NCBI RefSeq assembly: GCF_016758255.1
Contig: NZ_QYAD01000003.1
Location: forward strand, 372,001 to 436,000
From: Leucobacter chromiireducens subsp. chromiireducens
GTDB taxonomy: Bacteria; Actinomycetota; Actinomycetes; Actinomycetales; Microbacteriaceae
Direction of reading: 5' to 3'
Length of the DNA: 64,000 bases
Shown here: piece after piece, positions 1 to 64,000 of the stretch
How the letters are laid out: the number at the start of each line of letters is the position of its first letter
Position numbering within the stretch: position 1 is the first letter of the stretch
Position numbers and translations under genes: made by a program
The notes under the pieces: model-generated
Told to the model about the DNA's origin: nothing
The model's input: only the letters and a program-made list of their open reading frames with translations
The model's database searches: none

Positions 1-98
1 GCATTTCCTATCGCGCCGGGCCCTGCGCTCATCGTCGTGTGGAGGTTGGCGCCCCTCCCGTTTGTCTTCGCATTCATCGAGATCGGGCAACCGGACGT

Positions 99-1907
99 TC
101 AGAGTTGATGCCACCAGACGCGGCGGGGCCCCACCGAGGTGTTTCCCAGCCAGTAATACAGGTCGCCGAGGCTGGCGCGAGCGTACGGCACTACCAGAAC
201 AACCTCACCGGGCGCCGTGGCGGCCTGCCGCGCGGCGAGAGTCCCGACCGCCGTAGATTCAATGTTGACGACCTGATTCCTCGTGCCCCCGGCGAAGCCG
301 GTGACACGGATGCGCGTGGTCTGGGCGGACTCGATCTCGACCTCCATGTCGAGGCCCCAACCGACGGCGAAGGTGCCGAGCACCACCTCGGCGTCGACAC
401 GATCGCCATCCGCTATCGTGTACGCCTGCCGGCCAGTCACCGTGACTTGCCCCATGAGCGGAACCGCACTCGTGGCCCACCGGCCCTGCAGATCCGCAGC
501 TACCGTGCGGGTGGCGGTCTCTCCGTGCTCGTTAATGAAGGTGAGATCGATCGTCGCTTGCGACGCGCCAAGACCGACCAACCGAGGGAACACTCCCGGC
601 TCAACGCCGTCGATGGGCATGCCACTCAGTGGCGCATACACAATCGAAGTCGGCGCGGGGACCGGGTCGACCGCGCCACCAGTCTCCGCCCCGTTCTTCT
701 CCGAGGCCCCGTCACCGTCATTCGCCAGGTTCTCCTCGTCGGTGGCCCCATCGTCGCTGCTCTGCCCGACGGCGTCCGGTGCACGACCGCCTTCACCGTT
801 CGCACCGTCGTGCTGACCGCTCGGCTCGTCGCGCCCCGCGTCGCGCTCGCTCGGCGCGGCTTGGGGGCGCTTCGGCCCTTCGGCCTGGACCTCAACGGCA
901 GCTGGCGATGAGCCCGGGAAGGCCGCGACGGTGAACGAGATTGAAACCGCGAGCGCACCCACCGCGAGCGCAGCGAGCGGCATGCCCACGATCTTCGGTA
1001 CTGAGCCCCCCACGAGCGTCGCCATGGGGTCCCCCGGGGCGAGCGGAGCGAGCGCGGGCGGAGCTGAAGGCGCCACAAACGGAGGCAGCGAAGACGCCGC
1101 CGACACGGAGCTCCACTGGGTTGACGCAAGGTATCCGGTGGCACCAGCGCCGCCGAGCAGCGCGGGGAGGAGCACCATCGCCAAGCGAGAGTGCAGGTGC
1201 TCCGACTGCTCCGCCAGAATCGCGCATCGCGCGCACGTCTCGAAGTGACCGGTCACGCGCCGGCGGGTGTGGACCGTCGCTTTCCCTCGCACGAGTTGGG
1301 GCAGCTTGTCGACTACCCACTGGCACTCGGGCGGCAGCCCGGCCACCGGTTCGAGGTTAGCTGCGATCCACGCCTGTTTGAAGCCTTCCTTCGCGCGTTT
1401 GAGGAGCGCAGAGGTGGCGTTTTCCGTCATCCCGAGATAGGTCGAGAACTCCTGCACGGGCAGATCTTCGACTTCCCGGTACCAGAGCACCTCCTGCCAC
1501 CTAGTCGGCAGCGACGTAAACACCTGCTGCGTGAAGGCGCTCCCGAGAACCTGGGCCTCGGTTCCGGGAAGCTCGGCGCTCGCGGCCTCGAATGCGCTGT
1601 CATCGACGCCAGTGATCTCGGTGCTCTTCCGATCCCTAGCTATGTTCGTTGCGACGTTCCGCGCCGTCATGATCGCGTAGGCCCGAAACGCGGTATCCGG
1701 GCCCCGTCCGGCCTGGATCTGCTGCAGGATTCGCAGGAACGCCTCCTGAGCGACATCCTCAGGATCGAATCCTGTGAAGTAGCGAGCGGCCGTGACAACG
1801 GCGGGAGCGTGCCGCTTCCAGAGTTCGGCGTAGGCCTCGTTCACGCCGCTCCGAGTGAGCTCGACCAGGGCGATATCGGAGGCCTGAGCAGGATCGATGT
1901 TCTTCAA
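99..1907 (-). CDS. ECF-type sigma factor fused to a membrane anti-sigma-like region
   Basis: About 602 residues, far longer than a usual ECF sigma factor (about 200). Residues 22-90 match sigma region 2 (a DPEDVAQEAFLRI stretch) and 133-180 match region 4 (LPTRWQEVL, then a helix-turn-helix). A zinc-finger anti-sigma motif H-x3-C-x2-C follows at H221, C225 and C228. Two hydrophobic segments lie near 242-261 and 308-330, then an acidic, glycine/serine-rich linker and a beta-rich C-terminal domain. So sigma, anti-sigma and sensor parts appear joined in one polypeptide. I chose the TTG at 1907 because GAAAGGG lies just upstream; the frame stays open to 1970. It lies downstream of the pilus genes on the same strand, behind a terminator. 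Pilus control is an inference. The family match is strong, the topology uncertain. Confidence 0.82.
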   Translation of the reverse strand: MKNIDPAQASDIALVELTRSGVNEAYAELWKRHAPAVVTAARYFTGFDPEDVAQEAFLRILQQIQAGRGPDTAFRAYAIMTARNVATNIARDRKSTEITGVDDSAFEAASAELPGTEAQVLGSAFTQQVFTSLPTRWQEVLWYREVEDLPVQEFSTYLGMTENATSALLKRAKEGFKQAWIAANLEPVAGLPPECQWVVDKLPQLVRGKATVHTRRRVTGHFETCARCAILAEQSEHLHSRLAMVLLPALLGGAGATGYLASTQWSSVSAASSLPPFVAPSAPPALAPLAPGDPMATLVGGSVPKIVGMPLAALAVGALAVSISFTVAAFPGSSPAAVEVQAEGPKRPQAAPSERDAGRDEPSGQHDGANGEGGRAPDAVGQSSDDGATDEENLANDGDGASEKNGAETGGAVDPVPAPTSIVYAPLSGMPIDGVEPGVFPRLVGLGASQATIDLTFINEHGETATRTVAADLQGRWATSAVPLMGQVTVTGRQAYTIADGDRVDAEVVLGTFAVGWGLDMEVEIESAQTTRIRVTGFAGGTRNQVVNIESTAVGTLAARQAATAPGEVVLVVPYARASLGDLYYWLGNTSVGPRRVWWHQL

Positions 1908-2014
1908 CGGTGGAGCCCTTTCACTTCGCGTCCATCTGCTTCGGTTGGGTGCGCCGCCCGACAGATGCATGGCCGAGCAGAGCGCGAGATGCCAGAAAAC
2001 TTCGTATTCACCGC

Positions 2015-2043
2015 GTCAGATTCCTGGGGCAAGAGGTGTCTCA
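2015..2043 (+). promoter_or_regulatory. Copy C of the pilus-locus motif GTCAGAT-N16-GTCTCA
   Basis: The plus strand reads GTCAGAT, 16 bases, GTCTCA. This matches the two minus-strand copies before the sortase and pilin genes in the extended first box (GCGTCAGAT), the spacing and the AGGTGTCT approach to the second box. It lies about 110 bases upstream of the sigma-factor start but points away from it. Because the half-sites TCAGA and TCTGA are inverted repeats, it could be a two-sided operator rather than a promoter. Confidence 0.4.
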
Positions 2044-2148
2044 AGAGGTGCAGGAGAACAGATGCCTTCCCCCGGCGCTGTGCTCCTGCGTGGAGCGGAT
2101 CTTCCCTCGCCATTCGAACTCCGAGTTCGTGTCGAGGGCCGCCCGACG

Positions 2149-2190
2149 ACTGCCCGCCGAGATGTCCCCCCATCACTCTCGGCGGGCAGT
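2149..2190. repeat. Inverted repeat, 14-base arms
   Basis: ACTGCCCGCCGAGA at 2149-2162 is perfectly complementary to 2177-2190, with a 14-base loop. There is no T-run on either side, so it is not a textbook terminator. It sits in the 418-base gap between the sigma gene and the tip gene. Apart from this, the motif copy at 2015 and the terminator at 2266, I see no gene in that gap. Confidence 0.6.
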
Positions 2191-2265
2191 CCTCGAACTC
2201 GACCACCAGCCCGAGCGCGGGGCCGCACACGTCCGGTCGGACGCAGCCCAGAGAAACACCCAAGC

Positions 2266-2305
2266 GCCGGTCGGCCCTCCCCCGCACGGGGAAAGACCGA
2301 CCGGC
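2266..2305 (-). terminator. Terminator of the pilus operon
   Basis: GCCGGTCGG pairs with CCGACCGGC across an inner CCCCGTGCGGGG hairpin, starting about 20 bases after the stop codon of the tip gene. On the minus strand it is followed by a T-rich stretch (TTGGGTGTTTCT). This separates the pilus genes from the downstream sigma gene, which must then have its own promoter or depend on read-through. Confidence 0.65.
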
Positions 2306-2325
2306 TGCGAGCCTCCCGGCCCCCG

Positions 2326-5145
2326 TTATGCGCGCTCCATCATCAAACGACGGCGCTGGAGCAGCAGACCGAGGACGACGAGCGTGCCGAGGCCCGCGGC
2401 GCCGAGGAAGATCGACGACGCTCCCAGTCCGCCGGTGAGCGGCAGCACGGGAACCTCGGACTGGGTGTTCACGATCCCACCGAGGGCGAGGTTCGAGTTC
2501 AGGACGACCTCGATCGGTACGTCGAGCAACTGGTACCCGGGCGGGGCGACCGTCTCCGTCAAGGAGTACCGCCCAGGGGCGAGTTGCTCGAGACGGAACT
2601 TCCCAGCGCGCGGGTCCGTGTCCGCGCCCGTGCACTCGGCCTCGGTCTCCGCCGCGCAATCCTCGACGGTGACCGCCGCGGAAGGGACGAGCTGCCCGGC
2701 TGCATCGTAGGGTGTGAGGACCCACGTCGATCCGCTGAGCAGGTTCGCCGGCTCAGCTCCGTCGATCTTGCTCCAGGAGAGCGTGGCCACCACGGGGTGC
2801 TCGGTGCAGTGCGGGTCCTCCGGCTCGCACTCGGCCGGCGGCTCCTCCCCGGTCTTCACGATGAAATTCCCGAGTCGGCCGTCGCTCGTCTCCAGCAGCT
2901 CTTCCTTGACCTTCACGCGATAGGTCACGGTCTTGACTTCCCCAGCGGGGAGCGTCCCGGTGACCCGAATACGCTGGGTGCCCGAATCGTAGCTCGCGTC
3001 GAGAGGCGACTGTGCGGCAGGCGAACCGATCAGATCCGCGTCGTCGAGCACGCCGTTGAGCACGTCGTCATACTCGACGGGGGCGGCCTGGCCGCCAGAG
3101 TTCGTGAACGTGAGGGTGTAGCTCACCTCTTGGCCCGGCGACACCATTGCTCCCGACGCGGGGTCCGAAGACTTCACCGCGTCGATCACGCCCGGCGACT
3201 TCGGCTGGTTATAGATCTTGCACTCGATCCGCTCGTTCTCGTTCGCCGCCACTCCGAAAGCCGGCCGTGCGGCGTCGCCCGAATTAGTGACGGCGACTTG
3301 CGCCCCGCTGTTCCGGTTCACGCACACCGCGTTCTGCCCGCCGACAGGCACATGGGCGTAGCCGTCCTGCTGCACCTCATGGATCTGCACACCGACGCTC
3401 CGTACGCCAGGGGTGAAGCTCAAGCCGAAGTCGACCTTGCCGTCGCCGCCGGCAACCGTGGTCTGTGCCGCCGGGGTGAGACGCGCCGCGTCAGTCGCGG
3501 TTTCAGCCCCGAATTCCCAGCCTGCCGGCGCAGGCACGGCATCGGAGACGGTGCCGCCCTCAGGAATGATGAGCTTCTGCACGCCTATGCTGCCGGTACA
3601 ACGCTTCTTGGCGAGCTCGACCAGCACCTGTGTGGCCTCGTCGAAGCTGCCTGCTCGAAAATAATCAGTGTTCTTCGCCGAGCCGGACACTGCCCGCAGG
3701 TTGGCCTCGCTCGCGGCGGTGAGCGCGGGACCGACACCGAGGCTGAGCACGCGGGTGCCCTCCTGCTTGAGCTGGTTCGCAGAGAACACTCCGGCATCGA
3801 CGTCCTGGATAGAGTTGTACGCGCTTGACCCCGATCCCGGGTTGTCCCGCAGAACGGTCGGGTTGCCGTCCGTCAGCAGGATCGCGAGATCGTAATGCGG
3901 CTGTGCGTTCGCCACCGCTGCGAAACCCGCGTCCCAGTTGGTGCCGCCACCCGGCACCCAGGACGCGAACTGCGCGGTGAACGCGGCGGCCTGCGCCGAA
4001 GTGGTGACCGGCATGAGCGTCGGATGGTTGCTCGCACCGTTCCCGGGCGACAGGTCCGAGAAAGAGAACGCCGCCATACGTGCGTTTGTCCCTTGGAAAG
4101 CGGCAACGAAAGACGACATCGTATCTTTGAGCCCGGTCATGCCCGTCGCTCCCAACGATCCCGAGGTGTCGGCGATCAGCGCGATATCGATCGGGCATCC
4201 ACCGATCATCGGTGGGTTCTCCCGCGACTGGTTCCACACACCCGTAGTGCGCCCGACGTTTGCGGCGTACCAGTCCTCCGTGTTCGCGTCGACCCTGTTC
4301 CTCATGAAGTATCGGTCCGGGTCAGCCGCGGTGGTGTTCCAGGGCATGGCTGTCGTCGAGGAGTAAGTCTCCCCCGCCCGCAGCCGAGTATCGGTGCGGA
4401 AGCGATACTGCCACGTCAGTTCGGGAGAGGCGCCGAACGTCCCGATCCGCACGTTCGGGTTCATGTACCAGCCGCCCGGCGCTGCCTCCTGAACGACCCA
4501 GAACCGGGTGTCCTGGGGCACGCCCGAGCTCGAGATCGCTCCGCTCCGGATCGGTACCTCGAAGCTGCAGTCACCGTCGGCGTCGGAGGTGCAGGTGGTC
4601 CAGCTCCAGGCCGCGTTATACCGCGCACCCGCAGAGCCTTGCTGGGGAATCGTCCCGGCACCGCTTGCGCCGCCTCCGCCTGTGCCGGTCCCAGCGCCGT
4701 GAAGGGCGAGTCTGACCCCGGCGAGGGGCGCTACCGAACCGTCGGCCTTCCGATCACCACCGACCTTGACGGTGATCACCGCGGTCCTCGCGGTGGGCTG
4801 CGGAATGGCGAGCGGCGACACCTGCGGCACTTCCGCCGGCTCATCGACCGCTTCGTCCGGCAGCCCGTTCCCTGTTTCGTGCGACGGTTCGCCCGCCTCC
4901 TCCGCTGAGAGGCGCTCTGCGGTATCGCTCGACGCGTCCTCGCTAATCTGCCACTCGGCATCGAGCACCGACCCGTTTGTCGTGGTGCTCGTCTCGTCGC
5001 CGGGTACAGATTCGTCGCCGACGGCAAGCGCGGGCGCCATCGACCCGCCCAGCAGCGTTAGCGCGATTCCGAATGCAACACCCGCGCTGATCCGCTGCCG
5101 CCGCGCGGCCCCACGGTGACCCGCGCCTCGCCGTTTCGTCTTCAT
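2326..5145 (-). CDS. LPXTG-anchored pilus tip protein with VWA domain
   Basis: A 939-residue surface protein, probably the adhesive tip of a sortase-built pilus. A signal peptide covers about 1-41. SpaA/CnaB-like beta domains follow, then a von Willebrand A domain with its MIDAS motif DTSGS near residue 325, a DUF11-like repeat domain (near 640-760) and another SpaA-like domain with the ETVAPPGYQL E-box. The C-terminus has LPLTGG, a hydrophobic helix and a basic tail, the sorting signal for a class C or housekeeping sortase. I chose the ATG at 5145, which has AAGGAAG upstream and begins the signal peptide exactly; a longer frame runs to 5253. It is last in the order sortase, pilin, tip. VWA tip proteins are known from gram-positive pili; adhesion is inferred. 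Confidence 0.88.
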   Translation of the reverse strand: MKTKRRGAGHRGAARRQRISAGVAFGIALTLLGGSMAPALAVGDESVPGDETSTTTNGSVLDAEWQISEDASSDTAERLSAEEAGEPSHETGNGLPDEAVDEPAEVPQVSPLAIPQPTARTAVITVKVGGDRKADGSVAPLAGVRLALHGAGTGTGGGGASGAGTIPQQGSAGARYNAAWSWTTCTSDADGDCSFEVPIRSGAISSSGVPQDTRFWVVQEAAPGGWYMNPNVRIGTFGASPELTWQYRFRTDTRLRAGETYSSTTAMPWNTTAADPDRYFMRNRVDANTEDWYAANVGRTTGVWNQSRENPPMIGGCPIDIALIADTSGSLGATGMTGLKDTMSSFVAAFQGTNARMAAFSFSDLSPGNGASNHPTLMPVTTSAQAAAFTAQFASWVPGGGTNWDAGFAAVANAQPHYDLAILLTDGNPTVLRDNPGSGSSAYNSIQDVDAGVFSANQLKQEGTRVLSLGVGPALTAASEANLRAVSGSAKNTDYFRAGSFDEATQVLVELAKKRCTGSIGVQKLIIPEGGTVSDAVPAPAGWEFGAETATDAARLTPAAQTTVAGGDGKVDFGLSFTPGVRSVGVQIHEVQQDGYAHVPVGGQNAVCVNRNSGAQVAVTNSGDAARPAFGVAANENERIECKIYNQPKSPGVIDAVKSSDPASGAMVSPGQEVSYTLTFTNSGGQAAPVEYDDVLNGVLDDADLIGSPAAQSPLDASYDSGTQRIRVTGTLPAGEVKTVTYRVKVKEELLETSDGRLGNFIVKTGEEPPAECEPEDPHCTEHPVVATLSWSKIDGAEPANLLSGSTWVLTPYDAAGQLVPSAAVTVEDCAAETEAECTGADTDPRAGKFRLEQLAPGRYSLTETVAPPGYQLLDVPIEVVLNSNLALGGIVNTQSEVPVLPLTGGLGASSIFLGAAGLGTLVVLGLLLQRRRLMMERA

Positions 5146-5216
5146 GTTCGATGCTTCCTTACTCACACGCTCAACCTCAACCGACATCTCTGTTGCCCCG
5201 CCCCAACGGGCGGAGG

Positions 5217-5256
5217 GCTGTGCTGGAGAGCACCTCATGACGCCCTCCAGCACAGC
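5217..5256 (-). repeat. Perfect stem-loop between pilin and tip genes
   Basis: GCTGTGCTGGAG at 5217-5228 is fully complementary to 5245-5256 with a 16-base loop. The stem begins 11 bases after the major pilin stop. No T-run follows, so a stabilising or partial-termination hairpin is more likely than a full terminator. It would let the shaft pilin be made in excess of the tip protein. Confidence 0.6.
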
Positions 5257-5267
5257 TCCCGAATTGA

Positions 5268-6785
5268 CTAGACGTCAGCCGACTGGCGACGGCGGTTCAT
5301 CAGGACAAGACCTGCCGCAACAACGACGGCTGCCGCACCGACAGCGATGAGCGTCACCTGACCGGCCGCACCGGTGAGCGGGAGCTCAGGGACGTCCTGC
5401 TGCGTGTTCAGGATCTCGACGTTGTCCGACACAGTGGTCTGCCCAATCTTCACCACGACTGCGGTGAACGGGTCTGCGGGGAGGACGTAACCGGCGGGAG
5501 CAGCGATCTCCTTCAGCACGTAGCAGCGCTGCTGGGCGTCGATGACGGGGTTCACGTTGTCGCTCACGAAGAGACCGGGAATGGCGATGACGCCACCGTT
5601 CTGCGAGGCGAAGCTCGTCTCGCCGTTGACAATCACGGCGTCGCCGGTCGCCTCGGCCGTCGAGCAGTCAGCCGCGTAGGGATCGACGGCGTTGTAGACC
5701 TCGAAGACGGCGCCGTTGAGGCGTCCCTCGGTGCCCGTAGTGCCGGCCGCACGCTTCTGCACGGCGAGGGAGCCCCAGTGCGTCTCGACCTCGTTCGAGG
5801 GGATCGGCGGGTTCGTGCTCGGATCAAAGCCCGGGTTGTTCACCCAGAGCTGCGCATCGTTCGTGATCGTGCCGTTGCCAAGCGAGGTGACGGTGCCAGC
5901 GAAGACGACCTGGATCTTCGTCCCGGCCTGCGCGTTCGGCCCCTCGTTCAGCCACGCAACACCAGCCGCGGTGAAATTCATGGTGATCTGCTGGCCCGAG
6001 ATCGTGATCTCGTAGTACGAGACGTCGAGCGCCGCACCATCCGCGGTTACCGCGATGTCTGCGGCCGCGGCGGGCGCGAGACGCGCATCGAGGGTGTCTC
6101 GGATCGCGAAGCCGGTCCACGCGTCGCCGACCGTCGGGATCGGCGCGGTCACCGGGAACTTTACGACGGAGCCGAGACCGGTCTCCTGCTGCTGCTCGAT
6201 CGACTTCTCGATCGTCGCCTCACCATTCTTCGGGTAGGCATGTACGTCGTAGACCCAGCCCGTCTCATGCGGCATCGGGATCGTAACGATGAACGGCGAA
6301 GCAGCATCGATGATGTTCGACGGAGCCGACGTCTCGCAGACCTGGTACGCCCCGATCGGGAGCGCTACGTTCGCCGCACCGGTGTTATCGGTGGTCGGCA
6401 GCACGATCGGCGCGCCGAGCGAGTATCCGGAGGGTGCGGTGCAGGCGTCACCGGGAGTAAGGGCGGCAAGCGTGTCCCAGCTTCCGGCACGGGTGAGATC
6501 GATGGCCCCGCCGTCCTTGAGGAGCGGGTACGCGGTGAAGACCACGCCTTGCACCGGATCGGTGAAGTCACCGTTCGCGGGAGCCTGGCTAATGTCGCCC
6601 GCACCCGGGGTCTTCTGGTGCAGGTACTTGTGGACCGTGAGCGAGCCGTCCCGATCGAAATCGATGTCTCCGTAGCTCTGGGGAGCCGCGAATGCGGCCG
6701 AGCCAGCTCCCATCAAGGCCGTGATCCCCACGGCCGCAGTACCGAGCAGTGCGGCGATTCGCCGCTTCGTGTTGCGTTCAGTCAC
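5268..6785 (-). CDS. SpaH/EbpB-family major pilin, LPXTG-anchored
   Basis: A 505-residue backbone pilin. A signal peptide covers about 1-34. W177 to K186 (WVYDVHAYPK) form the pilin motif whose lysine is joined by a class C sortase to the threonine of the next subunit. An E-box (YVLKEIAAPAGY) and LTVHKYL fit CnaA/CnaB-type domains with internal isopeptide bonds. The C-terminal LPLTG, hydrophobic helix and RRRQ tail form the sorting signal. The start is GTG at 6785, directly after GGAAGGAGA; the frame is open to 6851. The gene has its own motif copy upstream, so it can probably be transcribed separately from the sortase gene. Length and layout are typical of the family, and polymerised pili are the expected product. 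Confidence 0.93.
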   Translation of the reverse strand: MTERNTKRRIAALLGTAAVGITALMGAGSAAFAAPQSYGDIDFDRDGSLTVHKYLHQKTPGAGDISQAPANGDFTDPVQGVVFTAYPLLKDGGAIDLTRAGSWDTLAALTPGDACTAPSGYSLGAPIVLPTTDNTGAANVALPIGAYQVCETSAPSNIIDAASPFIVTIPMPHETGWVYDVHAYPKNGEATIEKSIEQQQETGLGSVVKFPVTAPIPTVGDAWTGFAIRDTLDARLAPAAAADIAVTADGAALDVSYYEITISGQQITMNFTAAGVAWLNEGPNAQAGTKIQVVFAGTVTSLGNGTITNDAQLWVNNPGFDPSTNPPIPSNEVETHWGSLAVQKRAAGTTGTEGRLNGAVFEVYNAVDPYAADCSTAEATGDAVIVNGETSFASQNGGVIAIPGLFVSDNVNPVIDAQQRCYVLKEIAAPAGYVLPADPFTAVVVKIGQTTVSDNVEILNTQQDVPELPLTGAAGQVTLIAVGAAAVVVAAGLVLMNRRRQSADV

Positions 6786-6837
6786 CCGAACGTCTCCTTC
6801 CCTCAGACAGAACCCTCGTTCAGGCTCTGATGCCAAA

Positions 6838-6862
6838 ACGCCGGCCTGCACACCTCCGGCGT
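6838..6862 (-). repeat. Terminator-like hairpin in the pilin leader
   Basis: On the minus strand ACGCCGG, an 11-base loop and CCGGCGT are followed by TTTT. It lies between the sortase and the pilin, only a few bases after the likely transcription start from motif copy B. It could end sortase-gene transcripts or act as a leader attenuator. Confidence 0.5.
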
Positions 6863-6870
6863 CCGTTCAC

Positions 6871-6899
6871 TCAGACACCTCCGCAGCGCAACATCTGAC
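6871..6899 (-). promoter_or_regulatory. Copy B of the motif GTCAGAT-N16-GTCTGA, before the major pilin
   Basis: The minus strand reads GCGTCAGAT, 16 bases, GTCTGA, ending 86 bases before the pilin start. Boxes and spacing equal copy A before the sortase. The layout suits -35 and -10 boxes of an alternative sigma factor, and the fused sigma factor in this locus is the obvious candidate. The -35 lacks the AAC found in many ECF promoters, so an operator is also possible. Confidence 0.5.
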
Positions 6900-6904
6900 G
6901 CCCG

Positions 6905-7852
6905 TTACCTATCCGTTACATTTGTCTCCCGTGCACCCGCAGGCCCCTGACCGTGCCGAGACGCGCGGCGCCCGTCCACACGGCCCTGCCACACGAGATA
7001 GGCTCCGACCACGAGCACACCGCCGCCACCGATCACGACCCACCACGGGAACCCCGGGATCTGCGGCGCCTGCCTCGCACGGCCGAGGTCGGCGGGGGGC
7101 GTCGGCGTCGTCCGCTCACCAGTCACCACGATTCGGTGCGAGTTCACGCCGAGGGGCGTGCAAGTGATGAGCGTCACAAGGTCCTTGCCTGGTCGCGCTC
7201 GCAGTGAACTCGTCTCTTTGGGATCGATCACCTCGATCTCCGTGACACGGTAGCTCAGCACCTCCCCCATAACCTCAACCACAAAGGTGTCGCCCTGCCG
7301 CACCCGATCCAGGTTGGAGAACATGGTCGAATTCGCAAGGCCTCGGTGTGCGGTGATCACCGAGCGCGTTCCCACCCCTCCCACGGGCAGGTGCGAGCCT
7401 TCGAGGTGCCCCGCACCCCTGAGCAGGGTCTTGTCAGAGGTCCCGTGATAGACGGGAAGGTCCACGCCAATACCTGGGACCTGGATCCTCGCCATCAGTC
7501 CGTCGTCATTCGCGACGAGCAGATCCTCATAGCGGAGGTCGGTGCCTGACGCGTTGCCCGTTCCAACGGGAACGTTCCCTCCGGCCTCCAGACGTACTCC
7601 AGCAGCAAGGGCCTCGTTATACATGCGCGCGGCCACGAGCTGTTCTTCGCGGCCGGGCACGATCGCGTCGAGCGCCCGATCCGCACTTCGGATCACCTGG
7701 GACTGGTTATAGGAGGACACCCACGCAGCAGTCATCGGATACAGCCCCGCGACCATTCCACCGATAGCAAGCACCACGATGCTCCAAGTCAGCCCGCTCG
7801 GCCTCCAGCCCGACGGCCGACCGGATCCGTCCGCCTGCGCACGCTTCCCCAT
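6905..7852 (-). CDS. srtC: Class C sortase (pilus polymerase)
   Basis: A 315-residue membrane transpeptidase that cuts LPXTG signals and links pilins into a shaft. One transmembrane helix lies at about 22-45, the sortase fold at about 115-245 and a second helix near 265-290, the class C topology. Catalytic residues are H169 (ITAHRG), C231 (TLITCTPLG) and R240 (HRIVVTGER). No obvious DPF/DPW lid motif is visible before the core. I chose ATG 7852, preceded by GGGGAG; a frame to 7891 exists, but copy A of the shared promoter-like motif places transcription start near 7885, which favours the shorter form. First gene of the pilus locus. Identity is clear. Confidence 0.93.
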   Translation of the reverse strand: MGKRAQADGSGRPSGWRPSGLTWSIVVLAIGGMVAGLYPMTAAWVSSYNQSQVIRSADRALDAIVPGREEQLVAARMYNEALAAGVRLEAGGNVPVGTGNASGTDLRYEDLLVANDDGLMARIQVPGIGVDLPVYHGTSDKTLLRGAGHLEGSHLPVGGVGTRSVITAHRGLANSTMFSNLDRVRQGDTFVVEVMGEVLSYRVTEIEVIDPKETSSLRARPGKDLVTLITCTPLGVNSHRIVVTGERTTPTPPADLGRARQAPQIPGFPWWVVIGGGGVLVVGAYLVWQGRVDGRRASRHGQGPAGARETNVTDR

Positions 7853-7891
7853 AGCTCCCCATTCCGCATCGCACTGCACACCTTCATGCAT

Positions 7892-7920
7892 TCAGACACG
7901 GTCCGCCGCAGCAATCTGAC
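7892..7920 (-). promoter_or_regulatory. Copy A of the motif GTCAGAT-N16-GTCTGA, before the sortase
   Basis: The minus strand reads GCGTCAGAT, 16 bases, GTCTGA, ending 40 bases before the chosen sortase start. It is identical in both boxes and spacing to copy B. Conservation at two genes of one system, with unrelated sequence between the boxes, points to a shared regulator. Confidence 0.5.
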
Positions 7921-8323
7921 GCGACCCGAAAGAACCTTTCGCAGCCCAGGGGCAACCACTTTGTCACCGAACTCCGGCCGAAAAGTCGCCTGTGTCCGTC
8001 TCCCCACACCACCGACGTCCGCCATCAAAACCACGCGGTCAGAACTTCAGACGCATCGCCAGCCGATGTCGACCTCCAAATTAGACGCTAGCGCGAGCCT
8101 CGGCGAGGGGAGGTACTTTCGGTCCGAATGTGCGCAAACTGACGGAATATCTGCGCATAATGAACGGCGCACACTGTTCCACCGAAAGAGACCCACGAGC
8201 ACAAACGATCTCCGCAGGCAACAGACCCATCCGCCATTCGCACCACGCTGATAATCCCCTCAGCGAAGCGCAAATGGCCGCGCTTGACGACGCGCTCGTG
8301 GACTCGCGCCCCTGTCCGCACGA
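7921..8323. other. Intergenic stretch without a convincing gene
   Basis: Lower GC than the surroundings. Open frames here have unnatural composition (arginine, proline and serine rich, poor third-position GC). The last 50 bases may hold the damaged front part of the small gene that follows: the frame ending at 8327 finishes with ALDDALVDSRPCPHD. Confidence 0.4.
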
Positions 8324-8554
8324 TTGAGGTACTTTGTTGGAGCAGCCGCTCTCGGCGAGTGCCTGTTCCTCGACTTGGTCGACGATGAGCTCGGCATCTT
8401 CGATCAGTCATTTCTCTGGGCGAACGACCGATCCTGGTTCGTGAGCTCAATGCCCGACCTCGCGTTCGCCGTGATTGGCTGCGGTGACGACCTCGCCGAT
8501 CGCCTCCTCAGCGGCGCAGCCTTGGGCGCGCTCGAGGCCAGGCAGGAGAGCTGA
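8324..8554 (+). pseudogene. Small hypothetical protein, possibly truncated remnant
   Basis: The frame is open from 8288 and encodes up to 76 residues from a TTG at 8324. Third codon positions are strongly GC, as in real genes here. The middle part, with LDLVDDELGIFDQSFLW and DRSWFVSSMPDLAF, has a natural composition and recalls small hypothetical proteins of this family with a DRSW...D pattern (recollection, not a search). There is no clear ribosome site, and the preceding frame ends just as this one begins, which suggests a frameshifted or decayed gene. No function can be assigned. Confidence 0.4.
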
Positions 8555-8559
8555 GAGAC

Positions 8560-8997
8560 TCAGCCCTCGGACGAGGCGGCGCGCTTCGCGAAGAGCGCGT
8601 CGATCGAGAGGCGGCCCGGGCCTGTCAGCGCGAGAGCGATCGCAGCAGCGCCGAGTACGGCCACAAACTCGAACCCACCGTTGTCCACCCAGAGCCCGGC
8701 CGACGCATGCACCATCACGAGGGCACCCACCATGTCGAGCGCGAGCAGCACGGCGACCACCCGCGTCAGAGCTCCGGCCGCCAACAGGACACCGCCGACG
8801 AGTTCGATCACCGCGATCGCGGGCGCGACAACCGCCGCGGCGGGGAGGCCCATCCCGGAGAACGCCTCCGTTGTGCCCGCGAGCGTGAACTCGAACACTT
8901 TCTGGAAACCGTGAGCGGCAAACACCCCGCCAGCAACGATGCGAAGTACGAGGAGCCCCCAGGCCGACCGGGTGATGGACAGTGCAGCAGTAGTCAT
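8560..8997 (-). CDS. DoxX family membrane protein
   Basis: A 145-residue integral membrane protein with four hydrophobic helices and the DoxX hallmark near the start (LRIVAGGVFAAHGFQKVFEF). Members are linked to redox or thiol-stress homeostasis in some actinobacteria, but the biochemical role of this one is unknown. I chose the ATG at 8997; the frame extends to 9036 without a better start. It is transcribed away from the small membrane protein at 9133, with a 135-base gap for divergent promoters. Confidence 0.85.
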   Translation of the reverse strand: MTTAALSITRSAWGLLVLRIVAGGVFAAHGFQKVFEFTLAGTTEAFSGMGLPAAAVVAPAIAVIELVGGVLLAAGALTRVVAVLLALDMVGALVMVHASAGLWVDNGGFEFVAVLGAAAIALALTGPGRLSIDALFAKRAASSEG

Positions 8998-9132
8998 GTT
9001 CCCACTTTCGTTTAGTTGATGCGACAACCTTTGCACTCGAGCCTAGAGACTCCGCGAACGCGCTTCCGGAGACTTCGCGGATTCTCAGCCATCCCCAGGG
9101 TTTTCCGCAGTTCAGCGCGTATCGTGCGGGCC

Positions 9133-9453
9133 ATGAGCTCCGCAACGACGCGTCATCGAGTCCTCATAATCGGCATGTGGACCCTCCTCAGCGCCGCGTT
9201 CATCGGCTGGGTGGTGTCGCTCGCGCTCGAAGCGCCGTGGGTCCCATGGTTCACAGTCGCGCTGTGGGGCACGATCGGGATCGGGCTTGTGGTGCGTACG
9301 GTGAGAGGCGCCACTCGCACGCAGGAACCGCTCGATGCCTTTCGCGAGGTGAACCAGACCCTGCTTGGTCAGACACACACTCCGCTGCTCGACGATCCCA
9401 ATCAGAAGAGCGCGGAGATCGGCTCCCCGTTCCCGGAGTCGGACCGCGACTAG
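9133..9453 (+). CDS. Small membrane protein, two helices, unknown function
   Basis: A 106-residue protein with two adjacent transmembrane helices at about 9-30 and 38-58 and a polar C-terminal tail of about 45 residues ending in acidic residues. I recognise no family. The frame is open back to 9016, but the ATG at 9133 begins a normal short basic leader before the first helix, while the upstream extension is arginine rich and overlaps the DoxX control region. It converges on the diguanylate cyclase gene, sharing four bases at the stops. Confidence 0.65.
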   Translation: MSSATTRHRVLIIGMWTLLSAAFIGWVVSLALEAPWVPWFTVALWGTIGIGLVVRTVRGATRTQEPLDAFREVNQTLLGQTHTPLLDDPNQKSAEIGSPFPESDRD

Positions 9454-10880
9454 GAGAGCGGCCAGCGACGCAGCACAACCGCGTCCTTGCCGCCGCGCTT
9501 CGCCGCGTACATCGCCGCGTCGGCGCCCGCAAGCAGCTCGGCCGCCGACGGCAGACCAGCCGCCTCACCGTCGCCCCGGAGCACCGGATTCCAGTGGATC
9601 ACGCCGACGCTAGTCGACAGCGGCCAGCCCGCAGCAGCGCCCTCGAGCGGCACGCGGATCGCTTCGCGAACGCGCCCGGCAAGTTCAGTTGCGTCCGACT
9701 CGGACAGCCCCGTCGCCACGACCACGAACTCGTCGCCACCCAGCCGGCCAACGGTGTCCGTGCGACGCGAGTTCGCGCGCAACCGCTCCGCCACCGTCTT
9801 CAAAACCTCATCGCCGGCACCGTGCCCCGCGCCGTCGTTGATGGCTTTGAAGCCGTCGAGGTCAAGAAACAGCACCGCGCAGCTCTCACCCGAGTGCACG
9901 GCGCCGATCAGCGCGCGCTCAAGCTGCTCACTGAGCAGCACTCGGTTCGGCAGGCCGGTGAGCCCATCGTGCAACGCGCGGTGACGCAGTTGGTCCTGGA
10001 GCTGGAGATGCTCGAGCACGCGCTCCGCTTGCGCGGCAATGGAGCGTAGCGTCTCAAGTTCGTAGGCGTCGAGCGCGCGAGGACGACGAAACCAGCACCG
10101 GATCTCGCCAAACACCGGCCGCTCGTCGGACACCTCGCGCACGATCGGGGTGAGGACAATCGCCTCGACTCCGTCGCCCGCAAGCCGTTCCGCTGCCTCA
10201 GGATCGCACGCCACGAGCTCATCCGGGTCATGACATACGAGCTGCGCGGCGTGCTCCGGAAGAGACCTCCGCTCCACCTCGGTGGGCGGCGCCGAGCCCC
10301 AGCTCCGCAGGCCCGATCCCGATCCGCTGTCCTCATAGTCCAGCAGCGTCACCCGGGTCCACGCTGCGTTCGTGGCCCGCGCGGCAGCCGCAACGAGCGC
10401 CGCACCGAGATCATCGAGCCCGGCCGCGACGGCAAGCGCACTCGTCGCACCGTGGAGCACGGTGAGTCGTTCATGGGCGAGTTCCGCCTCGTGGCGGGCG
10501 GTGACGAGCTCGCGCTCGAACGCGATCCGGGCACTCGCGTCGAACGCGGCGATGTGCACCACGCGGGTACCCGATGGCGAGCTGCGCAGATCCGCGTTGC
10601 ACAGGGTGGGGCGGGCAGTGCCATCGCTTGCGCGAAGCTCAAGCACGATCTCTCGCGCGCGGCCGGTTTCAAACAATTGCGGGAGCACGCGCGTCTCATA
10701 CAGCAGCCGGGCCGCGGGCGTGAGCCACTCAACGAGGTTGCGGCCGACTAGGCGCCCGGTGTCCCCCGTGCCATCGATCCACCGCTGCAGCGCGTGATTA
10801 TGGGCGAGCACTTCCCCATTCATGTCGACGGCGAGCAGCGCCACCGGGCTCTCCCACAGGAGATCCTGATCGAGCGTCAC
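9450..10880 (-). CDS. Diguanylate cyclase with PAS and GAF domains
   Basis: A 476-residue cytoplasmic signalling enzyme predicted to make cyclic di-GMP from two GTP. A PAS domain covers about 8-125, a GAF-like domain about 145-300, and the GGDEF domain starts near 310. The active-site GGDEF is at 381-385, and the inhibitory site RxxD (RRTD) lies five residues before it, so product inhibition is expected. No EAL domain and no membrane helix. The GTG start overlaps the stop of the RsbQ-like hydrolase (GTGA), so the two are probably translated together. In Bacillus, RsbQ activates a PAS-containing partner; here the PAS output module is a cyclase rather than a phosphatase. Confidence 0.92.
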   Translation of the reverse strand: MTLDQDLLWESPVALLAVDMNGEVLAHNHALQRWIDGTGDTGRLVGRNLVEWLTPAARLLYETRVLPQLFETGRAREIVLELRASDGTARPTLCNADLRSSPSGTRVVHIAAFDASARIAFERELVTARHEAELAHERLTVLHGATSALAVAAGLDDLGAALVAAAARATNAAWTRVTLLDYEDSGSGSGLRSWGSAPPTEVERRSLPEHAAQLVCHDPDELVACDPEAAERLAGDGVEAIVLTPIVREVSDERPVFGEIRCWFRRPRALDAYELETLRSIAAQAERVLEHLQLQDQLRHRALHDGLTGLPNRVLLSEQLERALIGAVHSGESCAVLFLDLDGFKAINDGAGHGAGDEVLKTVAERLRANSRRTDTVGRLGGDEFVVVATGLSESDATELAGRVREAIRVPLEGAAAGWPLSTSVGVIHWNPVLRGDGEAAGLPSAAELLAGADAAMYAAKRGGKDAVVLRRWPLS

Positions 10881-11701
10881 AGTGCCGCCCGAATGCGTCC
10901 CATCACCATTTCGGGCTCCGTCAGGTGCACGAAGTGGCCCGCTGACTCGAGCTGCACGAGCTCGCTCTGCGGGATGCGATCACGCAGGTACTCGCCGATG
11001 TGGGGCGGACAAATGATGTCGCCGGCCGACTGCAGGATGACGCTCGGGGTCGGAACCTCGTGCAGCCGGTTCCGCACATCGCTGAAGAACACCACGCGCG
11101 CAAAGTGCTTCGCCACGCGCTGCGGTGTCGCGGCGAAGAGCTCGCGCACCTGTTCGGTGACCTCGGGACGGTCTTCCCGTGCGGTGACCGCGGGGGCGAG
11201 CGCGGCGGCCCAACTCGGTTGGTTCGCGTCAATCGCGTCGATGAGTCCGAGCACGTCCTCTCGCGAGAATCCGCCCACGTAGTCGCCGTCGTTCACGTAG
11301 CGCGGCGATGGCGACACCATGATGAGCTGGGCGAAGAGGTCGGGGCGCTCGATCGACGCCAGCGCTCCGATCATCCCGCTTGCGGAGTGCGCGACGAGGA
11401 TCGCGTCGCGTGCCCCCACCGCGTCAAGCACCTCAATGAGGTCGGCCGCGTAGCCGTCGTAGGAGTCGTAGCGCTGCTCGTCGTAGGCGCTGAGGTCGGA
11501 AGCACCGGATCCGACGTAGTCGAACAAGACGACCCGGTAGTCGGCGGTGAAGTGCGCAGCGATGCCCGCCCAGGTGGATTGGTTCGTGCCGTAGCCGTGG
11601 GCAAACACCATGACCGGCGCCCGCTCGGGCCCCTGCACCGTGACCGCGTTCCGCCTGATCACTTCTTCGGCAGACGCGTCAACGCGCTCCGATACATCCA
11701 T
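10877..11701 (-). CDS. RsbQ-like alpha/beta hydrolase
   Basis: A 274-residue cytoplasmic protein of the RsbQ/KAI2/D14 group of alpha/beta hydrolases. The nucleophile is S106 (AHSASG) and the catalytic histidine is H256 (AGHFVHL). The oxyanion region FAHGYGTNQSTW matches RsbQ closely. Known family members bind or cleave a small hydrophobic signal and pass it to a PAS-domain partner. The gene overlaps the PAS-GAF-GGDEF cyclase by four bases, which supports that pairing. I chose the ATG at 11701, preceded by GGGGAGGCGACC; the open frame extends to 11833 but runs into the upstream gene. Its ligand cannot be told from the sequence. Confidence 0.88.
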   Translation of the reverse strand: MDVSERVDASAEEVIRRNAVTVQGPERAPVMVFAHGYGTNQSTWAGIAAHFTADYRVVLFDYVGSGASDLSAYDEQRYDSYDGYAADLIEVLDAVGARDAILVAHSASGMIGALASIERPDLFAQLIMVSPSPRYVNDGDYVGGFSREDVLGLIDAIDANQPSWAAALAPAVTAREDRPEVTEQVRELFAATPQRVAKHFARVVFFSDVRNRLHEVPTPSVILQSAGDIICPPHIGEYLRDRIPQSELVQLESAGHFVHLTEPEMVMGRIRAAL

Positions 11702-11744
11702 GGTCGCCTCCCCTTGCGTGCCCACTTCTCTTCTCGAGAGTATG

Positions 11745-12857
11745 TCACGACAGGGAAGGTACCCCCTCTTTCTCCTGAGAGATCTGGCGCTCGTTCTCCC
11801 TGACCTCCACCTGGCGTGAAGCCCGCCTACCACGATTCGAGCTCGGCCACCGGTCCCTCACCCAGCCCGCCACTGACTCCCACGTGCGATCTCTGATGAA
11901 GATCATGTCTCCAAGGATCATCATGAGCGAGAACCAAGGGAGCGCGAGGAGGATCCCGATCGACGCATGCATACCAGTCACGAGCACGAGCCCGAGGATG
12001 CGGGTCCACCGGTTCAAGAGGAGCAGGGGGAACAAGAGTTGGCCGTACACGCTGAGCCACGACGCGATGAACACAGCGGGGGTGAACTGCCACGCCAGGT
12101 GGTTCAACCAGGGGAAAAGTGTGAGTTCTTCAAGCTGCAGCGGATAGTAGGCAGCCACGCCGGATACCCACGTGGTTCCCTGCAGCTTCCAGAGCGCGCT
12201 CGTCACGTAGATGATGCACAACTGGTACGCAATCAGGATAAGCGCGAGATTGTTCGCCAGCACTGGCACCCAGCGTGGAAGGCGCCAGCGCCCCCAACCA
12301 AGTTGCGGGTCGGGGGTGCCTCGACGTGCACGGCGCCGCGCGTCAAGCGACCACCGGTACGACGTATCAGCGAGGAGCAGGAAGAGGAGGAAGATACGGA
12401 AGGTTTGGTAGTGCCCGGTATTGAGAATGACAGGATTCGTCGAGGCAAAACCGAGCCACAGCACCACAAAGAGCGGCGACACAACACGCATCCGCCAGCC
12501 GAGCGCATACGCAACGGCCACTGCCCCAAGAATCAAGATCTTGATGAGCAGAACAGCGTCGGAATCGTCGCGCGCAAACAGCTGCGGAATCGGCCAGACG
12601 TAGTCATTCACTGAAGAGTTCCTGAAAAGGGCCTCGCCCCAGCGCGAGCCCGCCCCGAACGAATATGAGAAGTTCGGCAGATACATCGCGAGGATCACTA
12701 CCGTCATCGAGCCAAACCCGATTCGCATAAGCGCAAGACCGTAAGTAGCGTGACGAGCTTCCGTGAGCCACTGGAGCAACTTGCCCCACGTCCGCGTCAG
12801 GAGGTTTTCGTCCGGGCTACCATTCCGCACAGCCTTGCGGCTCAGCTCAGCGCTCAT
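11745..12857 (-). CDS. HTTM-domain membrane protein (SdpB-like)
   Basis: A 370-residue polytopic membrane protein with about seven or eight helices from residue 35 to 325, of the HTTM family, which includes SdpB of Bacillus and the membrane part of vitamin-K-dependent carboxylase. The pattern WGEALFRNSS and the conserved TGHYQTFRIFLLFLLLADTSYRWS region are typical. Its ATG overlaps the stop of the DUF5819 gene. In Bacillus SdpA and SdpB mature the SdpC toxin; no SdpC-like precursor is seen here, so a toxin role is only a possibility. The C-terminal 40 residues are charged and cytoplasmic-looking. Confidence 0.85.
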   Translation of the reverse strand: MSAELSRKAVRNGSPDENLLTRTWGKLLQWLTEARHATYGLALMRIGFGSMTVVILAMYLPNFSYSFGAGSRWGEALFRNSSVNDYVWPIPQLFARDDSDAVLLIKILILGAVAVAYALGWRMRVVSPLFVVLWLGFASTNPVILNTGHYQTFRIFLLFLLLADTSYRWSLDARRRARRGTPDPQLGWGRWRLPRWVPVLANNLALILIAYQLCIIYVTSALWKLQGTTWVSGVAAYYPLQLEELTLFPWLNHLAWQFTPAVFIASWLSVYGQLLFPLLLLNRWTRILGLVLVTGMHASIGILLALPWFSLMMILGDMIFIRDRTWESVAGWVRDRWPSSNRGRRASRQVEVRENERQISQEKEGVPSLS

Positions 12858-13681
12858 CGTGTGGCCTCCATCTGAGGTTCAGCCTGCTCAGCCCATGCCC
12901 GGAAGGTTCGCGCGAACGCGTCTCGATCCTGAGCAGGCCATTCCATCGGGGGTACCCACCCAAGATCGGTGTAGCGAGATGGTGGACGCTCAGCGTTCGG
13001 GTCTTTTCGGTCAGCCCAGCGCACCACGGGGTCATACACCGCACGCACCTGCACCCCCCGGATTGTGCCGGAATCCCCCCACAGCGCATACGCAACCTGC
13101 GTCGCGTATGAAGTCACGTAGTTGTCAGCACGGATGAACTCGTCCACCGCGGCTTGATTGGAGCCATCAGCCGCAACCATGGCATCGCGGAGCCCATAGA
13201 GCGCATCGCCATCGAGATGGTTCTCCGCAGCAACACTCTTGTGGTCCTCGCTCAGTTTCGAGAACGCCCCCATCAACCGTTCAGCGCCGACGATCGATAG
13301 CTGCTTGCGAAGTGTTTTGCGGTACGTTGCCGCAAGCTCGATGTGAGTTGCGTTGATCCATTCAGTTGCCTCTTTTGCGCCACTCTCGTCTTCGATCCAA
13401 GCGCGCACCCACAGTTGTCGATCAGTGTCGGCCGGGTCCGGAGCAAAGATCTTGTAGTCCTGAACGAGATAGGGCTTGGCGTAGCGGTCGGCCGCTGCGC
13501 CCGGAAGCACGTTGTACTTGATGTCTGAGTTCGGCGTGTTCACAACCGCGGTGAAAAACATGTGAACGATGAGAAGTACGAGCGCTACTGCGGCAGTGAT
13601 TTGCACCGCACGGGACGCTCGAAACCTGCCTGCCTGTGCGGTCGCATCGCTCGCACTGGGATCTAACCGGTGATCTGCCAT
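12854..13681 (-). CDS. DUF5819 family protein (SdpA-like partner)
   Basis: A 275-residue protein with one N-terminal membrane anchor at about 28-50 (VQITAAVALVLLIVHMFFTA) and a large soluble domain probably outside the membrane. The sequence DYKIFAPDPADTDRQLWVRAW is the family signature (F-A-P-[DN]-P). Such proteins are commonly encoded next to HTTM proteins, as here, with a four-base overlap. The function is unknown; by analogy with SdpA it may help the membrane partner modify a secreted substrate. It is the first gene of a minus-strand run that continues through the HTTM, RsbQ-like and cyclase genes. Confidence 0.8.
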   Translation of the reverse strand: MADHRLDPSASDATAQAGRFRASRAVQITAAVALVLLIVHMFFTAVVNTPNSDIKYNVLPGAAADRYAKPYLVQDYKIFAPDPADTDRQLWVRAWIEDESGAKEATEWINATHIELAATYRKTLRKQLSIVGAERLMGAFSKLSEDHKSVAAENHLDGDALYGLRDAMVAADGSNQAAVDEFIRADNYVTSYATQVAYALWGDSGTIRGVQVRAVYDPVVRWADRKDPNAERPPSRYTDLGWVPPMEWPAQDRDAFARTFRAWAEQAEPQMEATR

Positions 13682-13727
13682 TGATCGCTCCCCATTTAGC
13701 TTTCACTCGCTTGTGCTCAGCATAGAG

Positions 13728-13768
13728 ATCGGTGGCCTCCGCGGCTACTACTTGCGGAGACCACCGAT
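13728..13768 (-). terminator. Strong stem-loop after the repeat-rich wall protein
   Basis: ATCGGTGGCCTCCGC at 13728-13742 pairs with GCGGAGACCACCGAT at 13754-13768 (one mismatch, 11-base loop), starting 17 bases after the wall protein stop. It separates that gene from the DUF5819 gene, although a long T-run is absent. Confidence 0.65.
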
Positions 13769-13784
13769 TCTCACTACCCGTTGA

Positions 13785-16700
13785 CTACTCGGAGCGGCGA
13801 ACGACACCCGCGCGGCGGCGGCTAGCGATCAGCAGCCCGGCTCCCGCCGCAAGGCTGAGGATCGTCAGCAGAACCAGCGGCGCCGTCTCTGCGCCGGTGA
13901 CGGCTAGTCCGCCACCCGCCTTACCGCCGACGGGGACCTTGCCGGGCGGCGTGACCGCTCCGGTCACCGTCACCGAAGCTTCAGCAGTTCGGCCGCTCTC
14001 CTGGCCGACCGCGGAGAAGCTCGCAGGGCCCGCGGACCAGTTCGCCGGAACCTTCCAAGTAGTGGTGAACGCGCCATTGGCATCTGCAGTAACGGTTGTT
14101 GTTCCGCCCGTGGGCAACGTGATCACTACCTTTTCCCCGGCAAGGAAGCCAGAGCCGGTCAGTGTCACTGTGTCACCCGGTGCGACCGAGCCAGGCGTCG
14201 CAGTAAGGGACGCGGTCTTCCCCCCAGGCGGGTTCCCTCCGGGATCCGTGCCGGGATCAACCCCTGGATCAGAGCCCGGGTCAGTACCGGGATCAGCACC
14301 AGGATCGGTACCCGGGTCAGTACCGGGATCCGTGTCCGGGTCTACCCCAGTATCCGTACCCGGATCAGTACCGGGTTCCGCACCGGGATCGGTGACCGGG
14401 TCCGTTCCAGGATCAGTGCCGGGATCAACCTTCGGCTCGGTGCCGGGATCCGTTCCCGGATCGCTACCAGGGTCCGCACCGGGCTCGGTACCGGGCTCGG
14501 TGCCCGGGTCAGTACCAGGATCAGTTCCTGTGTCCGTGCTCGGATCCGTTCCAGGATCGGTGCCTGGGTCCGTACCGGGGTCCGTACCTGGGTCAGTACC
14601 GGGATCAGTGCCCGGATCAGCACCAGGGTCCGTTCCAGGATCGGCCCCCGGGTCGGTACCGGGATCGGTGCCTGGGTCCGTTCCAGGATCGGTCCCCGGG
14701 TCGGTACCGGGATCGGTGCTCGGGTCCGTTCCAGGATCCGTGCCCGGATCGGTGCCGGGGTCCGTACCCGGATCAGTACCGGGGTCGGCGCCAGGATCAG
14801 TACCCGGATCAGCACCAGGGTCCGTACCCGGATCAGCACCGGGATCGGTACCGGGGTCCGTTCCAGGGTCAGCGCCCGGGTCAGTACCGGGATCAGTGCC
14901 CGGATCAGCACCAGGGTCCGTTCCAGGATCGGTCCCCGGGTCGGTACCGGGATCGGTGCCTGGGTCCGTACCGGGATCCGTGCCCGGGTCAACACCGGTA
15001 TCTGTGCTCGGGTCCGTTCCAGGATCCGTGACCGGATCAGTCCCAGGGTCGGTACCGGGATCCGTTCCCGGATCGGTCCCAGGGTCGGTACCGGGATCGG
15101 TGCCTGGGTCCGTACCGGGATCTACCGCTGGGTCGGTGCCCGGGTCCGTACCGGGATCAGTCCCAGGGTCCGTACCAGGATCCGTGCCCGGGTCAACACC
15201 GGTATCTGTGCTCGGGTCCGTTCCAGGATCCGTGCCCGGATCAGTCCCAGGGTCAGCACCCGGATCCGTCCCCGGGTCAGCACCAGGGTCCGTTCCAGGA
15301 TCGGTACCGGGATCCGTTCCCGAATCAGTGCCGGGGTCGGCGCCAGGATCAGTACTCGGATCAGCACCAGGGTCCGTACCCGGGTCAGCACCGGGATCGG
15401 TACCGGGGTCAACACCGGTATCTGTGCTCGGGTCCGTTCCAGGATCCGTGCCCGGATCAGTCCCAGGGTCAGCACCCGGGTCAGCACCCGGGTCAGCACC
15501 CGGGTCAGCACCAGGGTCCGTACCGGGATCTACCGCTGGGTCGGTGCCCGGATCAGCACCGGGATCGGTACCAGGGTCAGCACCAGGATCGGTCCCCGGG
15601 TCCGTACCCGGATCAGCACCCGGATCCGTGCCGGGGTCCGTACCCGGATCGGTACCGGGGTCGGTGCCAGGATCGGTGCCTGGGTCCGTGCCAGGGTCAA
15701 CACCGGTATCTGTGCTCGGGTCCGTTCCAGGATCCGTGCCCGGATCAGTACCAGGGTCAGCACCAGGGTCCGTTCCAGGATCAGTACCGGGGTCTACACC
15801 GGTGTCCGTGCTCGGATCAGTACCAGGGTCCGTACCCGGATCAGCACCAGGGTCCGTTCCAGGCTCAGTGCCCGGATCAGTACCGGGGTCCGTTCCAGGG
15901 TCAGCACCAGGATCAGTGCCTGGGTCCGCACCCGGATCCGTGCCCGGATCAGTACCAGGGTCCGTACCCGGATCAGTACCGGGGTCCGTTCCAGGGTCGG
16001 TGCCCGGGTCCGTACCGGGATCGGTGCCCGGGTCCGTGCCGGGATCCGTGCCAGGGTCTACCGCGGGATCGGTGCCCGGCTCCGTGCCGGGGTCATCCGC
16101 GAGCGCCTTCACCGACGCAGACCCGAGCTGAAGTGCCACGGCACCATTTGTCGCGACATTCGGGAGCAGACTCACATTGAGCGCTCGAACGGTGAAACTC
16201 CCCGTTCCGAGGTCGCCCGGTGAAACCTGCTGGTTGATGGTAATGCTCGCGAGGCCGCGGAGCACTGGCCCGACACCATTGGTGAGAAGTCCGCTCACGA
16301 TCGGTGAGAGCCAGTTGAAGAGGGTGGGCTGCAGGTTGCCAAGCAAAGTATCGACCGTGCCCTTGAGTGCGACACCGATCGGAGCGACCGCGCCGTTCAA
16401 AAGGTTGATGACAGGCTGCAACACCGTTCCGACTGGGATGCCCGCAACGTTGATATTGCTGGTGTCGATCACCGGGGCAGGCTTGCCGGGGATACCGATA
16501 AAGCCGCCGATCGACCCCGCAATCGTCACGGGAGCCTTCACAAGTCGCACCGTGCCGAGCCCGAGGTTGACCCCAACATCAGCTTCGATACTTACGTTGA
16601 CGGCGACGTCATAGATACCCGACGAGATGATGCTCACCGTCTTCGAAAGCAACGAGTTCGGGCCCGCGCCCGTGAGCGCGTCTGTCACACCGTCGAGGAT

Positions 16701-17735
16701 CGCGTTCACCGTGGCGCCGTCAAGCACCTCGGTGTTTGCCGGAAGCGTACTCAAACTGGCCGCACCCGTTCGGTCAACGACGAGGCTTCCCAGGTTCACG
16801 CTGATCGTGCCCGTGCTGAGGTCAACGAGCACACTACCGTCGGTGTTTGAGAGGGGTTCCGCGAGGAGAGTCGTTCGCACCGTGTCCAGCAGTGGCTGGG
16901 TGTCAATTGATGCCGAGTTGAGCTGAGCATCAACAAGTGGCAGCGCGCCGATGCCCTGCACGAGTGTGGAGAGCACCGTTTCGATGCCACCCCCGGCGCC
17001 CAGAAGACCCTGGAGCGGCTGCAAGATCGTTCCCAGCTGCGTGTTGAGCTGCGTCACCAGCCCCCCGACGAGAGGGCTGTGCAGATCAACGTTCAGATCG
17101 CTCAGCATGTACTCGCTGGTGGTGGCACCCGCCGTGCTGTTCGCGCGCGAGCCCAGTGCCCCAATCTCGACAGCAGCCTCATCGACCAACGTGTTCACGA
17201 GGCTCGGATCAATGATTTGCGTCAGCAAAGAGTTGGCGTCGAGCCGAGCAGTTCCATACTGACCGCTGCTCGCCGCGTCGATGTTGAGTGAGCCATCAGA
17301 ATTGATGAGGCCAGATGACGCGACGCTCGTGGTGACGTTCGGCGATGAACTGTAGCTTGAAATGGCGCCGAGATTGCCCAACCGAAGAAGACCGGGGTCA
17401 GTGTCGCTTGGCTTGATCACGGGCAAGCTCACGGTTCCCACCTGCAAGCTCGCGAGCCCACCAAGAACCGAGAGGTTCAACGGGTCGGCGGCCGGCGACG
17501 GATTACCCGGATACTCGGACTGCGTCGTGGCTGCGCCCACAACGTCCAAGCCGAGCCCCTCTGCCCACAGCCAATGGCCGTGCGCTGCCGAATCCGCCGA
17601 AACTGTTGGCGTATTTGCATATGCTGCCGGAGCCGCAATGAGCCCCGATGCCGCGACCACGACAGCTGCGGTGCCGAGGGCAAGACCTCGAAACCGGCTC
17701 CCTGGCGGGATCGCCTTGTGTTGTTGTTGTCTCAA
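13785..17735 (-). CDS. Choice-of-anchor G wall protein with DPGT repeats and LAVTG anchor
   Basis: A 1316-residue exported protein. A signal peptide covers about 1-40. Residues about 41-545 match the choice-of-anchor G domain (valine, leucine and asparagine rich, beta-helix-like segments). About 150 proline-glycine tetrapeptides (DPGT, DPGA, EPGT) follow from about 545 to 1165, then an Ig-like domain near 1180-1265 (TPGSVAPGDTVTLTGSGF), LAVTG near 1273, a hydrophobic helix and an arginine tail. LAXTG is the signal of class E sortases, unlike the LPLTG of the pilus. The repeat is probably a rigid stalk lifting the N-terminal domain away from the wall. Start is TTG 17735 after GGTGAGG. Function unknown; surface display is well supported. 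Confidence 0.88.
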   Translation of the reverse strand: MRQQQHKAIPPGSRFRGLALGTAAVVVAASGLIAAPAAYANTPTVSADSAAHGHWLWAEGLGLDVVGAATTQSEYPGNPSPAADPLNLSVLGGLASLQVGTVSLPVIKPSDTDPGLLRLGNLGAISSYSSSPNVTTSVASSGLINSDGSLNIDAASSGQYGTARLDANSLLTQIIDPSLVNTLVDEAAVEIGALGSRANSTAGATTSEYMLSDLNVDLHSPLVGGLVTQLNTQLGTILQPLQGLLGAGGGIETVLSTLVQGIGALPLVDAQLNSASIDTQPLLDTVRTTLLAEPLSNTDGSVLVDLSTGTISVNLGSLVVDRTGAASLSTLPANTEVLDGATVNAILDGVTDALTGAGPNSLLSKTVSIISSGIYDVAVNVSIEADVGVNLGLGTVRLVKAPVTIAGSIGGFIGIPGKPAPVIDTSNINVAGIPVGTVLQPVINLLNGAVAPIGVALKGTVDTLLGNLQPTLFNWLSPIVSGLLTNGVGPVLRGLASITINQQVSPGDLGTGSFTVRALNVSLLPNVATNGAVALQLGSASVKALADDPGTEPGTDPAVDPGTDPGTDPGTDPGTDPGTDPGTDPGTDPGTDPGTDPGTDPGADPGTDPGADPGTDPGTDPGTEPGTDPGADPGTDPGTDPSTDTGVDPGTDPGTDPGADPGTDPGTDPGTDPSTDTGVDPGTDPGTDPGTDPGTDPGTDPGTDPGADPGTDPGTDPGADPGTDPGADPGTDPAVDPGTDPGADPGADPGADPGADPGTDPGTDPGTDPSTDTGVDPGTDPGADPGTDPGADPSTDPGADPGTDSGTDPGTDPGTDPGADPGTDPGADPGTDPGTDPGTDPSTDTGVDPGTDPGTDPGTDPGTDPGTDPAVDPGTDPGTDPGTDPGTDPGTDPGTDPGTDPVTDPGTDPSTDTGVDPGTDPGTDPGTDPGTDPGTDPGTDPGADPGTDPGTDPGADPGTDPGTDPGADPGTDPGADPGTDPGADPGTDPGTDPGTDPGTDPGTDPSTDPGTDPGTDPGTDPGTDPGTDPGADPGTDPGADPGTDPGTDPGTDPGTDPGTDPGTDPSTDTGTDPGTDPGTEPGTEPGADPGSDPGTDPGTEPKVDPGTDPGTDPVTDPGAEPGTDPGTDTGVDPDTDPGTDPGTDPGADPGTDPGSDPGVDPGTDPGGNPPGGKTASLTATPGSVAPGDTVTLTGSGFLAGEKVVITLPTGGTTTVTADANGAFTTTWKVPANWSAGPASFSAVGQESGRTAEASVTVTGAVTPPGKVPVGGKAGGGLAVTGAETAPLVLLTILSLAAGAGLLIASRRRAGVVRRSE
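14240..16095. repeat. 12-base tandem repeat array coding DPG[TA]
   Basis: About 1.86 kb of 12-base units, around 150 copies, coding mostly DPGT and DPGA on the minus strand. A longer marker (DPSTDTGVDPGTDPG) recurs at least five times, which points to block duplications. Neighbouring units differ at silent sites (GTA, GTG, GTT and GTC endings in the complement) while the protein stays nearly constant. Length may vary between isolates, and assembly errors are possible. Confidence 0.95.
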
Positions 17736-17984
17736 GATCCCTCACCTTTGCTCAGATTGCAGGAAAAGCTGCCGGAATGCCCCCACCGTGATTGGCATCA
17801 GTGCAGCCTGTTCGGAGCCTATGACTCGAAGGTGGCCCCCGCCTATCGATCTCCGACCCCACGAGAGGTCAAAGCACATGACCTGAGATGTTTACGTCAA
17901 CTACTGAGATATAGGAACGAAATACCTGCTCAGAGGCAATAAATCTTGCAAGCAAAAAGAATCCCACTTCCCACCAGAAGCTTG

Positions 17985-18012
17985 TTGACAGTAGGATTCC
18001 GAGCAGTACAGT
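17985..18012 (+). promoter_or_regulatory. Sigma-70-type promoter of the LuxR regulator
   Basis: TTGACA at 17985-17990 and TACAGT at 18007-18012 with a 16-base spacer, about 50 bases before the start codon. The rest of the 327-base gap (17736-18062) is AT-richer and must hold the promoter of the divergent wall-protein gene; I see no gene in it. Confidence 0.65.
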
Positions 18013-18062
18013 CGGCTCAGTGGGGCGGCCCGCGCGCGGGCTGTTGAAGGGTTGAACAGCGT

Positions 18063-20495
18063 ATGGGGACAGAGACGCTCAGCACGCGCACGTCAGTGCT
18101 CACAGAGGCCATTGGGTTGCTCGAAAGCAACGCCAATGTGCTCCTCGCGGGCCCCAATGGCTCGGGCAAAAGCCACATGCTCGAGCAGGCAGCGCTCCGC
18201 TTGCACGAACGCGGTCGCTCTGTCGTCAGATTCGACTGCGCCGACCAACAATCACGACTGGCGCTGCTCCAGTGGCCCAGGCAGGGCGTACCCGCACACA
18301 CTGTTCTTGCTCTCGACAACCTGGAGCAGGCCGATGCGAGCCTGCTCCACGCCCTCCTCGACCATGACGCAGCCGGGCACCGAGCGATCGGCACTCTGGA
18401 AACCGGCAACCAACACATCCCTTACCTCCGCGCGATGGAGGAGGTCATCCAATCTCGCGAGTCGGCTGCCGAAGTGTTCGCGGCGGTGCAGCAACTCACA
18501 CTTCGCTCGCTCCCCGACGAAGATGTCGCCTGGCTCTTGCACGAGCTGAGCCCCATAATGTTGAGCTCGGCTACGGTACGCACAATCACAACGCTCGCCG
18601 CCGGGCGGCCAGCGTGGGCCCGCGATCTCCTTGTTCTAGCCCAACAAGATGCGCTGATCCATCTCCCCCGCCCCGCCATCACAGAGCGCCTTCCCCGGGA
18701 ACTCAACCTCCCGGCACTTCGTGCAATCACTCGTTCGCTCGGCCCAGTGAGCGAGGAACTCGCGACTGCCGCGGTGATATCCGCCGAGATTGGCCCGACC
18801 GACGACGCGCTCCTCGAGGACCTCCTCGGGGCTCGTGTGGTTCGCGAGCTCAATGACAGTGGTGCGCTCACACGGGAACCGGGCAGCGAGAAGTTCTCGG
18901 TACCCCCGTTCGTTGCAGCGGCGATGCAGTCGGCAGCCTCTCCCGAAGCGGTTGCGGAGGCGCGTCGAGTCCTCGCACGATCATTGATCGCCCAAGATTC
19001 GCTCGGGCTCCCTCTCTCGAGCGCGGATACGCTGCGTTGCGCGCGGAGCATGGTGGTCTCATCGGATCACTCGTCCGCTGGGGAGAGCCGGTCAACTCAG
19101 GTGCAGATTCTCCACCGCGCCATCGCCCACAGCGTGGCAGTCGGTCAGGAGTCACAAGCGCGAGGCATGCTCCTTCGAGCCAGCTCGATCGATGCACCAC
19201 TCTCCCCTGCCCAGCATGCTCAGGTTGTCGGTGCGCTCGTCGGAGCTCAAGCAGCGCTCAGCGTGCTCGATGCGGCAGAGGAACAACACGCTGTCGCACA
19301 TGAGCGGATGTCAGGAGATGGACTCACCGCGTATCTCCGCGCCCACTTCACTACTCAAACCAGAGGAACGGCACCACGGGAGACACCGGCTGAGTATGTC
19401 ACGGCGCTGTGGCACAGCACCGAGCCCATCGATGAGTCGCTCAGCCGCCTGCGCCATCTGGCGGACACCGCCTCACCAGAAATCGCCGAGCTCTCACTTG
19501 CTCTGATCGAGCTTGATGCGGTCTGGGCCGGCCGGCTCCCGCGGGGTACCTGGCTTGCGCAGGGAACTCCTATTCCCGCGCTTCCGAAACAGTCGCGGGG
19601 ACCCGATGACGTAGTTTCGGGGACGCTGCTCCTTGCCCGAGGGCTCACCGCTTTGCTGGCTGGAGAGCTCGCCCTACGAGCGAATGAGCTTCGCACGGCA
19701 TGTGTTGCGAGCGCCACCCCCGAAGCACACCTGCATTGGCTCCGCCACCTCACCGCGGCAGGAGAGGCGCTCGCATGCGGCCAGGGCGAACGCGCAGCGT
19801 TGGAGTGGCGGCTGCTTGAACAGGCCATTCCCCGCTTCACGGCAAGTCGCCTCCGCCACTATGTGCACGCGCTTGGCTCCGCCATCGTCGCGACAGGAAG
19901 CAGCGCGCACCCCTCGCTGAGGGCAGCGCAAAACCCGGTGACGCCCGAGCACTTCACTCGCTACCTCACCGGGGATCACACTGCGCTTCGCCATTCCGAG
20001 CCCCAGGTCGCCGTTGGCGCGGAAGCGCTTCCGGTGCTGCGCTTCGCCCGGGCCCATCTTGCGGCTGCCGCTGCACAAAACCCTGTCGAGCTCGTGCGCG
20101 CCTCACGGAGACTCGAACGGCTTCACCTCTGGGCTCCCGCGGCATTCGCGGCGTCTACTGCGCGCGCAATCTACCTCAGCCGCCGCACCGTCAGCGGTGT
20201 TCGCGAGTGCGACGCGCGACTCGAGGCACTTGATGCGCACCTTGCTCGGACGCTGCCCTGGTACCGCTCCGGCAGCCTCCCAACGGTGCGATTCGCACGT
20301 CTCACCCGCCGCGAGCACGAGGTTGCCCGGCTAGCCGCTCGAGGCCTCACCAATGCTGCGGTGGCCGCACGCCTGGGCTGCAGCACCCGGACCGTGGAGT
20401 CGCACCTCGCCCAAGCGAAAGCAAAGCTTGGAGCTGCCTCACGACAAGAACTCGCGGCCCGAATGGGACTCGAGGAAGCCCCAACCAGGATCTAG
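18063..20495 (+). CDS. Large LuxR-family regulator with AAA/STAND ATPase domain
   Basis: An 810-residue transcription factor of the LAL type. Walker A is GPNGSGKS at 30-37, and a Walker B-like LALDN occurs near 80. A long helical region follows, and a LuxR DNA-binding domain closes the protein (LTRREHEVARLAARGLTNAAVAARLGCSTRTVESHL, shown in part: LTRREHEVARLAARG and TRTVESHL). ATP binding probably gates DNA binding. It is transcribed divergently from the repeat-rich wall protein, so that gene is a candidate target, and it converges on the siderophore operon with stop codons sharing CTAG. The inducer is unknown. Confidence 0.9.
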   Translation: MGTETLSTRTSVLTEAIGLLESNANVLLAGPNGSGKSHMLEQAALRLHERGRSVVRFDCADQQSRLALLQWPRQGVPAHTVLALDNLEQADASLLHALLDHDAAGHRAIGTLETGNQHIPYLRAMEEVIQSRESAAEVFAAVQQLTLRSLPDEDVAWLLHELSPIMLSSATVRTITTLAAGRPAWARDLLVLAQQDALIHLPRPAITERLPRELNLPALRAITRSLGPVSEELATAAVISAEIGPTDDALLEDLLGARVVRELNDSGALTREPGSEKFSVPPFVAAAMQSAASPEAVAEARRVLARSLIAQDSLGLPLSSADTLRCARSMVVSSDHSSAGESRSTQVQILHRAIAHSVAVGQESQARGMLLRASSIDAPLSPAQHAQVVGALVGAQAALSVLDAAEEQHAVAHERMSGDGLTAYLRAHFTTQTRGTAPRETPAEYVTALWHSTEPIDESLSRLRHLADTASPEIAELSLALIELDAVWAGRLPRGTWLAQGTPIPALPKQSRGPDDVVSGTLLLARGLTALLAGELALRANELRTACVASATPEAHLHWLRHLTAAGEALACGQGERAALEWRLLEQAIPRFTASRLRHYVHALGSAIVATGSSAHPSLRAAQNPVTPEHFTRYLTGDHTALRHSEPQVAVGAEALPVLRFARAHLAAAAAQNPVELVRASRRLERLHLWAPAAFAASTARAIYLSRRTVSGVRECDARLEALDAHLARTLPWYRSGSLPTVRFARLTRREHEVARLAARGLTNAAVAARLGCSTRTVESHLAQAKAKLGAASRQELAARMGLEEAPTRI

Positions 20496-21325
20496 ATCGC
20501 GAGGGCGAGATCGTCGAGCTCCGTGACGGTGCCGCCTGCAGCAAGCGCCTCCTCGTACGCCGCCAGCCGCTTCGCATCAATCTCGGAGTTCGTGGTGCCT
20601 CGCTTCCAGTACCCGAACACTGCGACGTCGTCTTTCGCAAGGCCGGCATCCGTGCGGAAGAACGAGCGGATCTGCCGCATCTCGTCGCGCTCGCCGGCTC
20701 CCCACACGACCACGCGCGCAGGATCCGATACCTCTCCAAGCTGCGTTGCAAAGCCCGCACCGGGCGCGATGCGGGTGAGCGTGAGTCCGGGCAGCTGCGG
20801 CAGCTCAGCGAAGGCCACCTCGTCATCGGTGGCGATCCAACCGCGACCCGAGGTCGCCGGATCCGCCTGCTGCAGGATCGCGTAGAGCGCGGGGATCGAG
20901 GTCGCATCGGCAAAGAGCACAACGTCGCGGTCCGCACGCTCCGGGATGGAGAAGTGGGGGCGCGGGCCACCAAACTCGACCGTGTCGCCGATGCTGAGGC
21001 TGTCGAGCCACTGCATCATCGGGCTCGCTGCGCCGTGGCGCACCACGTCCACCTCGACGGTGCTCGTCGCGGGGTCTGCGGCACGCACCGTGTACACGCG
21101 CGACGTCGCCCCGAAGCGCTCATCCAAGTAGAACCTGATCGCGACGTTCGGGCGCAGCCAAAGCGGCTCCTCGTTCAGCCCGGGAACCTCGAGCACCACG
21201 CGCGCAAGCTGCGGCGTGACGGTCTCGATGCCCCGCACAGTGGCGGTATCGAGCTGCAGGCCGCGGTTGTGATCCGCGGACTGGATCGCGGCGGAACGGT
21301 GGAGGGGGGTGGTCGACTCGGTCAT
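20492..21325 (-). CDS. Siderophore-interacting protein, ferric-siderophore reductase
   Basis: A 277-residue flavin enzyme of the SIP/ViuB family, expected to release iron from imported ferric siderophore with NAD(P)H in the cytoplasm. The N-terminal FAD-binding barrel has R-V-Y-T-V-R near residue 71, and the C-terminal SIP domain has VVWGAGERDEMRQIR and a DVAVFGYWKRGTTN stretch typical of the family. The ATG at 21325 has AAAGGAG upstream and overlaps the stop of the ATPase gene. It is the last gene of the iron-uptake operon. Confidence 0.93.
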   Translation of the reverse strand: MTESTTPLHRSAAIQSADHNRGLQLDTATVRGIETVTPQLARVVLEVPGLNEEPLWLRPNVAIRFYLDERFGATSRVYTVRAADPATSTVEVDVVRHGAASPMMQWLDSLSIGDTVEFGGPRPHFSIPERADRDVVLFADATSIPALYAILQQADPATSGRGWIATDDEVAFAELPQLPGLTLTRIAPGAGFATQLGEVSDPARVVVWGAGERDEMRQIRSFFRTDAGLAKDDVAVFGYWKRGTTNSEIDAKRLAAYEEALAAGGTVTELDDLALAI

Positions 21326-22260
21326 GCTGACTCCTTTGGTGCCGCTGGCGCGGCGTGAGTGGGGTGAGTGTTGGGCTGGGGTGCACCCGATTGGCTCCGG
21401 CGCGCAGCGCGCCGATCCCGGGGAACAATCAGTGGGCTGCCCGTTTCGGGGTCGGGGATCACCCGCGCATCGAGATCGAAGACGCTGCGCAAGAGCTCAG
21501 CGGTAATCACCCGATCCGGCGTGCCCTCTGCAACGATCGCGCCATCGCGCATCGCGACAATGTGGGTGGCGTAGCGGGCGGCGAGGTTGAGGTCGTGCAA
21601 CACCGCAACCAGCGTGCGCCCCGCCTCGTGCAAGCGCGAACATAGGTCGAGCACATCGATCTGGTGGGCGATATCGAGGTACGTGGTCGGCTCGTCGAGC
21701 AACAGGATCGGCGTCTCCTGAGCGAGCGCCATCGCGATCCAGGCGCGCTGCCGTTGCCCGCCGCTGAGCTCCTCGACGAGGCGATCAGCGTGTTCGGCCA
21801 TGCCCACCTCGGCGAGCGCCGCGCCCACCGCCGCCTCGTCGCCCGCACCCCACTGCCGCAGCAGACTCTGGTGCGGGTTGCGGCCCCGGGCAACGAGGTC
21901 AGCCACGGTGATCGCCGCTGGGGTGGCGGGCGACTGCGCGAGTGTGCCAATACTGCGCGCAATCGTCTTGGTCCGTATGCCAGCGAGATTCTGCCCATCG
22001 AGAGTGACGGCCCCCGCCGCGGGTCGAATCATGCGCGCGAGCGTGCGGAGCAGGGTCGATTTGCCGCAGCCGTTCGGTCCGATAATCACGGTGAAGCCGC
22101 CGCTGGGGACAGTGAGATCGAGGCCCGACACGATCTCGCGTGCGCCGTAGCGCACGTGGAGCGCGCGAGCAGCGAGCTCAGCGGGCGTGATCGCCTGATT
22201 GGGATCCGCGAGCGCGGGCGTTTCGGCGACGACCGGGGCGGGCGAAAGTGATGAGGTCAT
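21322..22260 (-). CDS. Ferric-siderophore ABC transporter ATPase
   Basis: About 312 residues, the FecE/FepC-type ATPase that drives siderophore import. Walker A is GPNGCGKS, the signature is LSGGQRQR, and Walker B is ILLLDEPTTYLD followed by the H-loop histidine of VLHDL. The start is uncertain: ATG 22260 has no clear ribosome site and lies 11 bases after the permease stop; a TTG at 22296 would overlap the permease. Long, proline-rich tails at both ends are not part of the core fold. It forms the transporter with the two permeases and the binding protein upstream. Confidence 0.92.
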   Translation of the reverse strand: MTSSLSPAPVVAETPALADPNQAITPAELAARALHVRYGAREIVSGLDLTVPSGGFTVIIGPNGCGKSTLLRTLARMIRPAAGAVTLDGQNLAGIRTKTIARSIGTLAQSPATPAAITVADLVARGRNPHQSLLRQWGAGDEAAVGAALAEVGMAEHADRLVEELSGGQRQRAWIAMALAQETPILLLDEPTTYLDIAHQIDVLDLCSRLHEAGRTLVAVLHDLNLAARYATHIVAMRDGAIVAEGTPDRVITAELLRSVFDLDARVIPDPETGSPLIVPRDRRAARRSQSGAPQPNTHPTHAAPAAPKESA

Positions 22261-22271
22261 GAGGGGTCCAA

Positions 22272-23333
22272 TCAAATGCGGCGAGCGAGCAGCCAAAGGA
22301 GGTAGACCCCGCCGAGGAGGCTCGTAACGAGGCCAACGGGGGTGCGCATGCCCACTTCGACGTGCTGGGCGAGCAGGTCGGCGCCGACAAGCAGGGCCGC
22401 CCCGACGAGACCGGCAAGTCCGGTGAGTACTCCCGGAACGGGCACGAGCCTGCGGGCGATCTGCCCTGCGGCGAAGGCGATGAACGCGATGGGGCCGGCC
22501 GCGGCGGTCGCGGCCGCGGCGATGACCACGGCGACGATCATCGCGATGAAGCGCACGCGCTCGGCAGGCACACCGACACCGTGCGCGCTGTCATCCCCCA
22601 TCTCGAGGATGGCGAGCCCCCGGCCCAGCCCGAAGAGGACCGGCACCGCGATAGCCGCGACGATGGCGAGTGCGACAACGTGCGTCCAGCCGCGACCCGT
22701 GAGCGATCCCGCGCTCCAGAGCTGCGCGAGCAGCGCATCGTCGATGTCGGCGCGCGCAATCAGGAGCGAGGAAAGCGCGCTCACCACGGCACCCACACCG
22801 ATGCCCACGAGCACCAATCGGAGGCCGCCCGATACGCCGTCACGGCGCGCGAGCGCGTAGACGAGCAACGCGGTGACGAGGCCACCGATCACCGCAGCGC
22901 ACGCGGTGGCGAGCATGCCGCCACCGAGCACCACGATCTGGAACACGGCGGCGGTAGCCGCGCCAGAGGTAAAGCCGATGATGTCGGGGGACCCCAGTGC
23001 GTTGCGCGACAGCGATTGGAATACCGCGCCGCTCATGCCGAGGAGTGCCCCCACGAGCGCCGCGGTGAGGGCGCGCGGCAGTCGTCGACCCAGCACCGAG
23101 CGGGTCACCGAGGGGCGCGCGTCGCCCGCGAGCACGGCCGGCAGATCGGCGAGGCCATGTTGAGCGGATCCCACGACGAGAGAGAGAAGGATGAGTCCCG
23201 CGATCACCACGATGATTGCGGCGCCGGTGATGATGACGCGCGGTCGAATGCGCACGGTGGCCGGGCCGATCCGCAGCACCGTGCCTGAGATTGGGATCGC
23301 GCCTCGCGTCTCGCGGGCCAGCACGCCGCTCAC
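22272..23333 (-). CDS. FecCD-family siderophore permease, second subunit
   Basis: A 353-residue permease with about nine helices; family motifs include LPRALTAALVGALLGMSGAVFQ and NALGSPDIIGFT (each visible near residues 80-120). The true start is GTG 23333, overlapping the stop of the first permease (GTGA). A frame open to 23792 exists, but its first 150 residues are arginine-rich shadow of the first permease. It pairs with that permease as a heterodimer in the inner membrane. Confidence 0.92.
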   Translation of the reverse strand: MSGVLARETRGAIPISGTVLRIGPATVRIRPRVIITGAAIIVVIAGLILLSLVVGSAQHGLADLPAVLAGDARPSVTRSVLGRRLPRALTAALVGALLGMSGAVFQSLSRNALGSPDIIGFTSGAATAAVFQIVVLGGGMLATACAAVIGGLVTALLVYALARRDGVSGGLRLVLVGIGVGAVVSALSSLLIARADIDDALLAQLWSAGSLTGRGWTHVVALAIVAAIAVPVLFGLGRGLAILEMGDDSAHGVGVPAERVRFIAMIVAVVIAAAATAAAGPIAFIAFAAGQIARRLVPVPGVLTGLAGLVGAALLVGADLLAQHVEVGMRTPVGLVTSLLGGVYLLWLLARRI

Positions 23334-24334
23334 AGTGCAGCCACCCGACGCGAGCGGACGAGCGCGACAAAGAGCGGCCCGCCGAAGAGCGCTGCGGCGA
23401 CGCCGGTTTGCACTTCCGCCGGGGCCGCGAGCGCGCGGCCGAGGGTGTCGGCCACGACGAGGAGTGCCGCCCCAACCACGAGTGAAGCAGGAATGAGGCG
23501 CCGGTGCTCGTTGCCCGCGCAGAATCGCGCGATGTGCGCAGCGCCGAGCCCGATAAAACCGATCGGCCCCGCCGCGGCCGTCGCGGCGCCGGCGAGGAGC
23601 ACGACGGCGAGCGCTGCTCCCAGCCGCGCGCCGGCGACGGGGGTGCCAATCGCTGCGGCAACCTCGTCGCCGAGCGCAATGGCGTTGAGCGGGCCGATCA
23701 GCGCGAGCGCGACGAGCAGGCCGGCGGCGAGGAACGGCAACACCGCGAGCAGCACATCGAAGCCGCGCCCCTGCAGTGAACCTAGCGCCCAATAGCGGTA
23801 GCTGTTGAACGCGGTCTCGTTGCTCAGGGTGACCATTTGTGTGAGCGCCCCGATCACGATACTCACGGCAGTGCCCGCGAGCGCGATCCGCACCGGAGTG
23901 GCTGCGCTGCGGCGAGCGGTGCCGAGCATGGCGACGAGCACAGCGGTGAGGGCGGCGCCCAGGAAAGCGAACCAGATATAGCCGCTCACCTGGGTGATCC
24001 CGAACAACGAGATCGCGACCGCAACGAGGAGCGCGGCACCGGCATTGATGCCGAGGATGCCGGGGTCTGCGAGCGGATTGCGGGTCACGGACTGCATGAG
24101 CGCACCGGCGACGCCGAGCGCCGCGCCTACAACGATGCCGAGCACGATGCGCGGTAGGCGCGACTGCACCACCACGAGGTGCGCATCGTTGCTCGGGTCG
24201 TAGGCCGTGAGCGCCTGCACGACGGTGGCGGGATCGATCCGGAGCGAGCCGAGCCCGAGCCCCAGCACCGCGGTGACCGCCACCACGAGCGTGCTCCCGG
24301 CGATGAGCATCGCGGTGCGGGTGGGCTGGCTCAC
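23330..24334 (-). CDS. FecCD-family siderophore permease, first subunit
   Basis: A 334-residue permease with about nine hydrophobic helices and the family pattern LPRIVLGIVVGAALGVAGALMQ followed by RNPLADPGILGINAG. GTG start at 24334, four bases after the stop of the binding-protein gene, so translation is likely coupled. It forms the channel for the ferric siderophore with the second permease. Confidence 0.93.
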   Translation of the reverse strand: MSQPTRTAMLIAGSTLVVAVTAVLGLGLGSLRIDPATVVQALTAYDPSNDAHLVVVQSRLPRIVLGIVVGAALGVAGALMQSVTRNPLADPGILGINAGAALLVAVAISLFGITQVSGYIWFAFLGAALTAVLVAMLGTARRSAATPVRIALAGTAVSIVIGALTQMVTLSNETAFNSYRYWALGSLQGRGFDVLLAVLPFLAAGLLVALALIGPLNAIALGDEVAAAIGTPVAGARLGAALAVVLLAGAATAAAGPIGFIGLGAAHIARFCAGNEHRRLIPASLVVGAALLVVADTLGRALAAPAEVQTGVAAALFGGPLFVALVRSRRVAAL

Positions 24335-24338
24335 CGGG

Positions 24339-25334
24339 TTAGCCCGAGAAGGTGTCGACGAGCAGCTCGACGGTCAGCTTTGCGCTGTAGTAGTCGAGGC
24401 GGAACGACTGCGTGCCGAGGGAGAACACGCGCTTCGCTGCAACCGCGGGCTGGTTTGCGAGCAGCGGGTCACTCGTGAAGTCGGCCACCGGGTCGCCGCC
24501 GCCCATCGCGACCGTGAGGATCGTTTCGGCGTTCGCGAGGCCCGCCGCGGAGTTCTCGCTCGTGAGGACGTCGACGCCACGGCCGCTCTGCCCCTCGCTC
24601 GTGAACTCCTCGATCACCGGTGCGTACTCGAAACCGAGGGCGGAGATCAGCTGCGCCTGCGGGCTGTCCTCGGTGAAGGCCCACGAGCCGTCGGCACCCA
24701 TGTAGACAAGCGCAGTGGTGGGCTGCTTCGGCAGTTCGATGAGCTTCGCCTGCTCGCTCACCCACGCGTCGTACTCGGCGATGCGATCGGCGGCCTCGGC
24801 CTCAAGTCCGGTGATCTCACCGAGCTCGGTGGTGAGCTCCTGCCAGGTCATGCTGCTGTAGTCGAGCATGACTGTGGGTGCGATCTCGGAGAGCTGCTCG
24901 TACGCGTCGCCGGTCGCGTCGCCGCCGTTCGCGGAGCCGATGATGAGGTCGGGCTCGAGCGCGTCGACACCATCGATGTCGAGCGTCAGGTTCGTGTACG
25001 CCACCTCAACGCCGCGCTCCTTGGCGACGTCCGCCCACTGGGTGAAGAAACCCTGGTCGTCGGTCAGCGGGGTCACCGTCGCGGCGCCCGAGCCGACGAG
25101 CGGCGCGTCGATCGCGAGCAGGCTGCCGGTGATTGACGGCGAGGTCGACACGATGCGCAGCGGCGCCTCCGTCAGCTCAGTCTCACCAAGCTCGTGCGTC
25201 ACGCTGCGGGGCCAGTCGCCGCTCGCAGCGGCCTCTCCACCCGATGCGGCGTCTGGCGCGGCACCGGTGCTGCATCCTGCAAGCAGGGCGACCGTCGCTG
25301 CGGCGATCATAAGGGCAAGGGGACGTCTGGCCAC
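24339..25334 (-). CDS. Iron-siderophore substrate-binding lipoprotein
   Basis: A 331-residue lipoprotein, class III binding protein of the FepB/FhuD type. Signal peptide and lipobox LLAGC place the mature cysteine near residue 21, so the protein is tethered outside the membrane. I chose GTG 25334 because a perfect GGAGGT lies six bases upstream; the frame is open to 25406, but that stretch overlaps the promoter and the iron-box region. It delivers ferric siderophore to the two permeases. The exact siderophore cannot be told; the closest feel is enterobactin- or desferrioxamine-type binders. Confidence 0.92.
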   Translation of the reverse strand: MARRPLALMIAAATVALLAGCSTGAAPDAASGGEAAASGDWPRSVTHELGETELTEAPLRIVSTSPSITGSLLAIDAPLVGSGAATVTPLTDDQGFFTQWADVAKERGVEVAYTNLTLDIDGVDALEPDLIIGSANGGDATGDAYEQLSEIAPTVMLDYSSMTWQELTTELGEITGLEAEAADRIAEYDAWVSEQAKLIELPKQPTTALVYMGADGSWAFTEDSPQAQLISALGFEYAPVIEEFTSEGQSGRGVDVLTSENSAAGLANAETILTVAMGGGDPVADFTSDPLLANQPAVAAKRVFSLGTQSFRLDYYSAKLTVELLVDTFSG

Positions 25335-25398
25335 GCGGCCACCTCCGGGCTGAGTCGAGTTCACAGCGCGGGCGAACTCCCGCGCGCTATCCTCGAAC

Positions 25399-25417
25399 TT
25401 AGTCAAGCCTTACTTCC
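25399..25417. promoter_or_regulatory. DtxR/IdeR-like iron box
   Basis: TTAGTCAAGCCTTACTTCC fits the DtxR/IdeR consensus TTAGGTTAGCCTAACCTAA at about 12 of 19 places, including TTAG at the left and AGCCT-AC in the centre. It lies between the divergent starts of the siderophore operon (25334) and the double AraC regulator (25441), so iron-loaded repressor could shut off both. Confidence 0.55.
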
Positions 25418-25440
25418 ATCTGTTGATTGAGAGTGACACC

Positions 25441-26904
25441 GTGTTACCAGCCCCGCCGCTCCCCGAGCCACTGCTGTACGCCGTGCTCCGCGGGACGGCC
25501 CGGGTGACAGTCGACGGCACAGAACACCAGCTTTCTGCGGGCACTGCCCTCTGGCTTCCTGCCGGGGTGCGGCCCCGCGTGTTTCCCGCTCCCGGCGCGG
25601 TCGTGTTACCGGTCCCCGCACTCCCCGGCGGCCCAGCCGAGCCCGCGACCACGCCCATCGCGCAGGCCCAGGTGCCCGGCCTGCTGCACGAGTTCGGCTG
25701 CGCGCTCGGCCACCTCGCGGGCGCCGAGCGCGCAGCCGTCAGCGTCCAGGGCTCCGCCGCCCCACACCTCACGGCACCCCCCATGCCCCACTCAGATGAG
25801 CTACGCGATCTCGCCGAACTGCTCACCGATGATCCGGATCGCGGCATCGCAGAAGCCGTCAGTGCGACGGTGGCCGGGTGGAGCGTCCGCACCGTGCAGC
25901 GTCGATTCACCGCAGAGACGGGGCTCACACTGGGGACCTGGCTGCGGCAGCGCCGAGTCGCGAGCGCGTCCGAACTCCTCTCCCGCGGCCATGACCTCGA
26001 GTGGGTCGCCCACCGCGTGGGCTACCGCAGCGTCGCCGGCTTCATCCGGAGCTTCGCTGAGGTCGCCGGGGCGACCCCGGGGCAGTGGCGGCGGGCCGCC
26101 ACCACCCCCACTGAGGCAGCCGCCACCCTGCACGTCCCCGCCTCGTGGGAGCGTCGCACGCACCGCACCTGGTCACGGGTCAATGGCGCGCACATCGCAG
26201 TGTGGGCCGCGGAGGGCGGGGCCCGCGTCACCGTCGGCGCTCGGGTGCTGCACCTCACGCCGGGCGAGGCCATCATCATCCCGGCGGGCACCCCGAACCA
26301 CGTGCAGATCCCACCCGGCTCGCTACTCCTCCCGATTGGGTACCGCAGCGGACGCACCGGATCCGTGGGCGCCCCGCTCACCCCCGCGCAACTCGGGTGC
26401 CTCACCGAGCCCGCGGCGCTCGACACCGTCGAATCGATGCTCGCGGCCTATACGCGCGTTGGCACCTCCGGCGTACCGAGCGAGCGCGGCTTCGAGGCGG
26501 TGCTCGCATCGTCGAAGCGTCAGCCCAGCTCTGCCGCCGACTCGGCGCTCGCGCACCTCGCAAGCCTGGTCTCCCGCGAGCCCGACACCACGCTCGCGGC
26601 GGCCGCGCAAGAGATTGGCCGCCCGGAGGCAGAACTGCGTCGCATTGTGCGCGAACGCACGGGAGAGCCCTTCGCGATCTGGCTGCGCGCCGCACGCATG
26701 ACGCGTGCGCGCAACCGCCTCGGCCACGGCGACTCCGCCTCCGAGGTCTCACGCGCAACGGGCTACTCGCACCTCCCCGCGTTCTCCCGCGCCTTCCGCG
26801 CGGTGCACGGCGCCGGGCCGGCCACGGTGGACGTGACCGATCTCCGCCCCGCGCAAGCCGCGTGGAGCCACACCGCCCTGCCCGGCGCGCGCGGCGCAGC
26901 GTAG
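25441..26904 (+). CDS. Double cupin-AraC transcription regulator
   Basis: A 487-residue protein that repeats a whole regulator: cupin-like sensor (about 1-100), AraC helix-turn-helix pair (about 115-215, with SVRTVQRRFTAETG and VAHRVGYRSVAGFIRSF), second cupin (about 225-310, with GEAIIIPAGTPNHV), second AraC domain (about 370-470, with ATGYSHLPAFSRAFR). The usual AraC protein of this size class has one of each. It is divergent from the siderophore operon across an iron box, so it probably activates that operon when the siderophore is bound. GTG 25441 has GAGAG upstream; TTG 25423 is an alternative start. Confidence 0.88.
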   Translation: MLPAPPLPEPLLYAVLRGTARVTVDGTEHQLSAGTALWLPAGVRPRVFPAPGAVVLPVPALPGGPAEPATTPIAQAQVPGLLHEFGCALGHLAGAERAAVSVQGSAAPHLTAPPMPHSDELRDLAELLTDDPDRGIAEAVSATVAGWSVRTVQRRFTAETGLTLGTWLRQRRVASASELLSRGHDLEWVAHRVGYRSVAGFIRSFAEVAGATPGQWRRAATTPTEAAATLHVPASWERRTHRTWSRVNGAHIAVWAAEGGARVTVGARVLHLTPGEAIIIPAGTPNHVQIPPGSLLLPIGYRSGRTGSVGAPLTPAQLGCLTEPAALDTVESMLAAYTRVGTSGVPSERGFEAVLASSKRQPSSAADSALAHLASLVSREPDTTLAAAAQEIGRPEAELRRIVRERTGEPFAIWLRAARMTRARNRLGHGDSASEVSRATGYSHLPAFSRAFRAVHGAGPATVDVTDLRPAQAAWSHTALPGARGAA

Positions 26905-26991
26905 GCACCCGTCGACCTCATCCGAATGGATGACGCCGAGTTCACTCCCCCAGCCGATGCCGTCTGACCGCGAACCCGGTGGGGTGGAAGC

Positions 26992-29058
26992 ATGGAAGAT
27001 TCTCTCGCGCGCAGGCGCTTCTCAGACCGGCTCGTCTCGCGTGGCGGGGCGTGGATTTCGCTCGGCGTAGTACTCATCGTGATGGTGGGCCTGTTCGGCC
27101 TCTTTGGTTCGGCGAAGGCCCCTGCACGCAACGCGGCAGCTCCCGTCGACTCGGAAAGCACCCGCGCCGCCGAGCTGCTGCAGCAGTTCCCGGGCGCCGA
27201 CACCCAATCGGTGTTGATCGTCGCGACCCGCGCCGACGGTGACGCCCTCACCCTGGCCCAGCTCGCCGAGCTCGAAGCGTTCGCCCCCTCACTCACAGGC
27301 GCGGCCGACGGCGCCGTCAATGGCCCCGTGAACGGCCCGCTCGTCAGCGATGACGGTGGTGCAGCACTGCTCGTCACTCCCATCACGGCGGGCGAAGACA
27401 ATACGGCGAACGCGGCGACAGTCGCGGCCCTTCGCGACGCGGTGGCCGCCGACGGGCCGAAGGACCTCACACTGCAGGTCACAGGCGGACCCGCGTTTGG
27501 CGCGGATATCGCGGGCGCATTTGCCGGTGCGGACTTCACGCTGCTGCTCGTCACGATCCTCATCGTCGCGATCCTGCTCATCATCACGTATCGCTCTCCC
27601 GTACTCTGGCTCGTGCCGCTCATCGTGGTGGCGCTCGCCGACGGTCTCGCCGGGCGCATGACCGCGGCGGCCGGCGCCGCCTGGGATCTGCAGTTCGACG
27701 CGGGCATCATCAGCGTGCTCGTCTTTGGCGCGGGCACCAACTACGCACTGCTACTTATCTCCCGCTACCGCGAGGAGCTGCTCCTCACGGACGATCACCG
27801 CAGCGCGCTCAGCACGGCCTGGCGGAAGACCGCCCCCGCGATTCTCGCCTCGAATCTGACGGTGGTGGTCGCGCTTCTCACACTCGTGCTCGCCGTGATC
27901 CCGGGCACGCACGGTCTCGGCATCTCTTCCGCGATCGGCCTGCTCATTGCGCTTGCGGCGGTGCTGTTCGCGCTGCCGCCGGTGCTGGCGATCTGCGGCC
28001 GAAAGCTGTTCTGGCCGTTCATCCCGAAGCCGGGGGCGCAGGCCACGCAGGGGCGCGCGTGGCGGGCCATCGCGGCGCGCGTGATGCGTCGACCTGCAGG
28101 GAGCCTCATCGCCGGGCTCGCGCTCCTCGCGATCATGGCCGCTGGGCTCTTCGGCACGAGCGTGGGGCTCGACCAGGCGGCAAAGTTCCGCGTTGAGTCA
28201 GAGTCGGCCGCGGGTCTCGAGTCGCTGTCCGCGCACTTCCCGCCCGGCGAAGCTCAGCCCATCTGGGTGGTCGCGAAGAGCGACGCCGCACGCGAGGTCG
28301 TCACCGCAGCGCAGGATCTGCCCGGCGTCGTGCGAGCCCACCCCGCCGGGGCCACCGACGACGGCGCGCTCACCAAGGTAATGGTGACGAGCGAATACAC
28401 CCCGAGCTCGCCCGAGAGCCTCGCCCAGATCGACGCGCTTCGCGCTGCCGTGCACGCCGTGCCCGGCGCCGACGCGGTGGTGGGTGGCGCAGTGGCGACC
28501 GACGCCGACGCGCGGGCGGGCAATCAGCGCGATCTGCTGCTCATCGCCCCGCTCGTGCTCGCGGTGAGCTTCCTCGTGCTGCTCGTGCTGCTCCGCTCGC
28601 TCGTCGCGCCGGTGCTCCTGCTGCTCGTCAACCTCGCGAGCGCGGTCGCGGCAATCGGGGCGGGATCCTGGCTCAGCCGCATCCTCTTCGGACAGGAGGC
28701 GCTCGACCTCCAGGTGCCGCTCCTCGCGTTCCTCTTCCTCGTTGCGCTCGGCATTGACTACACGATCTTCCTCGTGCACCGCGCCCGCTCCGAGGCGGAG
28801 CAGCACGGCACGCGCGAGGGAATGGTCCACGCGGTCGCGCACACCGGCGGGGTGATCACGAGTGCGGGCATCGTGCTCGCCGGGGTGTTCGCCGCGCTCG
28901 GCGTGCTGCCACTCGTGACGCTCGGCCAGCTCGGCCTCATCGTGGGAATCGGTGTGCTCGTCGACACACTCGTCGTGCGCACCGTGGTGGTGCCGGCGAT
29001 CTTCGGGCTTGTGGGCGATCGGATCTGGTGGCCCGGAAAGCTGCGCGCGCGGGTGTGA
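26992..29058 (+). CDS. MmpL/RND-family membrane transporter
   Basis: A 688-residue inner-membrane transporter with two MMPL halves, each one helix, a large outer loop and five or six helices. Hallmarks are FGAGTNYALLLISRYREEL in the first half and ALGIDYTIFLVHRARSEAEQHG in the second. Actinobacterial members export lipids, pigments or drugs using the proton gradient. The ATG at 26992 has GGTGGAAG upstream. It stands alone between the AraC regulator and mgtC; the substrate is unknown. It is shorter than mycobacterial MmpL proteins and close to the SCO-type MMPL length. Confidence 0.9.
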   Translation: MEDSLARRRFSDRLVSRGGAWISLGVVLIVMVGLFGLFGSAKAPARNAAAPVDSESTRAAELLQQFPGADTQSVLIVATRADGDALTLAQLAELEAFAPSLTGAADGAVNGPVNGPLVSDDGGAALLVTPITAGEDNTANAATVAALRDAVAADGPKDLTLQVTGGPAFGADIAGAFAGADFTLLLVTILIVAILLIITYRSPVLWLVPLIVVALADGLAGRMTAAAGAAWDLQFDAGIISVLVFGAGTNYALLLISRYREELLLTDDHRSALSTAWRKTAPAILASNLTVVVALLTLVLAVIPGTHGLGISSAIGLLIALAAVLFALPPVLAICGRKLFWPFIPKPGAQATQGRAWRAIAARVMRRPAGSLIAGLALLAIMAAGLFGTSVGLDQAAKFRVESESAAGLESLSAHFPPGEAQPIWVVAKSDAAREVVTAAQDLPGVVRAHPAGATDDGALTKVMVTSEYTPSSPESLAQIDALRAAVHAVPGADAVVGGAVATDADARAGNQRDLLLIAPLVLAVSFLVLLVLLRSLVAPVLLLLVNLASAVAAIGAGSWLSRILFGQEALDLQVPLLAFLFLVALGIDYTIFLVHRARSEAEQHGTREGMVHAVAHTGGVITSAGIVLAGVFAALGVLPLVTLGQLGLIVGIGVLVDTLVVRTVVVPAIFGLVGDRIWWPGKLRARV

Positions 29059-29065
29059 GCCCGCC

Positions 29066-29095
29066 GAGGGCGGGGACTGGTTAGTCCTCGCCCTC
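29066..29095. terminator. Bidirectional terminator-like hairpin
   Basis: GAGGGCGGGGACT at 29066-29078 pairs with AGTCCTCGCCCTC at 29083-29095 (one mismatch, four-base loop). It lies between the converging MmpL and mgtC genes and overlaps the mgtC stop. Confidence 0.6.
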
Positions 29096-29785
29096 CAGCT
29101 CGTGCGCGCGCCAGCGCACCGAGGTCACCTCGGGCACGGGCACGATGTCTGCGATCGCTGCTTCGAACGCCGCGTCGCTCCGGTCGAGCGCCGTCAACCG
29201 CGCGGTGAGCTCGACCTCCCCCGTGCTGAGGTCGCTCGCTTCGAGTGAGTGCATAGTGAACTCCGGGCGCTGCAGTGCGGTCACCACCTTTGAGCGGATG
29301 GGCACCTCGGCGTCTGAGGCCGAGCGCACCACAAACACGTACTCGGTCGTCACCGCCTCGCGGCCACCCTCACGGTTGCGGCGGTCGAGCAGCCGGCCCA
29401 CCGGGCGGAGCACGACGTTTGACACCATCACCGCTGCGGCACCGCCCACCGCAACGAGAATGAGCCCGCCGCCAGCGAGCGCCCCCACCGCGGCCGATGC
29501 CCAGAGCGTCGCGGCGGTATTGAGTCCGGTGACGGACACGCCCTGCTTCATGATCACGCCGGCACCGAGGAAGCCGATGCCCGACACGATCTGCGCGGCA
29601 ACACGGGTGGGGTCGGCCCCGTCGAAGCTGAAGGCGCCCATGATCACAAACAGTGCGGAGCCGAGACTCACGAGGGCGTTGGTGCGCACGCCCGCGGTGC
29701 GCGAACGGAGCTGGCGTTCGAATCCAATCGCGGCGCCGAGGGCGAGGCCGGAAAAAATACGCAGGGCAAGGTCGAGTGTCTCCAT
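29081..29785 (-). CDS. mgtC: MgtC/SapB family protein
   Basis: A 234-residue protein: four or five N-terminal helices (1-130) with the MgtC signatures GAAIGFERQLRSRTAGVRTNALV and GIGFLGAGVIMKQG, then a cytoplasmic ACT-like domain (about 145-230). In Salmonella and Mycobacterium MgtC aids growth at low magnesium and survival in host cells, partly by restraining the F-type ATPase; it is not itself a proven magnesium channel. ATG 29785 has AGAGG upstream. The 400-base leader carries an M-box riboswitch and a possible leader peptide, so expression should rise when magnesium is low. Confidence 0.92.
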   Translation of the reverse strand: METLDLALRIFSGLALGAAIGFERQLRSRTAGVRTNALVSLGSALFVIMGAFSFDGADPTRVAAQIVSGIGFLGAGVIMKQGVSVTGLNTAATLWASAAVGALAGGGLILVAVGGAAAVMVSNVVLRPVGRLLDRRNREGGREAVTTEYVFVVRSASDAEVPIRSKVVTALQRPEFTMHSLEASDLSTGEVELTARLTALDRSDAAFEAAIADIVPVPEVTSVRWRAHELEGED

Positions 29786-29839
29786 GGGAACCTCTTTTCA
29801 AGGGTGCAGAACTAGAGCCGATGTGTTCGGCTGGGTCGC

Positions 29840-29865
29840 TCGCTCAGCCCCTCTTCGGGGAGCGA
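29840..29865 (-). promoter_or_regulatory. Stem-loop over the end of the leader peptide
   Basis: TCGCT and CCCC on one side pair with GGGG and AGCGA on the other around a five-base loop, with a CAG bulge. It covers the last codons and the stop of the leader frame at 29844-29912, so ribosomes translating that frame would melt it. There is no T-run. Confidence 0.5.
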
Positions 29866-29912
29866 TGCGTGTCACGGTGCGATCGCGGAGATCGCGGATG
29901 GTCGTCGTTCAC
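29844..29912 (-). CDS. Putative 22-residue leader peptide upstream of mgtC
   Basis: A GTG at 29912 is preceded by a very strong ribosome site (GGAGGAGGTGAGGC). It opens a 22-codon frame beginning MNDDHPRSPRSHRD and ending SPKRG. It lies after the M-box and about 60 bases before the mgtC start. The early acidic residues and prolines (P6, P9) recall the leader peptides of enterobacterial mgtA and mgtC, where proline and acidic stretches make translation sensitive to magnesium or charged tRNA. That link is an inference; the frame and ribosome site are seen directly. Confidence 0.5.
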   Translation of the reverse strand: MNDDHPRSPRSHRDTHRSPKRG

Positions 29913-29956
29913 GCCTCACCTCCTCCACGGAGCAGCGCTCGACAGGCCGAGCAGGT

Positions 29957-29974
29957 CGAAACCCAACGGTTTCG
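29957..29974 (-). promoter_or_regulatory. Small hairpin downstream of the M-box
   Basis: CGAAACC, a four-base loop and GGTTTCG form a seven-pair stem starting nine bases after the riboswitch core. It may be part of the expression platform, though no T-run follows. Confidence 0.45.
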
Positions 29975-29982
29975 TGACACAC

Positions 29983-30137
29983 CTCCACGTCAGAGCTTTG
30001 GCACTGTGCGACGTATCCGATGCCGGAATCCGCTTGGGATCACCCCTTAATCCGGGGAGACCTGTCCTCAGCCTGGGCGTCTCTCGACGTCGTGGGATGA
30101 GCGGACTGTGTTCGCGCAGGAGCCTCGCCGAACGAAG
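29983..30137 (-). promoter_or_regulatory. M-box (ykoK) magnesium riboswitch
   Basis: The minus-strand leader of mgtC contains the conserved M-box blocks in order: GGCGAGGCTCCT near the 5' end, GACGTCGAGAGACGCC in the middle, AAGGGGTGAT, and ACAGTGCCAAAGCTCTGACG at the 3' end. Closing helix P1 can form between CTTCGT and ACG...GAG. M-boxes bind magnesium and lower expression of magnesium-homeostasis genes when it is plentiful, fitting the mgtC downstream. Confidence 0.88.
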
Positions 30138-30151
30138 CGCTACAAGGACGT

Positions 30152-30157
30152 ATCCTA
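30152..30157 (-). promoter_or_regulatory. -10 box of the mgtC transcript
   Basis: TAGGAT on the minus strand, about 15 bases before the first conserved riboswitch base, which would start the RNA at the riboswitch 5' end. No good -35 box is visible at 17 bases. Confidence 0.45.
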
Positions 30158-30188
30158 GCGCCTTCGCCTACCAATGGGCTGGTGGCGA

Positions 30189-31673
30189 TCAGCCGGCGAC
30201 GTTCTGCGGCTTCGCGATCCCCAGCTCGGGATCGGGGAGCCCGTACTCGTGCCGCAGCGCAGCGCGAGCCGCGTACCATCCGGAGAGCCCGTGCACGCCC
30301 GGGCCGGGCGGCGTGGCCGCTGAGCAGAGGTAGAGCCCCTCGACGGGGGTACGCCAGGGCTCGCGGCTGGCGACGGGGCGGGCAAGCAGCTGCCGCATCG
30401 TAATCGCGCCAGCACTGAAGTCTCCGCCAACGTAGTTCGCGTTGTAGCCCGAAAGCTCAGCCGCGGTCGTCACGCGATGCGCGATCACGCGGTCACGGAA
30501 CCCTGGGGCGAAGCGCTCAATCTGAGTCATCACTGCGGCAGCCACGTCGCGGTCGGAGCCGTGGGGCACGTGCGTGTAGCTCCACACCGCATTCACCCCG
30601 GCAGGGTTGCGTGCCGGGTCAAACTCGCTCGGCTGCGCAAGCAGCACGTAGGGCCGCTCGGGGTGACGCCCGCGGGCCACCTCGCGCTCGGCCGCCGCAG
30701 TCTCGGCACGCGTGCCACCCAGGTGCACGGTCGGCGCCGCGGCCACCCGAGGGTCGCTCCAGGGCACGGGGCCGTCGAGCACGAAGTCCACCTTGCTCGC
30801 ACCGTCGCCAAAGCGGAAGCGGCCGAGCGCCCGGCGGTACCCCGCGGGGAGCATCGACCCCCCGATGTGCAGCAGACCGCGCGCAGAAGTATCGAAGAGC
30901 TTGACTCTGAAGCCATCGAGCTCGCCCATGCGGCTGATCCGGTGCCCGGTCTCGATGCGGCCGCCATGGGCGAGCAGGTCGGCCGCGAGGGCGTCCGTGA
31001 TCGACCGCGAGCCACCGATGGGCACCGGCCAACCCCGAGCGTGGCCGAGCGCGCCCAGCACGGACCCAACCGCTGCGGTCGCAAGGTTCGGCATGCGGCC
31101 GATGCTGTGAGCCGCGGCACCGGCAACGAGCGCGGGCGCCGCCGCCTCACGGAAGCGGAGATTCCACGCCGGGCTCCCCTGCTCAGCCGTGCGGAGCGCG
31201 ACCGCGAGCGCCGCGGCCGGGTCGCGCGGCCAGCGCAGCATGCTGCCACCCAGCGCGAAGTCGACCACCCCCTCAAGCCGCCGCAAGAGCGGCCGGTAGA
31301 GCCGCGCGTATGCGCTGCCGTCGCGGCCGAGCTCCGCTACGGTGCGATCGAGGTCGCGATAGGCAATCGCCGCGCGCGTGCCCGCCGCCCCGTCGAGCGG
31401 GTTTGCGTACGACGCCTCGGGCACCGTGAAGTCCACGCGACGCTCAAGCTCGAAGGCTCGAAAAAAGCCAGTGGCGAGTGCCATCGGGTGGATCGCAGAG
31501 CACACGTCGTGGAGCACACCCGGCTGCACCACGTGCTCCGTGCGTGTGCCTCCACCGATCGTCTCCGCCGCCTCGAACACAGTGACGGGCACGCCAGCGC
31601 GGGCGAGCGTCACGGCTGCGGCCAGCCCGTTCGGCCCGGATCCCACGACGGCAGCCCCGCGACCCTCACTCAT
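30189..31673 (-). CDS. FAD-dependent oxidoreductase, phytoene-desaturase-like
   Basis: A 494-residue flavoprotein of the CrtI/amine-oxidase superfamily. The dinucleotide fold is at the very start (VVGSGPNGLAAAVTLARAG) and the family C-terminal FAD site is visible (GLYLCSAATPPGPGVHGLSG). Relatives include carotenoid desaturases and isomerases and many uncharacterised actinobacterial enzymes; no carotenoid genes lie nearby, so the substrate is open. The divergent TetR regulator at 31783 and the shared palindrome suggest its expression is repressed until a ligand appears. Confidence 0.85.
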   Translation of the reverse strand: MSEGRGAAVVGSGPNGLAAAVTLARAGVPVTVFEAAETIGGGTRTEHVVQPGVLHDVCSAIHPMALATGFFRAFELERRVDFTVPEASYANPLDGAAGTRAAIAYRDLDRTVAELGRDGSAYARLYRPLLRRLEGVVDFALGGSMLRWPRDPAAALAVALRTAEQGSPAWNLRFREAAAPALVAGAAAHSIGRMPNLATAAVGSVLGALGHARGWPVPIGGSRSITDALAADLLAHGGRIETGHRISRMGELDGFRVKLFDTSARGLLHIGGSMLPAGYRRALGRFRFGDGASKVDFVLDGPVPWSDPRVAAAPTVHLGGTRAETAAAEREVARGRHPERPYVLLAQPSEFDPARNPAGVNAVWSYTHVPHGSDRDVAAAVMTQIERFAPGFRDRVIAHRVTTAAELSGYNANYVGGDFSAGAITMRQLLARPVASREPWRTPVEGLYLCSAATPPGPGVHGLSGWYAARAALRHEYGLPDPELGIAKPQNVAG

Positions 31674-31719
31674 GGTGCGAGTCTAACTGTGTCACGGTCA
31701 CAGCATTCACGGCACGCAC

Positions 31720-31746
31720 TGACTAGAGTTGCACAGCAACCAGTCA
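31720..31746. promoter_or_regulatory. Candidate TetR operator
   Basis: TGACT-N3-GTTGC-ACA-GCAAC-N1-AGTCA forms a near-perfect palindrome in the 109-base gap between the divergent oxidoreductase and TetR genes. A 16-26 base palindrome in this place is the usual layout of a TetR operator. Confidence 0.5.
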
Positions 31747-31782
31747 TTCGACGCAACATCGCTCCGCGAGAAAGGGACCACC

Positions 31783-32391
31783 GTGGGTCGCCCGCAGAAC
31801 CCTCACCGTCGTGCCGAGCTCCTTGAGCAGCTCATTGCGCTGACCGCGCGCATGCCGCTGTCTCACCTCACGTTTCGCAGCATCGCGAAAGAACTCGAGG
31901 TGAGCACGTACACGCTGAGCTACCACTTCGGATCCCGTCGCAACATCATCGACGCCGTGCTGGGCGAAGCGATGCGCTCGCGCCTCGAAGTGATTGGCGG
32001 CATGTCATTCCAGGGGTATTCACGCGAGGAGATGGCGTCCGGGCTGCGTACTGCGTTCCGCGCGACCCTCTCCGACGAGCACCTGGGTTCGCTCCGCCTG
32101 CAGTTCGAGGGCGCGGCACTCGAGGGCCTTGACCCAGACGTCGGGCCGCACGTGAGCGAAACGTACGATGCGTGGGTGCACGAGTTCTATCTCTGGGTGC
32201 AGGCGCAAGGCGTCGCCCAGGAGCGCGCAACTCTCCTGGCGCGCATCATGTCCGACACGGTCACCGGCATGCAGTTCGCGCAGGTGCTCCGTGGGAATCG
32301 AGAACAGACGGTCGCAGAGTTCGATCTCTTCGTCGAGGGCTACATGAAGCTCATCTCAACCGAGAACGCGCGGCGGTCTGCTGAACCGTAG
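31783..32391 (+). CDS. TetR-family regulator, divergent to the oxidoreductase
   Basis: A 202-residue one-component repressor. The N-terminal helix-turn-helix (LTFRSIAKELEVSTYTLSYHF, in pieces RSIAKELEVSTYTLSYHF) lies at about 25-50, and a helical ligand domain follows. I chose GTG 31783 because AAAGGGACC precedes it; the open frame to 31729 crosses the palindrome. It probably controls the divergent oxidoreductase and itself through the palindrome at 31720. The ligand is unknown. Confidence 0.85.
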   Translation: MGRPQNPHRRAELLEQLIALTARMPLSHLTFRSIAKELEVSTYTLSYHFGSRRNIIDAVLGEAMRSRLEVIGGMSFQGYSREEMASGLRTAFRATLSDEHLGSLRLQFEGAALEGLDPDVGPHVSETYDAWVHEFYLWVQAQGVAQERATLLARIMSDTVTGMQFAQVLRGNREQTVAEFDLFVEGYMKLISTENARRSAEP

Positions 32392-32397
32392 CCGGAA

Positions 32398-32432
32398 GGT
32401 CGCCCCAGACAAGGGGGTGGGGTGGGGCGACC
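32398..32432 (+). terminator. Stem-loop after the TetR gene
   Basis: GGTCGCCCC at 32398-32406 pairs with GGGGCGACC at 32424-32432, six bases after the stop. The 240 bases that follow, up to the next TetR stop, are AT-richer; I see no gene there. Confidence 0.6.
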
Positions 32433-32672
32433 CTCCGTGCGGTGCGTCCGAGGGGGCGCTGCAAGGAGCTCGAAAGCCCGTCCCATCCCGATCGCGTGTG
32501 CCACACTATCCCGACTCTTCAGACTTTCGCAAACGATCGTTTTGAAATAACCAGATTCACAGCCTTTGTTGCACGGCCGTCCTTAAATGGCCCCAAATCT
32601 GACGCGCGCATTTTGGGCAGGCCCTTTTACATAACACATGTCATGCTTAGAAAGGTCTCGCGCCCCACGGAG

Positions 32673-33293
32673 CTACCCCGCGACCCAGTACCACTCGGGG
32701 CACAGGTCCAGCATGTGGTCAGTCAACTGCTCAGCGTCGACATCGAGCTCACCTTCGAGCCACGCATCCAACACCCCAAAAGATCCTCCCGCGATCCACC
32801 GAGCAACGACTTGAATATCTACGCCATCGGGACGCCTCGGGTGAAGCTCGAGGACATCAATGAGGATATCCACGAGAAGCTGCACCCCACCGCTGACAAC
32901 CTGCTGCGCCCCGGGCAGACGTCGGACCGCAAGAATGAGGGCGCGATGCTCGTCATACTGAGCCACCCACTCACGCACGCCAGCACGGAGCGTGTTCCGC
33001 CAATCAGAATCTGGCCACTCTGCCTGAAACGTCACGCCAAAGCGATGCACCCGCTCCAGCAGCAGCGCACTCACGAGCTCAGTCACGCTGTCGAAGTGAA
33101 CATAAAACGCACTCCGACTCACACCGGCGGCAGCCGAAACGCGCGCCGCCGTGAGCGCCTCGGGGCCTTCGATGGCTAGCGCTTCCGCAGCCTCGATCAA
33201 CCGCGCGCGAGTGCGGAGGGCACGGGCATCGCGCGACACCCGCGCTGAGCTGCGCGTTCGTTCGCGGTACGACTCCCCCTCAGCCCCGGCCAT
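32673..33293 (-). CDS. TetR-family regulator
   Basis: A 206-residue protein with a TetR helix-turn-helix near 35-65 (ALTAARVSAAAGVSRSAFYVHF, with GVSRSAFYVHFDS clear) and a C-terminal helical domain resembling TetR_C proteins with DWRN and RRLPGAQ segments. I chose the ATG at 33293; the frame extends to 33344 but the ribosome site is weak for either. It stands alone between convergent and tRNA genes, so no target is evident from context. Confidence 0.82.
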   Translation of the reverse strand: MAGAEGESYRERTRSSARVSRDARALRTRARLIEAAEALAIEGPEALTAARVSAAAGVSRSAFYVHFDSVTELVSALLLERVHRFGVTFQAEWPDSDWRNTLRAGVREWVAQYDEHRALILAVRRLPGAQQVVSGGVQLLVDILIDVLELHPRRPDGVDIQVVARWIAGGSFGVLDAWLEGELDVDAEQLTDHMLDLCPEWYWVAG

Positions 33294-33344
33294 CTGCCCG
33301 AGTATATTCACTTCCCCTGAACACGCGAGGTTTAGGCACAGCAA

Positions 33345-33377
33345 AAACCCCTGCAGGGCTCAGCCCTGCAGGGGTTT
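33345..33377 (-). terminator. Perfect rho-independent terminator of tRNA-Ser
   Basis: A 16-base perfect inverted repeat (AAACCCCTGCAGGGCT) around one central base, followed on the minus strand by TTTTT. It lies 16 bases after the tRNA 3' end. Confidence 0.85.
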
Positions 33378-33392
33378 CCGTGATGTTCAAAC

Positions 33393-33484
33393 TGGCGGAG
33401 ACGGGGGGATTTGAACCCCCGGTCGAGTTTAACCCCGACCCTTCATTAGCAGTGAAGTCCGTTCGGCCGCTCCGGCACGTCTCC
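33393..33484 (-). tRNA. tRNA-Ser (GCT)
   Basis: The minus strand starts GGAGACG and ends CGTCTCC-G-CCA, giving a 7-base acceptor stem, discriminator G and an encoded CCA. The anticodon loop reads CTGCTAA with anticodon GCT (codons AGC/AGU). A long variable arm (GGGTCGGGGTTAAACTCGACC in folded form) marks a class II serine tRNA. The T loop reads GTTCAAATC. Length is 89 bases without CCA. Confidence 0.95.
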
Positions 33485-33539
33485 ATACGCGAACAACGTC
33501 AGCAATCCTACCCGACCGAAGCCGCTCAGTGGAAATCGA

Positions 33540-33578
33540 CTCCGCGGCGCGGCGCGACTGGTGCGCCGCGCCGCGGAG
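33540..33578 (-). terminator. GC-rich terminator of the LCP gene
   Basis: A 16-base perfect stem (CTCCGCGGCGCGGCGC and its complement) with a 7-base loop begins 13 bases after the LCP stop. No T-run follows, as is common in high-GC genomes. Confidence 0.65.
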
Positions 33579-33590
33579 TGCAGCCTCCGT

Positions 33591-34889
33591 CTAGTAGACC
33601 GTGCGGCCCGCCGAGCAGGCCTCGTTGCTCGCCTGGATGCCGGTGATGCTGTCGGGGAGCTTGGTCGGCCCCGTGTCCTCCGGCGCGGCAGGAGTATCCC
33701 CGGGCGTCGCGGTTGCCGGGTCCTCCGCAACGGGAGCCTGCGTCGCAGGAGCCTCCGCTTCAGTGCCATCAGCCGGGGCGTTCGGGTCAGCCGCCGCCTG
33801 GGATCCACTCGCCTCGACGCCCTCACCCACGCCGGTCACGGCGAAGGGCTTGCCGCTCTTGATGATGTCAATCAGCAGCTCGGCATTCGCGGTGTCCGCC
33901 ATGAGGCGCCCCTCTTGGTAGGGGTGGTTCACCGTGGGGTACTGCACGAAGTTGATGCGATCGAGATCGATGTCCTTCACCGTGCCGGCGACCGCCTGCA
34001 TGAACTCCACGCTGGCCATGTTGCTCGACAGCGTCATGTTCTCTACCCCCGCCTTTGCGAGCGCGTAGACCTTGACGGGGTCGGAGAGCGTCTCCGCGCT
34101 CTTCAGCTTGCGCACGAGCGAGGACATGAAGACCTGCTGGTTGCTAATGCGGCTCGTATCGCCGCCGTCGCCAACGCCGTGCCGGGTGCGGAGGAACTGC
34201 AGCGCATCCCATCCCACAAGCGAGTTCATGCCCGCGGGGAGGGCGAGATCTGCCTTCTCGTCCACGATGGGCTGCGTGAGGCACACGTCCACGCCACCCA
34301 GCGCGTTCGAGACTCCCACCACGCCGTCAAAGGTGACGAGGGCAGCGTAGGGAATATCCATCCCGGTAAGTTCAGAGATCGTGCGCGCAACGCAGGGCAG
34401 GCCGCCGTACATCATCGCGCTATTGAGCTGCTGCTCGCTCATCGGCGGATAGTAGTCAGGCTCGCCGTTCGGACCGGGGCAGCTGGGGAACGGAACCATG
34501 AGGTCACGCGGCAGGCTCATCACCGTGGCGTTCTGGTGGTCGGCGGAGACATGGAGCAGCAGGTTGACGTCGTTGAGCTCGCCCTCCTCGCCGTCGTTGT
34601 ACTCCTGCCCCTCGCGCGTATCCGATCCAACGAGCAGGATGGTGAGCTCACCGTCCACGCTCTGCGCGCCGGCCCCCACTCCACTGGCCTCATTACCGAG
34701 GTCAACCGTGTTGAGACTCTGCGTGAGCCCCCACACCGCATACGCGACCGTTGCGACGCCGGAAAGTCCCACCACCACCAGGGTGGTGAGCAGCACACGC
34801 AGCGCGTTGCCCCACGCGTTCGACCGACGCAGTTTGCCGTGACGCACGAATGCGGGCTGCGCGGCGTCGCTCGCGGTGTTCTTGGCCAT
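33591..34889 (-). CDS. LytR-CpsA-Psr (LCP) family protein
   Basis: A 432-residue membrane-anchored enzyme that joins undecaprenyl-linked polymers such as teichoic acid or arabinogalactan-like glycans to peptidoglycan. One helix lies at about 28-50. The LCP domain (about 75-300) shows LLVGSDTRE, MSLPRDLMV, the R-T-R-H motif (LQFLRTRHGVGDGGDTSRISNQQ in pieces) and conserved arginines that bind pyrophosphate. A proline- and alanine-rich linker (about 345-400) precedes a C-terminal tail. ATG 34889 has GAGGAAC upstream; the frame is open to 34928. Monocistronic. Confidence 0.9.
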   Translation of the reverse strand: MAKNTASDAAQPAFVRHGKLRRSNAWGNALRVLLTTLVVVGLSGVATVAYAVWGLTQSLNTVDLGNEASGVGAGAQSVDGELTILLVGSDTREGQEYNDGEEGELNDVNLLLHVSADHQNATVMSLPRDLMVPFPSCPGPNGEPDYYPPMSEQQLNSAMMYGGLPCVARTISELTGMDIPYAALVTFDGVVGVSNALGGVDVCLTQPIVDEKADLALPAGMNSLVGWDALQFLRTRHGVGDGGDTSRISNQQVFMSSLVRKLKSAETLSDPVKVYALAKAGVENMTLSSNMASVEFMQAVAGTVKDIDLDRINFVQYPTVNHPYQEGRLMADTANAELLIDIIKSGKPFAVTGVGEGVEASGSQAAADPNAPADGTEAEAPATQAPVAEDPATATPGDTPAAPEDTGPTKLPDSITGIQASNEACSAGRTVY

Positions 34890-34990
34890 ACAGATTCCAG
34901 TTCCTCGGGGCGCCCGGGTCGAGCGCACAGCGGTAGGGGCCCAATTTACCGGAGCCCTCTGGGTGAGCGCTTAGAGGCGTGGGATCGGGC

Positions 34991-37669
34991 TCACGCGTCC
35001 GTGCGCACGGCACTCGCGCGGTCGCGCGCCGCCCAGACACGCAGCTCATCACGATTCTCGACACCGAGCTTGCCAAACACGTTCGACAGATGGGTCTCGA
35101 CTGTGCGAGCGGAGATGTGCAGGCGCTCCGCGATGAAGCGGCTGCTGTGCCCCAGCGAAGCGAGCAACGCCACCTCGCGTTCGCGCGCCGTGAGCTCCGC
35201 GGCGGGCGGGAGCGGGAGCCACACGCCCAGCTCAGCGAGGAAGCGCACTTCCGGCTCATCGGTCTCCGTGGCGGTCTCCCGCGTACCGGCGGCAATGCGT
35301 TCGATGTGTGCGAGATACGCCTCGCCGAGCGGCGGGTCGATTGCCTGTGCAAGATCGCGAGCGCGCTCGAGCGCCTCAGGAGCGACCGCTCGCGATTCGT
35401 AGGCGACGACGTGCAGCGCCTGCATCTCGATGAGCTCGAGGCCCTGCTCACGGGCCCAGTCGACCGTGCGTTCGGCCGCCGCGACGACGTCGCAGTCTCG
35501 CAGCCACTGCCGCGCGCGAAGTTCGAGGATCCGGCGGTGCCCGCCAGCCGCCTCGCCGATTCCGCGCGTGCCGAGCGCGCTTGCGCGCAACGCACGCGCG
35601 GCCTCGTCACGCTCGCCCAGCACCGCGAGTGCGAAGCCGAACGCGGCCTGCACGAGCGTCGCGATGCCGTAGCTGTCCTGCCGCTCGAGGCGATCGAGCA
35701 GCCGCTCAGCGCTCTGTGCGGAGTCAGCCCACCGCCCCTCTTGCACGGCAATCAGCACGGCGCCCGCCTCAATGAGCCCGGAGTAGTGCGCCTCAGCGTG
35801 CGTATCCGCGGACGCTTCCGCGGCAAGCTCGTCAAGCACGCGCCGCGCGAGCTCAGCACTGCCACCAACCCAGTGCCCCAGCAGCCAGCAAAACCCTTGC
35901 ATATCGACCACGTCTGGCCGCGCCCGTGGACCGAGGCGGCTGAGCCGTCGCGTATGCTCGGCGTTGAGCGCCGCGCGCCCGATTGCGCCGCGCTGATCGA
36001 GGATCAGGCCACCCATGGCGCGCGCCGGGGAACGGATCCACTCTTTCTTCAGGTCCGCCGACACATCGTCGCTCGGGCCCGCGAGCGCAGCTTCACGCAG
36101 TCTGCCGGTGTAGGCAAGCGCGAGCACTCGGCTGCACCGCACGGCCTCGATCGCCGCAGGCTCGTGCTCCCCGACCCCGCTCTCGAGTGCATCAAGCTTC
36201 ACGAGTGCCTCATCGACATCGCCCTCGTCGCGCAGATCCTGCTCAATGAGCGTCGTGGCGAGGCGCACACGAAGCATGGGAGTCATTCCCTCCGTGCGTG
36301 CCCGGTCTTCCACCAACCGCCCAACGATGCCGAGCAGGGGCCGGAGGCTCCCCTCGTCGCCAATCAGTCGCGCCGTGCGGCACGCACGCAGCGCGCCGGC
36401 GCCGGCCTGCATCGGGTCGGCATCGGGGTGCAGCGCCACCGCACGCGCGACGTTCAGCACCAACCACGGATCGCCGCCGCGGACCGTCTGCTCGAACGCC
36501 GCCCACAGCCAGGCGAACGGCAGGTGCTGCCCGCTCTCCACCCCGAACACGACGAGTCGCATGAGCCGCGCTGGAGTGTAGATGGGGTCAACCCCACCCA
36601 GCCCGTCAGAGAGCACTCGAAAGATCTGATCGTTGAGCTGGATCCGCCGCACCGGCGACATTCCCGTTCGCAGCATCGCGGCGACGAGCGGGTGCCCGGT
36701 GACAAGGGAGAGCCCCTCGGGATGCGGCCGCGACACGACCAGGCCGCGGTCGAAGAGCGCCGCGAGCAGCGTCGCGTCGATGCTGCGCAGCAGGCCAGTC
36801 TCGGTGACGGGCTCCGCGAGCGCGAGCAGCTCGAGCACCGCGATCTCCTCAACCGAGCACGAGCTCAGGATCGCTTTCGCGTAGTCACCCGGCACCCGAT
36901 CGACGTCGACGGTCGTCCAGGCGGCGCCTCGACTCCGTTTCAACGCCCCAGCGCTATCGGCGGAGAGGGCGAGCACCGCGAGCGCATAGCTGCTCCCCGC
37001 GGCAACCTCGAGCCAGCCGCGCAGCGTCTCCGCCTCGACGCGCTCAACCCCGAGCAGCGCGCACAGATAGCGCTCGGCCTCCTCGCGGTCGAGTGGGGCG
37101 ATGGAGATCTGCTGGCGCGGAGACCCCGATCCCAATCTCTCCAGGGCGCTGCTCAGCTGCCTAGCCGTCACCACGCCACGAACGCGGGGATCGTGAAGCA
37201 GAAGCTCGAGGAGGCGCGTGTCGAGCGGTGAGTACCGGTCCGCGTTCGACGCGACCAGCACCGCTCGCTCCGTGCCGGGGTGCGCGAACACCCCAGAGAG
37301 TACGCGTTCAGCGATCTCCGCGGCCTCGGTGCGCCCCTCAAGCGCAAGGCCAAAGTGCTGCGCAAAGACGGAGGTGTGCCCGCTTGCAGCGTGCGGTGGG
37401 TCCGGAAGTTCGATCGTGCGCATCATGCCGGCCGCACGCTCCGCGATAAGACGGGCTGCTCCCTCAGCAAGCGACTGCCTGCCGGTTCCGGTCTCGCCGA
37501 TCAGGAGAGCAACGGCCCCCTCGGGCTCGAGCGCAGAGACCACGCGCGCAAGCCGTTCGGGCACAGCAGCAGCGATACCCGCTCGCTGGCGATCCTGCAG
37601 CCCCGCAACTCGCGCTGTCCCCTCAGCCTCGTGCCCGGTGCTGCGTTTCGGTCTTCGTGCATCTCCCAT
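34991..37669 (-). CDS. Large LuxR-family regulator with degenerate Walker A
   Basis: An 892-residue transcription factor similar in plan to the LAL proteins: P-loop-like N-terminus, long helical repeat region, and a LuxR helix-turn-helix at about 825-885 (ELTAREREVALLASLGHSSRF and ARTVETHLSNVFGKLG). The P-loop reads GETGTGRQS at about 63-71, with arginine in place of the usual lysine, so ATP use is doubtful. ATG 37669 has GGGGAGTGATC upstream; the open frame to 37801 overlaps the divergent exonuclease gene. No metabolic gene is adjacent, so its target is unknown. Confidence 0.88.
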   Translation of the reverse strand: MGDARRPKRSTGHEAEGTARVAGLQDRQRAGIAAAVPERLARVVSALEPEGAVALLIGETGTGRQSLAEGAARLIAERAAGMMRTIELPDPPHAASGHTSVFAQHFGLALEGRTEAAEIAERVLSGVFAHPGTERAVLVASNADRYSPLDTRLLELLLHDPRVRGVVTARQLSSALERLGSGSPRQQISIAPLDREEAERYLCALLGVERVEAETLRGWLEVAAGSSYALAVLALSADSAGALKRSRGAAWTTVDVDRVPGDYAKAILSSCSVEEIAVLELLALAEPVTETGLLRSIDATLLAALFDRGLVVSRPHPEGLSLVTGHPLVAAMLRTGMSPVRRIQLNDQIFRVLSDGLGGVDPIYTPARLMRLVVFGVESGQHLPFAWLWAAFEQTVRGGDPWLVLNVARAVALHPDADPMQAGAGALRACRTARLIGDEGSLRPLLGIVGRLVEDRARTEGMTPMLRVRLATTLIEQDLRDEGDVDEALVKLDALESGVGEHEPAAIEAVRCSRVLALAYTGRLREAALAGPSDDVSADLKKEWIRSPARAMGGLILDQRGAIGRAALNAEHTRRLSRLGPRARPDVVDMQGFCWLLGHWVGGSAELARRVLDELAAEASADTHAEAHYSGLIEAGAVLIAVQEGRWADSAQSAERLLDRLERQDSYGIATLVQAAFGFALAVLGERDEAARALRASALGTRGIGEAAGGHRRILELRARQWLRDCDVVAAAERTVDWAREQGLELIEMQALHVVAYESRAVAPEALERARDLAQAIDPPLGEAYLAHIERIAAGTRETATETDEPEVRFLAELGVWLPLPPAAELTAREREVALLASLGHSSRFIAERLHISARTVETHLSNVFGKLGVENRDELRVWAARDRASAVRTDA

Positions 37670-37788
37670 GATCACTCCCCCACACGTCCATAATTGGACG
37701 CTGTACAAGCCATTCTCCGGCGAAGACCAGCCATTCCCAAATCTCTGAGTCACGCTTGAGGCAAAATCCCAGCAGATAGGCTGACAGC

Positions 37789-38667
37789 ATGCGCATCGCA
37801 ACCTGGAACGTCAACTCGATCCGCACTCGATTCGGCCGTGTGGTCGATTGGCTCGTGCGCGAGGACATCGACGTGCTCGCCATGCAGGAGATCAAGTGCC
37901 GCCCCGACCAGTTTCCGGTCGAGGCGTTCGAGCAAGCGGGCTATCACCTTGAGATCCACGGGCTCAACCAGTGGAACGGCGTCGCCTTCGCGAGCCGCCA
38001 CGAGATGACCGACGTGGCCCGCGAGTTCACTGACATGCCCGGCTTCGGCGCCCCCATCAAGGGGCAGGAGGCAGTGCAGGGCACGGGGCCGAACGGACTG
38101 CCGCTCGAGGCGCGCGCCCTCGGAGTCACCGTCGGCGATCTGCGCCTCTGGAGCCTCTACGTGCCGAACGGGCGCGCGCTGGGCGATCCCCATCTCGACT
38201 ACAAACTTGCCTGGCTCGACGCGCTCCGAAAGGACACGGCGCAGTGGCTCGACGAGGATCCCGATCTGCCGCTCGCGCTCATGGGCGACTGGAACATCGC
38301 GCCGCTCGACAGCGACATGGGCGATCCGAGCTTCACGCTCGGAAAGTCCACGCACGTCTCCCCCGAGGAGCGTGCCGCGTTTGCTGCGTTCGCCCCGCAC
38401 GTTGAGGACGTGGTGCGCCCCATCGCACCCGAGGGTTACACCTTCTGGGACTACAAGGCCGGCCGCTTCCCGAAGAACGAGGGCATGCGCATCGACTTCA
38501 TCATGGGTTCGCGCGCGTTCGCCGACGCGGTGACGGGCGCCTCGATCGACCGCGAGGAGCGGAAGGGCGATGCACCGAGCGATCATGTCCCGGTGGTGTG
38601 CGAGATCGATCCGTCACTGCTCGGCGGGACCTTTGAGGACGAGTACGACCGCCCGATGGTCTTCTAG
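37789..38667 (+). CDS. xthA: Exodeoxyribonuclease III / AP endonuclease
   Basis: A 292-residue enzyme of the endonuclease/exonuclease/phosphatase family that cuts DNA at abasic sites and trims 3' ends in base-excision repair. Motifs are WNVNSIR at the start, the metal-binding glutamate in MQEIKC, GDWNIAP in the middle and SDHVPVV at the end (D-H catalytic pair). It is followed by a paralogue 50 bases downstream, with a hairpin between them. Confidence 0.93.
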   Translation: MRIATWNVNSIRTRFGRVVDWLVREDIDVLAMQEIKCRPDQFPVEAFEQAGYHLEIHGLNQWNGVAFASRHEMTDVAREFTDMPGFGAPIKGQEAVQGTGPNGLPLEARALGVTVGDLRLWSLYVPNGRALGDPHLDYKLAWLDALRKDTAQWLDEDPDLPLALMGDWNIAPLDSDMGDPSFTLGKSTHVSPEERAAFAAFAPHVEDVVRPIAPEGYTFWDYKAGRFPKNEGMRIDFIMGSRAFADAVTGASIDREERKGDAPSDHVPVVCEIDPSLLGGTFEDEYDRPMVF

Positions 38668-38681
38668 CGCGCGTGCGGAGC

Positions 38682-38700
38682 GCCCACCGTGTCGGTGGGC
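38682..38700. repeat. Hairpin between the two exonuclease III genes
   Basis: GCCCACCG, TGT, CGGTGGGC: an eight-base perfect stem, 15 bases after the first stop and 17 before the second start. No T-run. Confidence 0.5.
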
Positions 38701-38717
38701 CTGCGTAGACTAGACGC

Positions 38718-40666
<1,949 letters not shown>

Positions 40667-40677
40667 CCGGCAACAGT

Positions 40678-40709
40678 GTGGTGTCCGGGACTGTCTCGCC
40701 CGGCACCAC
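40678..40709. terminator. Bidirectional terminator between trpS and the RpiR gene
   Basis: GTGGTG and CCGGG pair with CCCGG and CACCAC, with a single bulged base, between two converging genes. Confidence 0.6.
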
Positions 40710-40717
40710 AGCCAGCT

Positions 40718-41611
40718 CTACAGCAGATCGAGTTCCTGCGCGGTGCGCTCGATCCCCTCCATGCGCTCGCGCGCGGGAGCCCCGATTTTGGTGAGCGTCG
40801 CCTCGAAGAGCGCCTCGATGAGCGCCATCACCGGCACCACCGAGTCGAAGGGGCCACGCTCCGAGGCCATGCTGGTCAACACTGTGTCCGCGTCGCTCGC
40901 GCACGGCGACACCCACTTGTCCGTGATGAGCACCACAGTGGCTTTGTGGGCCTTCGCGTGCTGCACCAGGTGACGCGTCTCGCTCTCGTAGCGGCGGAAG
41001 TCGAACGCGATAAGCACGTCCTTCGCGTCGAAACCGACCACGGCCGCAGCCCGCACGCTCGCCATTTGGGGCACCATCTGTACGGCGCCCCGCAATTGCT
41101 GCAGACTTGCCGCAAGGTACTCGGCGAGGAACATGCTGTAGCGGCCGCCGACGAGCCAAATCCGGTGCTTGGGATCAGCGAGCGCACTCACCGTCGTCGT
41201 GAAATCGTGCTCCGAGAGCCCGCCGAATGTGGCCCGGAGATTCTCGACCGCGGGCTCGGCGAGCGCGGCCAGGTCGTCCGGGTGCGGCGGCCGCTGGTCA
41301 GCGTTCGTCCGCGCGTACAGTGACGCGGGCGACGCACTGCGCTGCTCAAGCTCTTCGCGCAGGGCCCGCTGAAAGTCGGGGAAACCGGCGTAGCCCAGCT
41401 TCGTGGTGAACCGGACCACGGTCGCACCGCTGACCCCTGCGATCTCCGCGAGGCCAGCCACACTCTCAAACCCAGCGGCGGGATACCCCGCGAGCAACGC
41501 GCGAGCCACTTTCCGCTCGCCCGGGGTGCATTCACCGAGCCGGTCACGGATGCGGGCGGCGGGCGAATCGCTTTCAGCCGCGCCGGGCAGCGGCTTGGAC
41601 TCGTCTGCCAT
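40718..41611 (-). CDS. MurR/RpiR-family regulator with SIS domain
   Basis: A 297-residue regulator: an N-terminal helix-turn-helix (about 15-95, with TPGERKVARALL and ATVVRFTTKLGYAGFPDFQ) and a C-terminal SIS domain (about 130-255, with IWLVGGRYSMFLAEYLA) that normally binds a phosphorylated sugar or related ligand. ATG 41611; the frame extends to 41758 into the M20 gene. It lies 59 bases after the M20 peptidase stop, probably one transcript, and very likely controls the peptide-use cluster from the repeats at 43038. Confidence 0.88.
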   Translation of the reverse strand: MADESKPLPGAAESDSPAARIRDRLGECTPGERKVARALLAGYPAAGFESVAGLAEIAGVSGATVVRFTTKLGYAGFPDFQRALREELEQRSASPASLYARTNADQRPPHPDDLAALAEPAVENLRATFGGLSEHDFTTTVSALADPKHRIWLVGGRYSMFLAEYLAASLQQLRGAVQMVPQMASVRAAAVVGFDAKDVLIAFDFRRYESETRHLVQHAKAHKATVVLITDKWVSPCASDADTVLTSMASERGPFDSVVPVMALIEALFEATLTKIGAPARERMEGIERTAQELDLL

Positions 41612-41670
41612 CCACCGCACTTCCCTCCGCGATCCTGCCTGTCTGGGAAACCCTATCGAGCCGAGCGAGT

Positions 41671-42873
41671 TCAAACAATCTCCGGGTTGGAGCCGATTTC
41701 GGCAATGAGCGTGGCGAGGAGCGCGACTCGCTGCGGGACTGAAGACAGGTCGAGCCACTCGGACTCCGAGTGGTCTCCACCCCCGACTGGGCCAAGCCCA
41801 TCAAGAGTCGGCACCCCACGTGCGGCGATGCGGTTCGCGTCTGACACCCCGCCGGTGCGCGCGAGTCCCGGAGCGAAGCCGAGCGTCCCCGCGATAGCAA
41901 CCGCGCGTTCTGCGAGCGCGAGCCCAGCCGCGCTCGCCTCCATGGGCGGGCAGTGGTCAATGCTCACGATCTCCGCGCTCGTCCCCGAGGTCTGTGTGGC
42001 CGCAACACGCGCGCGAATCTGTGCCAGCGTTGCGTCGAGGTCGGCGGCGACGGTCGCGCGGACCTCCACGTGCAGCGAGGCGTGATCCGGCACAATGTTG
42101 AGCCGGTCGCCGGCACGGAGCACGCCGACGTTTACGGTGACCCCCGCCTGCGGGTCTGCGAGCCCTTGGAGGAACAGCGTCAGGTGAGCCGCTTCAACGC
42201 CGGCGTGCGCACCGCGCTCCGGTTCAATGCCCGAGTGCGCTGCCTTTCCCCGGACCACGACCTCAAGGTCAGCCACGCCCTTCCGCGCGACAACCAGATC
42301 TCCGTTCTCGCGCGCGCACTCCATGCACAGCGCGGCATCGGCGCCCTCGCTCGCCACCCGCAGCACCCCGGCCCCAAACGGTGAGCCGATCTCCTCATCG
42401 GGCGTATACACCAGCACGAGTTCGCCGTAGCTCTCTTCGCCCAGCGCGATGAGGTGTTCGGCCGCGTGCAGGCTCGCAACCACACCGGCTTTGTCGTCCG
42501 TGACGCCCGGGCCGCGGCCATGCCCGCGCTCGTCCACCCGGAAGGGGCGCGCGGCTGCGTCACCGATCTCAAACACCGTGTCCATGTGGGCAAAGAGGAC
42601 AATGCGTTTCGTCCCCGTGCCTCGCCGCGTTGCGACGAGCGCATCGCCCCACACTCCCGTCGGGTCGGAGTGGCGCACCACGCGGAACTCAAGCCGTGCG
42701 AGCCGGGCTTCCACCCAGTCCGCCACGCGCTTCACCCCTGCCGCATCGGTTGATCCCGAATCAATCCCGACGAGTTCGGCGAGGTCACGCTCGTAGTCTG
42801 GCTGCGCGGCGAGCGCTGACTCGGCGAAGCGTGCGGCGAGCGCGGCGGAAAGCTCAGGTGCGGAGGTGTTCAT
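41671..42873 (-). CDS. M20-family metallopeptidase, carboxypeptidase G2-like
   Basis: A 400-residue zinc peptidase. Metal and catalytic residues are visible in FAHMDT, GVTDDKAG, TPDEEIGS, CMECAREN and the C-terminal GGGDHSESEW; the dimerisation domain holds GKAAHSG. Best fit is the glutamate carboxypeptidase (CPG2) branch, which removes C-terminal glutamate or similar residues. No signal peptide, so it works in the cytoplasm, presumably on products of the divergent transporter. ATG 42873. Confidence 0.9.
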   Translation of the reverse strand: MNTSAPELSAALAARFAESALAAQPDYERDLAELVGIDSGSTDAAGVKRVADWVEARLARLEFRVVRHSDPTGVWGDALVATRRGTGTKRIVLFAHMDTVFEIGDAAARPFRVDERGHGRGPGVTDDKAGVVASLHAAEHLIALGEESYGELVLVYTPDEEIGSPFGAGVLRVASEGADAALCMECARENGDLVVARKGVADLEVVVRGKAAHSGIEPERGAHAGVEAAHLTLFLQGLADPQAGVTVNVGVLRAGDRLNIVPDHASLHVEVRATVAADLDATLAQIRARVAATQTSGTSAEIVSIDHCPPMEASAAGLALAERAVAIAGTLGFAPGLARTGGVSDANRIAARGVPTLDGLGPVGGGDHSESEWLDLSSVPQRVALLATLIAEIGSNPEIV

Positions 42874-43037
42874 TGCAGATCTCGTTCCAAGTGCCGGGGA
42901 GGAGCCCCGGTCCGAGCGGATCGCTCAGACCTCAGGGGCGTGTGGGAGCAGGCGGTGGTGGTGTCCCCCGGCCTGGCTCAACGATGAGGCGCTGCGGGGA
43001 ACGTCACCGGCACGAGAACACTATCCCGAAAAGACGC

Positions 43038-43094
43038 ATTTATGAAATGAATGTTGCAGTTCTTGCAGTGAATGCGAATTTATGAAATGATTTC
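43038..43094. promoter_or_regulatory. Candidate RpiR operator: two direct repeats and a palindrome
   Basis: ATTTATGAAATGA occurs at 43038-43050 and again at 43078-43090, spaced 40 bases (about four helical turns). The second copy continues into the perfect palindrome GAAATGATTTC at 43084-43094. This AT-rich patch sits between the divergent M20 and cyanophycinase genes. RpiR proteins often bind GAAAT-type palindromes, so this is the likely control site. Confidence 0.5.
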
Positions 43095-43130
43095 GATCAC
43101 TTCATCGACGAGGCCTCGGAAAGGGAAACC

Positions 43131-44393
43131 GTGAACACGCACGCTCCAGCTGATCCACACACGGCTCCCGATCTTCCAGGCAACGACGCATCCGGCACGC
43201 TCGTACTGATCGGCGGCGCACTCGACGAGAGCACGGAGATCCTGTCACGCATCGTGCGGCTCGCGGATACTCGCCGACAGAGCGGTTCCCCGCGGATCGC
43301 AATCTTCACCACCGCCTCCGAGCCTGCGGCGTCGGCGGCAGTGGCAGCGGACCCGAGTCTTGAGAACGACGAGGCTGATGGCCGGTACTACGTCGAGCTG
43401 TTTGCGCGCCATGGCGCGGTTGGCGTGCCCATTCCCGTGGGCGTGAACCCGACCCCGCCGTACCCGGGCGCACCCTACTTCGCGGATCGCGCGAATGATC
43501 CCGCTGTCGCGGAGCTGGTGCGAAGCGCCGACGGCGTATTTCTCGGTGGCGGCGATCAGAACCACTATGTGCGCGCGCTGTTCCGCGCCGCGCCGGGCCA
43601 TCGCGCCGCAGACGCGAAGCGCACGGAGACCCCCGTCCTCCTCGCGCTCCGCGAGGTGCTCGCGCGAGGCGGAGTCGTTGCAGGAACCAGCGCGGGGCTC
43701 GCTGTGCAGCAGGGTGCACACATGGTGAGCGGGGGTGCCGACATCCACACCGCGTGGACGCACGGCGCAGCACCCGGTTCCGACCTCACAATCGCGGGGT
43801 ACGAGGCACTGAGCTACGACCTCGCGGGCGGGCTTGCACTCTTCCCAGAGGCTCTGCTCGACTCGCATTTCGCTGAGTGGGGGCGCCCCGCACGCGCGAT
43901 TCGACTTGCTTACGACACCGAGCAGCCCGTGTGCATCGGCGTCGACGAGCACACCGCGCTTGTCTACGATCGCGCGAGCCGCCAGTCCGAGGTCATCGGC
44001 GCACGGGGCGTCTCGTTCCTCAACCTCGAGGGCGCCACGGGCCGCGGCGACGCGGTGCAGGGCGTGCGCTGGAGCTACCTCGTTCCGGGCGACCAGCACG
44101 ACTTCACCACGAGCACGACGGCGCGCGGAGACCGTTCGGCTGAGCTCGAGCTCACCCCCACTCTGCACAACGCACAGACCGACCTCTGGGCAGACGACGG
44201 AAGTCGCCCGCTCCTCGCGCTCGCTCAGCGTCTGCTCGCATCGCGAGCGCGCACCGCAACAGGCGAGAGCGCCCGCGACCGCACTCCTCTCTACCGCACC
44301 ACCCTGCAACGTGATGCGCGGACAACCGCGCTTCCCACCGGCGGCTTCGCCGATCTCATCATCTCCATTACTCCCACCCACCCGACTCACTAG
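43131..44393 (+). CDS. Cyanophycinase-like S51 peptidase
   Basis: A 420-residue serine peptidase of family S51. The nucleophile motif GTSAGLAV and the upstream VFLGGGDQNHYVRAL strongly match cyanophycinases, which cut the aspartate-arginine polymer cyanophycin into beta-aspartyl dipeptides. It has no signal peptide. About 120 extra residues at the C-terminus exceed the usual length. GTG 43131 has AAAGGGAAACC upstream. First gene of the rightward transporter operon, nine bases before the binding-protein gene. The substrate may be an isopeptide other than cyanophycin. Confidence 0.85.
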   Translation: MNTHAPADPHTAPDLPGNDASGTLVLIGGALDESTEILSRIVRLADTRRQSGSPRIAIFTTASEPAASAAVAADPSLENDEADGRYYVELFARHGAVGVPIPVGVNPTPPYPGAPYFADRANDPAVAELVRSADGVFLGGGDQNHYVRALFRAAPGHRAADAKRTETPVLLALREVLARGGVVAGTSAGLAVQQGAHMVSGGADIHTAWTHGAAPGSDLTIAGYEALSYDLAGGLALFPEALLDSHFAEWGRPARAIRLAYDTEQPVCIGVDEHTALVYDRASRQSEVIGARGVSFLNLEGATGRGDAVQGVRWSYLVPGDQHDFTTSTTARGDRSAELELTPTLHNAQTDLWADDGSRPLLALAQRLLASRARTATGESARDRTPLYRTTLQRDARTTALPTGGFADLIISITPTHPTH

Positions 44394-44402
44394 GAGCCAT
44401 CA

Positions 44403-46013
44403 ATGACCACTCCAGCACCCTCTCCACGCCGCGCACGCGTCATGCGCCGCGTGGGTAGCGCAACCGCAGCGCTTGCGGTTGGCGCGCTTGTGCTTTCCGG
44501 CTGCGCTTCCGGCGATGCCGGCGGCGGGGACGAGGCGAAGAACATCGTCAACCTCGTCACCCCTGCACAGCCTGAAAGCCTTGATCCCCAGATCTCCACG
44601 GATTCGATCATGGGCGAGATCACCGGCCCGATCTTCGAGACGCTCGTCACCGCCGACGAGAACCTCCAGGTCCAGCCGATGCTCGCCGAGTCGTACGAGG
44701 TGAGCGACGACTCGCTTGAGTACACCTTCCATCTGCGTGAGGGCGTGAAGTTCCAAGACGGCAGCGACCTCGACGCAGACGACGTGGTCGCCTCCATGAA
44801 TCGCTGGACGCGCGTGTCCGTTGCGGCCCAGGAGGCCTTCGCTGGCTCCGAGTGGACGAAGGTCGATGACTCGACAGTCAAGCTCACCGTCACCTCTCCG
44901 AGCTTCCTGCATCTGCTCTACCTGTCGCAGGTGTCGACCGCGTACCCCGCAATCCTCCCGACCGAGGTACTCGATAAGGTCGGCGACGGCCCCATTGAGG
45001 CGGTCGAGGACATCGTTGGGACCGGCCCCTTCCAGCTCACCGAGTGGGACGCTGATCAGAAGATCGTCATCACGAAGTGGGACGACTACCAGTCGGTTGA
45101 CGCACCGTCGAGCGGCCGAGCCGGCGCGAAGGATGCGACGCTCTCGGAGGTGGTTTTCAACTTCGTTCCTGACGCATCAACCCGCACGATGGGTCTGCAG
45201 TCCGGACAGTATGACGCGACGACGGAGCTGCCGTTCGATAGCCTCGATCAGTTCGCTGACGATGAGAACCTGACGCTCGACACATACATGGTCGGCCCGA
45301 TCAACCTCGTCTACAGCGACGACGCATCGAGCCCGTTCTCGAAGGTGGAGAACCGCCAGGCGATCAACACCGGCCTCGACCGAGACCCGATCATGCTCGC
45401 CGCGGTGGGGTCGAAGGATCTCTACGATCTTGTGCACCACAACATGACGCTGGGCCAGAAGGCGATCTGGGATACCGAGGTCGGCAAGGCCGATTTCAAC
45501 ACGGCAGACGTCGCACAGGCAAAGAAGATGCTCGCTGCGGGCGGGTACACGGGCGAACCCGTCACGGTGCTCGCGAACAAGGACTACTCCGAGGCGTACA
45601 ACTCGGCGGTCGTAGTGGTTGAGCAGCTGAAGGGCATGGGCGTCGACGCCACCCTCGACGCGTACGAGTGGGGCGCGTTCAGCGAGAAGTACCGCGAACG
45701 CCGCGACGAGTGGGATCTTGTCGTCTTCCCGTTCGGCACCGAGCTCGATCCGACCCAGACCATCGGCTTCCTCCCGACGCGCGCCGGCTACTTCGATGGC
45801 CCCGAGCTGCAGAAGCTGCTTGCGGACTTCCGTGGTGCCCCGACGCAGGCCGAGGCAAGCGCGCTCTTCAGTGACATGCAGCAGTGGATCGAAGATACCC
45901 GCCCCATGAGCCGCATCGGTGACGCACACAACGTGTACGCCGCGAACAAGGATCTGGATCTCGCCTGGTTCGACGGCCACTTCGTGTGGTGGAACGCCCA
46001 CTGGAAGAACTAG
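44403..46013 (+). CDS. Peptide/oligopeptide ABC transporter binding lipoprotein
   Basis: A 536-residue solute-binding protein of family 5 (DppA/OppA/NikA). The lipobox LVLSGC places the lipid on a cysteine near residue 34. Family signs are PESLDPQISTDSIMGEI and the YTFHLREGVKFQDGS stretch in the first third. It captures di- or oligopeptide-like ligands outside the membrane for the DppBC-type channel that follows. A strong stem-loop after the stop would keep its transcript more abundant than the permeases. Confidence 0.93.
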   Translation: MTTPAPSPRRARVMRRVGSATAALAVGALVLSGCASGDAGGGDEAKNIVNLVTPAQPESLDPQISTDSIMGEITGPIFETLVTADENLQVQPMLAESYEVSDDSLEYTFHLREGVKFQDGSDLDADDVVASMNRWTRVSVAAQEAFAGSEWTKVDDSTVKLTVTSPSFLHLLYLSQVSTAYPAILPTEVLDKVGDGPIEAVEDIVGTGPFQLTEWDADQKIVITKWDDYQSVDAPSSGRAGAKDATLSEVVFNFVPDASTRTMGLQSGQYDATTELPFDSLDQFADDENLTLDTYMVGPINLVYSDDASSPFSKVENRQAINTGLDRDPIMLAAVGSKDLYDLVHHNMTLGQKAIWDTEVGKADFNTADVAQAKKMLAAGGYTGEPVTVLANKDYSEAYNSAVVVVEQLKGMGVDATLDAYEWGAFSEKYRERRDEWDLVVFPFGTELDPTQTIGFLPTRAGYFDGPELQKLLADFRGAPTQAEASALFSDMQQWIEDTRPMSRIGDAHNVYAANKDLDLAWFDGHFVWWNAHWKN

Positions 46014-46032
46014 CGAAGCGCTCTTCCGCTCA

Positions 46033-46066
46033 CGTGTGGCCGCGCTCTCCCGAGCGTGGCCACACG
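46033..46066 (+). repeat. Stem-loop after the binding-protein gene
   Basis: GTGTGGCC-G-CGCTC pairs with GAGCG-T-GGCCACAC around a four-base loop (14 pairs with one G-T). It lies in the 93-base gap before the first permease. Confidence 0.65.
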
Positions 46067-46106
46067 CACCCCCACACCCCACCTCGACACCGAATCCGGA
46101 ACACCG

Positions 46107-47057
46107 ATGCTTCGATTCATTTTCCGCAGACTCCTCAGCCTCATTCCCGTGCTGTTCGTGGTGTCGGTGGTGATTTTCTCCCTCATCCACCTCACACCGG
46201 GTGACCCCGCCCGCCGAATTCTCGGCGAGAAAGCGTCCGATGAGCAGGTCGCCGCGCTGCACGCCACCATGGGACTCGACCAGCCCATCGTGATGCAGTA
46301 CCTCAAGTGGGTCGGCGGCGTGTTCACCGGCAACCTGGGTGACTCGTATTTCCTTCGCAAGAGCGTCGTCGAGGCGATCAGCGACAACGCCGTCCCCACC
46401 ATTCAGCTCGCCCTCATCGCGATCATCGTCGCTGTCTTGCTCTCCGTGCCGTTCGGCACCATTGCCGCCCGGTACCGTGGCGGCAAGTTCGACAAGATGG
46501 TCACCGGCTTCACGCTGCTTGGCATGACCGTGCCCAGCTTCGTGCTCGCCATCGGCATGATGCTCCTCTTCGGCCTGACGCTGCGTTGGCTGCCCCTCTC
46601 CGGGTACGTGAATCCGTTTGAGAACTTCGGCGACGGCCTCAAAACGCTCCTCATGCCCGGCATCGCGCTCGGCGCGATCACCGCAGCGCTGATCACGCGC
46701 ACCACACGCGCAGCCGTGCTCGATGTGCTCAACGCCGACTACATTGACGCGGCCCGCTCGCGCGGCGTTGCCGAACGGCGGCTCCTCTTCAGCCACACGC
46801 TCAAGAACGCGAGCCTGCCGATCCTCACGATTGTGGGCCTGTCCCTCGGCGGGCTCGTCACCGGCGCGGCGGTCACGGAAACCATCTTCAACATCCCCGG
46901 GCTCGGACAGTTGCTCGTCACCTCGATCTCGCGTCGCGACTACCCCGTGATCCAGGGCGTCATCTTGTTCATCACCCTGATCTACTTGCTCACCAACCTG
47001 CTGATCGATGTGCTGTACGGCATCGTCGATCCGCGAGTGCGCGTCGGAAAGGCCTGA
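46107..47057 (+). CDS. dppB: DppB-type ABC permease
   Basis: A 316-residue inner-membrane permease with six helices. Signs are FIFRRLLSLIPVLF at the start, the HLTPGDPARRILG loop and the EAA-loop region ARSRGVAERRLLFSHTLKNA. I chose ATG 46107, the first codon of the standard DppB N-terminus; a GTG at 46056 would add 17 odd residues over the stem-loop. It pairs with the DppC-type permease. Confidence 0.92.
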   Translation: MLRFIFRRLLSLIPVLFVVSVVIFSLIHLTPGDPARRILGEKASDEQVAALHATMGLDQPIVMQYLKWVGGVFTGNLGDSYFLRKSVVEAISDNAVPTIQLALIAIIVAVLLSVPFGTIAARYRGGKFDKMVTGFTLLGMTVPSFVLAIGMMLLFGLTLRWLPLSGYVNPFENFGDGLKTLLMPGIALGAITAALITRTTRAAVLDVLNADYIDAARSRGVAERRLLFSHTLKNASLPILTIVGLSLGGLVTGAAVTETIFNIPGLGQLLVTSISRRDYPVIQGVILFITLIYLLTNLLIDVLYGIVDPRVRVGKA

Positions 47058-47061
47058 GCGC

Positions 47062-48039
47062 ATGACCGCAACCAGTCCCCAGAACCCGCCAGCCCCCAGT
47101 ACGACCGTGCTGTCGATGCAGCCGGAGCAACCCAAGAACTCGGTGTGGCACCGCGTGCTCGCCAACACGGGCTTCATGGTGGGGCTTCTCATCATCCTCG
47201 CGATCTTCCTCATCTCGTACGTGCTGCCGCCGCTGCTGCAGCTCGACCCCTACGCGGTCGATCCCGCGAACCGTTTGGCGAAGCCGTCGGCCGAGTACAT
47301 TTTCGGCACGGACAACTTTGGCCGTGACCTCTTCGCGCGCATCATCTCGGGCGCCGCCACCTCGCTGCTCGTCGGCTTCGTCGTCGCACTCGTCAGCGGG
47401 GTGATCGGCACACTGATCGGCATCCTCGCCGTGTTCAACTCGGTGCTCGACGCGATCCTGATGCGCATCTGTGATGGCCTGATGGCCATCCCTGCGATCC
47501 TGCTCGCCGTCGCCCTTGCTGCCGCGCTCGGCCCCAGCGTCACCAACCTCGTCATCGCCCTCGCGATCGTCTACACGCCAGGAATCGCACGCCTCGTGCG
47601 CGCACGCGCACTCGCTGTGAGCTCGGAAACGTTCGTCACGGCGAGCACCATGCAGGGTGGCGGAATGTTCCACATCATGCTGCGCCACATCCTCCCGAAC
47701 GTCATGTCCGTACTCGTGGTCCAGGCCACATTTACGTTCGCGGAGTCCGTCATCACCGAGGCCGCAATGAGCTTCCTCGGCGCCGGCGTCCCCGCGCCGC
47801 ACGCCAGCTGGGGCAACATCCTCTACGACGGGAAGTCCGTCATCATGCAGGCCCCGCAGATGATCCTCATCACGGCCGCGTTCCTCGTGATCACGGTGCT
47901 CGCCTTGAACCTCATCGGTGACGGGCTGCGCGACCTCGTTGACCAGCGCTCACGTTCCGCGCTCGGACGCCCCGGTATCTTTGCCCGCATGGTCTCCGTG
48001 TTCGCACCGGGACGCATGAAGAAGGAGTTCCAGGCATGA
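47062..48039 (+). CDS. dppC: DppC-type ABC permease
   Basis: A 325-residue permease with six helices, typical N-terminal cytoplasmic extension, FGTDNFGRDLFARIISGA (family signature) and an EAA loop with RARALAVSSETFVTAS. ATG 47062 is four bases after the dppB stop, with GGAAAGG upstream. It overlaps the ATPase gene by four bases (ATGA). Confidence 0.93.
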   Translation: MTATSPQNPPAPSTTVLSMQPEQPKNSVWHRVLANTGFMVGLLIILAIFLISYVLPPLLQLDPYAVDPANRLAKPSAEYIFGTDNFGRDLFARIISGAATSLLVGFVVALVSGVIGTLIGILAVFNSVLDAILMRICDGLMAIPAILLAVALAAALGPSVTNLVIALAIVYTPGIARLVRARALAVSSETFVTASTMQGGGMFHIMLRHILPNVMSVLVVQATFTFAESVITEAAMSFLGAGVPAPHASWGNILYDGKSVIMQAPQMILITAAFLVITVLALNLIGDGLRDLVDQRSRSALGRPGIFARMVSVFAPGRMKKEFQA

Positions 48040-49787
48040 CCGCCTCGACCGCCCCCATCGCCGGCCCCGGAGCCGGCGACGCATCCGCGCTTCCGCTCGA
48101 GATCGACCGTTTGACGCTGAACATTGACACCCCGCACGGCACCGTTCACGCGGTGAACAATGTGTCGCTCAGCGTGGAGCCCGGCGAGATCCTCGCGATC
48201 GTCGGCGAGTCAGGATCCGGCAAGACCCTCACCGCACGCGCGGTGCTGGGCCTCTTCCCGCCGCGCACCCGCCGCTCCGGTGTTGTGCTGCTTTCCGGCG
48301 AGGACGTGCTGACCGCTTCCCCCGCCGAGCTTCGTGAGCTGCGCGGCAACCAGGCCGCCATGATTTTTCAAGAGCCGTCCACGGCGTTGAACCCCGTGTT
48401 CTCCATCGGCTGGCAGCTCGAAGAAGGGCTGCGCGCGCACGGCATGTCCGATCGCACAGAACGGCGCACTCGCGCGATCGAGATGCTTCGCGCCGTCGGC
48501 ATCCCCGAGCCCGAGCGCCGCCTGCACCACTACCCACATCAGTTCTCGGGTGGCCAGAAGCAGCGCATCGTCATCGCGATGGCGCTCGCCCTGCGCCCCA
48601 AAGTGATCATCGCCGACGAGCCCACCACGGCGCTCGACGTCACTGTGCAGGCCGAGATCCTCGACCTGCTCCGCGAGTGCCGCGATCAATTCGGCGCGTC
48701 CATTGTGCTGATCACCCACAACATGGGTGTGGTCGCTGACCTCGCCGACCGTGTGGCCGTGATGTATCGAGGCGACCTGGTTGAGGAAGCCCCGGTTGCC
48801 GAGCTCTTCGCGAATCCGCGCGAGGAGTACACGCAGCAGCTCCTCGCCGCAGTGCCGCGCCTCGGCGCCGGAGGACGCCTGACGGACAGTGTCCAGGAGC
48901 CATCGGCCGCACCAGCGGGAGCCGCAGCGGCAGAACCCGAGCAGGCGGTCACACTCTCATCAGTCGACGTCGTGTACACGAGCGGCTTCGGCACGCACCC
49001 CGTCCGCGCCGTGCGCGGGGTGGATCTCACCATCGCCCGCGGAGAAGTGCTCGGCCTGGTCGGAGAATCCGGCTCGGGCAAATCGACAATTGGCCGCGCG
49101 ATCGGGGGTCTCGAAACCATCGGTGCCGGATCGCTGCGGGTGTTCGGCGCCGAGCTGACCCAGCTGAAGCGTCGGGAGCTCCGCGCGCTGCGGCGCCGCA
49201 TCGGCTTCGTATTCCAGGATCCAGCGGCCTCCTTCAACTCCTTCATGACCGTCGAACAGTGCATTGCTGAGCCGATGCGAATCCATCGGGTAGGCGGCGG
49301 CAAGCGAGCACACCGAGCCCGAGCAATCGAGTTGCTCGACGCCGTCGAGCTTCCTGCCTCGTACGCCGATCGCTATCCGTTCGAGCTTTCGGGCGGCCAG
49401 CGCCAGCGCGTGGGCCTCGCGCGGGCGCTCGCTCTGGGGCCCGAGCTGGTCATCGCGGACGAGCCGACGAGCGCACTCGACGTGTCCGTGCAGGCAAAGG
49501 TGCTCGACATCTTCTCAGGGCTGCAGCGGGAGCTGGGCTTCGCGTCGCTGTTCATCAGCCACGACCTCGCCGTGGTCGAGATGCTCGCGCATCGCGTGGG
49601 TGTGCTGCGGCAGGGCGAGCTCGTGGAAATCGGCCCGACCGAGCGGGTGCTGCACGAGCCGCAGCACGAGTACACGCAGCGCCTCATCGCCGCGGTGCCC
49701 GTGCCCGACCCTGCCGTGCAGCGCCAGCGCCGCGCGGCAAGCGCCGATCCCGAGCATCCCATCCTGCTGACCGAGGAGCCCGCATGA
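48036..49787 (+). CDS. Fused dipeptide ABC transporter ATPase (DppD-DppF type)
   Basis: A 583-residue protein with two ATPase domains in one chain. The first has GESGSGKT, FSGGQKQR and IIADEPTTALD; the second has GESGSGKS, LSGGQRQR and VIADEPTSALD. The join is an alanine- and proline-rich stretch near 285-305. It powers the DppBC-type channel, replacing the usual two separate subunits. ATG overlaps the dppC stop, and its own stop overlaps the next gene, so translation is coupled along the operon. Confidence 0.94.
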   Translation: MTASTAPIAGPGAGDASALPLEIDRLTLNIDTPHGTVHAVNNVSLSVEPGEILAIVGESGSGKTLTARAVLGLFPPRTRRSGVVLLSGEDVLTASPAELRELRGNQAAMIFQEPSTALNPVFSIGWQLEEGLRAHGMSDRTERRTRAIEMLRAVGIPEPERRLHHYPHQFSGGQKQRIVIAMALALRPKVIIADEPTTALDVTVQAEILDLLRECRDQFGASIVLITHNMGVVADLADRVAVMYRGDLVEEAPVAELFANPREEYTQQLLAAVPRLGAGGRLTDSVQEPSAAPAGAAAAEPEQAVTLSSVDVVYTSGFGTHPVRAVRGVDLTIARGEVLGLVGESGSGKSTIGRAIGGLETIGAGSLRVFGAELTQLKRRELRALRRRIGFVFQDPAASFNSFMTVEQCIAEPMRIHRVGGGKRAHRARAIELLDAVELPASYADRYPFELSGGQRQRVGLARALALGPELVIADEPTSALDVSVQAKVLDIFSGLQRELGFASLFISHDLAVVEMLAHRVGVLRQGELVEIGPTERVLHEPQHEYTQRLIAAVPVPDPAVQRQRRAASADPEHPILLTEEPA

Positions 49788-51442
49788 CCGCCCCGACCGC
49801 CCCGTCACACCCCCACCAGGTTCGAGCGGACCTCGTGCTGCTCGGCGGGCGGGTGCGCACCGGGCTGGGCCCGTCTGCCGATCTCCCCGAGCTGCAGGCC
49901 GTGGCGGTGAACGGCCGGCGTATCGCAGCGGTCGGCACGCGCGCTGAGGCGCACACCTGGGACACGAGCGACGCCACGATCGTTGAGCTCGGTGACGCCA
50001 CGATTACCGCCGGCTTTGTCGACGCCCACGTCCACCCGCTCTCGGGTGCCGAGTCGCGCCACCGCGCGCTCATGCTTCATGAGTGCGAGAGCGTCGCCGA
50101 GGTGGCCGAGCGGATTGCCGCGTTCGCCGCGGATCTGGGTCCCGACGAGTGGGTGCGCGGCTTCGGGCTGTCATTCGACCTGTTCGTTGGCGAGGAACCC
50201 ACCAACGAACCCTTCGCCGAAGCGTTTGGCGGCCGTCCCGGCTACCTGCTGCTCTTCGACGGCCACTCAGTGATCGCGAGCCCGCGCGCGCTCGAGCTCG
50301 CCGGCATCGACGGCCCCCGCGACTTCGGCAACAACTCCTCTATCGAGTGCGACGCGAACGGTGTGCCCACTGGCTACCTCATCGAGTCAGACGCCGAACT
50401 GCTCGTCACCGACCTCTACCCACGCATGCCATTCGCTGACCGCGTCGCCGCGGTGGGCGACAAGCTCGCCGAGTTCGCTGCATCCGGCTACACCTCGCTC
50501 CACCAAATGAACATGGAGGAGGGCGACATCGAGGTGCTGCGCGCGCTCGAGGAGGCGGGCGATCTCCCCGTGCGCGTGCGCGTCTCGCCGCTCTGGCGGG
50601 CGAGCGAGCCCTGGGCCGAAACGCTGCGGCGCATGATTGATCTGCAGGGCGTCGGCGGGCGACGCTGGCAGATCGAGGGCGTGAAGTTCATGCTCGATGG
50701 CAGCATCGACAACGGCTCCGCGTGGCTCTTCGAGGCCGATACCCGCGGCGGCGGGCTCGAGCCCTACTGGGTGCCCAGCGAGCTCTTCACGCAGACCATC
50801 CACGCGCTCGCTGCGAACGGGGTGCCGAGCGCAACGCACGCGATCGGCGACCGCGCAGTCGAGTTCGTGCTCGACACGGTTGCGTCGATCCCCGAGCAGC
50901 ACCGCGGGGTGACGCACCGCATCGAACACATCGAGACCATCCCGGATCACCTCGTGCCCCGCTTCGCTGAGCTGGGAGTGCCGGCGAGCATGCAACCGAT
51001 CCACGCGTTCACCCAGCGCCCTGACGGCTGCGACATGTGGACGACGCTGCTGGGCCGCGGTTCGGAGCGCGCGGCCCACGGCTGGCGCGTCGCCGACCTG
51101 GACGCCGCCGGTGCGATCGTTGCGCTCGGTTCTGATTGGCCCGTTGAAGAGTTCGACGCGCGACGCGTGTTCGCCGCGAACGTGACGCGCCGCAGGCACG
51201 GCTCGGATCGGCCGGCCGTCGACGCACACCAGGCGCTCTCTCCCGAGCGCACGCTCGTGGCGATCACGCATGGGCCGTGGGCTTCGATCGACCGTCCCAG
51301 CGACGGGGTCATTGCGCCGGGGGCGATTGCCGATCTCGCGGTGTTCCGAGATGACCCGCTCAGCGCCGCGCCCGAACGCTTCGCCGAGTCGGAGGTGCTG
51401 CTCACGGTGGTGAACGGCACCGTCTCGCACCGAGTACCGTAG
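49784..51442 (+). CDS. YtcJ-type amidohydrolase
   Basis: A 552-residue metal-dependent hydrolase of amidohydrolase family 3. Metal-site motifs are VDAHVHPL, HAIGDRAVEFVL, HRIEHIE and GSDWPVEE. No signal peptide. Members remove acyl groups or open amide rings; the exact reaction cannot be told. Start ATG 49784 overlaps the ATPase stop. It and the similar gene next to it probably act on the imported compound. Confidence 0.88.
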   Translation: MTAPTAPSHPHQVRADLVLLGGRVRTGLGPSADLPELQAVAVNGRRIAAVGTRAEAHTWDTSDATIVELGDATITAGFVDAHVHPLSGAESRHRALMLHECESVAEVAERIAAFAADLGPDEWVRGFGLSFDLFVGEEPTNEPFAEAFGGRPGYLLLFDGHSVIASPRALELAGIDGPRDFGNNSSIECDANGVPTGYLIESDAELLVTDLYPRMPFADRVAAVGDKLAEFAASGYTSLHQMNMEEGDIEVLRALEEAGDLPVRVRVSPLWRASEPWAETLRRMIDLQGVGGRRWQIEGVKFMLDGSIDNGSAWLFEADTRGGGLEPYWVPSELFTQTIHALAANGVPSATHAIGDRAVEFVLDTVASIPEQHRGVTHRIEHIETIPDHLVPRFAELGVPASMQPIHAFTQRPDGCDMWTTLLGRGSERAAHGWRVADLDAAGAIVALGSDWPVEEFDARRVFAANVTRRRHGSDRPAVDAHQALSPERTLVAITHGPWASIDRPSDGVIAPGAIADLAVFRDDPLSAAPERFAESEVLLTVVNGTVSHRVP

Positions 51443-51447
51443 CGAGC

Positions 51448-52938
51448 ATGATCTCGCAGCTTCGCTCTGTCCGTTTCCTCGGGCAGGATGCCCCCGTCGA
51501 CGTCGCGCTTGAGCACGGACGCATCGTCGGAGTGACGCCAGCGGGCACGACAGCCGAGGCCCCCGCGGGGATCGACGCCGACGGCCGATATCTCACCTCG
51601 GGCCTGTGGGACGAGCACGTGCACTTCGGACAGTGGGCGCAGCAGTCGAGCCGCTTCGACCTGGGTGCCACGGAGTCAGCGGCAGAGGCGCTCGAGCTCC
51701 TCGCAACTGGGCTGCGCGCGGACGAGGCTGCGCGCGCAGCGGCGGACGTCTCTTCGGCGCCCGAGTTCGTGGCCGTACGGGCGCGAGCCGGCGCGTGGAC
51801 CACGGGAATCACCCGCGCGGCGCTCGACGCGCTCGCGGGCGAGCGACCACTCGTAGTGATCAGCGCGGACCTGCACGGAATTTGGTTGAACTCGGCCGCG
51901 CTCGCCGCGCGCGGGCTGCCCGTCGAGGGCGACGGACACATCGTCGAGGATGAGTGCTTCGCCCTGCTGCGCGAGATTGACTCGCTCGCGCCGACCGAAC
52001 TCGACGAACTTGTTGCCCGCGCGGGCCGTGCAGCGGCCGCGCGCGGTGTGGTGGGCATCGTGGACCTTGAGATGCGATGGTGCATCGACGATTGGCTGCG
52101 TCGGGAGGCCGCCGGCTTCGATCTGCTCCGCGTTGAAGCGGGTATCTACCCGAACCAGCTCGAGCGTGCGATCGACGCGGGGTACCGCTCCGGTGATGCG
52201 CTCGGCAGCGCTGGGCGACTGACCGTTGGCCCGCTCAAGATGATCACCGACGGCTCGCTCGGCACGGGCACCGCCTGGTGCTGCGACCCGTACCCGTCGG
52301 GCGACCACGGGCGTTCGCTCGTCGCCGCCGACGAGCTGCTCGCCATGATGCGCCGTGCCACCGCGGCGGGGCTGGGCCTCACTCTGCACGCCATCGGAGA
52401 TCGCGCCGTCGCCCAGGTGCTCGACGCATACGAGGCGCTGGGCCGTGGGGGCCGCATGGAGCATGCGCAGCTGCTCCGCACGGCGGACATCGCGCGCTTC
52501 GCGGAGCTCGGCATCACCGCGAGCGTGCAGCCCGAACACCTCGTCGACGATCGCGAGGCAACGGAGTTGCAGTGGCCGGGCCGAGCCGAGCGCACGTTCC
52601 CCCTGGCTTCGCTGCACGCGACGGGTGCGCACCTCGTGTTCGGCTCGGATGCCCCCGTGGCGGCACTCGATCCGTGGCGTTGGATCCAGGCGGCGGTGAC
52701 CCGTGCCCGGCCGGGCGAGACGCCGTGGACACCGGCCGAGCGGCTCCCCGCCACCGTCGCACTCGCGGCGTCGATGCGGGGCGCGCTGCGCCCGGCGGTA
52801 GGCGATCCTGCCGACCTGGTGCTGCTCGACACGGACCCGCTGCGCAGCGATCCCGATCTGCTGTCCGAAACGCACGTTGCCGCGACCCTCCTGGGTGGCA
52901 CGCTGACGCACCGCGCGCCAGAGCTCGCGCAGCGCTAG
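51448..52938 (+). CDS. Second YtcJ-type amidohydrolase
   Basis: A 496-residue amidohydrolase of the same family as its neighbour, clearly diverged. Motifs are LWDEHVHFGQW, HAIGDRAVAQVLDAYEAL, MEHAQLL and GSDAPVAALDPW. It starts five bases after the previous stop and ends the peptide-use operon. Two such enzymes side by side suggest two related substrates or successive steps. The convergent ddl gene follows after 27 bases. Confidence 0.88.
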   Translation: MISQLRSVRFLGQDAPVDVALEHGRIVGVTPAGTTAEAPAGIDADGRYLTSGLWDEHVHFGQWAQQSSRFDLGATESAAEALELLATGLRADEAARAAADVSSAPEFVAVRARAGAWTTGITRAALDALAGERPLVVISADLHGIWLNSAALAARGLPVEGDGHIVEDECFALLREIDSLAPTELDELVARAGRAAAARGVVGIVDLEMRWCIDDWLRREAAGFDLLRVEAGIYPNQLERAIDAGYRSGDALGSAGRLTVGPLKMITDGSLGTGTAWCCDPYPSGDHGRSLVAADELLAMMRRATAAGLGLTLHAIGDRAVAQVLDAYEALGRGGRMEHAQLLRTADIARFAELGITASVQPEHLVDDREATELQWPGRAERTFPLASLHATGAHLVFGSDAPVAALDPWRWIQAAVTRARPGETPWTPAERLPATVALAASMRGALRPAVGDPADLVLLDTDPLRSDPDLLSETHVAATLLGGTLTHRAPELAQR

Positions 52939-52965
52939 ACTCAACGCCCGACGGACGCGGGCGGG

Positions 52966-54003
52966 CTAGTCGGCGGCCAACGCCGCCGCGATCAGCTCCG
53001 CGATGAGCCCCGGGTAGCTCAGGCCACGCGCCGCATACATGCGCGGTACCTGGGACTGCTCGGTCATGCCGGGCGCCGTGTTCACCTCGTTCAGCACCAG
53101 CCCGGCGGCCGTGTGGAAGAAGTCAAAGCGCGCCACCCCGCGGCAGCCGAGCGCATCGTAGAGCTGCGTCGCGGCCTGCTGCAGCGCGGCCTCCTCGGGT
53201 TCATCGAGCGGCGCGGGCACGGTGAACTCGGCGCTGCCGTCGTACTTCTCAGCCCGATCGAACACCCCGCCGGGCACCACGCCAATCTCAAGCGTTGCCC
53301 CCACGCGGAGCTCACCGGTGCGGTCGCGGAACACCGCAATGTCGATCTCGCGGCCGCGCACGTACTGCTCAATGAGCACGGGCTCCCCGAAATCGCGCGC
53401 CCCCTCGATCGCGTCGGCCAGCCCCGCGCGATCCGGCACCACGAACACGCCATTGCTTGACCCGCCATTCGCCGGCTTCACCACGAACGGCGGCTCGAGG
53501 TCGCGGGCGGTCTGCGGGACCGCCCCTGCGGCGAGCGCTGCATCGCGTGTGGGGGCGAGCATACCCGGCGCGACGCCGATCCCGAGCTCTGCCGCGAGGT
53601 GTTTGGTGGCTTGCTTGTCCATCCCGAGCGCTCCCGCGCGCACGGGCGACCCGGCGTCGGGCACGCCGCAGAGCTGCAAGAAACCAGCGACCGTGCCATC
53701 CTCACCGTTCACGCCGTGCAGCACGGGGAAGGCGACGTCGCACGCTGTGAGCTGCTGCACGACCTCGTGTGCGGGGAGCGGCCGGCCGGCGTCGTCGCAC
53801 CAGGAACCCTCGGCGGTGACGGTGAGCGGCACGGGGATCAGTTCCAGTTCGCGCACCGCGCGCGCAACCGCGGCGGCAGAGGCGAGCGAGACGCTGTGCT
53901 CGTCGTTCGCGCCGCCCCCGATGACGGCGATGCGCGCGGGCTGTGGCCGGGTGCGGCCATCACGCGGGCGTCGCAGGGGTGCGGGGGTGAGCGGCTGGGT
54001 CAT
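52966..54003 (-). CDS. ddl: D-alanine--D-alanine ligase
   Basis: A 345-residue ATP-grasp ligase that makes the D-Ala-D-Ala end of peptidoglycan stems. Motifs are GGGANDEHSVSLASA near the start, VVKPANGGSSNGV, the flexible loop AEKYDGSAEF and LNEVNTAPGMTEQSQVPRM at the metal site. The K-Y pair in the loop favours D-Ala-D-Ala over the D-lactate ligases of glycopeptide resistance. ATG 54003 has GAGGAG upstream and lies 13 bases after alr; a longer frame is shadow. Translation is likely coupled to alr. Confidence 0.9.
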   Translation of the reverse strand: MTQPLTPAPLRRPRDGRTRPQPARIAVIGGGANDEHSVSLASAAAVARAVRELELIPVPLTVTAEGSWCDDAGRPLPAHEVVQQLTACDVAFPVLHGVNGEDGTVAGFLQLCGVPDAGSPVRAGALGMDKQATKHLAAELGIGVAPGMLAPTRDAALAAGAVPQTARDLEPPFVVKPANGGSSNGVFVVPDRAGLADAIEGARDFGEPVLIEQYVRGREIDIAVFRDRTGELRVGATLEIGVVPGGVFDRAEKYDGSAEFTVPAPLDEPEEAALQQAATQLYDALGCRGVARFDFFHTAAGLVLNEVNTAPGMTEQSQVPRMYAARGLSYPGLIAELIAAALAAD

Positions 54004-54016
54004 TGCGTGAGTCTCC

Positions 54017-55183
54017 TCAGAGTTGCGGGGTGTTGACGGTGTCGCGGGTGCGGGCGTCGCTGACGGCGTTGGCGGTATCGAGGGTGCGGCTGATGCGAGA
54101 CGCGCGGCTGCCGAGGCGGGTGACGATCTCGTGTTCGATGGTGTGCGACCACTCGGCCCACTCGGCGACGGTGGGCTCACCGGTGTCGCCCGGCCCGAAG
54201 AGCGTGACGGCCTCGTTCGGCTCGAGCACATCGTCGCCGGTGTCGACTACCACCATGTCCATGGAGATGCGGCCGACGAGCGGCCGACGACGGCCGCGGA
54301 CGAGTACCTCGGCCTTGCCCGAGGCCTCGCGCGGCAGGCCATCCCCATAGCCGACGGGGAGCAGGGCGAGGTGCGTGCGCCGCTCGGAGACAAAGTCGAG
54401 GCCATATCCCACCCCGGTGCCGGCACCCACCTCGCGCACGGACACCACCCGGGAGCGGAGCGTGAGCGCGGGGCGGAGCGCCGTGGTGCTGCGCGATGGG
54501 TCAATTCCGAAGAGCCCCGCACCGATACGAGACACGTCAAAGCGCGGCACTGCCCCCGTGAGCGTCGCCGCGGTGGCTGCGAGGTGCAGTGCACGGGGTG
54601 AGAGGCCTCGTCGCCCCGCGGTACGCGCGGCGTTCTCGAACACGAGACGCTCGCGGATGTTTTGCGGGTGCTCGGGATCATCCGCGCACGACAGGTGCCC
54701 CATGATGCCCGTGACCCGAATCGCCCCGATCGCCTCGTACTCGCGCGCGAGCGTGCACAGCGCCGACCACTCACGCGGCGGGCAGCCGTCGCGCGCCATG
54801 CCCACATCGGCGTGCAGGTGGACGCTGGCCCGTGTGCCCAGCCGGGCCGCAGCTGCACCGATGGCATGCAGGTGTTCGGCGCTTGGCACCGCGAGCTCAA
54901 TCCGAGCGTGAATCGCCGCCTCGAAGTCGGCATCGGGCGTGTTCAGCCAGCTGAGCAGCGGCGCGTCGACGCCGCCCTCGCGCAGGGCCAGCGCCTCGGG
55001 CAGGGCTGCGACGCCGATCGAGCACGCGCCGGCTTCGAGCACGGAACGCGCGATCGCGCCGTGGCCGAACGCGTCCGCCTTGAGCACAGCCATGACACGG
55101 CCGCCGGTCAGCGCCGCAAAGGTGGCCGTGTTCTCTCGGATCGCGGCGTCGTGCACGATGAGTTCGGAGCCAGTGGGGTGCAT
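54017..55183 (-). CDS. alr: Alanine racemase
   Basis: A 388-residue PLP enzyme that makes D-alanine from L-alanine, supplying the ligase downstream. The lysine motif is AVLKADAFGHGAIA near residue 35, and the catalytic tyrosine region is GAGVGYG-like (GTGVGYGLDF). GRISMDMVVVD is the conserved late motif. ATG 55183 begins at the usual N-terminus (HPTGSELIVHDAAI); the frame reaches 55234 across the palindrome. Confidence 0.94.
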   Translation of the reverse strand: MHPTGSELIVHDAAIRENTATFAALTGGRVMAVLKADAFGHGAIARSVLEAGACSIGVAALPEALALREGGVDAPLLSWLNTPDADFEAAIHARIELAVPSAEHLHAIGAAAARLGTRASVHLHADVGMARDGCPPREWSALCTLAREYEAIGAIRVTGIMGHLSCADDPEHPQNIRERLVFENAARTAGRRGLSPRALHLAATAATLTGAVPRFDVSRIGAGLFGIDPSRSTTALRPALTLRSRVVSVREVGAGTGVGYGLDFVSERRTHLALLPVGYGDGLPREASGKAEVLVRGRRRPLVGRISMDMVVVDTGDDVLEPNEAVTLFGPGDTGEPTVAEWAEWSHTIEHEIVTRLGSRASRISRTLDTANAVSDARTRDTVNTPQL

Positions 55184-55217
55184 GCGGATCAGTTTTCCAA
55201 CGGCCGTGTTGCCACCC

Positions 55218-55237
55218 CGTATGCGGTTTTGCATACG
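55218..55237. promoter_or_regulatory. Candidate operator between alr and murG
   Basis: CGTATGC, six bases, GCATACG: a perfect seven-base inverted repeat in the 102-base gap between divergent alr-ddl and murG. It would suit a dimeric regulator controlling both sides. Confidence 0.45.
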
Positions 55238-55285
55238 CTCGCGATATGCGGCGGGCGGTCAGCAGCGCGAAGCTAGGCTGCCCGC

Positions 55286-56365
55286 ATGACGACCTATCTC
55301 CTCGCGGGCGGGGGCACCGCCGGGCACGTGAACCCACTTCTCGCCACCGCCGACCGCTTGCGCACGCGCGCCGCCACCATCGTGGTGCTCGGCACAGCCG
55401 AGGGGCTCGAGTCGCGGCTCGTGCCCGAGCGTGGCTATGTGCTTGAGACGATCCCGCGTGTGCCGTTTCCACGCCGCCCGAACGTCGCCGCGCTGCAGTT
55501 CCCCGTCCGATTCCGCCGCGCAGTGACGCGCACGCGCGAGCTGCTGCGGGAGCGCAAGGTCGACGTGGTGCTCGGTTTCGGCGGCTACGCGGCGATGCCC
55601 GCCTACGTTGCTGCGCGCCGCGAGCGGATCCCGTTCGTGCTCCACGAGGCCAACGCGCGGCCCGGCCTCGCGAATGTGTGGGGTGCGCGCCACGCGGCGG
55701 CGGTCGGAACCGTCTTTCCGGACACTCCGCTGCGCGGTGCCCGCGTCGTGGGGATGCCGCTCCGCGCGGAGATCGAGACCCTGGATCGCGCGGCGGAGCG
55801 GGCGGCGGCGGCCCGCCACTTCGGGCTCGATCCGGATCGCCCAGTGTTGCTCGTGTTCGGCGGCTCCGCGGGCGCGCGCCGCATCAACGAGGCGCTCGCG
55901 GACACCTGGCCCGAGGTGATCGCCGCGGGCTGGCAACTCCTCCACGTGACGGGCAACGCGCGCGCCGAAGAGGTCGACGCAAGCGGTTCCCCGGACCGCG
56001 TGGTCATCCCGTATGCGGATCGGATGGATCTCGCCTACGCGGTCGCTGACCTTGTCGTGTGCCGCTCGGGTTCGGCGACCGTGAGCGAGCTCAGCGCGCT
56101 CGGGATCCCTGCTGTGTACGTGCCCTACGCCGTGGGCAACGGCGAGCAGGCGCTGAACGCCCGCGGCGTGGTGGCGGCAGGCGGGGCACGCCTGATCGAT
56201 GACCGCGAGTTCACCGCGCGCGCGGTCAGGGAGCGCGTACTGCCGCTGCTCGGTGACCCCGCGGAGCGTGCCCGAATGACGGCCTCCGCCGCAGCGTTCG
56301 GCACCCGAGACGGCACTGATCGCCTGCTCGCACTCGTCGAACAGGCGATCAGCGCCTCAGCCTAG
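55286..56365 (+). CDS. murG: MurG-family UDP-GlcNAc transferase
   Basis: A 359-residue glycosyltransferase that adds GlcNAc to lipid I on the inner face of the membrane. The G-loops are LLAGGGTAGHVNP at the start and VFGGSAGARRINEA in the middle; FGGYAAMPA and RSGSATVSELSALG are family motifs. It is away from any division and cell-wall (dcw) cluster in this window, so it is probably a second copy or a specialised relative. Divergent to alr-ddl, which fits a joint cell-wall role. Confidence 0.9.
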   Translation: MTTYLLAGGGTAGHVNPLLATADRLRTRAATIVVLGTAEGLESRLVPERGYVLETIPRVPFPRRPNVAALQFPVRFRRAVTRTRELLRERKVDVVLGFGGYAAMPAYVAARRERIPFVLHEANARPGLANVWGARHAAAVGTVFPDTPLRGARVVGMPLRAEIETLDRAAERAAAARHFGLDPDRPVLLVFGGSAGARRINEALADTWPEVIAAGWQLLHVTGNARAEEVDASGSPDRVVIPYADRMDLAYAVADLVVCRSGSATVSELSALGIPAVYVPYAVGNGEQALNARGVVAAGGARLIDDREFTARAVRERVLPLLGDPAERARMTASAAAFGTRDGTDRLLALVEQAISASA

Positions 56366-56371
56366 GCAGGC

Positions 56372-57409
56372 TCAGGGGACGAGGACTGCGCGCCCCGCAA
56401 TGCGACCGTGGTGCAGGTCATCGAATGCCTGCACCGCGTCATCGAGGCCGTAACGCACCACCTCGACGCCGATCTTGCCTGCCTGCGCAAGCGCCACCAC
56501 CTGCCGCATGTCGGCGCGGGTGCCGCCGTAGGCACGCTCGATGTTCACACCCCACGGCAGCGCGCTGTTGCCCGCGGTGTAGGTGAACGACCCCCCGCCG
56601 AGACCGACGAAGCGGATCGCGCCGCCGCCGCGCACCACCGCGAGCGCGAGGTCGACCGTCGGCTGCACGCCAACGAAGTCGAACACCACGTCAGCGCCCA
56701 CCCCGCCGGTCTCGGCGAGGATTCGGGCCGCGGCCTCGCCATCGCTCGGAATCGCGAGGTCCGCGCCGTGCGCTTCGGCGAACGCGAGCTTCTCGGGATC
56801 GGTGTCGAGCGCAATGATGCGGGCGCCCGTGGTCGCCGCGAGGATCTGCAGCGCCATGTGGCCAAGCCCGCCCAGCCCGATCGTCACCACGGTGGCGTCG
56901 CCCGAAAGCCGATCGCGCACCGTGTTGATCGCGTGCATCGGGGTAAGCGCCGCGTCCGCGAGCGGCGCAGCCGCTACGGGGTCGAGCTCACCGATCGGGT
57001 CGAGGTGGTGCGCCCGCACCGCGATGTAGTCGGCCATGCCGCCCGGGCTCCCGATCCCGGGCGAGAGGGGCGCGAGCGAACCGCGAGGTGCAACCACCTC
57101 GCACTGGTTGTCGCGACCTGCGAGGCACTCGCGGCACTGCCCGCATGACAGGATCAGCGCGACGATGGCGCGCTGCCCCACTTCCCACCCCGTGACGTTC
57201 GCGCCGAGCTGCTCGATCGTGCCCGCAACCTCGTGGCCCAGTGTGCTGCCGATCAGCGGGTTCTCGTCGCCCATGCCGATGATGGAGATGTCCGAGTGGC
57301 AGACGCCGGCGCCACCAACGCGCAGCAGCACCTGATCCGGCTCGATTTCGGGAGTGGGCTTCTCCCGCACCTCAACGGTGTTGTTCTTGACATAGGTGAC
57401 TGCTCGCAT
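56372..57409 (-). CDS. Zinc-dependent alcohol dehydrogenase
   Basis: A 345-residue medium-chain dehydrogenase. Catalytic zinc ligands are in GVCHSDI and GHEVAG, structural zinc in CGQCRECLAGRDNQC, and the nucleotide fold has GLGGLGHMALQ. ATG 57409 has a strong GGAGGAG upstream; the frame to 57583 overlaps the divergent gene. Substrate unknown; relatives oxidise simple or branched alcohols with NAD. Confidence 0.93.
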   Translation of the reverse strand: MRAVTYVKNNTVEVREKPTPEIEPDQVLLRVGGAGVCHSDISIIGMGDENPLIGSTLGHEVAGTIEQLGANVTGWEVGQRAIVALILSCGQCRECLAGRDNQCEVVAPRGSLAPLSPGIGSPGGMADYIAVRAHHLDPIGELDPVAAAPLADAALTPMHAINTVRDRLSGDATVVTIGLGGLGHMALQILAATTGARIIALDTDPEKLAFAEAHGADLAIPSDGEAAARILAETGGVGADVVFDFVGVQPTVDLALAVVRGGGAIRFVGLGGGSFTYTAGNSALPWGVNIERAYGGTRADMRQVVALAQAGKIGVEVVRYGLDDAVQAFDDLHHGRIAGRAVLVP

Positions 57410-57516
57410 CGGTTCTCCTCCTGCGGCCACGGAAGGCCGCGACACTTGGGGCGTCGGAACGGCGTCCTCACGATCCAGGCTACTGGCGAGCGCTGCGAAA
57501 ACTCTAGACTGTGTCC

Positions 57517-59685
57517 ATGACCGACGACGCCGTCCGCCCCACGGCCGCGCCCCAGACCACACCACCGCTGCGGCAGCGCCCACCGTTCGTTGCCGTGCTG
57601 CGGCGGCTCCCGTTCACGGTTGCCCTCCTCGCCGCGCTGCTCGCGGTCGGCGCTGCCACCGGCACGCTACTCAGCCCCGTGGTCGACAAGCCCTGGTACG
57701 ACCAGATTGCCACCGGCATTCCCGCGTTTGCGGAGGGACGCTGGTGGACCCTCGCGACCTCGCCGTTCTTCGTGGACCACCCGCTGGTCTACCTCACACT
57801 GTTGCCGCTCGTCGTTGGCGGTGTCGGCTGGGCGGAGTGGCGCTTCGGGTGGCTCCGCACGCTGGGGCTCTTCGCGGCCGGCCACGTGGTCGGCGTGCTC
57901 GGCGCTGCGGGGCTCCTCATGATCGTCGCGCAGACCGGCTGGCCCTGGGCCGTTGAGATCGCAAAGCACTCCGACGTCGGCCCCTCGTGCGGTGCGCTCG
58001 CCGCGCTCGTGTTCGCGATCGCGACGCTCCCCGCCCCGTGGCGCCTGCGCGCCCGCATCGCGGTGGTGATCTGGGTGGGGATCTCGCTGCTGTACCTCGG
58101 CCAGCTGCACGATGTCGAGCACGCTGTCGCGATGGTCGCGGCCCTCGCGGTGAGCGGGTGGCTCCCCGCGTTCCGCCGCCCCGCGGGCCGGCCGAGCGAG
58201 CGCGAGTGGCGCCTCATCGCGTTCTCGGGCCTCATCGCGATCGGTGTGATCCAGGTGATCGACCTCATCGTCCCGTACGACGGCCCACTCGGACAGAACC
58301 AGCCGATCGCCTCGTTCGTCGACGTTGCGATCGACGTGGCGGTCATCGCGATCATCGCGAACGGAGTGCGCCAGGGCGTGCGGCTGGCGTGGATCGGCGC
58401 GATCATCCTCGCGGTGTTCAACATCGCGGTCGCGGCGCTGGCGTTCGCCGCACTGAAGCTCTTCGTCGCCCTCGAGCTCATCGACTCGGTGGGCGAGTAT
58501 CTCGGCGGGCTCATCGCGCCCGCCGCACTGTGGGCCGCGTTCCTCGTGGTGATCATCATCGGCCGCGGCGCATTCCGGGTACCGCTGCGTCGCTCGCGAC
58601 GCACGCTCGCGGCCGAGCACCTCACCACCGAGCAGGCGACCGAGCGCCTGCAGCGCTTCGGCGGCGGCACGATCTCGTGGATGACCACCTGGCGCGGCAA
58701 CCGGCACATCGCCGCGGGCACGGGCGCGATCACGTTCCAACCGCACGCGGGCGTGGCCATCATGCTCGGGGACCCGATCGTGGCGGCCGGCGAGCAGCCC
58801 GCGGCCTTCGCGGAGTTTGAACGGGTTTCGCAGCGCGCCGGGCTCATCCCGTGCGCCTTCTCCGTGAGCGAGGCGGGCGAGCGTGCAAAACCCGCTGGGT
58901 GGCGCTCGGTGGTGATCGCCGAGGACACGATTGTCGACCTCCCCGGGCTCGCCTTCACAGGCAAGGCCTGGGGCGCGGTGCGCACGGCGATCAACCGCGC
59001 GAACCGCGAGGGCATCTCGTTTCGCATGGTGCGGCTCGCCGACGAGCCCTGGAACGTGCTCGCGCAGGTGCGCGCCATTTCCGAGCAGTGGACGGGCGAC
59101 AAGGGGCTGCCAGAGATGCGGTTCACGCTCGGGACGGTCGATGAGGCGCTCGATCCCGCCGTGTACGTCGGCATCGCGGTCGACGCAGACGGGAGCCTGC
59201 ACGGCATCACGTCGTGGCTGCCCGTGCACGGACCCGCAGACCCGGCGACGGGTGAGCCCCGCGTGGTCGGTTGGACCCTCGACCTCATGCGGCGACGCGA
59301 TGGCGGGTTCGGGCCGGTCATGGAGTTCTTGATCGCATCGGCCGCGCAGCACTTCTCTGAGGCGGGCTTCGAGTTCCTCTCGCTTTCCGGTGCGCCCCTC
59401 GTGCGCTCGGCGGAGGCCGCGGCCGGGCCGGTTGACCAGGTGCTCGACCAGGTGGGGGCACTCATCGAGCCGCTGTACGGCTTCAAGTCGCTGCACCGCT
59501 TCAAGCAGAAGTTCAACCCCCGTGCGGCGCCGCTGCACCTCCTCTTCCGCGACGAGGGGGACCTCCCGCGGATCGGGATCGCGCTCACGCGCGCGTACCT
59601 CCCCGACGCGTCGCTGCGCGATCTGCTCGCGTCGACGGCCGCCGCGAAACCGGCTCCGGCTGCGGCCGGGGAGGGCGCCCAATGA
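57517..59685 (+). CDS. MprF-like membrane protein with DUF2156 domain
   Basis: A 722-residue protein. Residues about 25-380 form about eight to ten helices; 390-700 form a soluble DUF2156 domain of GNAT-like fold, the aminoacyl-tRNA-dependent transferase part of MprF (segments VDLPGLAFTGKAWGAVRTAINRANREG and SLSGAPLVRS are typical). MprF adds lysine or alanine to phosphatidylglycerol and lowers membrane charge. Here the membrane half has rhomboid-like spacing (GPSCGALAALVF) rather than the standard flippase, so the activity is uncertain. ATG 57517 follows GTG 57511; the stop overlaps the next gene. Confidence 0.82.
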   Translation: MTDDAVRPTAAPQTTPPLRQRPPFVAVLRRLPFTVALLAALLAVGAATGTLLSPVVDKPWYDQIATGIPAFAEGRWWTLATSPFFVDHPLVYLTLLPLVVGGVGWAEWRFGWLRTLGLFAAGHVVGVLGAAGLLMIVAQTGWPWAVEIAKHSDVGPSCGALAALVFAIATLPAPWRLRARIAVVIWVGISLLYLGQLHDVEHAVAMVAALAVSGWLPAFRRPAGRPSEREWRLIAFSGLIAIGVIQVIDLIVPYDGPLGQNQPIASFVDVAIDVAVIAIIANGVRQGVRLAWIGAIILAVFNIAVAALAFAALKLFVALELIDSVGEYLGGLIAPAALWAAFLVVIIIGRGAFRVPLRRSRRTLAAEHLTTEQATERLQRFGGGTISWMTTWRGNRHIAAGTGAITFQPHAGVAIMLGDPIVAAGEQPAAFAEFERVSQRAGLIPCAFSVSEAGERAKPAGWRSVVIAEDTIVDLPGLAFTGKAWGAVRTAINRANREGISFRMVRLADEPWNVLAQVRAISEQWTGDKGLPEMRFTLGTVDEALDPAVYVGIAVDADGSLHGITSWLPVHGPADPATGEPRVVGWTLDLMRRRDGGFGPVMEFLIASAAQHFSEAGFEFLSLSGAPLVRSAEAAAGPVDQVLDQVGALIEPLYGFKSLHRFKQKFNPRAAPLHLLFRDEGDLPRIGIALTRAYLPDASLRDLLASTAAAKPAPAAAGEGAQ

Positions 59686-60410
59686 GCGCCGCACCCCCGC
59701 GCGAGCGCGGACCGCGCCGATCTTTCGGCCGCACGCTCGGCACGACGCTCAGCGTGGGCGGCGAGATCCTCGGCATCGGCGCCCAGATCGTACTGATCTG
59801 GCTCGGCTGGCTGCTCCTGTGGGGGCCCGAGGACGGCTTCGACCTCGGGGCGATGCTCACCTGGTGTTTGGTGGCCACGCTGTACCTGTCGCTCACCATC
59901 TTCGCCCTCAACATTCTGGTGCGGGTCGGTGACCCGAACCCGGCAGCAACTCGAGTGCTCGTTGGCCACCCACTCACCCGGGCGCTCTCGACGCTCATCT
60001 CACTCGGTGCGAGCGCGGTGGGGCTGAGCGTCGCCGTCGACCTCATCACGAGCATCGGGCAGGATCAGCACGAGCCGGTGAGCGAGTTCATCGCGGTGTG
60101 GGCGATGCTGCTCTCGTGGGCGATGTTCAACTGGGGCTATGCGCGCGTGTATTTCTCCCGCTACCACCGTGCGGCGTCTCCCCCGCTCGAGTTTCCGGGG
60201 ACGCCCGACCCACGCCTCGTCGACTTCGTGTACCTCGCGTTCACCAACGCCACCACGTTCGCCGTCTCCGATGTGAAGGTGGTGGATTCGCGCATGCGCT
60301 GGACCATCGTTTGGCACACCACACTCGCGTTCTTCTTCAACGCGCTCATCATCGTGCTCACGATGAACGTGATCGCGAACGGCAAGCTCTTCGCCCAGCT
60401 CTTCGCGTAG
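59682..60410 (+). CDS. DUF1345 family membrane protein
   Basis: A 242-residue integral membrane protein with five or six helices and the family pattern YLAFTNATTFAVSDVKVVDSRMRW. The function is unknown. Its ATG overlaps the stop of the MprF-like gene, so the two are made together; a joint envelope role is a reasonable inference. The riboflavin riboswitch follows. Confidence 0.85.
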   Translation: MSAAPPRERGPRRSFGRTLGTTLSVGGEILGIGAQIVLIWLGWLLLWGPEDGFDLGAMLTWCLVATLYLSLTIFALNILVRVGDPNPAATRVLVGHPLTRALSTLISLGASAVGLSVAVDLITSIGQDQHEPVSEFIAVWAMLLSWAMFNWGYARVYFSRYHRAASPPLEFPGTPDPRLVDFVYLAFTNATTFAVSDVKVVDSRMRWTIVWHTTLAFFFNALIIVLTMNVIANGKLFAQLFA

Positions 60411-60522
60411 CGCCTCGCGGTGACGCCCGCGCAGATATTCCCGAAAACACCCGGTTCCGCCACCGGCGGACAGGCGGACCCCGCACTGGTCACGCACCAC
60501 GCAACGGGGTACGATGAGTCCC

Positions 60523-60657
60523 GTGTTCCGGGGTCGGTGTGATTCCGAACCGGCGGTGACAGTCCGCGAGCTCCACTCCGTGGGGTTGACTTGGTGAAAT
60601 TCCGAGACCGACGGTGATGGACGGGGGTTCCCGTTCGAGTCCGGATGAGAGGAACGC
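60523..60657 (+). promoter_or_regulatory. FMN riboswitch (RFN element)
   Basis: The RFN blocks appear in order: GGTCGGTGTGATTCCGAACCGGCGGTGACAGTCCGCGAG in pieces (GAACCGGCGGTGACAGTCC is clear), GGTGAAATTCCGAGACCGACGGT in the middle and GTCCGGATGAGAGGAACGC at the 3' end. P1 forms from GTGTTCC and GGAACGC. It lies 59 bases before ribD, so FMN would lower expression of the ribD-ribE-ribBA-ribH operon, probably at translation since no terminator is obvious. Confidence 0.95.
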
Positions 60658-60716
60658 GCAGTCGCGGCGACCCCGCGACCCCGCGCGCACCCGGTACGCA
60701 GGAAGTAGCGGACGGG

Positions 60717-61835
60717 ATGCTGGAGCAGGAGCTCATTGAGGCGGGGATGCGACGCGCACTCGCCATCGCGACCCGCGGCCCTGCGCTCGACGCAAATCCT
60801 CGCGTCGGCTGCGTTCTGCTCGGACCGGACGGTCGCATCGTCGCTGAGGGCTGGCACCGCGGCGCCGGCACCCCGCACGCGGAGGTGGATGCGCTGGCGC
60901 ACCTCCCCGCGGAATGGCAGGGCCGGATCTCGGAACTCACCGCCGTCGTGACGCTCGAGCCGTGCAACCACACGGGACGCACGGGACCGTGCGCCGTCGC
61001 GCTCGTGGAGGCCGGAATCGGCGCCGTGGCGTACGCGCTCGGCGATCCCGGTCAGGCGTCTTCGGGTGGCGCGGCAACGCTGCGCGCCGCTGGCACTGAG
61101 GTGCGCGGCGGTGTGCTCGCCGGAGAGGCACGTACGCTGCTTGCCGGGTGGCTCGGCCGCCACGCAACGCAGGCCGCCGCAGCTCAGACGGACACCGCCG
61201 CCGAAACGCCGCTGCCGCGCCCGCGGGTGACCGTGAAGTGGGCGCAGACGCTCGATGGTCGCGCCGCAGCCGCCGACGGCAGCAGCCAGTGGATCACGGG
61301 GGTCGACGCGCGCGGCGACGTGCACCGCCGACGCGCCGAGGCCGACGCGATCCTGGTCGGCACCGGCACGCTGCTTGCCGACGATCCGGCGCTCACCGCG
61401 CGTGCCGAGGCCGGTGGCCTGCTCGTTCCTGCGGCAGAGCAGCCCGTGCCCATCATCGTTGGCCACCGTGAGATCCCGGCGAACTCACGGGTGCGCGAGC
61501 ACCCGGCCCTGGCCGCCCGCGGGCTCGCGGCCCCGATCCGCATCTCGGGCGATGATCTTCCCGCCGAGCTTGCGGAGCTGCACGCAGCAGGGATCCAGCA
61601 CATCTTCGTGGAGGGCGGGCCGCGCGTCGCGAGCGCGCTCATCGCTGCCGGGCTCGTCGACGAGGTGCTCGTGTACCTCGCACCGGCGCTGCTCGGTGGG
61701 CCACGCCTCGCGATCGGCGATCTCGGCATCTCGTCGATGACCGGCATCACCCGTCTTCGCGTCACACACATCGCGCAGCTCGGCGCAGATCTACTCGTCA
61801 AGGCCGCCATCCAGCCGGCCGGGGAAGGAAACTGA
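60717..61835 (+). CDS. ribD: Bifunctional deaminase/reductase RibD
   Basis: A 372-residue enzyme for two early riboflavin steps: deamination of the pyrimidine then reduction of the ribose side chain. The deaminase has H54-A-E56 (TPHAEVDAL) and zinc cysteines C83 and C92 (EPCNHTGRTGPC). The reductase half (about 165-365) has VTVKWAQTLDGR and GTGTLLADDP. ATG 60717 is preceded by GCAGGAAG; the frame to 60645 is inside the riboswitch. Its stop overlaps ribE by one base. Confidence 0.95.
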   Translation: MLEQELIEAGMRRALAIATRGPALDANPRVGCVLLGPDGRIVAEGWHRGAGTPHAEVDALAHLPAEWQGRISELTAVVTLEPCNHTGRTGPCAVALVEAGIGAVAYALGDPGQASSGGAATLRAAGTEVRGGVLAGEARTLLAGWLGRHATQAAAAQTDTAAETPLPRPRVTVKWAQTLDGRAAAADGSSQWITGVDARGDVHRRRAEADAILVGTGTLLADDPALTARAEAGGLLVPAAEQPVPIIVGHREIPANSRVREHPALAARGLAAPIRISGDDLPAELAELHAAGIQHIFVEGGPRVASALIAAGLVDEVLVYLAPALLGGPRLAIGDLGISSMTGITRLRVTHIAQLGADLLVKAAIQPAGEGN

Positions 61836-62524
61836 TGTTCACAGGACTCATCGAGGAGATCGGGGAGATCGTCGCGGTCGACCCCGTCGGCGATTCGCTG
61901 CGCCTCACGATCGCGGGCCCGCTCGTCACGAGTGACGCCGAACACGGCGCGTCCATCGCGGTATCCGGCGTGTGCCTCACCGTGATCGAGCAGGGATCCG
62001 CCGCCGATGGCCGCGGCACCTTCACCGCCGATGTGATGGCTCAGTCCATCAAGATGTCGACGCTCGGCGAGCTCGCCGCAGGCAGCGCCGTCAACCTCGA
62101 GCGCGCGGTACGCGTCGATACCCGTCTCGGCGGTCACATCGTCCAGGGGCACGTCGACGGGACCGCCGAGCTCATCTCGACCACCCCCGCGGAAGCCTGG
62201 CGAGTGCTGCGCTTCAGTCTCTCCCCCGAGCTCGCCCCGCTGCTCGTCGACAAGGGTTCGGTGACGCTCTCGGGCGTCTCCCTCACCGTGTCCGCGATCT
62301 CTGCGCCGGAGGCCACGGAGGCGTGGTTCGAGGTGTCCCTCATCCCCGAGACGCTCGCAGCGACCACGCTCGGTGCGCTGACTCCGGGTGACCGCGTCAA
62401 CGTCGAGACCGACATCCTCGCGCGCCACGTCGCGCGCATGCTGCGCCTGGGCGTTGTGCCCGCAGCCCCTCAGACCCCCGCGGCCGCTGCCGTCGCCACC
62501 ACCATCGAAGGATCACACGCATGA
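61835..62524 (+). CDS. ribE: Riboflavin synthase alpha chain
   Basis: A 229-residue enzyme that dismutates two lumazine molecules to riboflavin. It has the two-fold repeat, MFTGLIEEIGEI at the start of repeat one and LGGHIVQGHVDGTAE at the start of repeat two, plus VCLTV and LTVS sites for the lumazine. ATG 61835 overlaps the ribD stop (TGATG). The last 20 residues are a proline- and alanine-rich tail. Confidence 0.95.
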   Translation: MFTGLIEEIGEIVAVDPVGDSLRLTIAGPLVTSDAEHGASIAVSGVCLTVIEQGSAADGRGTFTADVMAQSIKMSTLGELAAGSAVNLERAVRVDTRLGGHIVQGHVDGTAELISTTPAEAWRVLRFSLSPELAPLLVDKGSVTLSGVSLTVSAISAPEATEAWFEVSLIPETLAATTLGALTPGDRVNVETDILARHVARMLRLGVVPAAPQTPAAAAVATTIEGSHA

Positions 62525-63804
62525 GCACCACCGACACCGCAGCGTCTCGCACCCCGGGCATCGCCAGCATCGAGGACGCCATCGCGGCCATCGCCGCGGG
62601 CCGACCCGTCATCGTCGCGGACAACGAGAATCGCGAGAACGAGGGCGACGTCATCATCTCGGCCGAACTCGCGACGCAGGAGTGGATCGCCTGGACCGTG
62701 CGCTGGTCGTCCGGCCTGCTCTGCGCACCGATGACCAACGCGGTGGCCGATCAGCTCGATCTGCCCATGATGGTGGAGCGCAATGAGGATGCCCGCGGCA
62801 CCGCGTACACGGTCACCGTCGACGCCACCGAGGGCATCACCACCGGCATCAGCGCGAGCGACCGCATGACCACGCTCAAGGCGCTCGCGAACGCCGACGC
62901 CGTACCCGGCGACGTGCGCCGGCCGGGTCACATTCTGCCGCTGCGCGCGGTCGACGGCGGCGTGCGCGCCCGCGATGGGCACACCGAGGCGGCCGTTGAG
63001 CTCATGCAGCTCGCAGGCCTGCGCCCGGTCGCCGCGATCGCGGAGATCGTGGCGGAGGATGGCGAGATGATGCGCCTGCCCGGCCTCATCGAGCTCGGCG
63101 CACGCGAGGGCGTGCTCGTCATCACGATCGAGCAGCTCATCGCCTACCTGAACGAGCACGATCCGGCCGGCGCCCCGACGGGTGCGACGCGCAACCGCAG
63201 CGTCAGTCTTCGCGCGAACACGCTGCTGCCCACCGAGCGCGGCGATTTCCGCGCACTCGCGTACCGCGACCGCCGCGCCGGTATCGATCACATCGCGCTC
63301 GTTGCGCCGACCCCGGACGGGGCGATGCCCACGGGCGAGACGCTCGTGCGCGTGCACTCGGAGTGCATCACCGGCGAAGCCTTCGGCTCCCTCAAGTGCG
63401 AGTGCGGGCCGCAGCTCGATGCCGCGCTCGATCGCATCCATGAGCGCGGTGGCGTGGTCGTGTACCTGCGCGGGCACGAGGGCCGCGGCATCGGCCTGGC
63501 GAACAAGCTGCGCGCCTACCAGCTGCAGGAGCAGGGGGTCGACACGCTCGACGCCAACCTGCAGCTCGGGCTCCCCGCGGACAACCGCGACTACACCGCT
63601 GCAGCCGAGATCCTCGCCGATCTCGGCATCGACCGAGTGCGCCTGCTCACGAACAACCCCGACAAGGTGGCACAGCTCGAGGCGCACGGTATCGACGTGG
63701 TTGAGCGCGTGCCGCTCGTCGTCGGCGTCACCGAGCAGAACGTCGGCTACCTGAACGCGAAGCGCGACCGAATGGGCCACCAGCTGCCCGACCAGGTCAG
63801 CTAG
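62521..63804 (+). CDS. ribBA: Fused RibBA: DHBP synthase and GTP cyclohydrolase II
   Basis: A 427-residue fusion that makes both precursors of riboflavin. The N-terminal half (about 15-210) makes dihydroxybutanone phosphate and shows DNENRENEGDV; the C-terminal half (about 220-420) opens GTP and shows the zinc site CITGEAFGSLKCECG and RGHEGRGIGL. Such fusions are standard in actinobacteria. ATG 62521 overlaps the ribE stop. Confidence 0.96.
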   Translation: MSTTDTAASRTPGIASIEDAIAAIAAGRPVIVADNENRENEGDVIISAELATQEWIAWTVRWSSGLLCAPMTNAVADQLDLPMMVERNEDARGTAYTVTVDATEGITTGISASDRMTTLKALANADAVPGDVRRPGHILPLRAVDGGVRARDGHTEAAVELMQLAGLRPVAAIAEIVAEDGEMMRLPGLIELGAREGVLVITIEQLIAYLNEHDPAGAPTGATRNRSVSLRANTLLPTERGDFRALAYRDRRAGIDHIALVAPTPDGAMPTGETLVRVHSECITGEAFGSLKCECGPQLDAALDRIHERGGVVVYLRGHEGRGIGLANKLRAYQLQEQGVDTLDANLQLGLPADNRDYTAAAEILADLGIDRVRLLTNNPDKVAQLEAHGIDVVERVPLVVGVTEQNVGYLNAKRDRMGHQLPDQVS

Positions 63805-63843
63805 TCCCGACGCACACGATCACCCCGACCGAAAGGAATCCCC

Positions 63844-64000
63844 ATGAGTGGAGCGGGAGCCCCCAACCTCACTGTCGACGCAGCCGGACTGCGCGTCGCC
63901 ATCATTGCCGGCAGCTGGCACGAAGAGATCATGTCGTCGCTCGTCGTGGGCGCGGCGGAGACGCTCACCGCGTCTGGCGCGGAGCACAGCCTGTTCCGTG
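63844..64000 (+). CDS. ribH: Lumazine synthase RibH, N-terminal part
   Basis: The frame starts at ATG 63844 after GAAAGGAATCC and runs off the window at residue 52. MSGAGAP, then LRVAIIAGSWHEEIMSSLV, is the start of 6,7-dimethyl-8-ribityllumazine synthase (SWHEEI in place of the usual RFN, seen in actinobacteria). It would combine the products of ribD and ribBA. Confidence 0.9.
   Translation, partial: MSGAGAPNLTVDAAGLRVAIIAGSWHEEIMSSLVVGAAETLTASGAEHSLFR

Follow-up and report, generated by a model that had tools for sequence, protein, structure and literature searches.

The mgtC gene in the window, the whole 64-kb stretch of Leucobacter DNA analyzed here, is preceded by an M-box magnesium riboswitch and by a 22-codon GTG frame with a strong ribosome site, and all three leader elements are real. 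On its sequence, this frame belongs to a recurrent leader ORF of M-boxes. Such ORFs are found behind M-boxes across genera, are conserved in frame over about their first ten codons, and occur independently of the gene that follows. The leader in the window is read here, with slightly better than even confidence, as an M-box leader with a cis-acting ORF of the uORF2 (Rv1805A) kind that is gated by the M-box.

The M-box leader of mgtC in the window

All the leader elements lie on the minus strand. The aptamer (RF00380, 30143..29976) was detected by cmscan over the full-length model (1–169) with 134 bits and an E-value of 5.8e-30, far above the gathering score of 44, so that the riboswitch is as clear as the preliminary description had called it. 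A Shine-Dalgarno (SD) sequence, GGAGGTG, is located at the 3′ end of the aptamer (29986-29980), the place of the mycobacterial “SD1” according to PMC12810186, and is one mark of a uORF2-type leader. The other marks, a second strong SD (SD2) and a short ORF 3′ of the aptamer, are also present. SD2, GGAGGAGGTG (29917..29926), lies 4 nt 5′ of the GTG, which is at +63 from the M-box end. This 10-mer occurs only once in the 64-kb window with both strands counted. The leader ORF (29844..29912) starts with GTG, consists of 22 codons, MNDDHPRSPRSHRDTHRSPKRG, with Asp at codons 3 and 4 and Pro at codons 6 and 9, and ends with TGA. The mgtC gene (29081..29785) starts at 29785, 58 nt past the stop of the leader ORF, behind a probable SD, AAGAGG (29791..29796). 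It encodes a 234-aa protein of the MgtC/SapB family (PF02308, 120 bits; PF21770, 53 bits), whose nine closest named relatives are from Leucobacter with 74–92% identity. No MgtC relatives were found in viral contigs. Elsewhere in the window, an FMN riboswitch is located on the plus strand at 60520-60660 (82 bits).

Across nine aligned Leucobacter leaders including that of the window, GAGGAGGTG is invariant. A Leucobacter profile was made from codons 2–8 of six other Leucobacter leaders, with the window, the SD and the start codon excluded. The window frame ranks first of 250 with this profile in its own leader, and no other of the 127,958 positions in the whole window reaches its score.

Recurrence of the leader ORF behind M-boxes

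M-box matches were obtained in 15 of 100 genomes of relatives, 19 of 398 of the family, 26 of 394 of the class, 14 of 347 of the order and 22 of 296 of the phylum, in sets that overlap. Two further family searches, with M-boxes in 3 of 11 and 5 of 21 genomes, stand outside the leader counts. The first five genome sets gave 120 oriented M-box loci, not counting four repeats (L121–L124); the M-box of one of the 120, L040, falls below the cut-off with 30.7 bits. Short frames were called by an SD match, a start codon limited to ATG, GTG, TTG, CTG or ATT, and a length of 6–110 codons. The caller found such a frame in 82 of the 120 M-box leaders, compared with 2/120 on the reverse strand, 6/100 in upstream flanks, and a mean of 5.95/120 (range 1–10) in 20 shuffles. 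The starts of L010 and L012 were then shifted by hand to a GTG 4 nt upstream, and L035 and L103 were added by eye; the AGT-containing frame (see below) was known beforehand for L035, L010, and L012. L023, whose frame is the main gene of a second M-box class, and L070, without a start codon, were dropped. After these hand edits, the set consists of 82 uORF2 loci from 27 genera and nine families. Conservation in related mgtC leaders had been put forward as one check on the small frame, and the frame is indeed kept in relatives.

The start codons of uORF2 vary among all five allowed by the caller. In two paralogous Mycobacterium-like leaders (L083 and L089) the start is apparently ATT, and TTG or CTG is used elsewhere. 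In L070, a recognizable start is gone, as if some copies were decaying. Genus names beyond those of the named MgtC relatives are inferred, and g121 is labeled Mycobacterium-like because of its PPE, Rv1535-family and Pro7 features. Pro7 is present in 26 of 31 Mycobacterium-like frames, matching PMC12810186; the start in the window, MNDDHPRS, has Pro6 rather than Pro7.

A mycobacterial profile, built from 26 Mycobacterium-like frames, places the called start first in 19 of 51 other leaders, for a chance expectation of 0.2, and among the top five in 25, the called start being outside the top five in the other 26. Of the ten Leucobacter frames, four (L007, L009, L010, and L012) rank first with this profile, five others do not, and the window frame ranks only 33 of 250. 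Because the mycobacterial profile does not cover leaders such as those of families f76 and f98, their membership rests on position, SD and composition.

Genes downstream of uORF2

uORF2 goes with the M-box, independently of the downstream gene. Of the downstream proteins that were scanned, Pfam assigns those encoded after uORF2 to P-type cation ATPases (Leucobacter L001, L007, and L010, as well as L041 and L102), Nramp (L035 and L103), MgtE (L119, L091, and L066), ABC permeases (L028 and L093), PPE (L081), and MgtC (the window and L063). The protein in L055 is without a family and that after the L045 uORF2 belongs to the Rv1535 family. The order M-box, uORF2 and mgtC is found directly in eight Nocardia records and in Gordonia effusa. 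A search for RNA families in 39 of 70 mgtC loci, which covered no more than 3 kb upstream of mgtC, gave an M-box in 11 and uORF2 in 10 of those. A leader peptide specific to mgtC is thus rejected since unrelated genes lie downstream of uORF2, and the ORF is linked to the M-box instead. That M-boxes precede several transporter classes, Nramp included, was already known (PMC4072509).

In Leucobacter relatives, contig positions place mgtC behind an ATPase gene, for example on the contig of 4378 bases in L001/L132. No close copy of the Leucobacter ATPase was found in the genome of the window, where the best match to a 412-aa N-terminal query has 32% identity, and therefore uORF2 now directly precedes mgtC. 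In nine of ten Leucobacter leaders, uORF2 starts between +59 and +65, counted from the end of the M-box; the exception is L002, with a start at +114. In Leucobacter sp. PH1c (L003/L125), the uORF2 segment is missing and mgtC starts at +64, the usual Leucobacter uORF2 offset. A second Leucobacter M-box class (L022 1727-2053; L013, L014, L016–L021, and L023) is without uORF2 and directly precedes a small protein, which in L022 is 109 aa long, with starts such as MPAAIIEPILFWQV; the ORFs of these ten loci are at +47 to +60. The L022 protein, the only one scanned, falls in no Pfam family, and its NCBIfam match is below threshold.

RNA structure and proposed gating by the M-box

In Mycobacterium tuberculosis, the M-box leaders of pe20 and rv1535 carry uORF2, Rv1805A (D’Halluin et al., 2026, PMC12810186). 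In the description given there of the pe20 leader, SD1 stands where the aptamer ends, an anti-SD, SD2 and a conserved uORF2 are further elements, and mgtC belongs to the operon. uORF2 is translated, and the M-box is reported to combine a translational platform with Rho-dependent termination. The same authors mapped the main termination site to a position upstream of uORF2, so that termination may not need uORF2 translation (PMC12810186). The leader of the window shares with these leaders the SD at the M-box 3′ end, the second strong SD, the short ORF and mgtC in the same operon, and the frames collected here are likewise conserved at the N-terminus. Furthermore, the mapped termination sites of M. 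tuberculosis are described without a canonical intrinsic terminator, and none was found in the window between 29700 and 30260. In contrast, ykoK/mgtE of Bacillus subtilis, which has the same aptamer family, uses an intrinsic terminator (PMC12810186). The window differs from M. tuberculosis in that mgtC is the first gene, PE/PPE genes are absent, and the start of the ORF is more acidic (MNDDHPRS); in Leucobacter, an anti-SD switch is not evident.

By analogy with the mycobacterial work, we infer translational gating and Rho dependence of the Leucobacter leader. At low Mg2+, the closing helix of the aptamer would open, the strong SD2 would be freed, and ribosomes would translate uORF2; this translation would protect the transcript from being cut off by Rho and RNA structure, and mgtC would be made. 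At high Mg2+, SD2 would be shut, uORF2 would stay untranslated, and transcription would end early. The working part of uORF2 would be its early codons, not its tail. As the main termination site in M. tuberculosis lies upstream of uORF2, confidence in this gating was reduced from fairly good to just above even. The low rank of the window frame with the mycobacterial profile and its CCG in place of AGT at codon 6 (see below) were also counted against the gating model.

An anti-SD switch in Leucobacter is not supported: a consensus fold of nine sequences has almost no covariation (−0.03 kcal/mol), and in single-sequence folds the partners of SD2 differ among species. Seven Mycobacterium-like leaders were folded with a closed closing helix; strong pairing of SD2 with a pyrimidine stretch on its upstream side is seen in L045, L047, and L076, while this pairing is weaker in others and absent in L074. 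uORF1 was rejected as a conserved coupled ORF; as a raw count, a frame from near SD1 ends between −60 and +30 of the uORF2 start, at varied places, in 49 of 82 loci.

The stem-loop noted earlier at the end of the frame is predicted in the minimum free energy structure (about 29869-29837, minus strand) and overlaps the stop, but it is weak in the window, with a z of −1.69 and 12 of 200 shuffles equal or better. As the key element it was set aside, which is not a claim of refutation. In the 83-nt stretch that surrounds the uORF2 stop, the mean z against shuffles is −1.16 in 81 loci (24 of them below −2; L057 was excluded because of Ns), −2.00 in ten Leucobacter leaders and −1.5 in the window. 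In 60-nt windows from 0 to +40 of the stop, the mean z is −0.7 to −0.9 (61 of the 82 loci, at most ten per genus). Despite this group-level structure above shuffles, no common hairpin was identified at the uORF2 stops. The start region of uORF2 folds no more strongly than shuffles (mean z 0.10). A second hairpin, AGCCGA/UCGGCU, is predicted between the leader ORF and mgtC (29816..29832, minus strand) and is not followed by a T run. A hairpin predicted in the Mycobacterium-like L076 has the uORF2 stop at its 5′ arm and the ribosome site and start of the next gene under its 3′ arm, which suggests translational coupling from uORF2 to that gene.

Each of three loci from family f76 has an intrinsic terminator between the M-box and uORF2. 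uORF2 is therefore not the sole output of the M-box there, and from this position it would act after the M-box’s own decision, truly in series.

Early codons of uORF2 and a possible second sensor

The constrained part of uORF2 appears to be mainly the first ten or so codons, where this is measurable. In three Mycobacterium-like groups, pN/pS over codons 2–10 is 0.34, 0.15, and 0.42, compared with 1.06, 0.64, and 0.90 over whole frames; the values elsewhere are less telling (Nocardia, 0.79; f35, 0.63; f36, 0.34). Whole-frame dN/dS was rejected as coding evidence, as it is near 1 in several groups and other frames are sometimes lower; one Mycobacterium-like group, for example, has 0.54 in frame +1 and 0.90 in the uORF2 frame. 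The C-terminal parts differ in length and sequence. Low pN/pS in the early codons together with a free tail is as expected for a cis leader.

Composition and codon 6 were counted in 89 frames, with seven from Nocardia and Gordonia added and Nocardia L151 and L161 left out. At codons 2–7, Ser amounts to 33% versus 5.6% in nearby genes, Asp, Glu and Pro together to 37% versus 17%, and LIVMFWY to 1.9% versus 32%. Two or more Asp, Glu or Pro residues within codons 2–9 are found in 75 of the 89 frames and 44 of 89 genes, and acidic residues in the same codons show a modest excess (72/89 versus 58/89). The acidic and proline-rich start in the preliminary description is thus real, but only moderate in degree.

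The Ser codon AGT occurs within codons 4–10 in frame at 68 of 82 loci, in frame +1 at none, and in frame +2 at two. Its first in-frame position ranges from codon 4 to codon 10, shifting by whole codons, and such shifts argue for a codon-level constraint. A rejected candidate is AGTC as a piece of a fixed RNA helix: among the 27 of 82 loci that were folded, no single recurring partner was seen. Codon 6 is AGT in 60 of the 89 frames; when Ser is encoded there (66 cases), the codons are AGT (60), AGC (1), TCT (4), and TCC (1), whereas in downstream genes 4.3% of the Ser codons (82/1922) are AGT. Codon rarity was counted in 84 frames, with five f76/f4 frames left out. At codon 6, 71 of these 84 frames and 1 of 71 genes carry a codon from the ten rarest, and most members have a rare codon in codons 5–9 in 23 of 25 genera. 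Where AGT is absent at its anchor place (13 cases), the replacement still belongs to the ten rarest (AGA, AAA, TGT, or TCT) in eight and does not in the other five (GAA twice, CCG, AGC, and CAC). The anchor was chosen partly by AGT itself, with L146 lacking one, and the codon-6 and rarity counts are independent of that choice. What appears to be preserved early in the ORF, at an almost constant position, is a codon and not the residue alone, which is unusual. In the window frame, codon 6 is the common CCG, not AGT, and among the early codons only TCT, at codon 8, is very rare. Very rare codons are found at codons 2, 6, 8, and 10 (40, 71, 40, and 33 of the 84 frames), with 4 to 9 at each of codons 3, 4, 5, 7, and 9; this pattern may reflect shared ancestry in mycobacteria.

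Leader ORFs that work through early elongation are familiar from enterobacteria. Intrinsic ribosome destabilization was reportedly first described by Chadani in 2017. MgtL in the mgtA leader of Escherichia coli and Salmonella has an EPDP motif and involves ribosome drop-off (PMC11282234). The window likewise has a leader RNA and a short ORF with acidic residues and prolines 5′ of a magnesium-linked gene, and in three Leucobacter leaders tested (L001, L007, and L010) the next gene encodes a P-type cation ATPase. However, the M-box is a different RNA, the two adjacent Asp residues of MNDDHPRSP lack an EPDP-like alternation, and the likeness is one of features. In Salmonella, mgtQ consists of eight codons in the mgtC-mgtB intergenic region and has a translation-inhibitory stem-loop (PMC8092293). 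It is similarly tiny, has early acidic codons (Asp2 and Glu5), and controls a magnesium transporter gene; unlike the window ORF it sits between genes, and the passages of PMC8092293 mention no riboswitch aptamer before it.

Two magnesium sensors in series, as in the parallel originally drawn, would be an alternative to gating by the M-box, although a doubtful one. After the M-box, a nascent-chain sensor would respond by a pause at a five-residue chain and drop-off at low Mg2+, the Asp/Pro/Ser-rich start and a slow codon near 6 acting as in E. coli MgtL or Salmonella MgtQ and altering the RNA downstream. The composition of codons 2–7, rich in Asp, Glu and Pro and poor in LIVMFWY, is consistent with this, but acidic residues are modestly enriched and many mycobacterial frames have one Asp in codons 2–9. 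The rarity of codon 6, extending to eight of the 13 AGT replacements and, within codons 5–9, to 23 of 25 genera, also points to a slow codon, but A/T-ending codons near the start can also keep RNA open, the start region folds no more than shuffles do, and codon 6 in the window frame is common. Starts resembling EPDP are found in f76/f98, MESDPGSR (L107), MDSEPGSM (L103), and MPEDGERPSR (L118), and, read by eye, MDPVPQPKAG (L196); the position of the f76 uORF2 after an intrinsic terminator also fits. Extended to the phylum, the reading would be a ribosome-based second magnesium sensor behind the M-box, built from a polar chain and a selected slow codon near 6, in which low Mg2+ stalls or drops ribosomes before completion and which serves any transporter, convergent with MgtL and of independent origin. 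In this general form it is considered rather unlikely.

Other readings of the ORF

The product of uORF2 might instead be a small protein acting in trans, for example on a transporter, as suggested for Rv1805A, whose homologue Rv0115A in M. tuberculosis is free of an M-box (PMC12810186). This is improbable: the C-terminal parts are variable, codons 2–7 encode almost no hydrophobic residues, unrelated transporters accompany the ORF, and biofilm tests in Mycobacterium smegmatis, as described in PMC12810186, gave no visible role. Furthermore, a strict start-region pattern, narrower than the family such that the window and several relatives are unmatched, gave four matches in 54 Leucobacter genomes, all of which are M-box leaders. 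That the frame arose by chance from a purine-rich stretch in a GC-rich leader is hardly credible: the window frame is divergent, without AGT at codon 6 and at rank 33 with the mycobacterial profile, and its stem-loop is within the shuffle range, but chance is already contradicted by the first rank with the leave-out profile, the unique SD, and the 82 of 120 leaders versus about 6 of 120 in shuffles.

Implications for actinobacterial M-boxes

In the literature searched, judged by titles and abstract starts, an M-box uORF is the topic of PMC12810186 only; “M-box” and “uORF” both occur in PMC4974804. The leader ORF behind an M-box in an actinobacterium is real, and the arrangement itself was already known in mycobacteria (PMC12810186). 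The uORF2 peptide is called mycobacteria-specific in that source, with its role left open, whereas the present data place it in other families too. In its titles, abstract starts and passages, this literature gave no mention of the early rare codon, of the independence of uORF2 from the downstream gene, or of a spread across the phylum.

uORF2 is found behind M-boxes in nine sampled families, before unrelated transporters. Relatives of uORF2 recur behind the M-box in many other actinobacteria and probably help to switch magnesium genes on and off. The question thereby moves from the effect of a small protein on PE/PPE to the effect of translating ten codons on the RNA. If early elongation is the sensor, uORF2 would be an actinobacterial counterpart of the enterobacterial MgtL device, independent of it and stacked on a true riboswitch.
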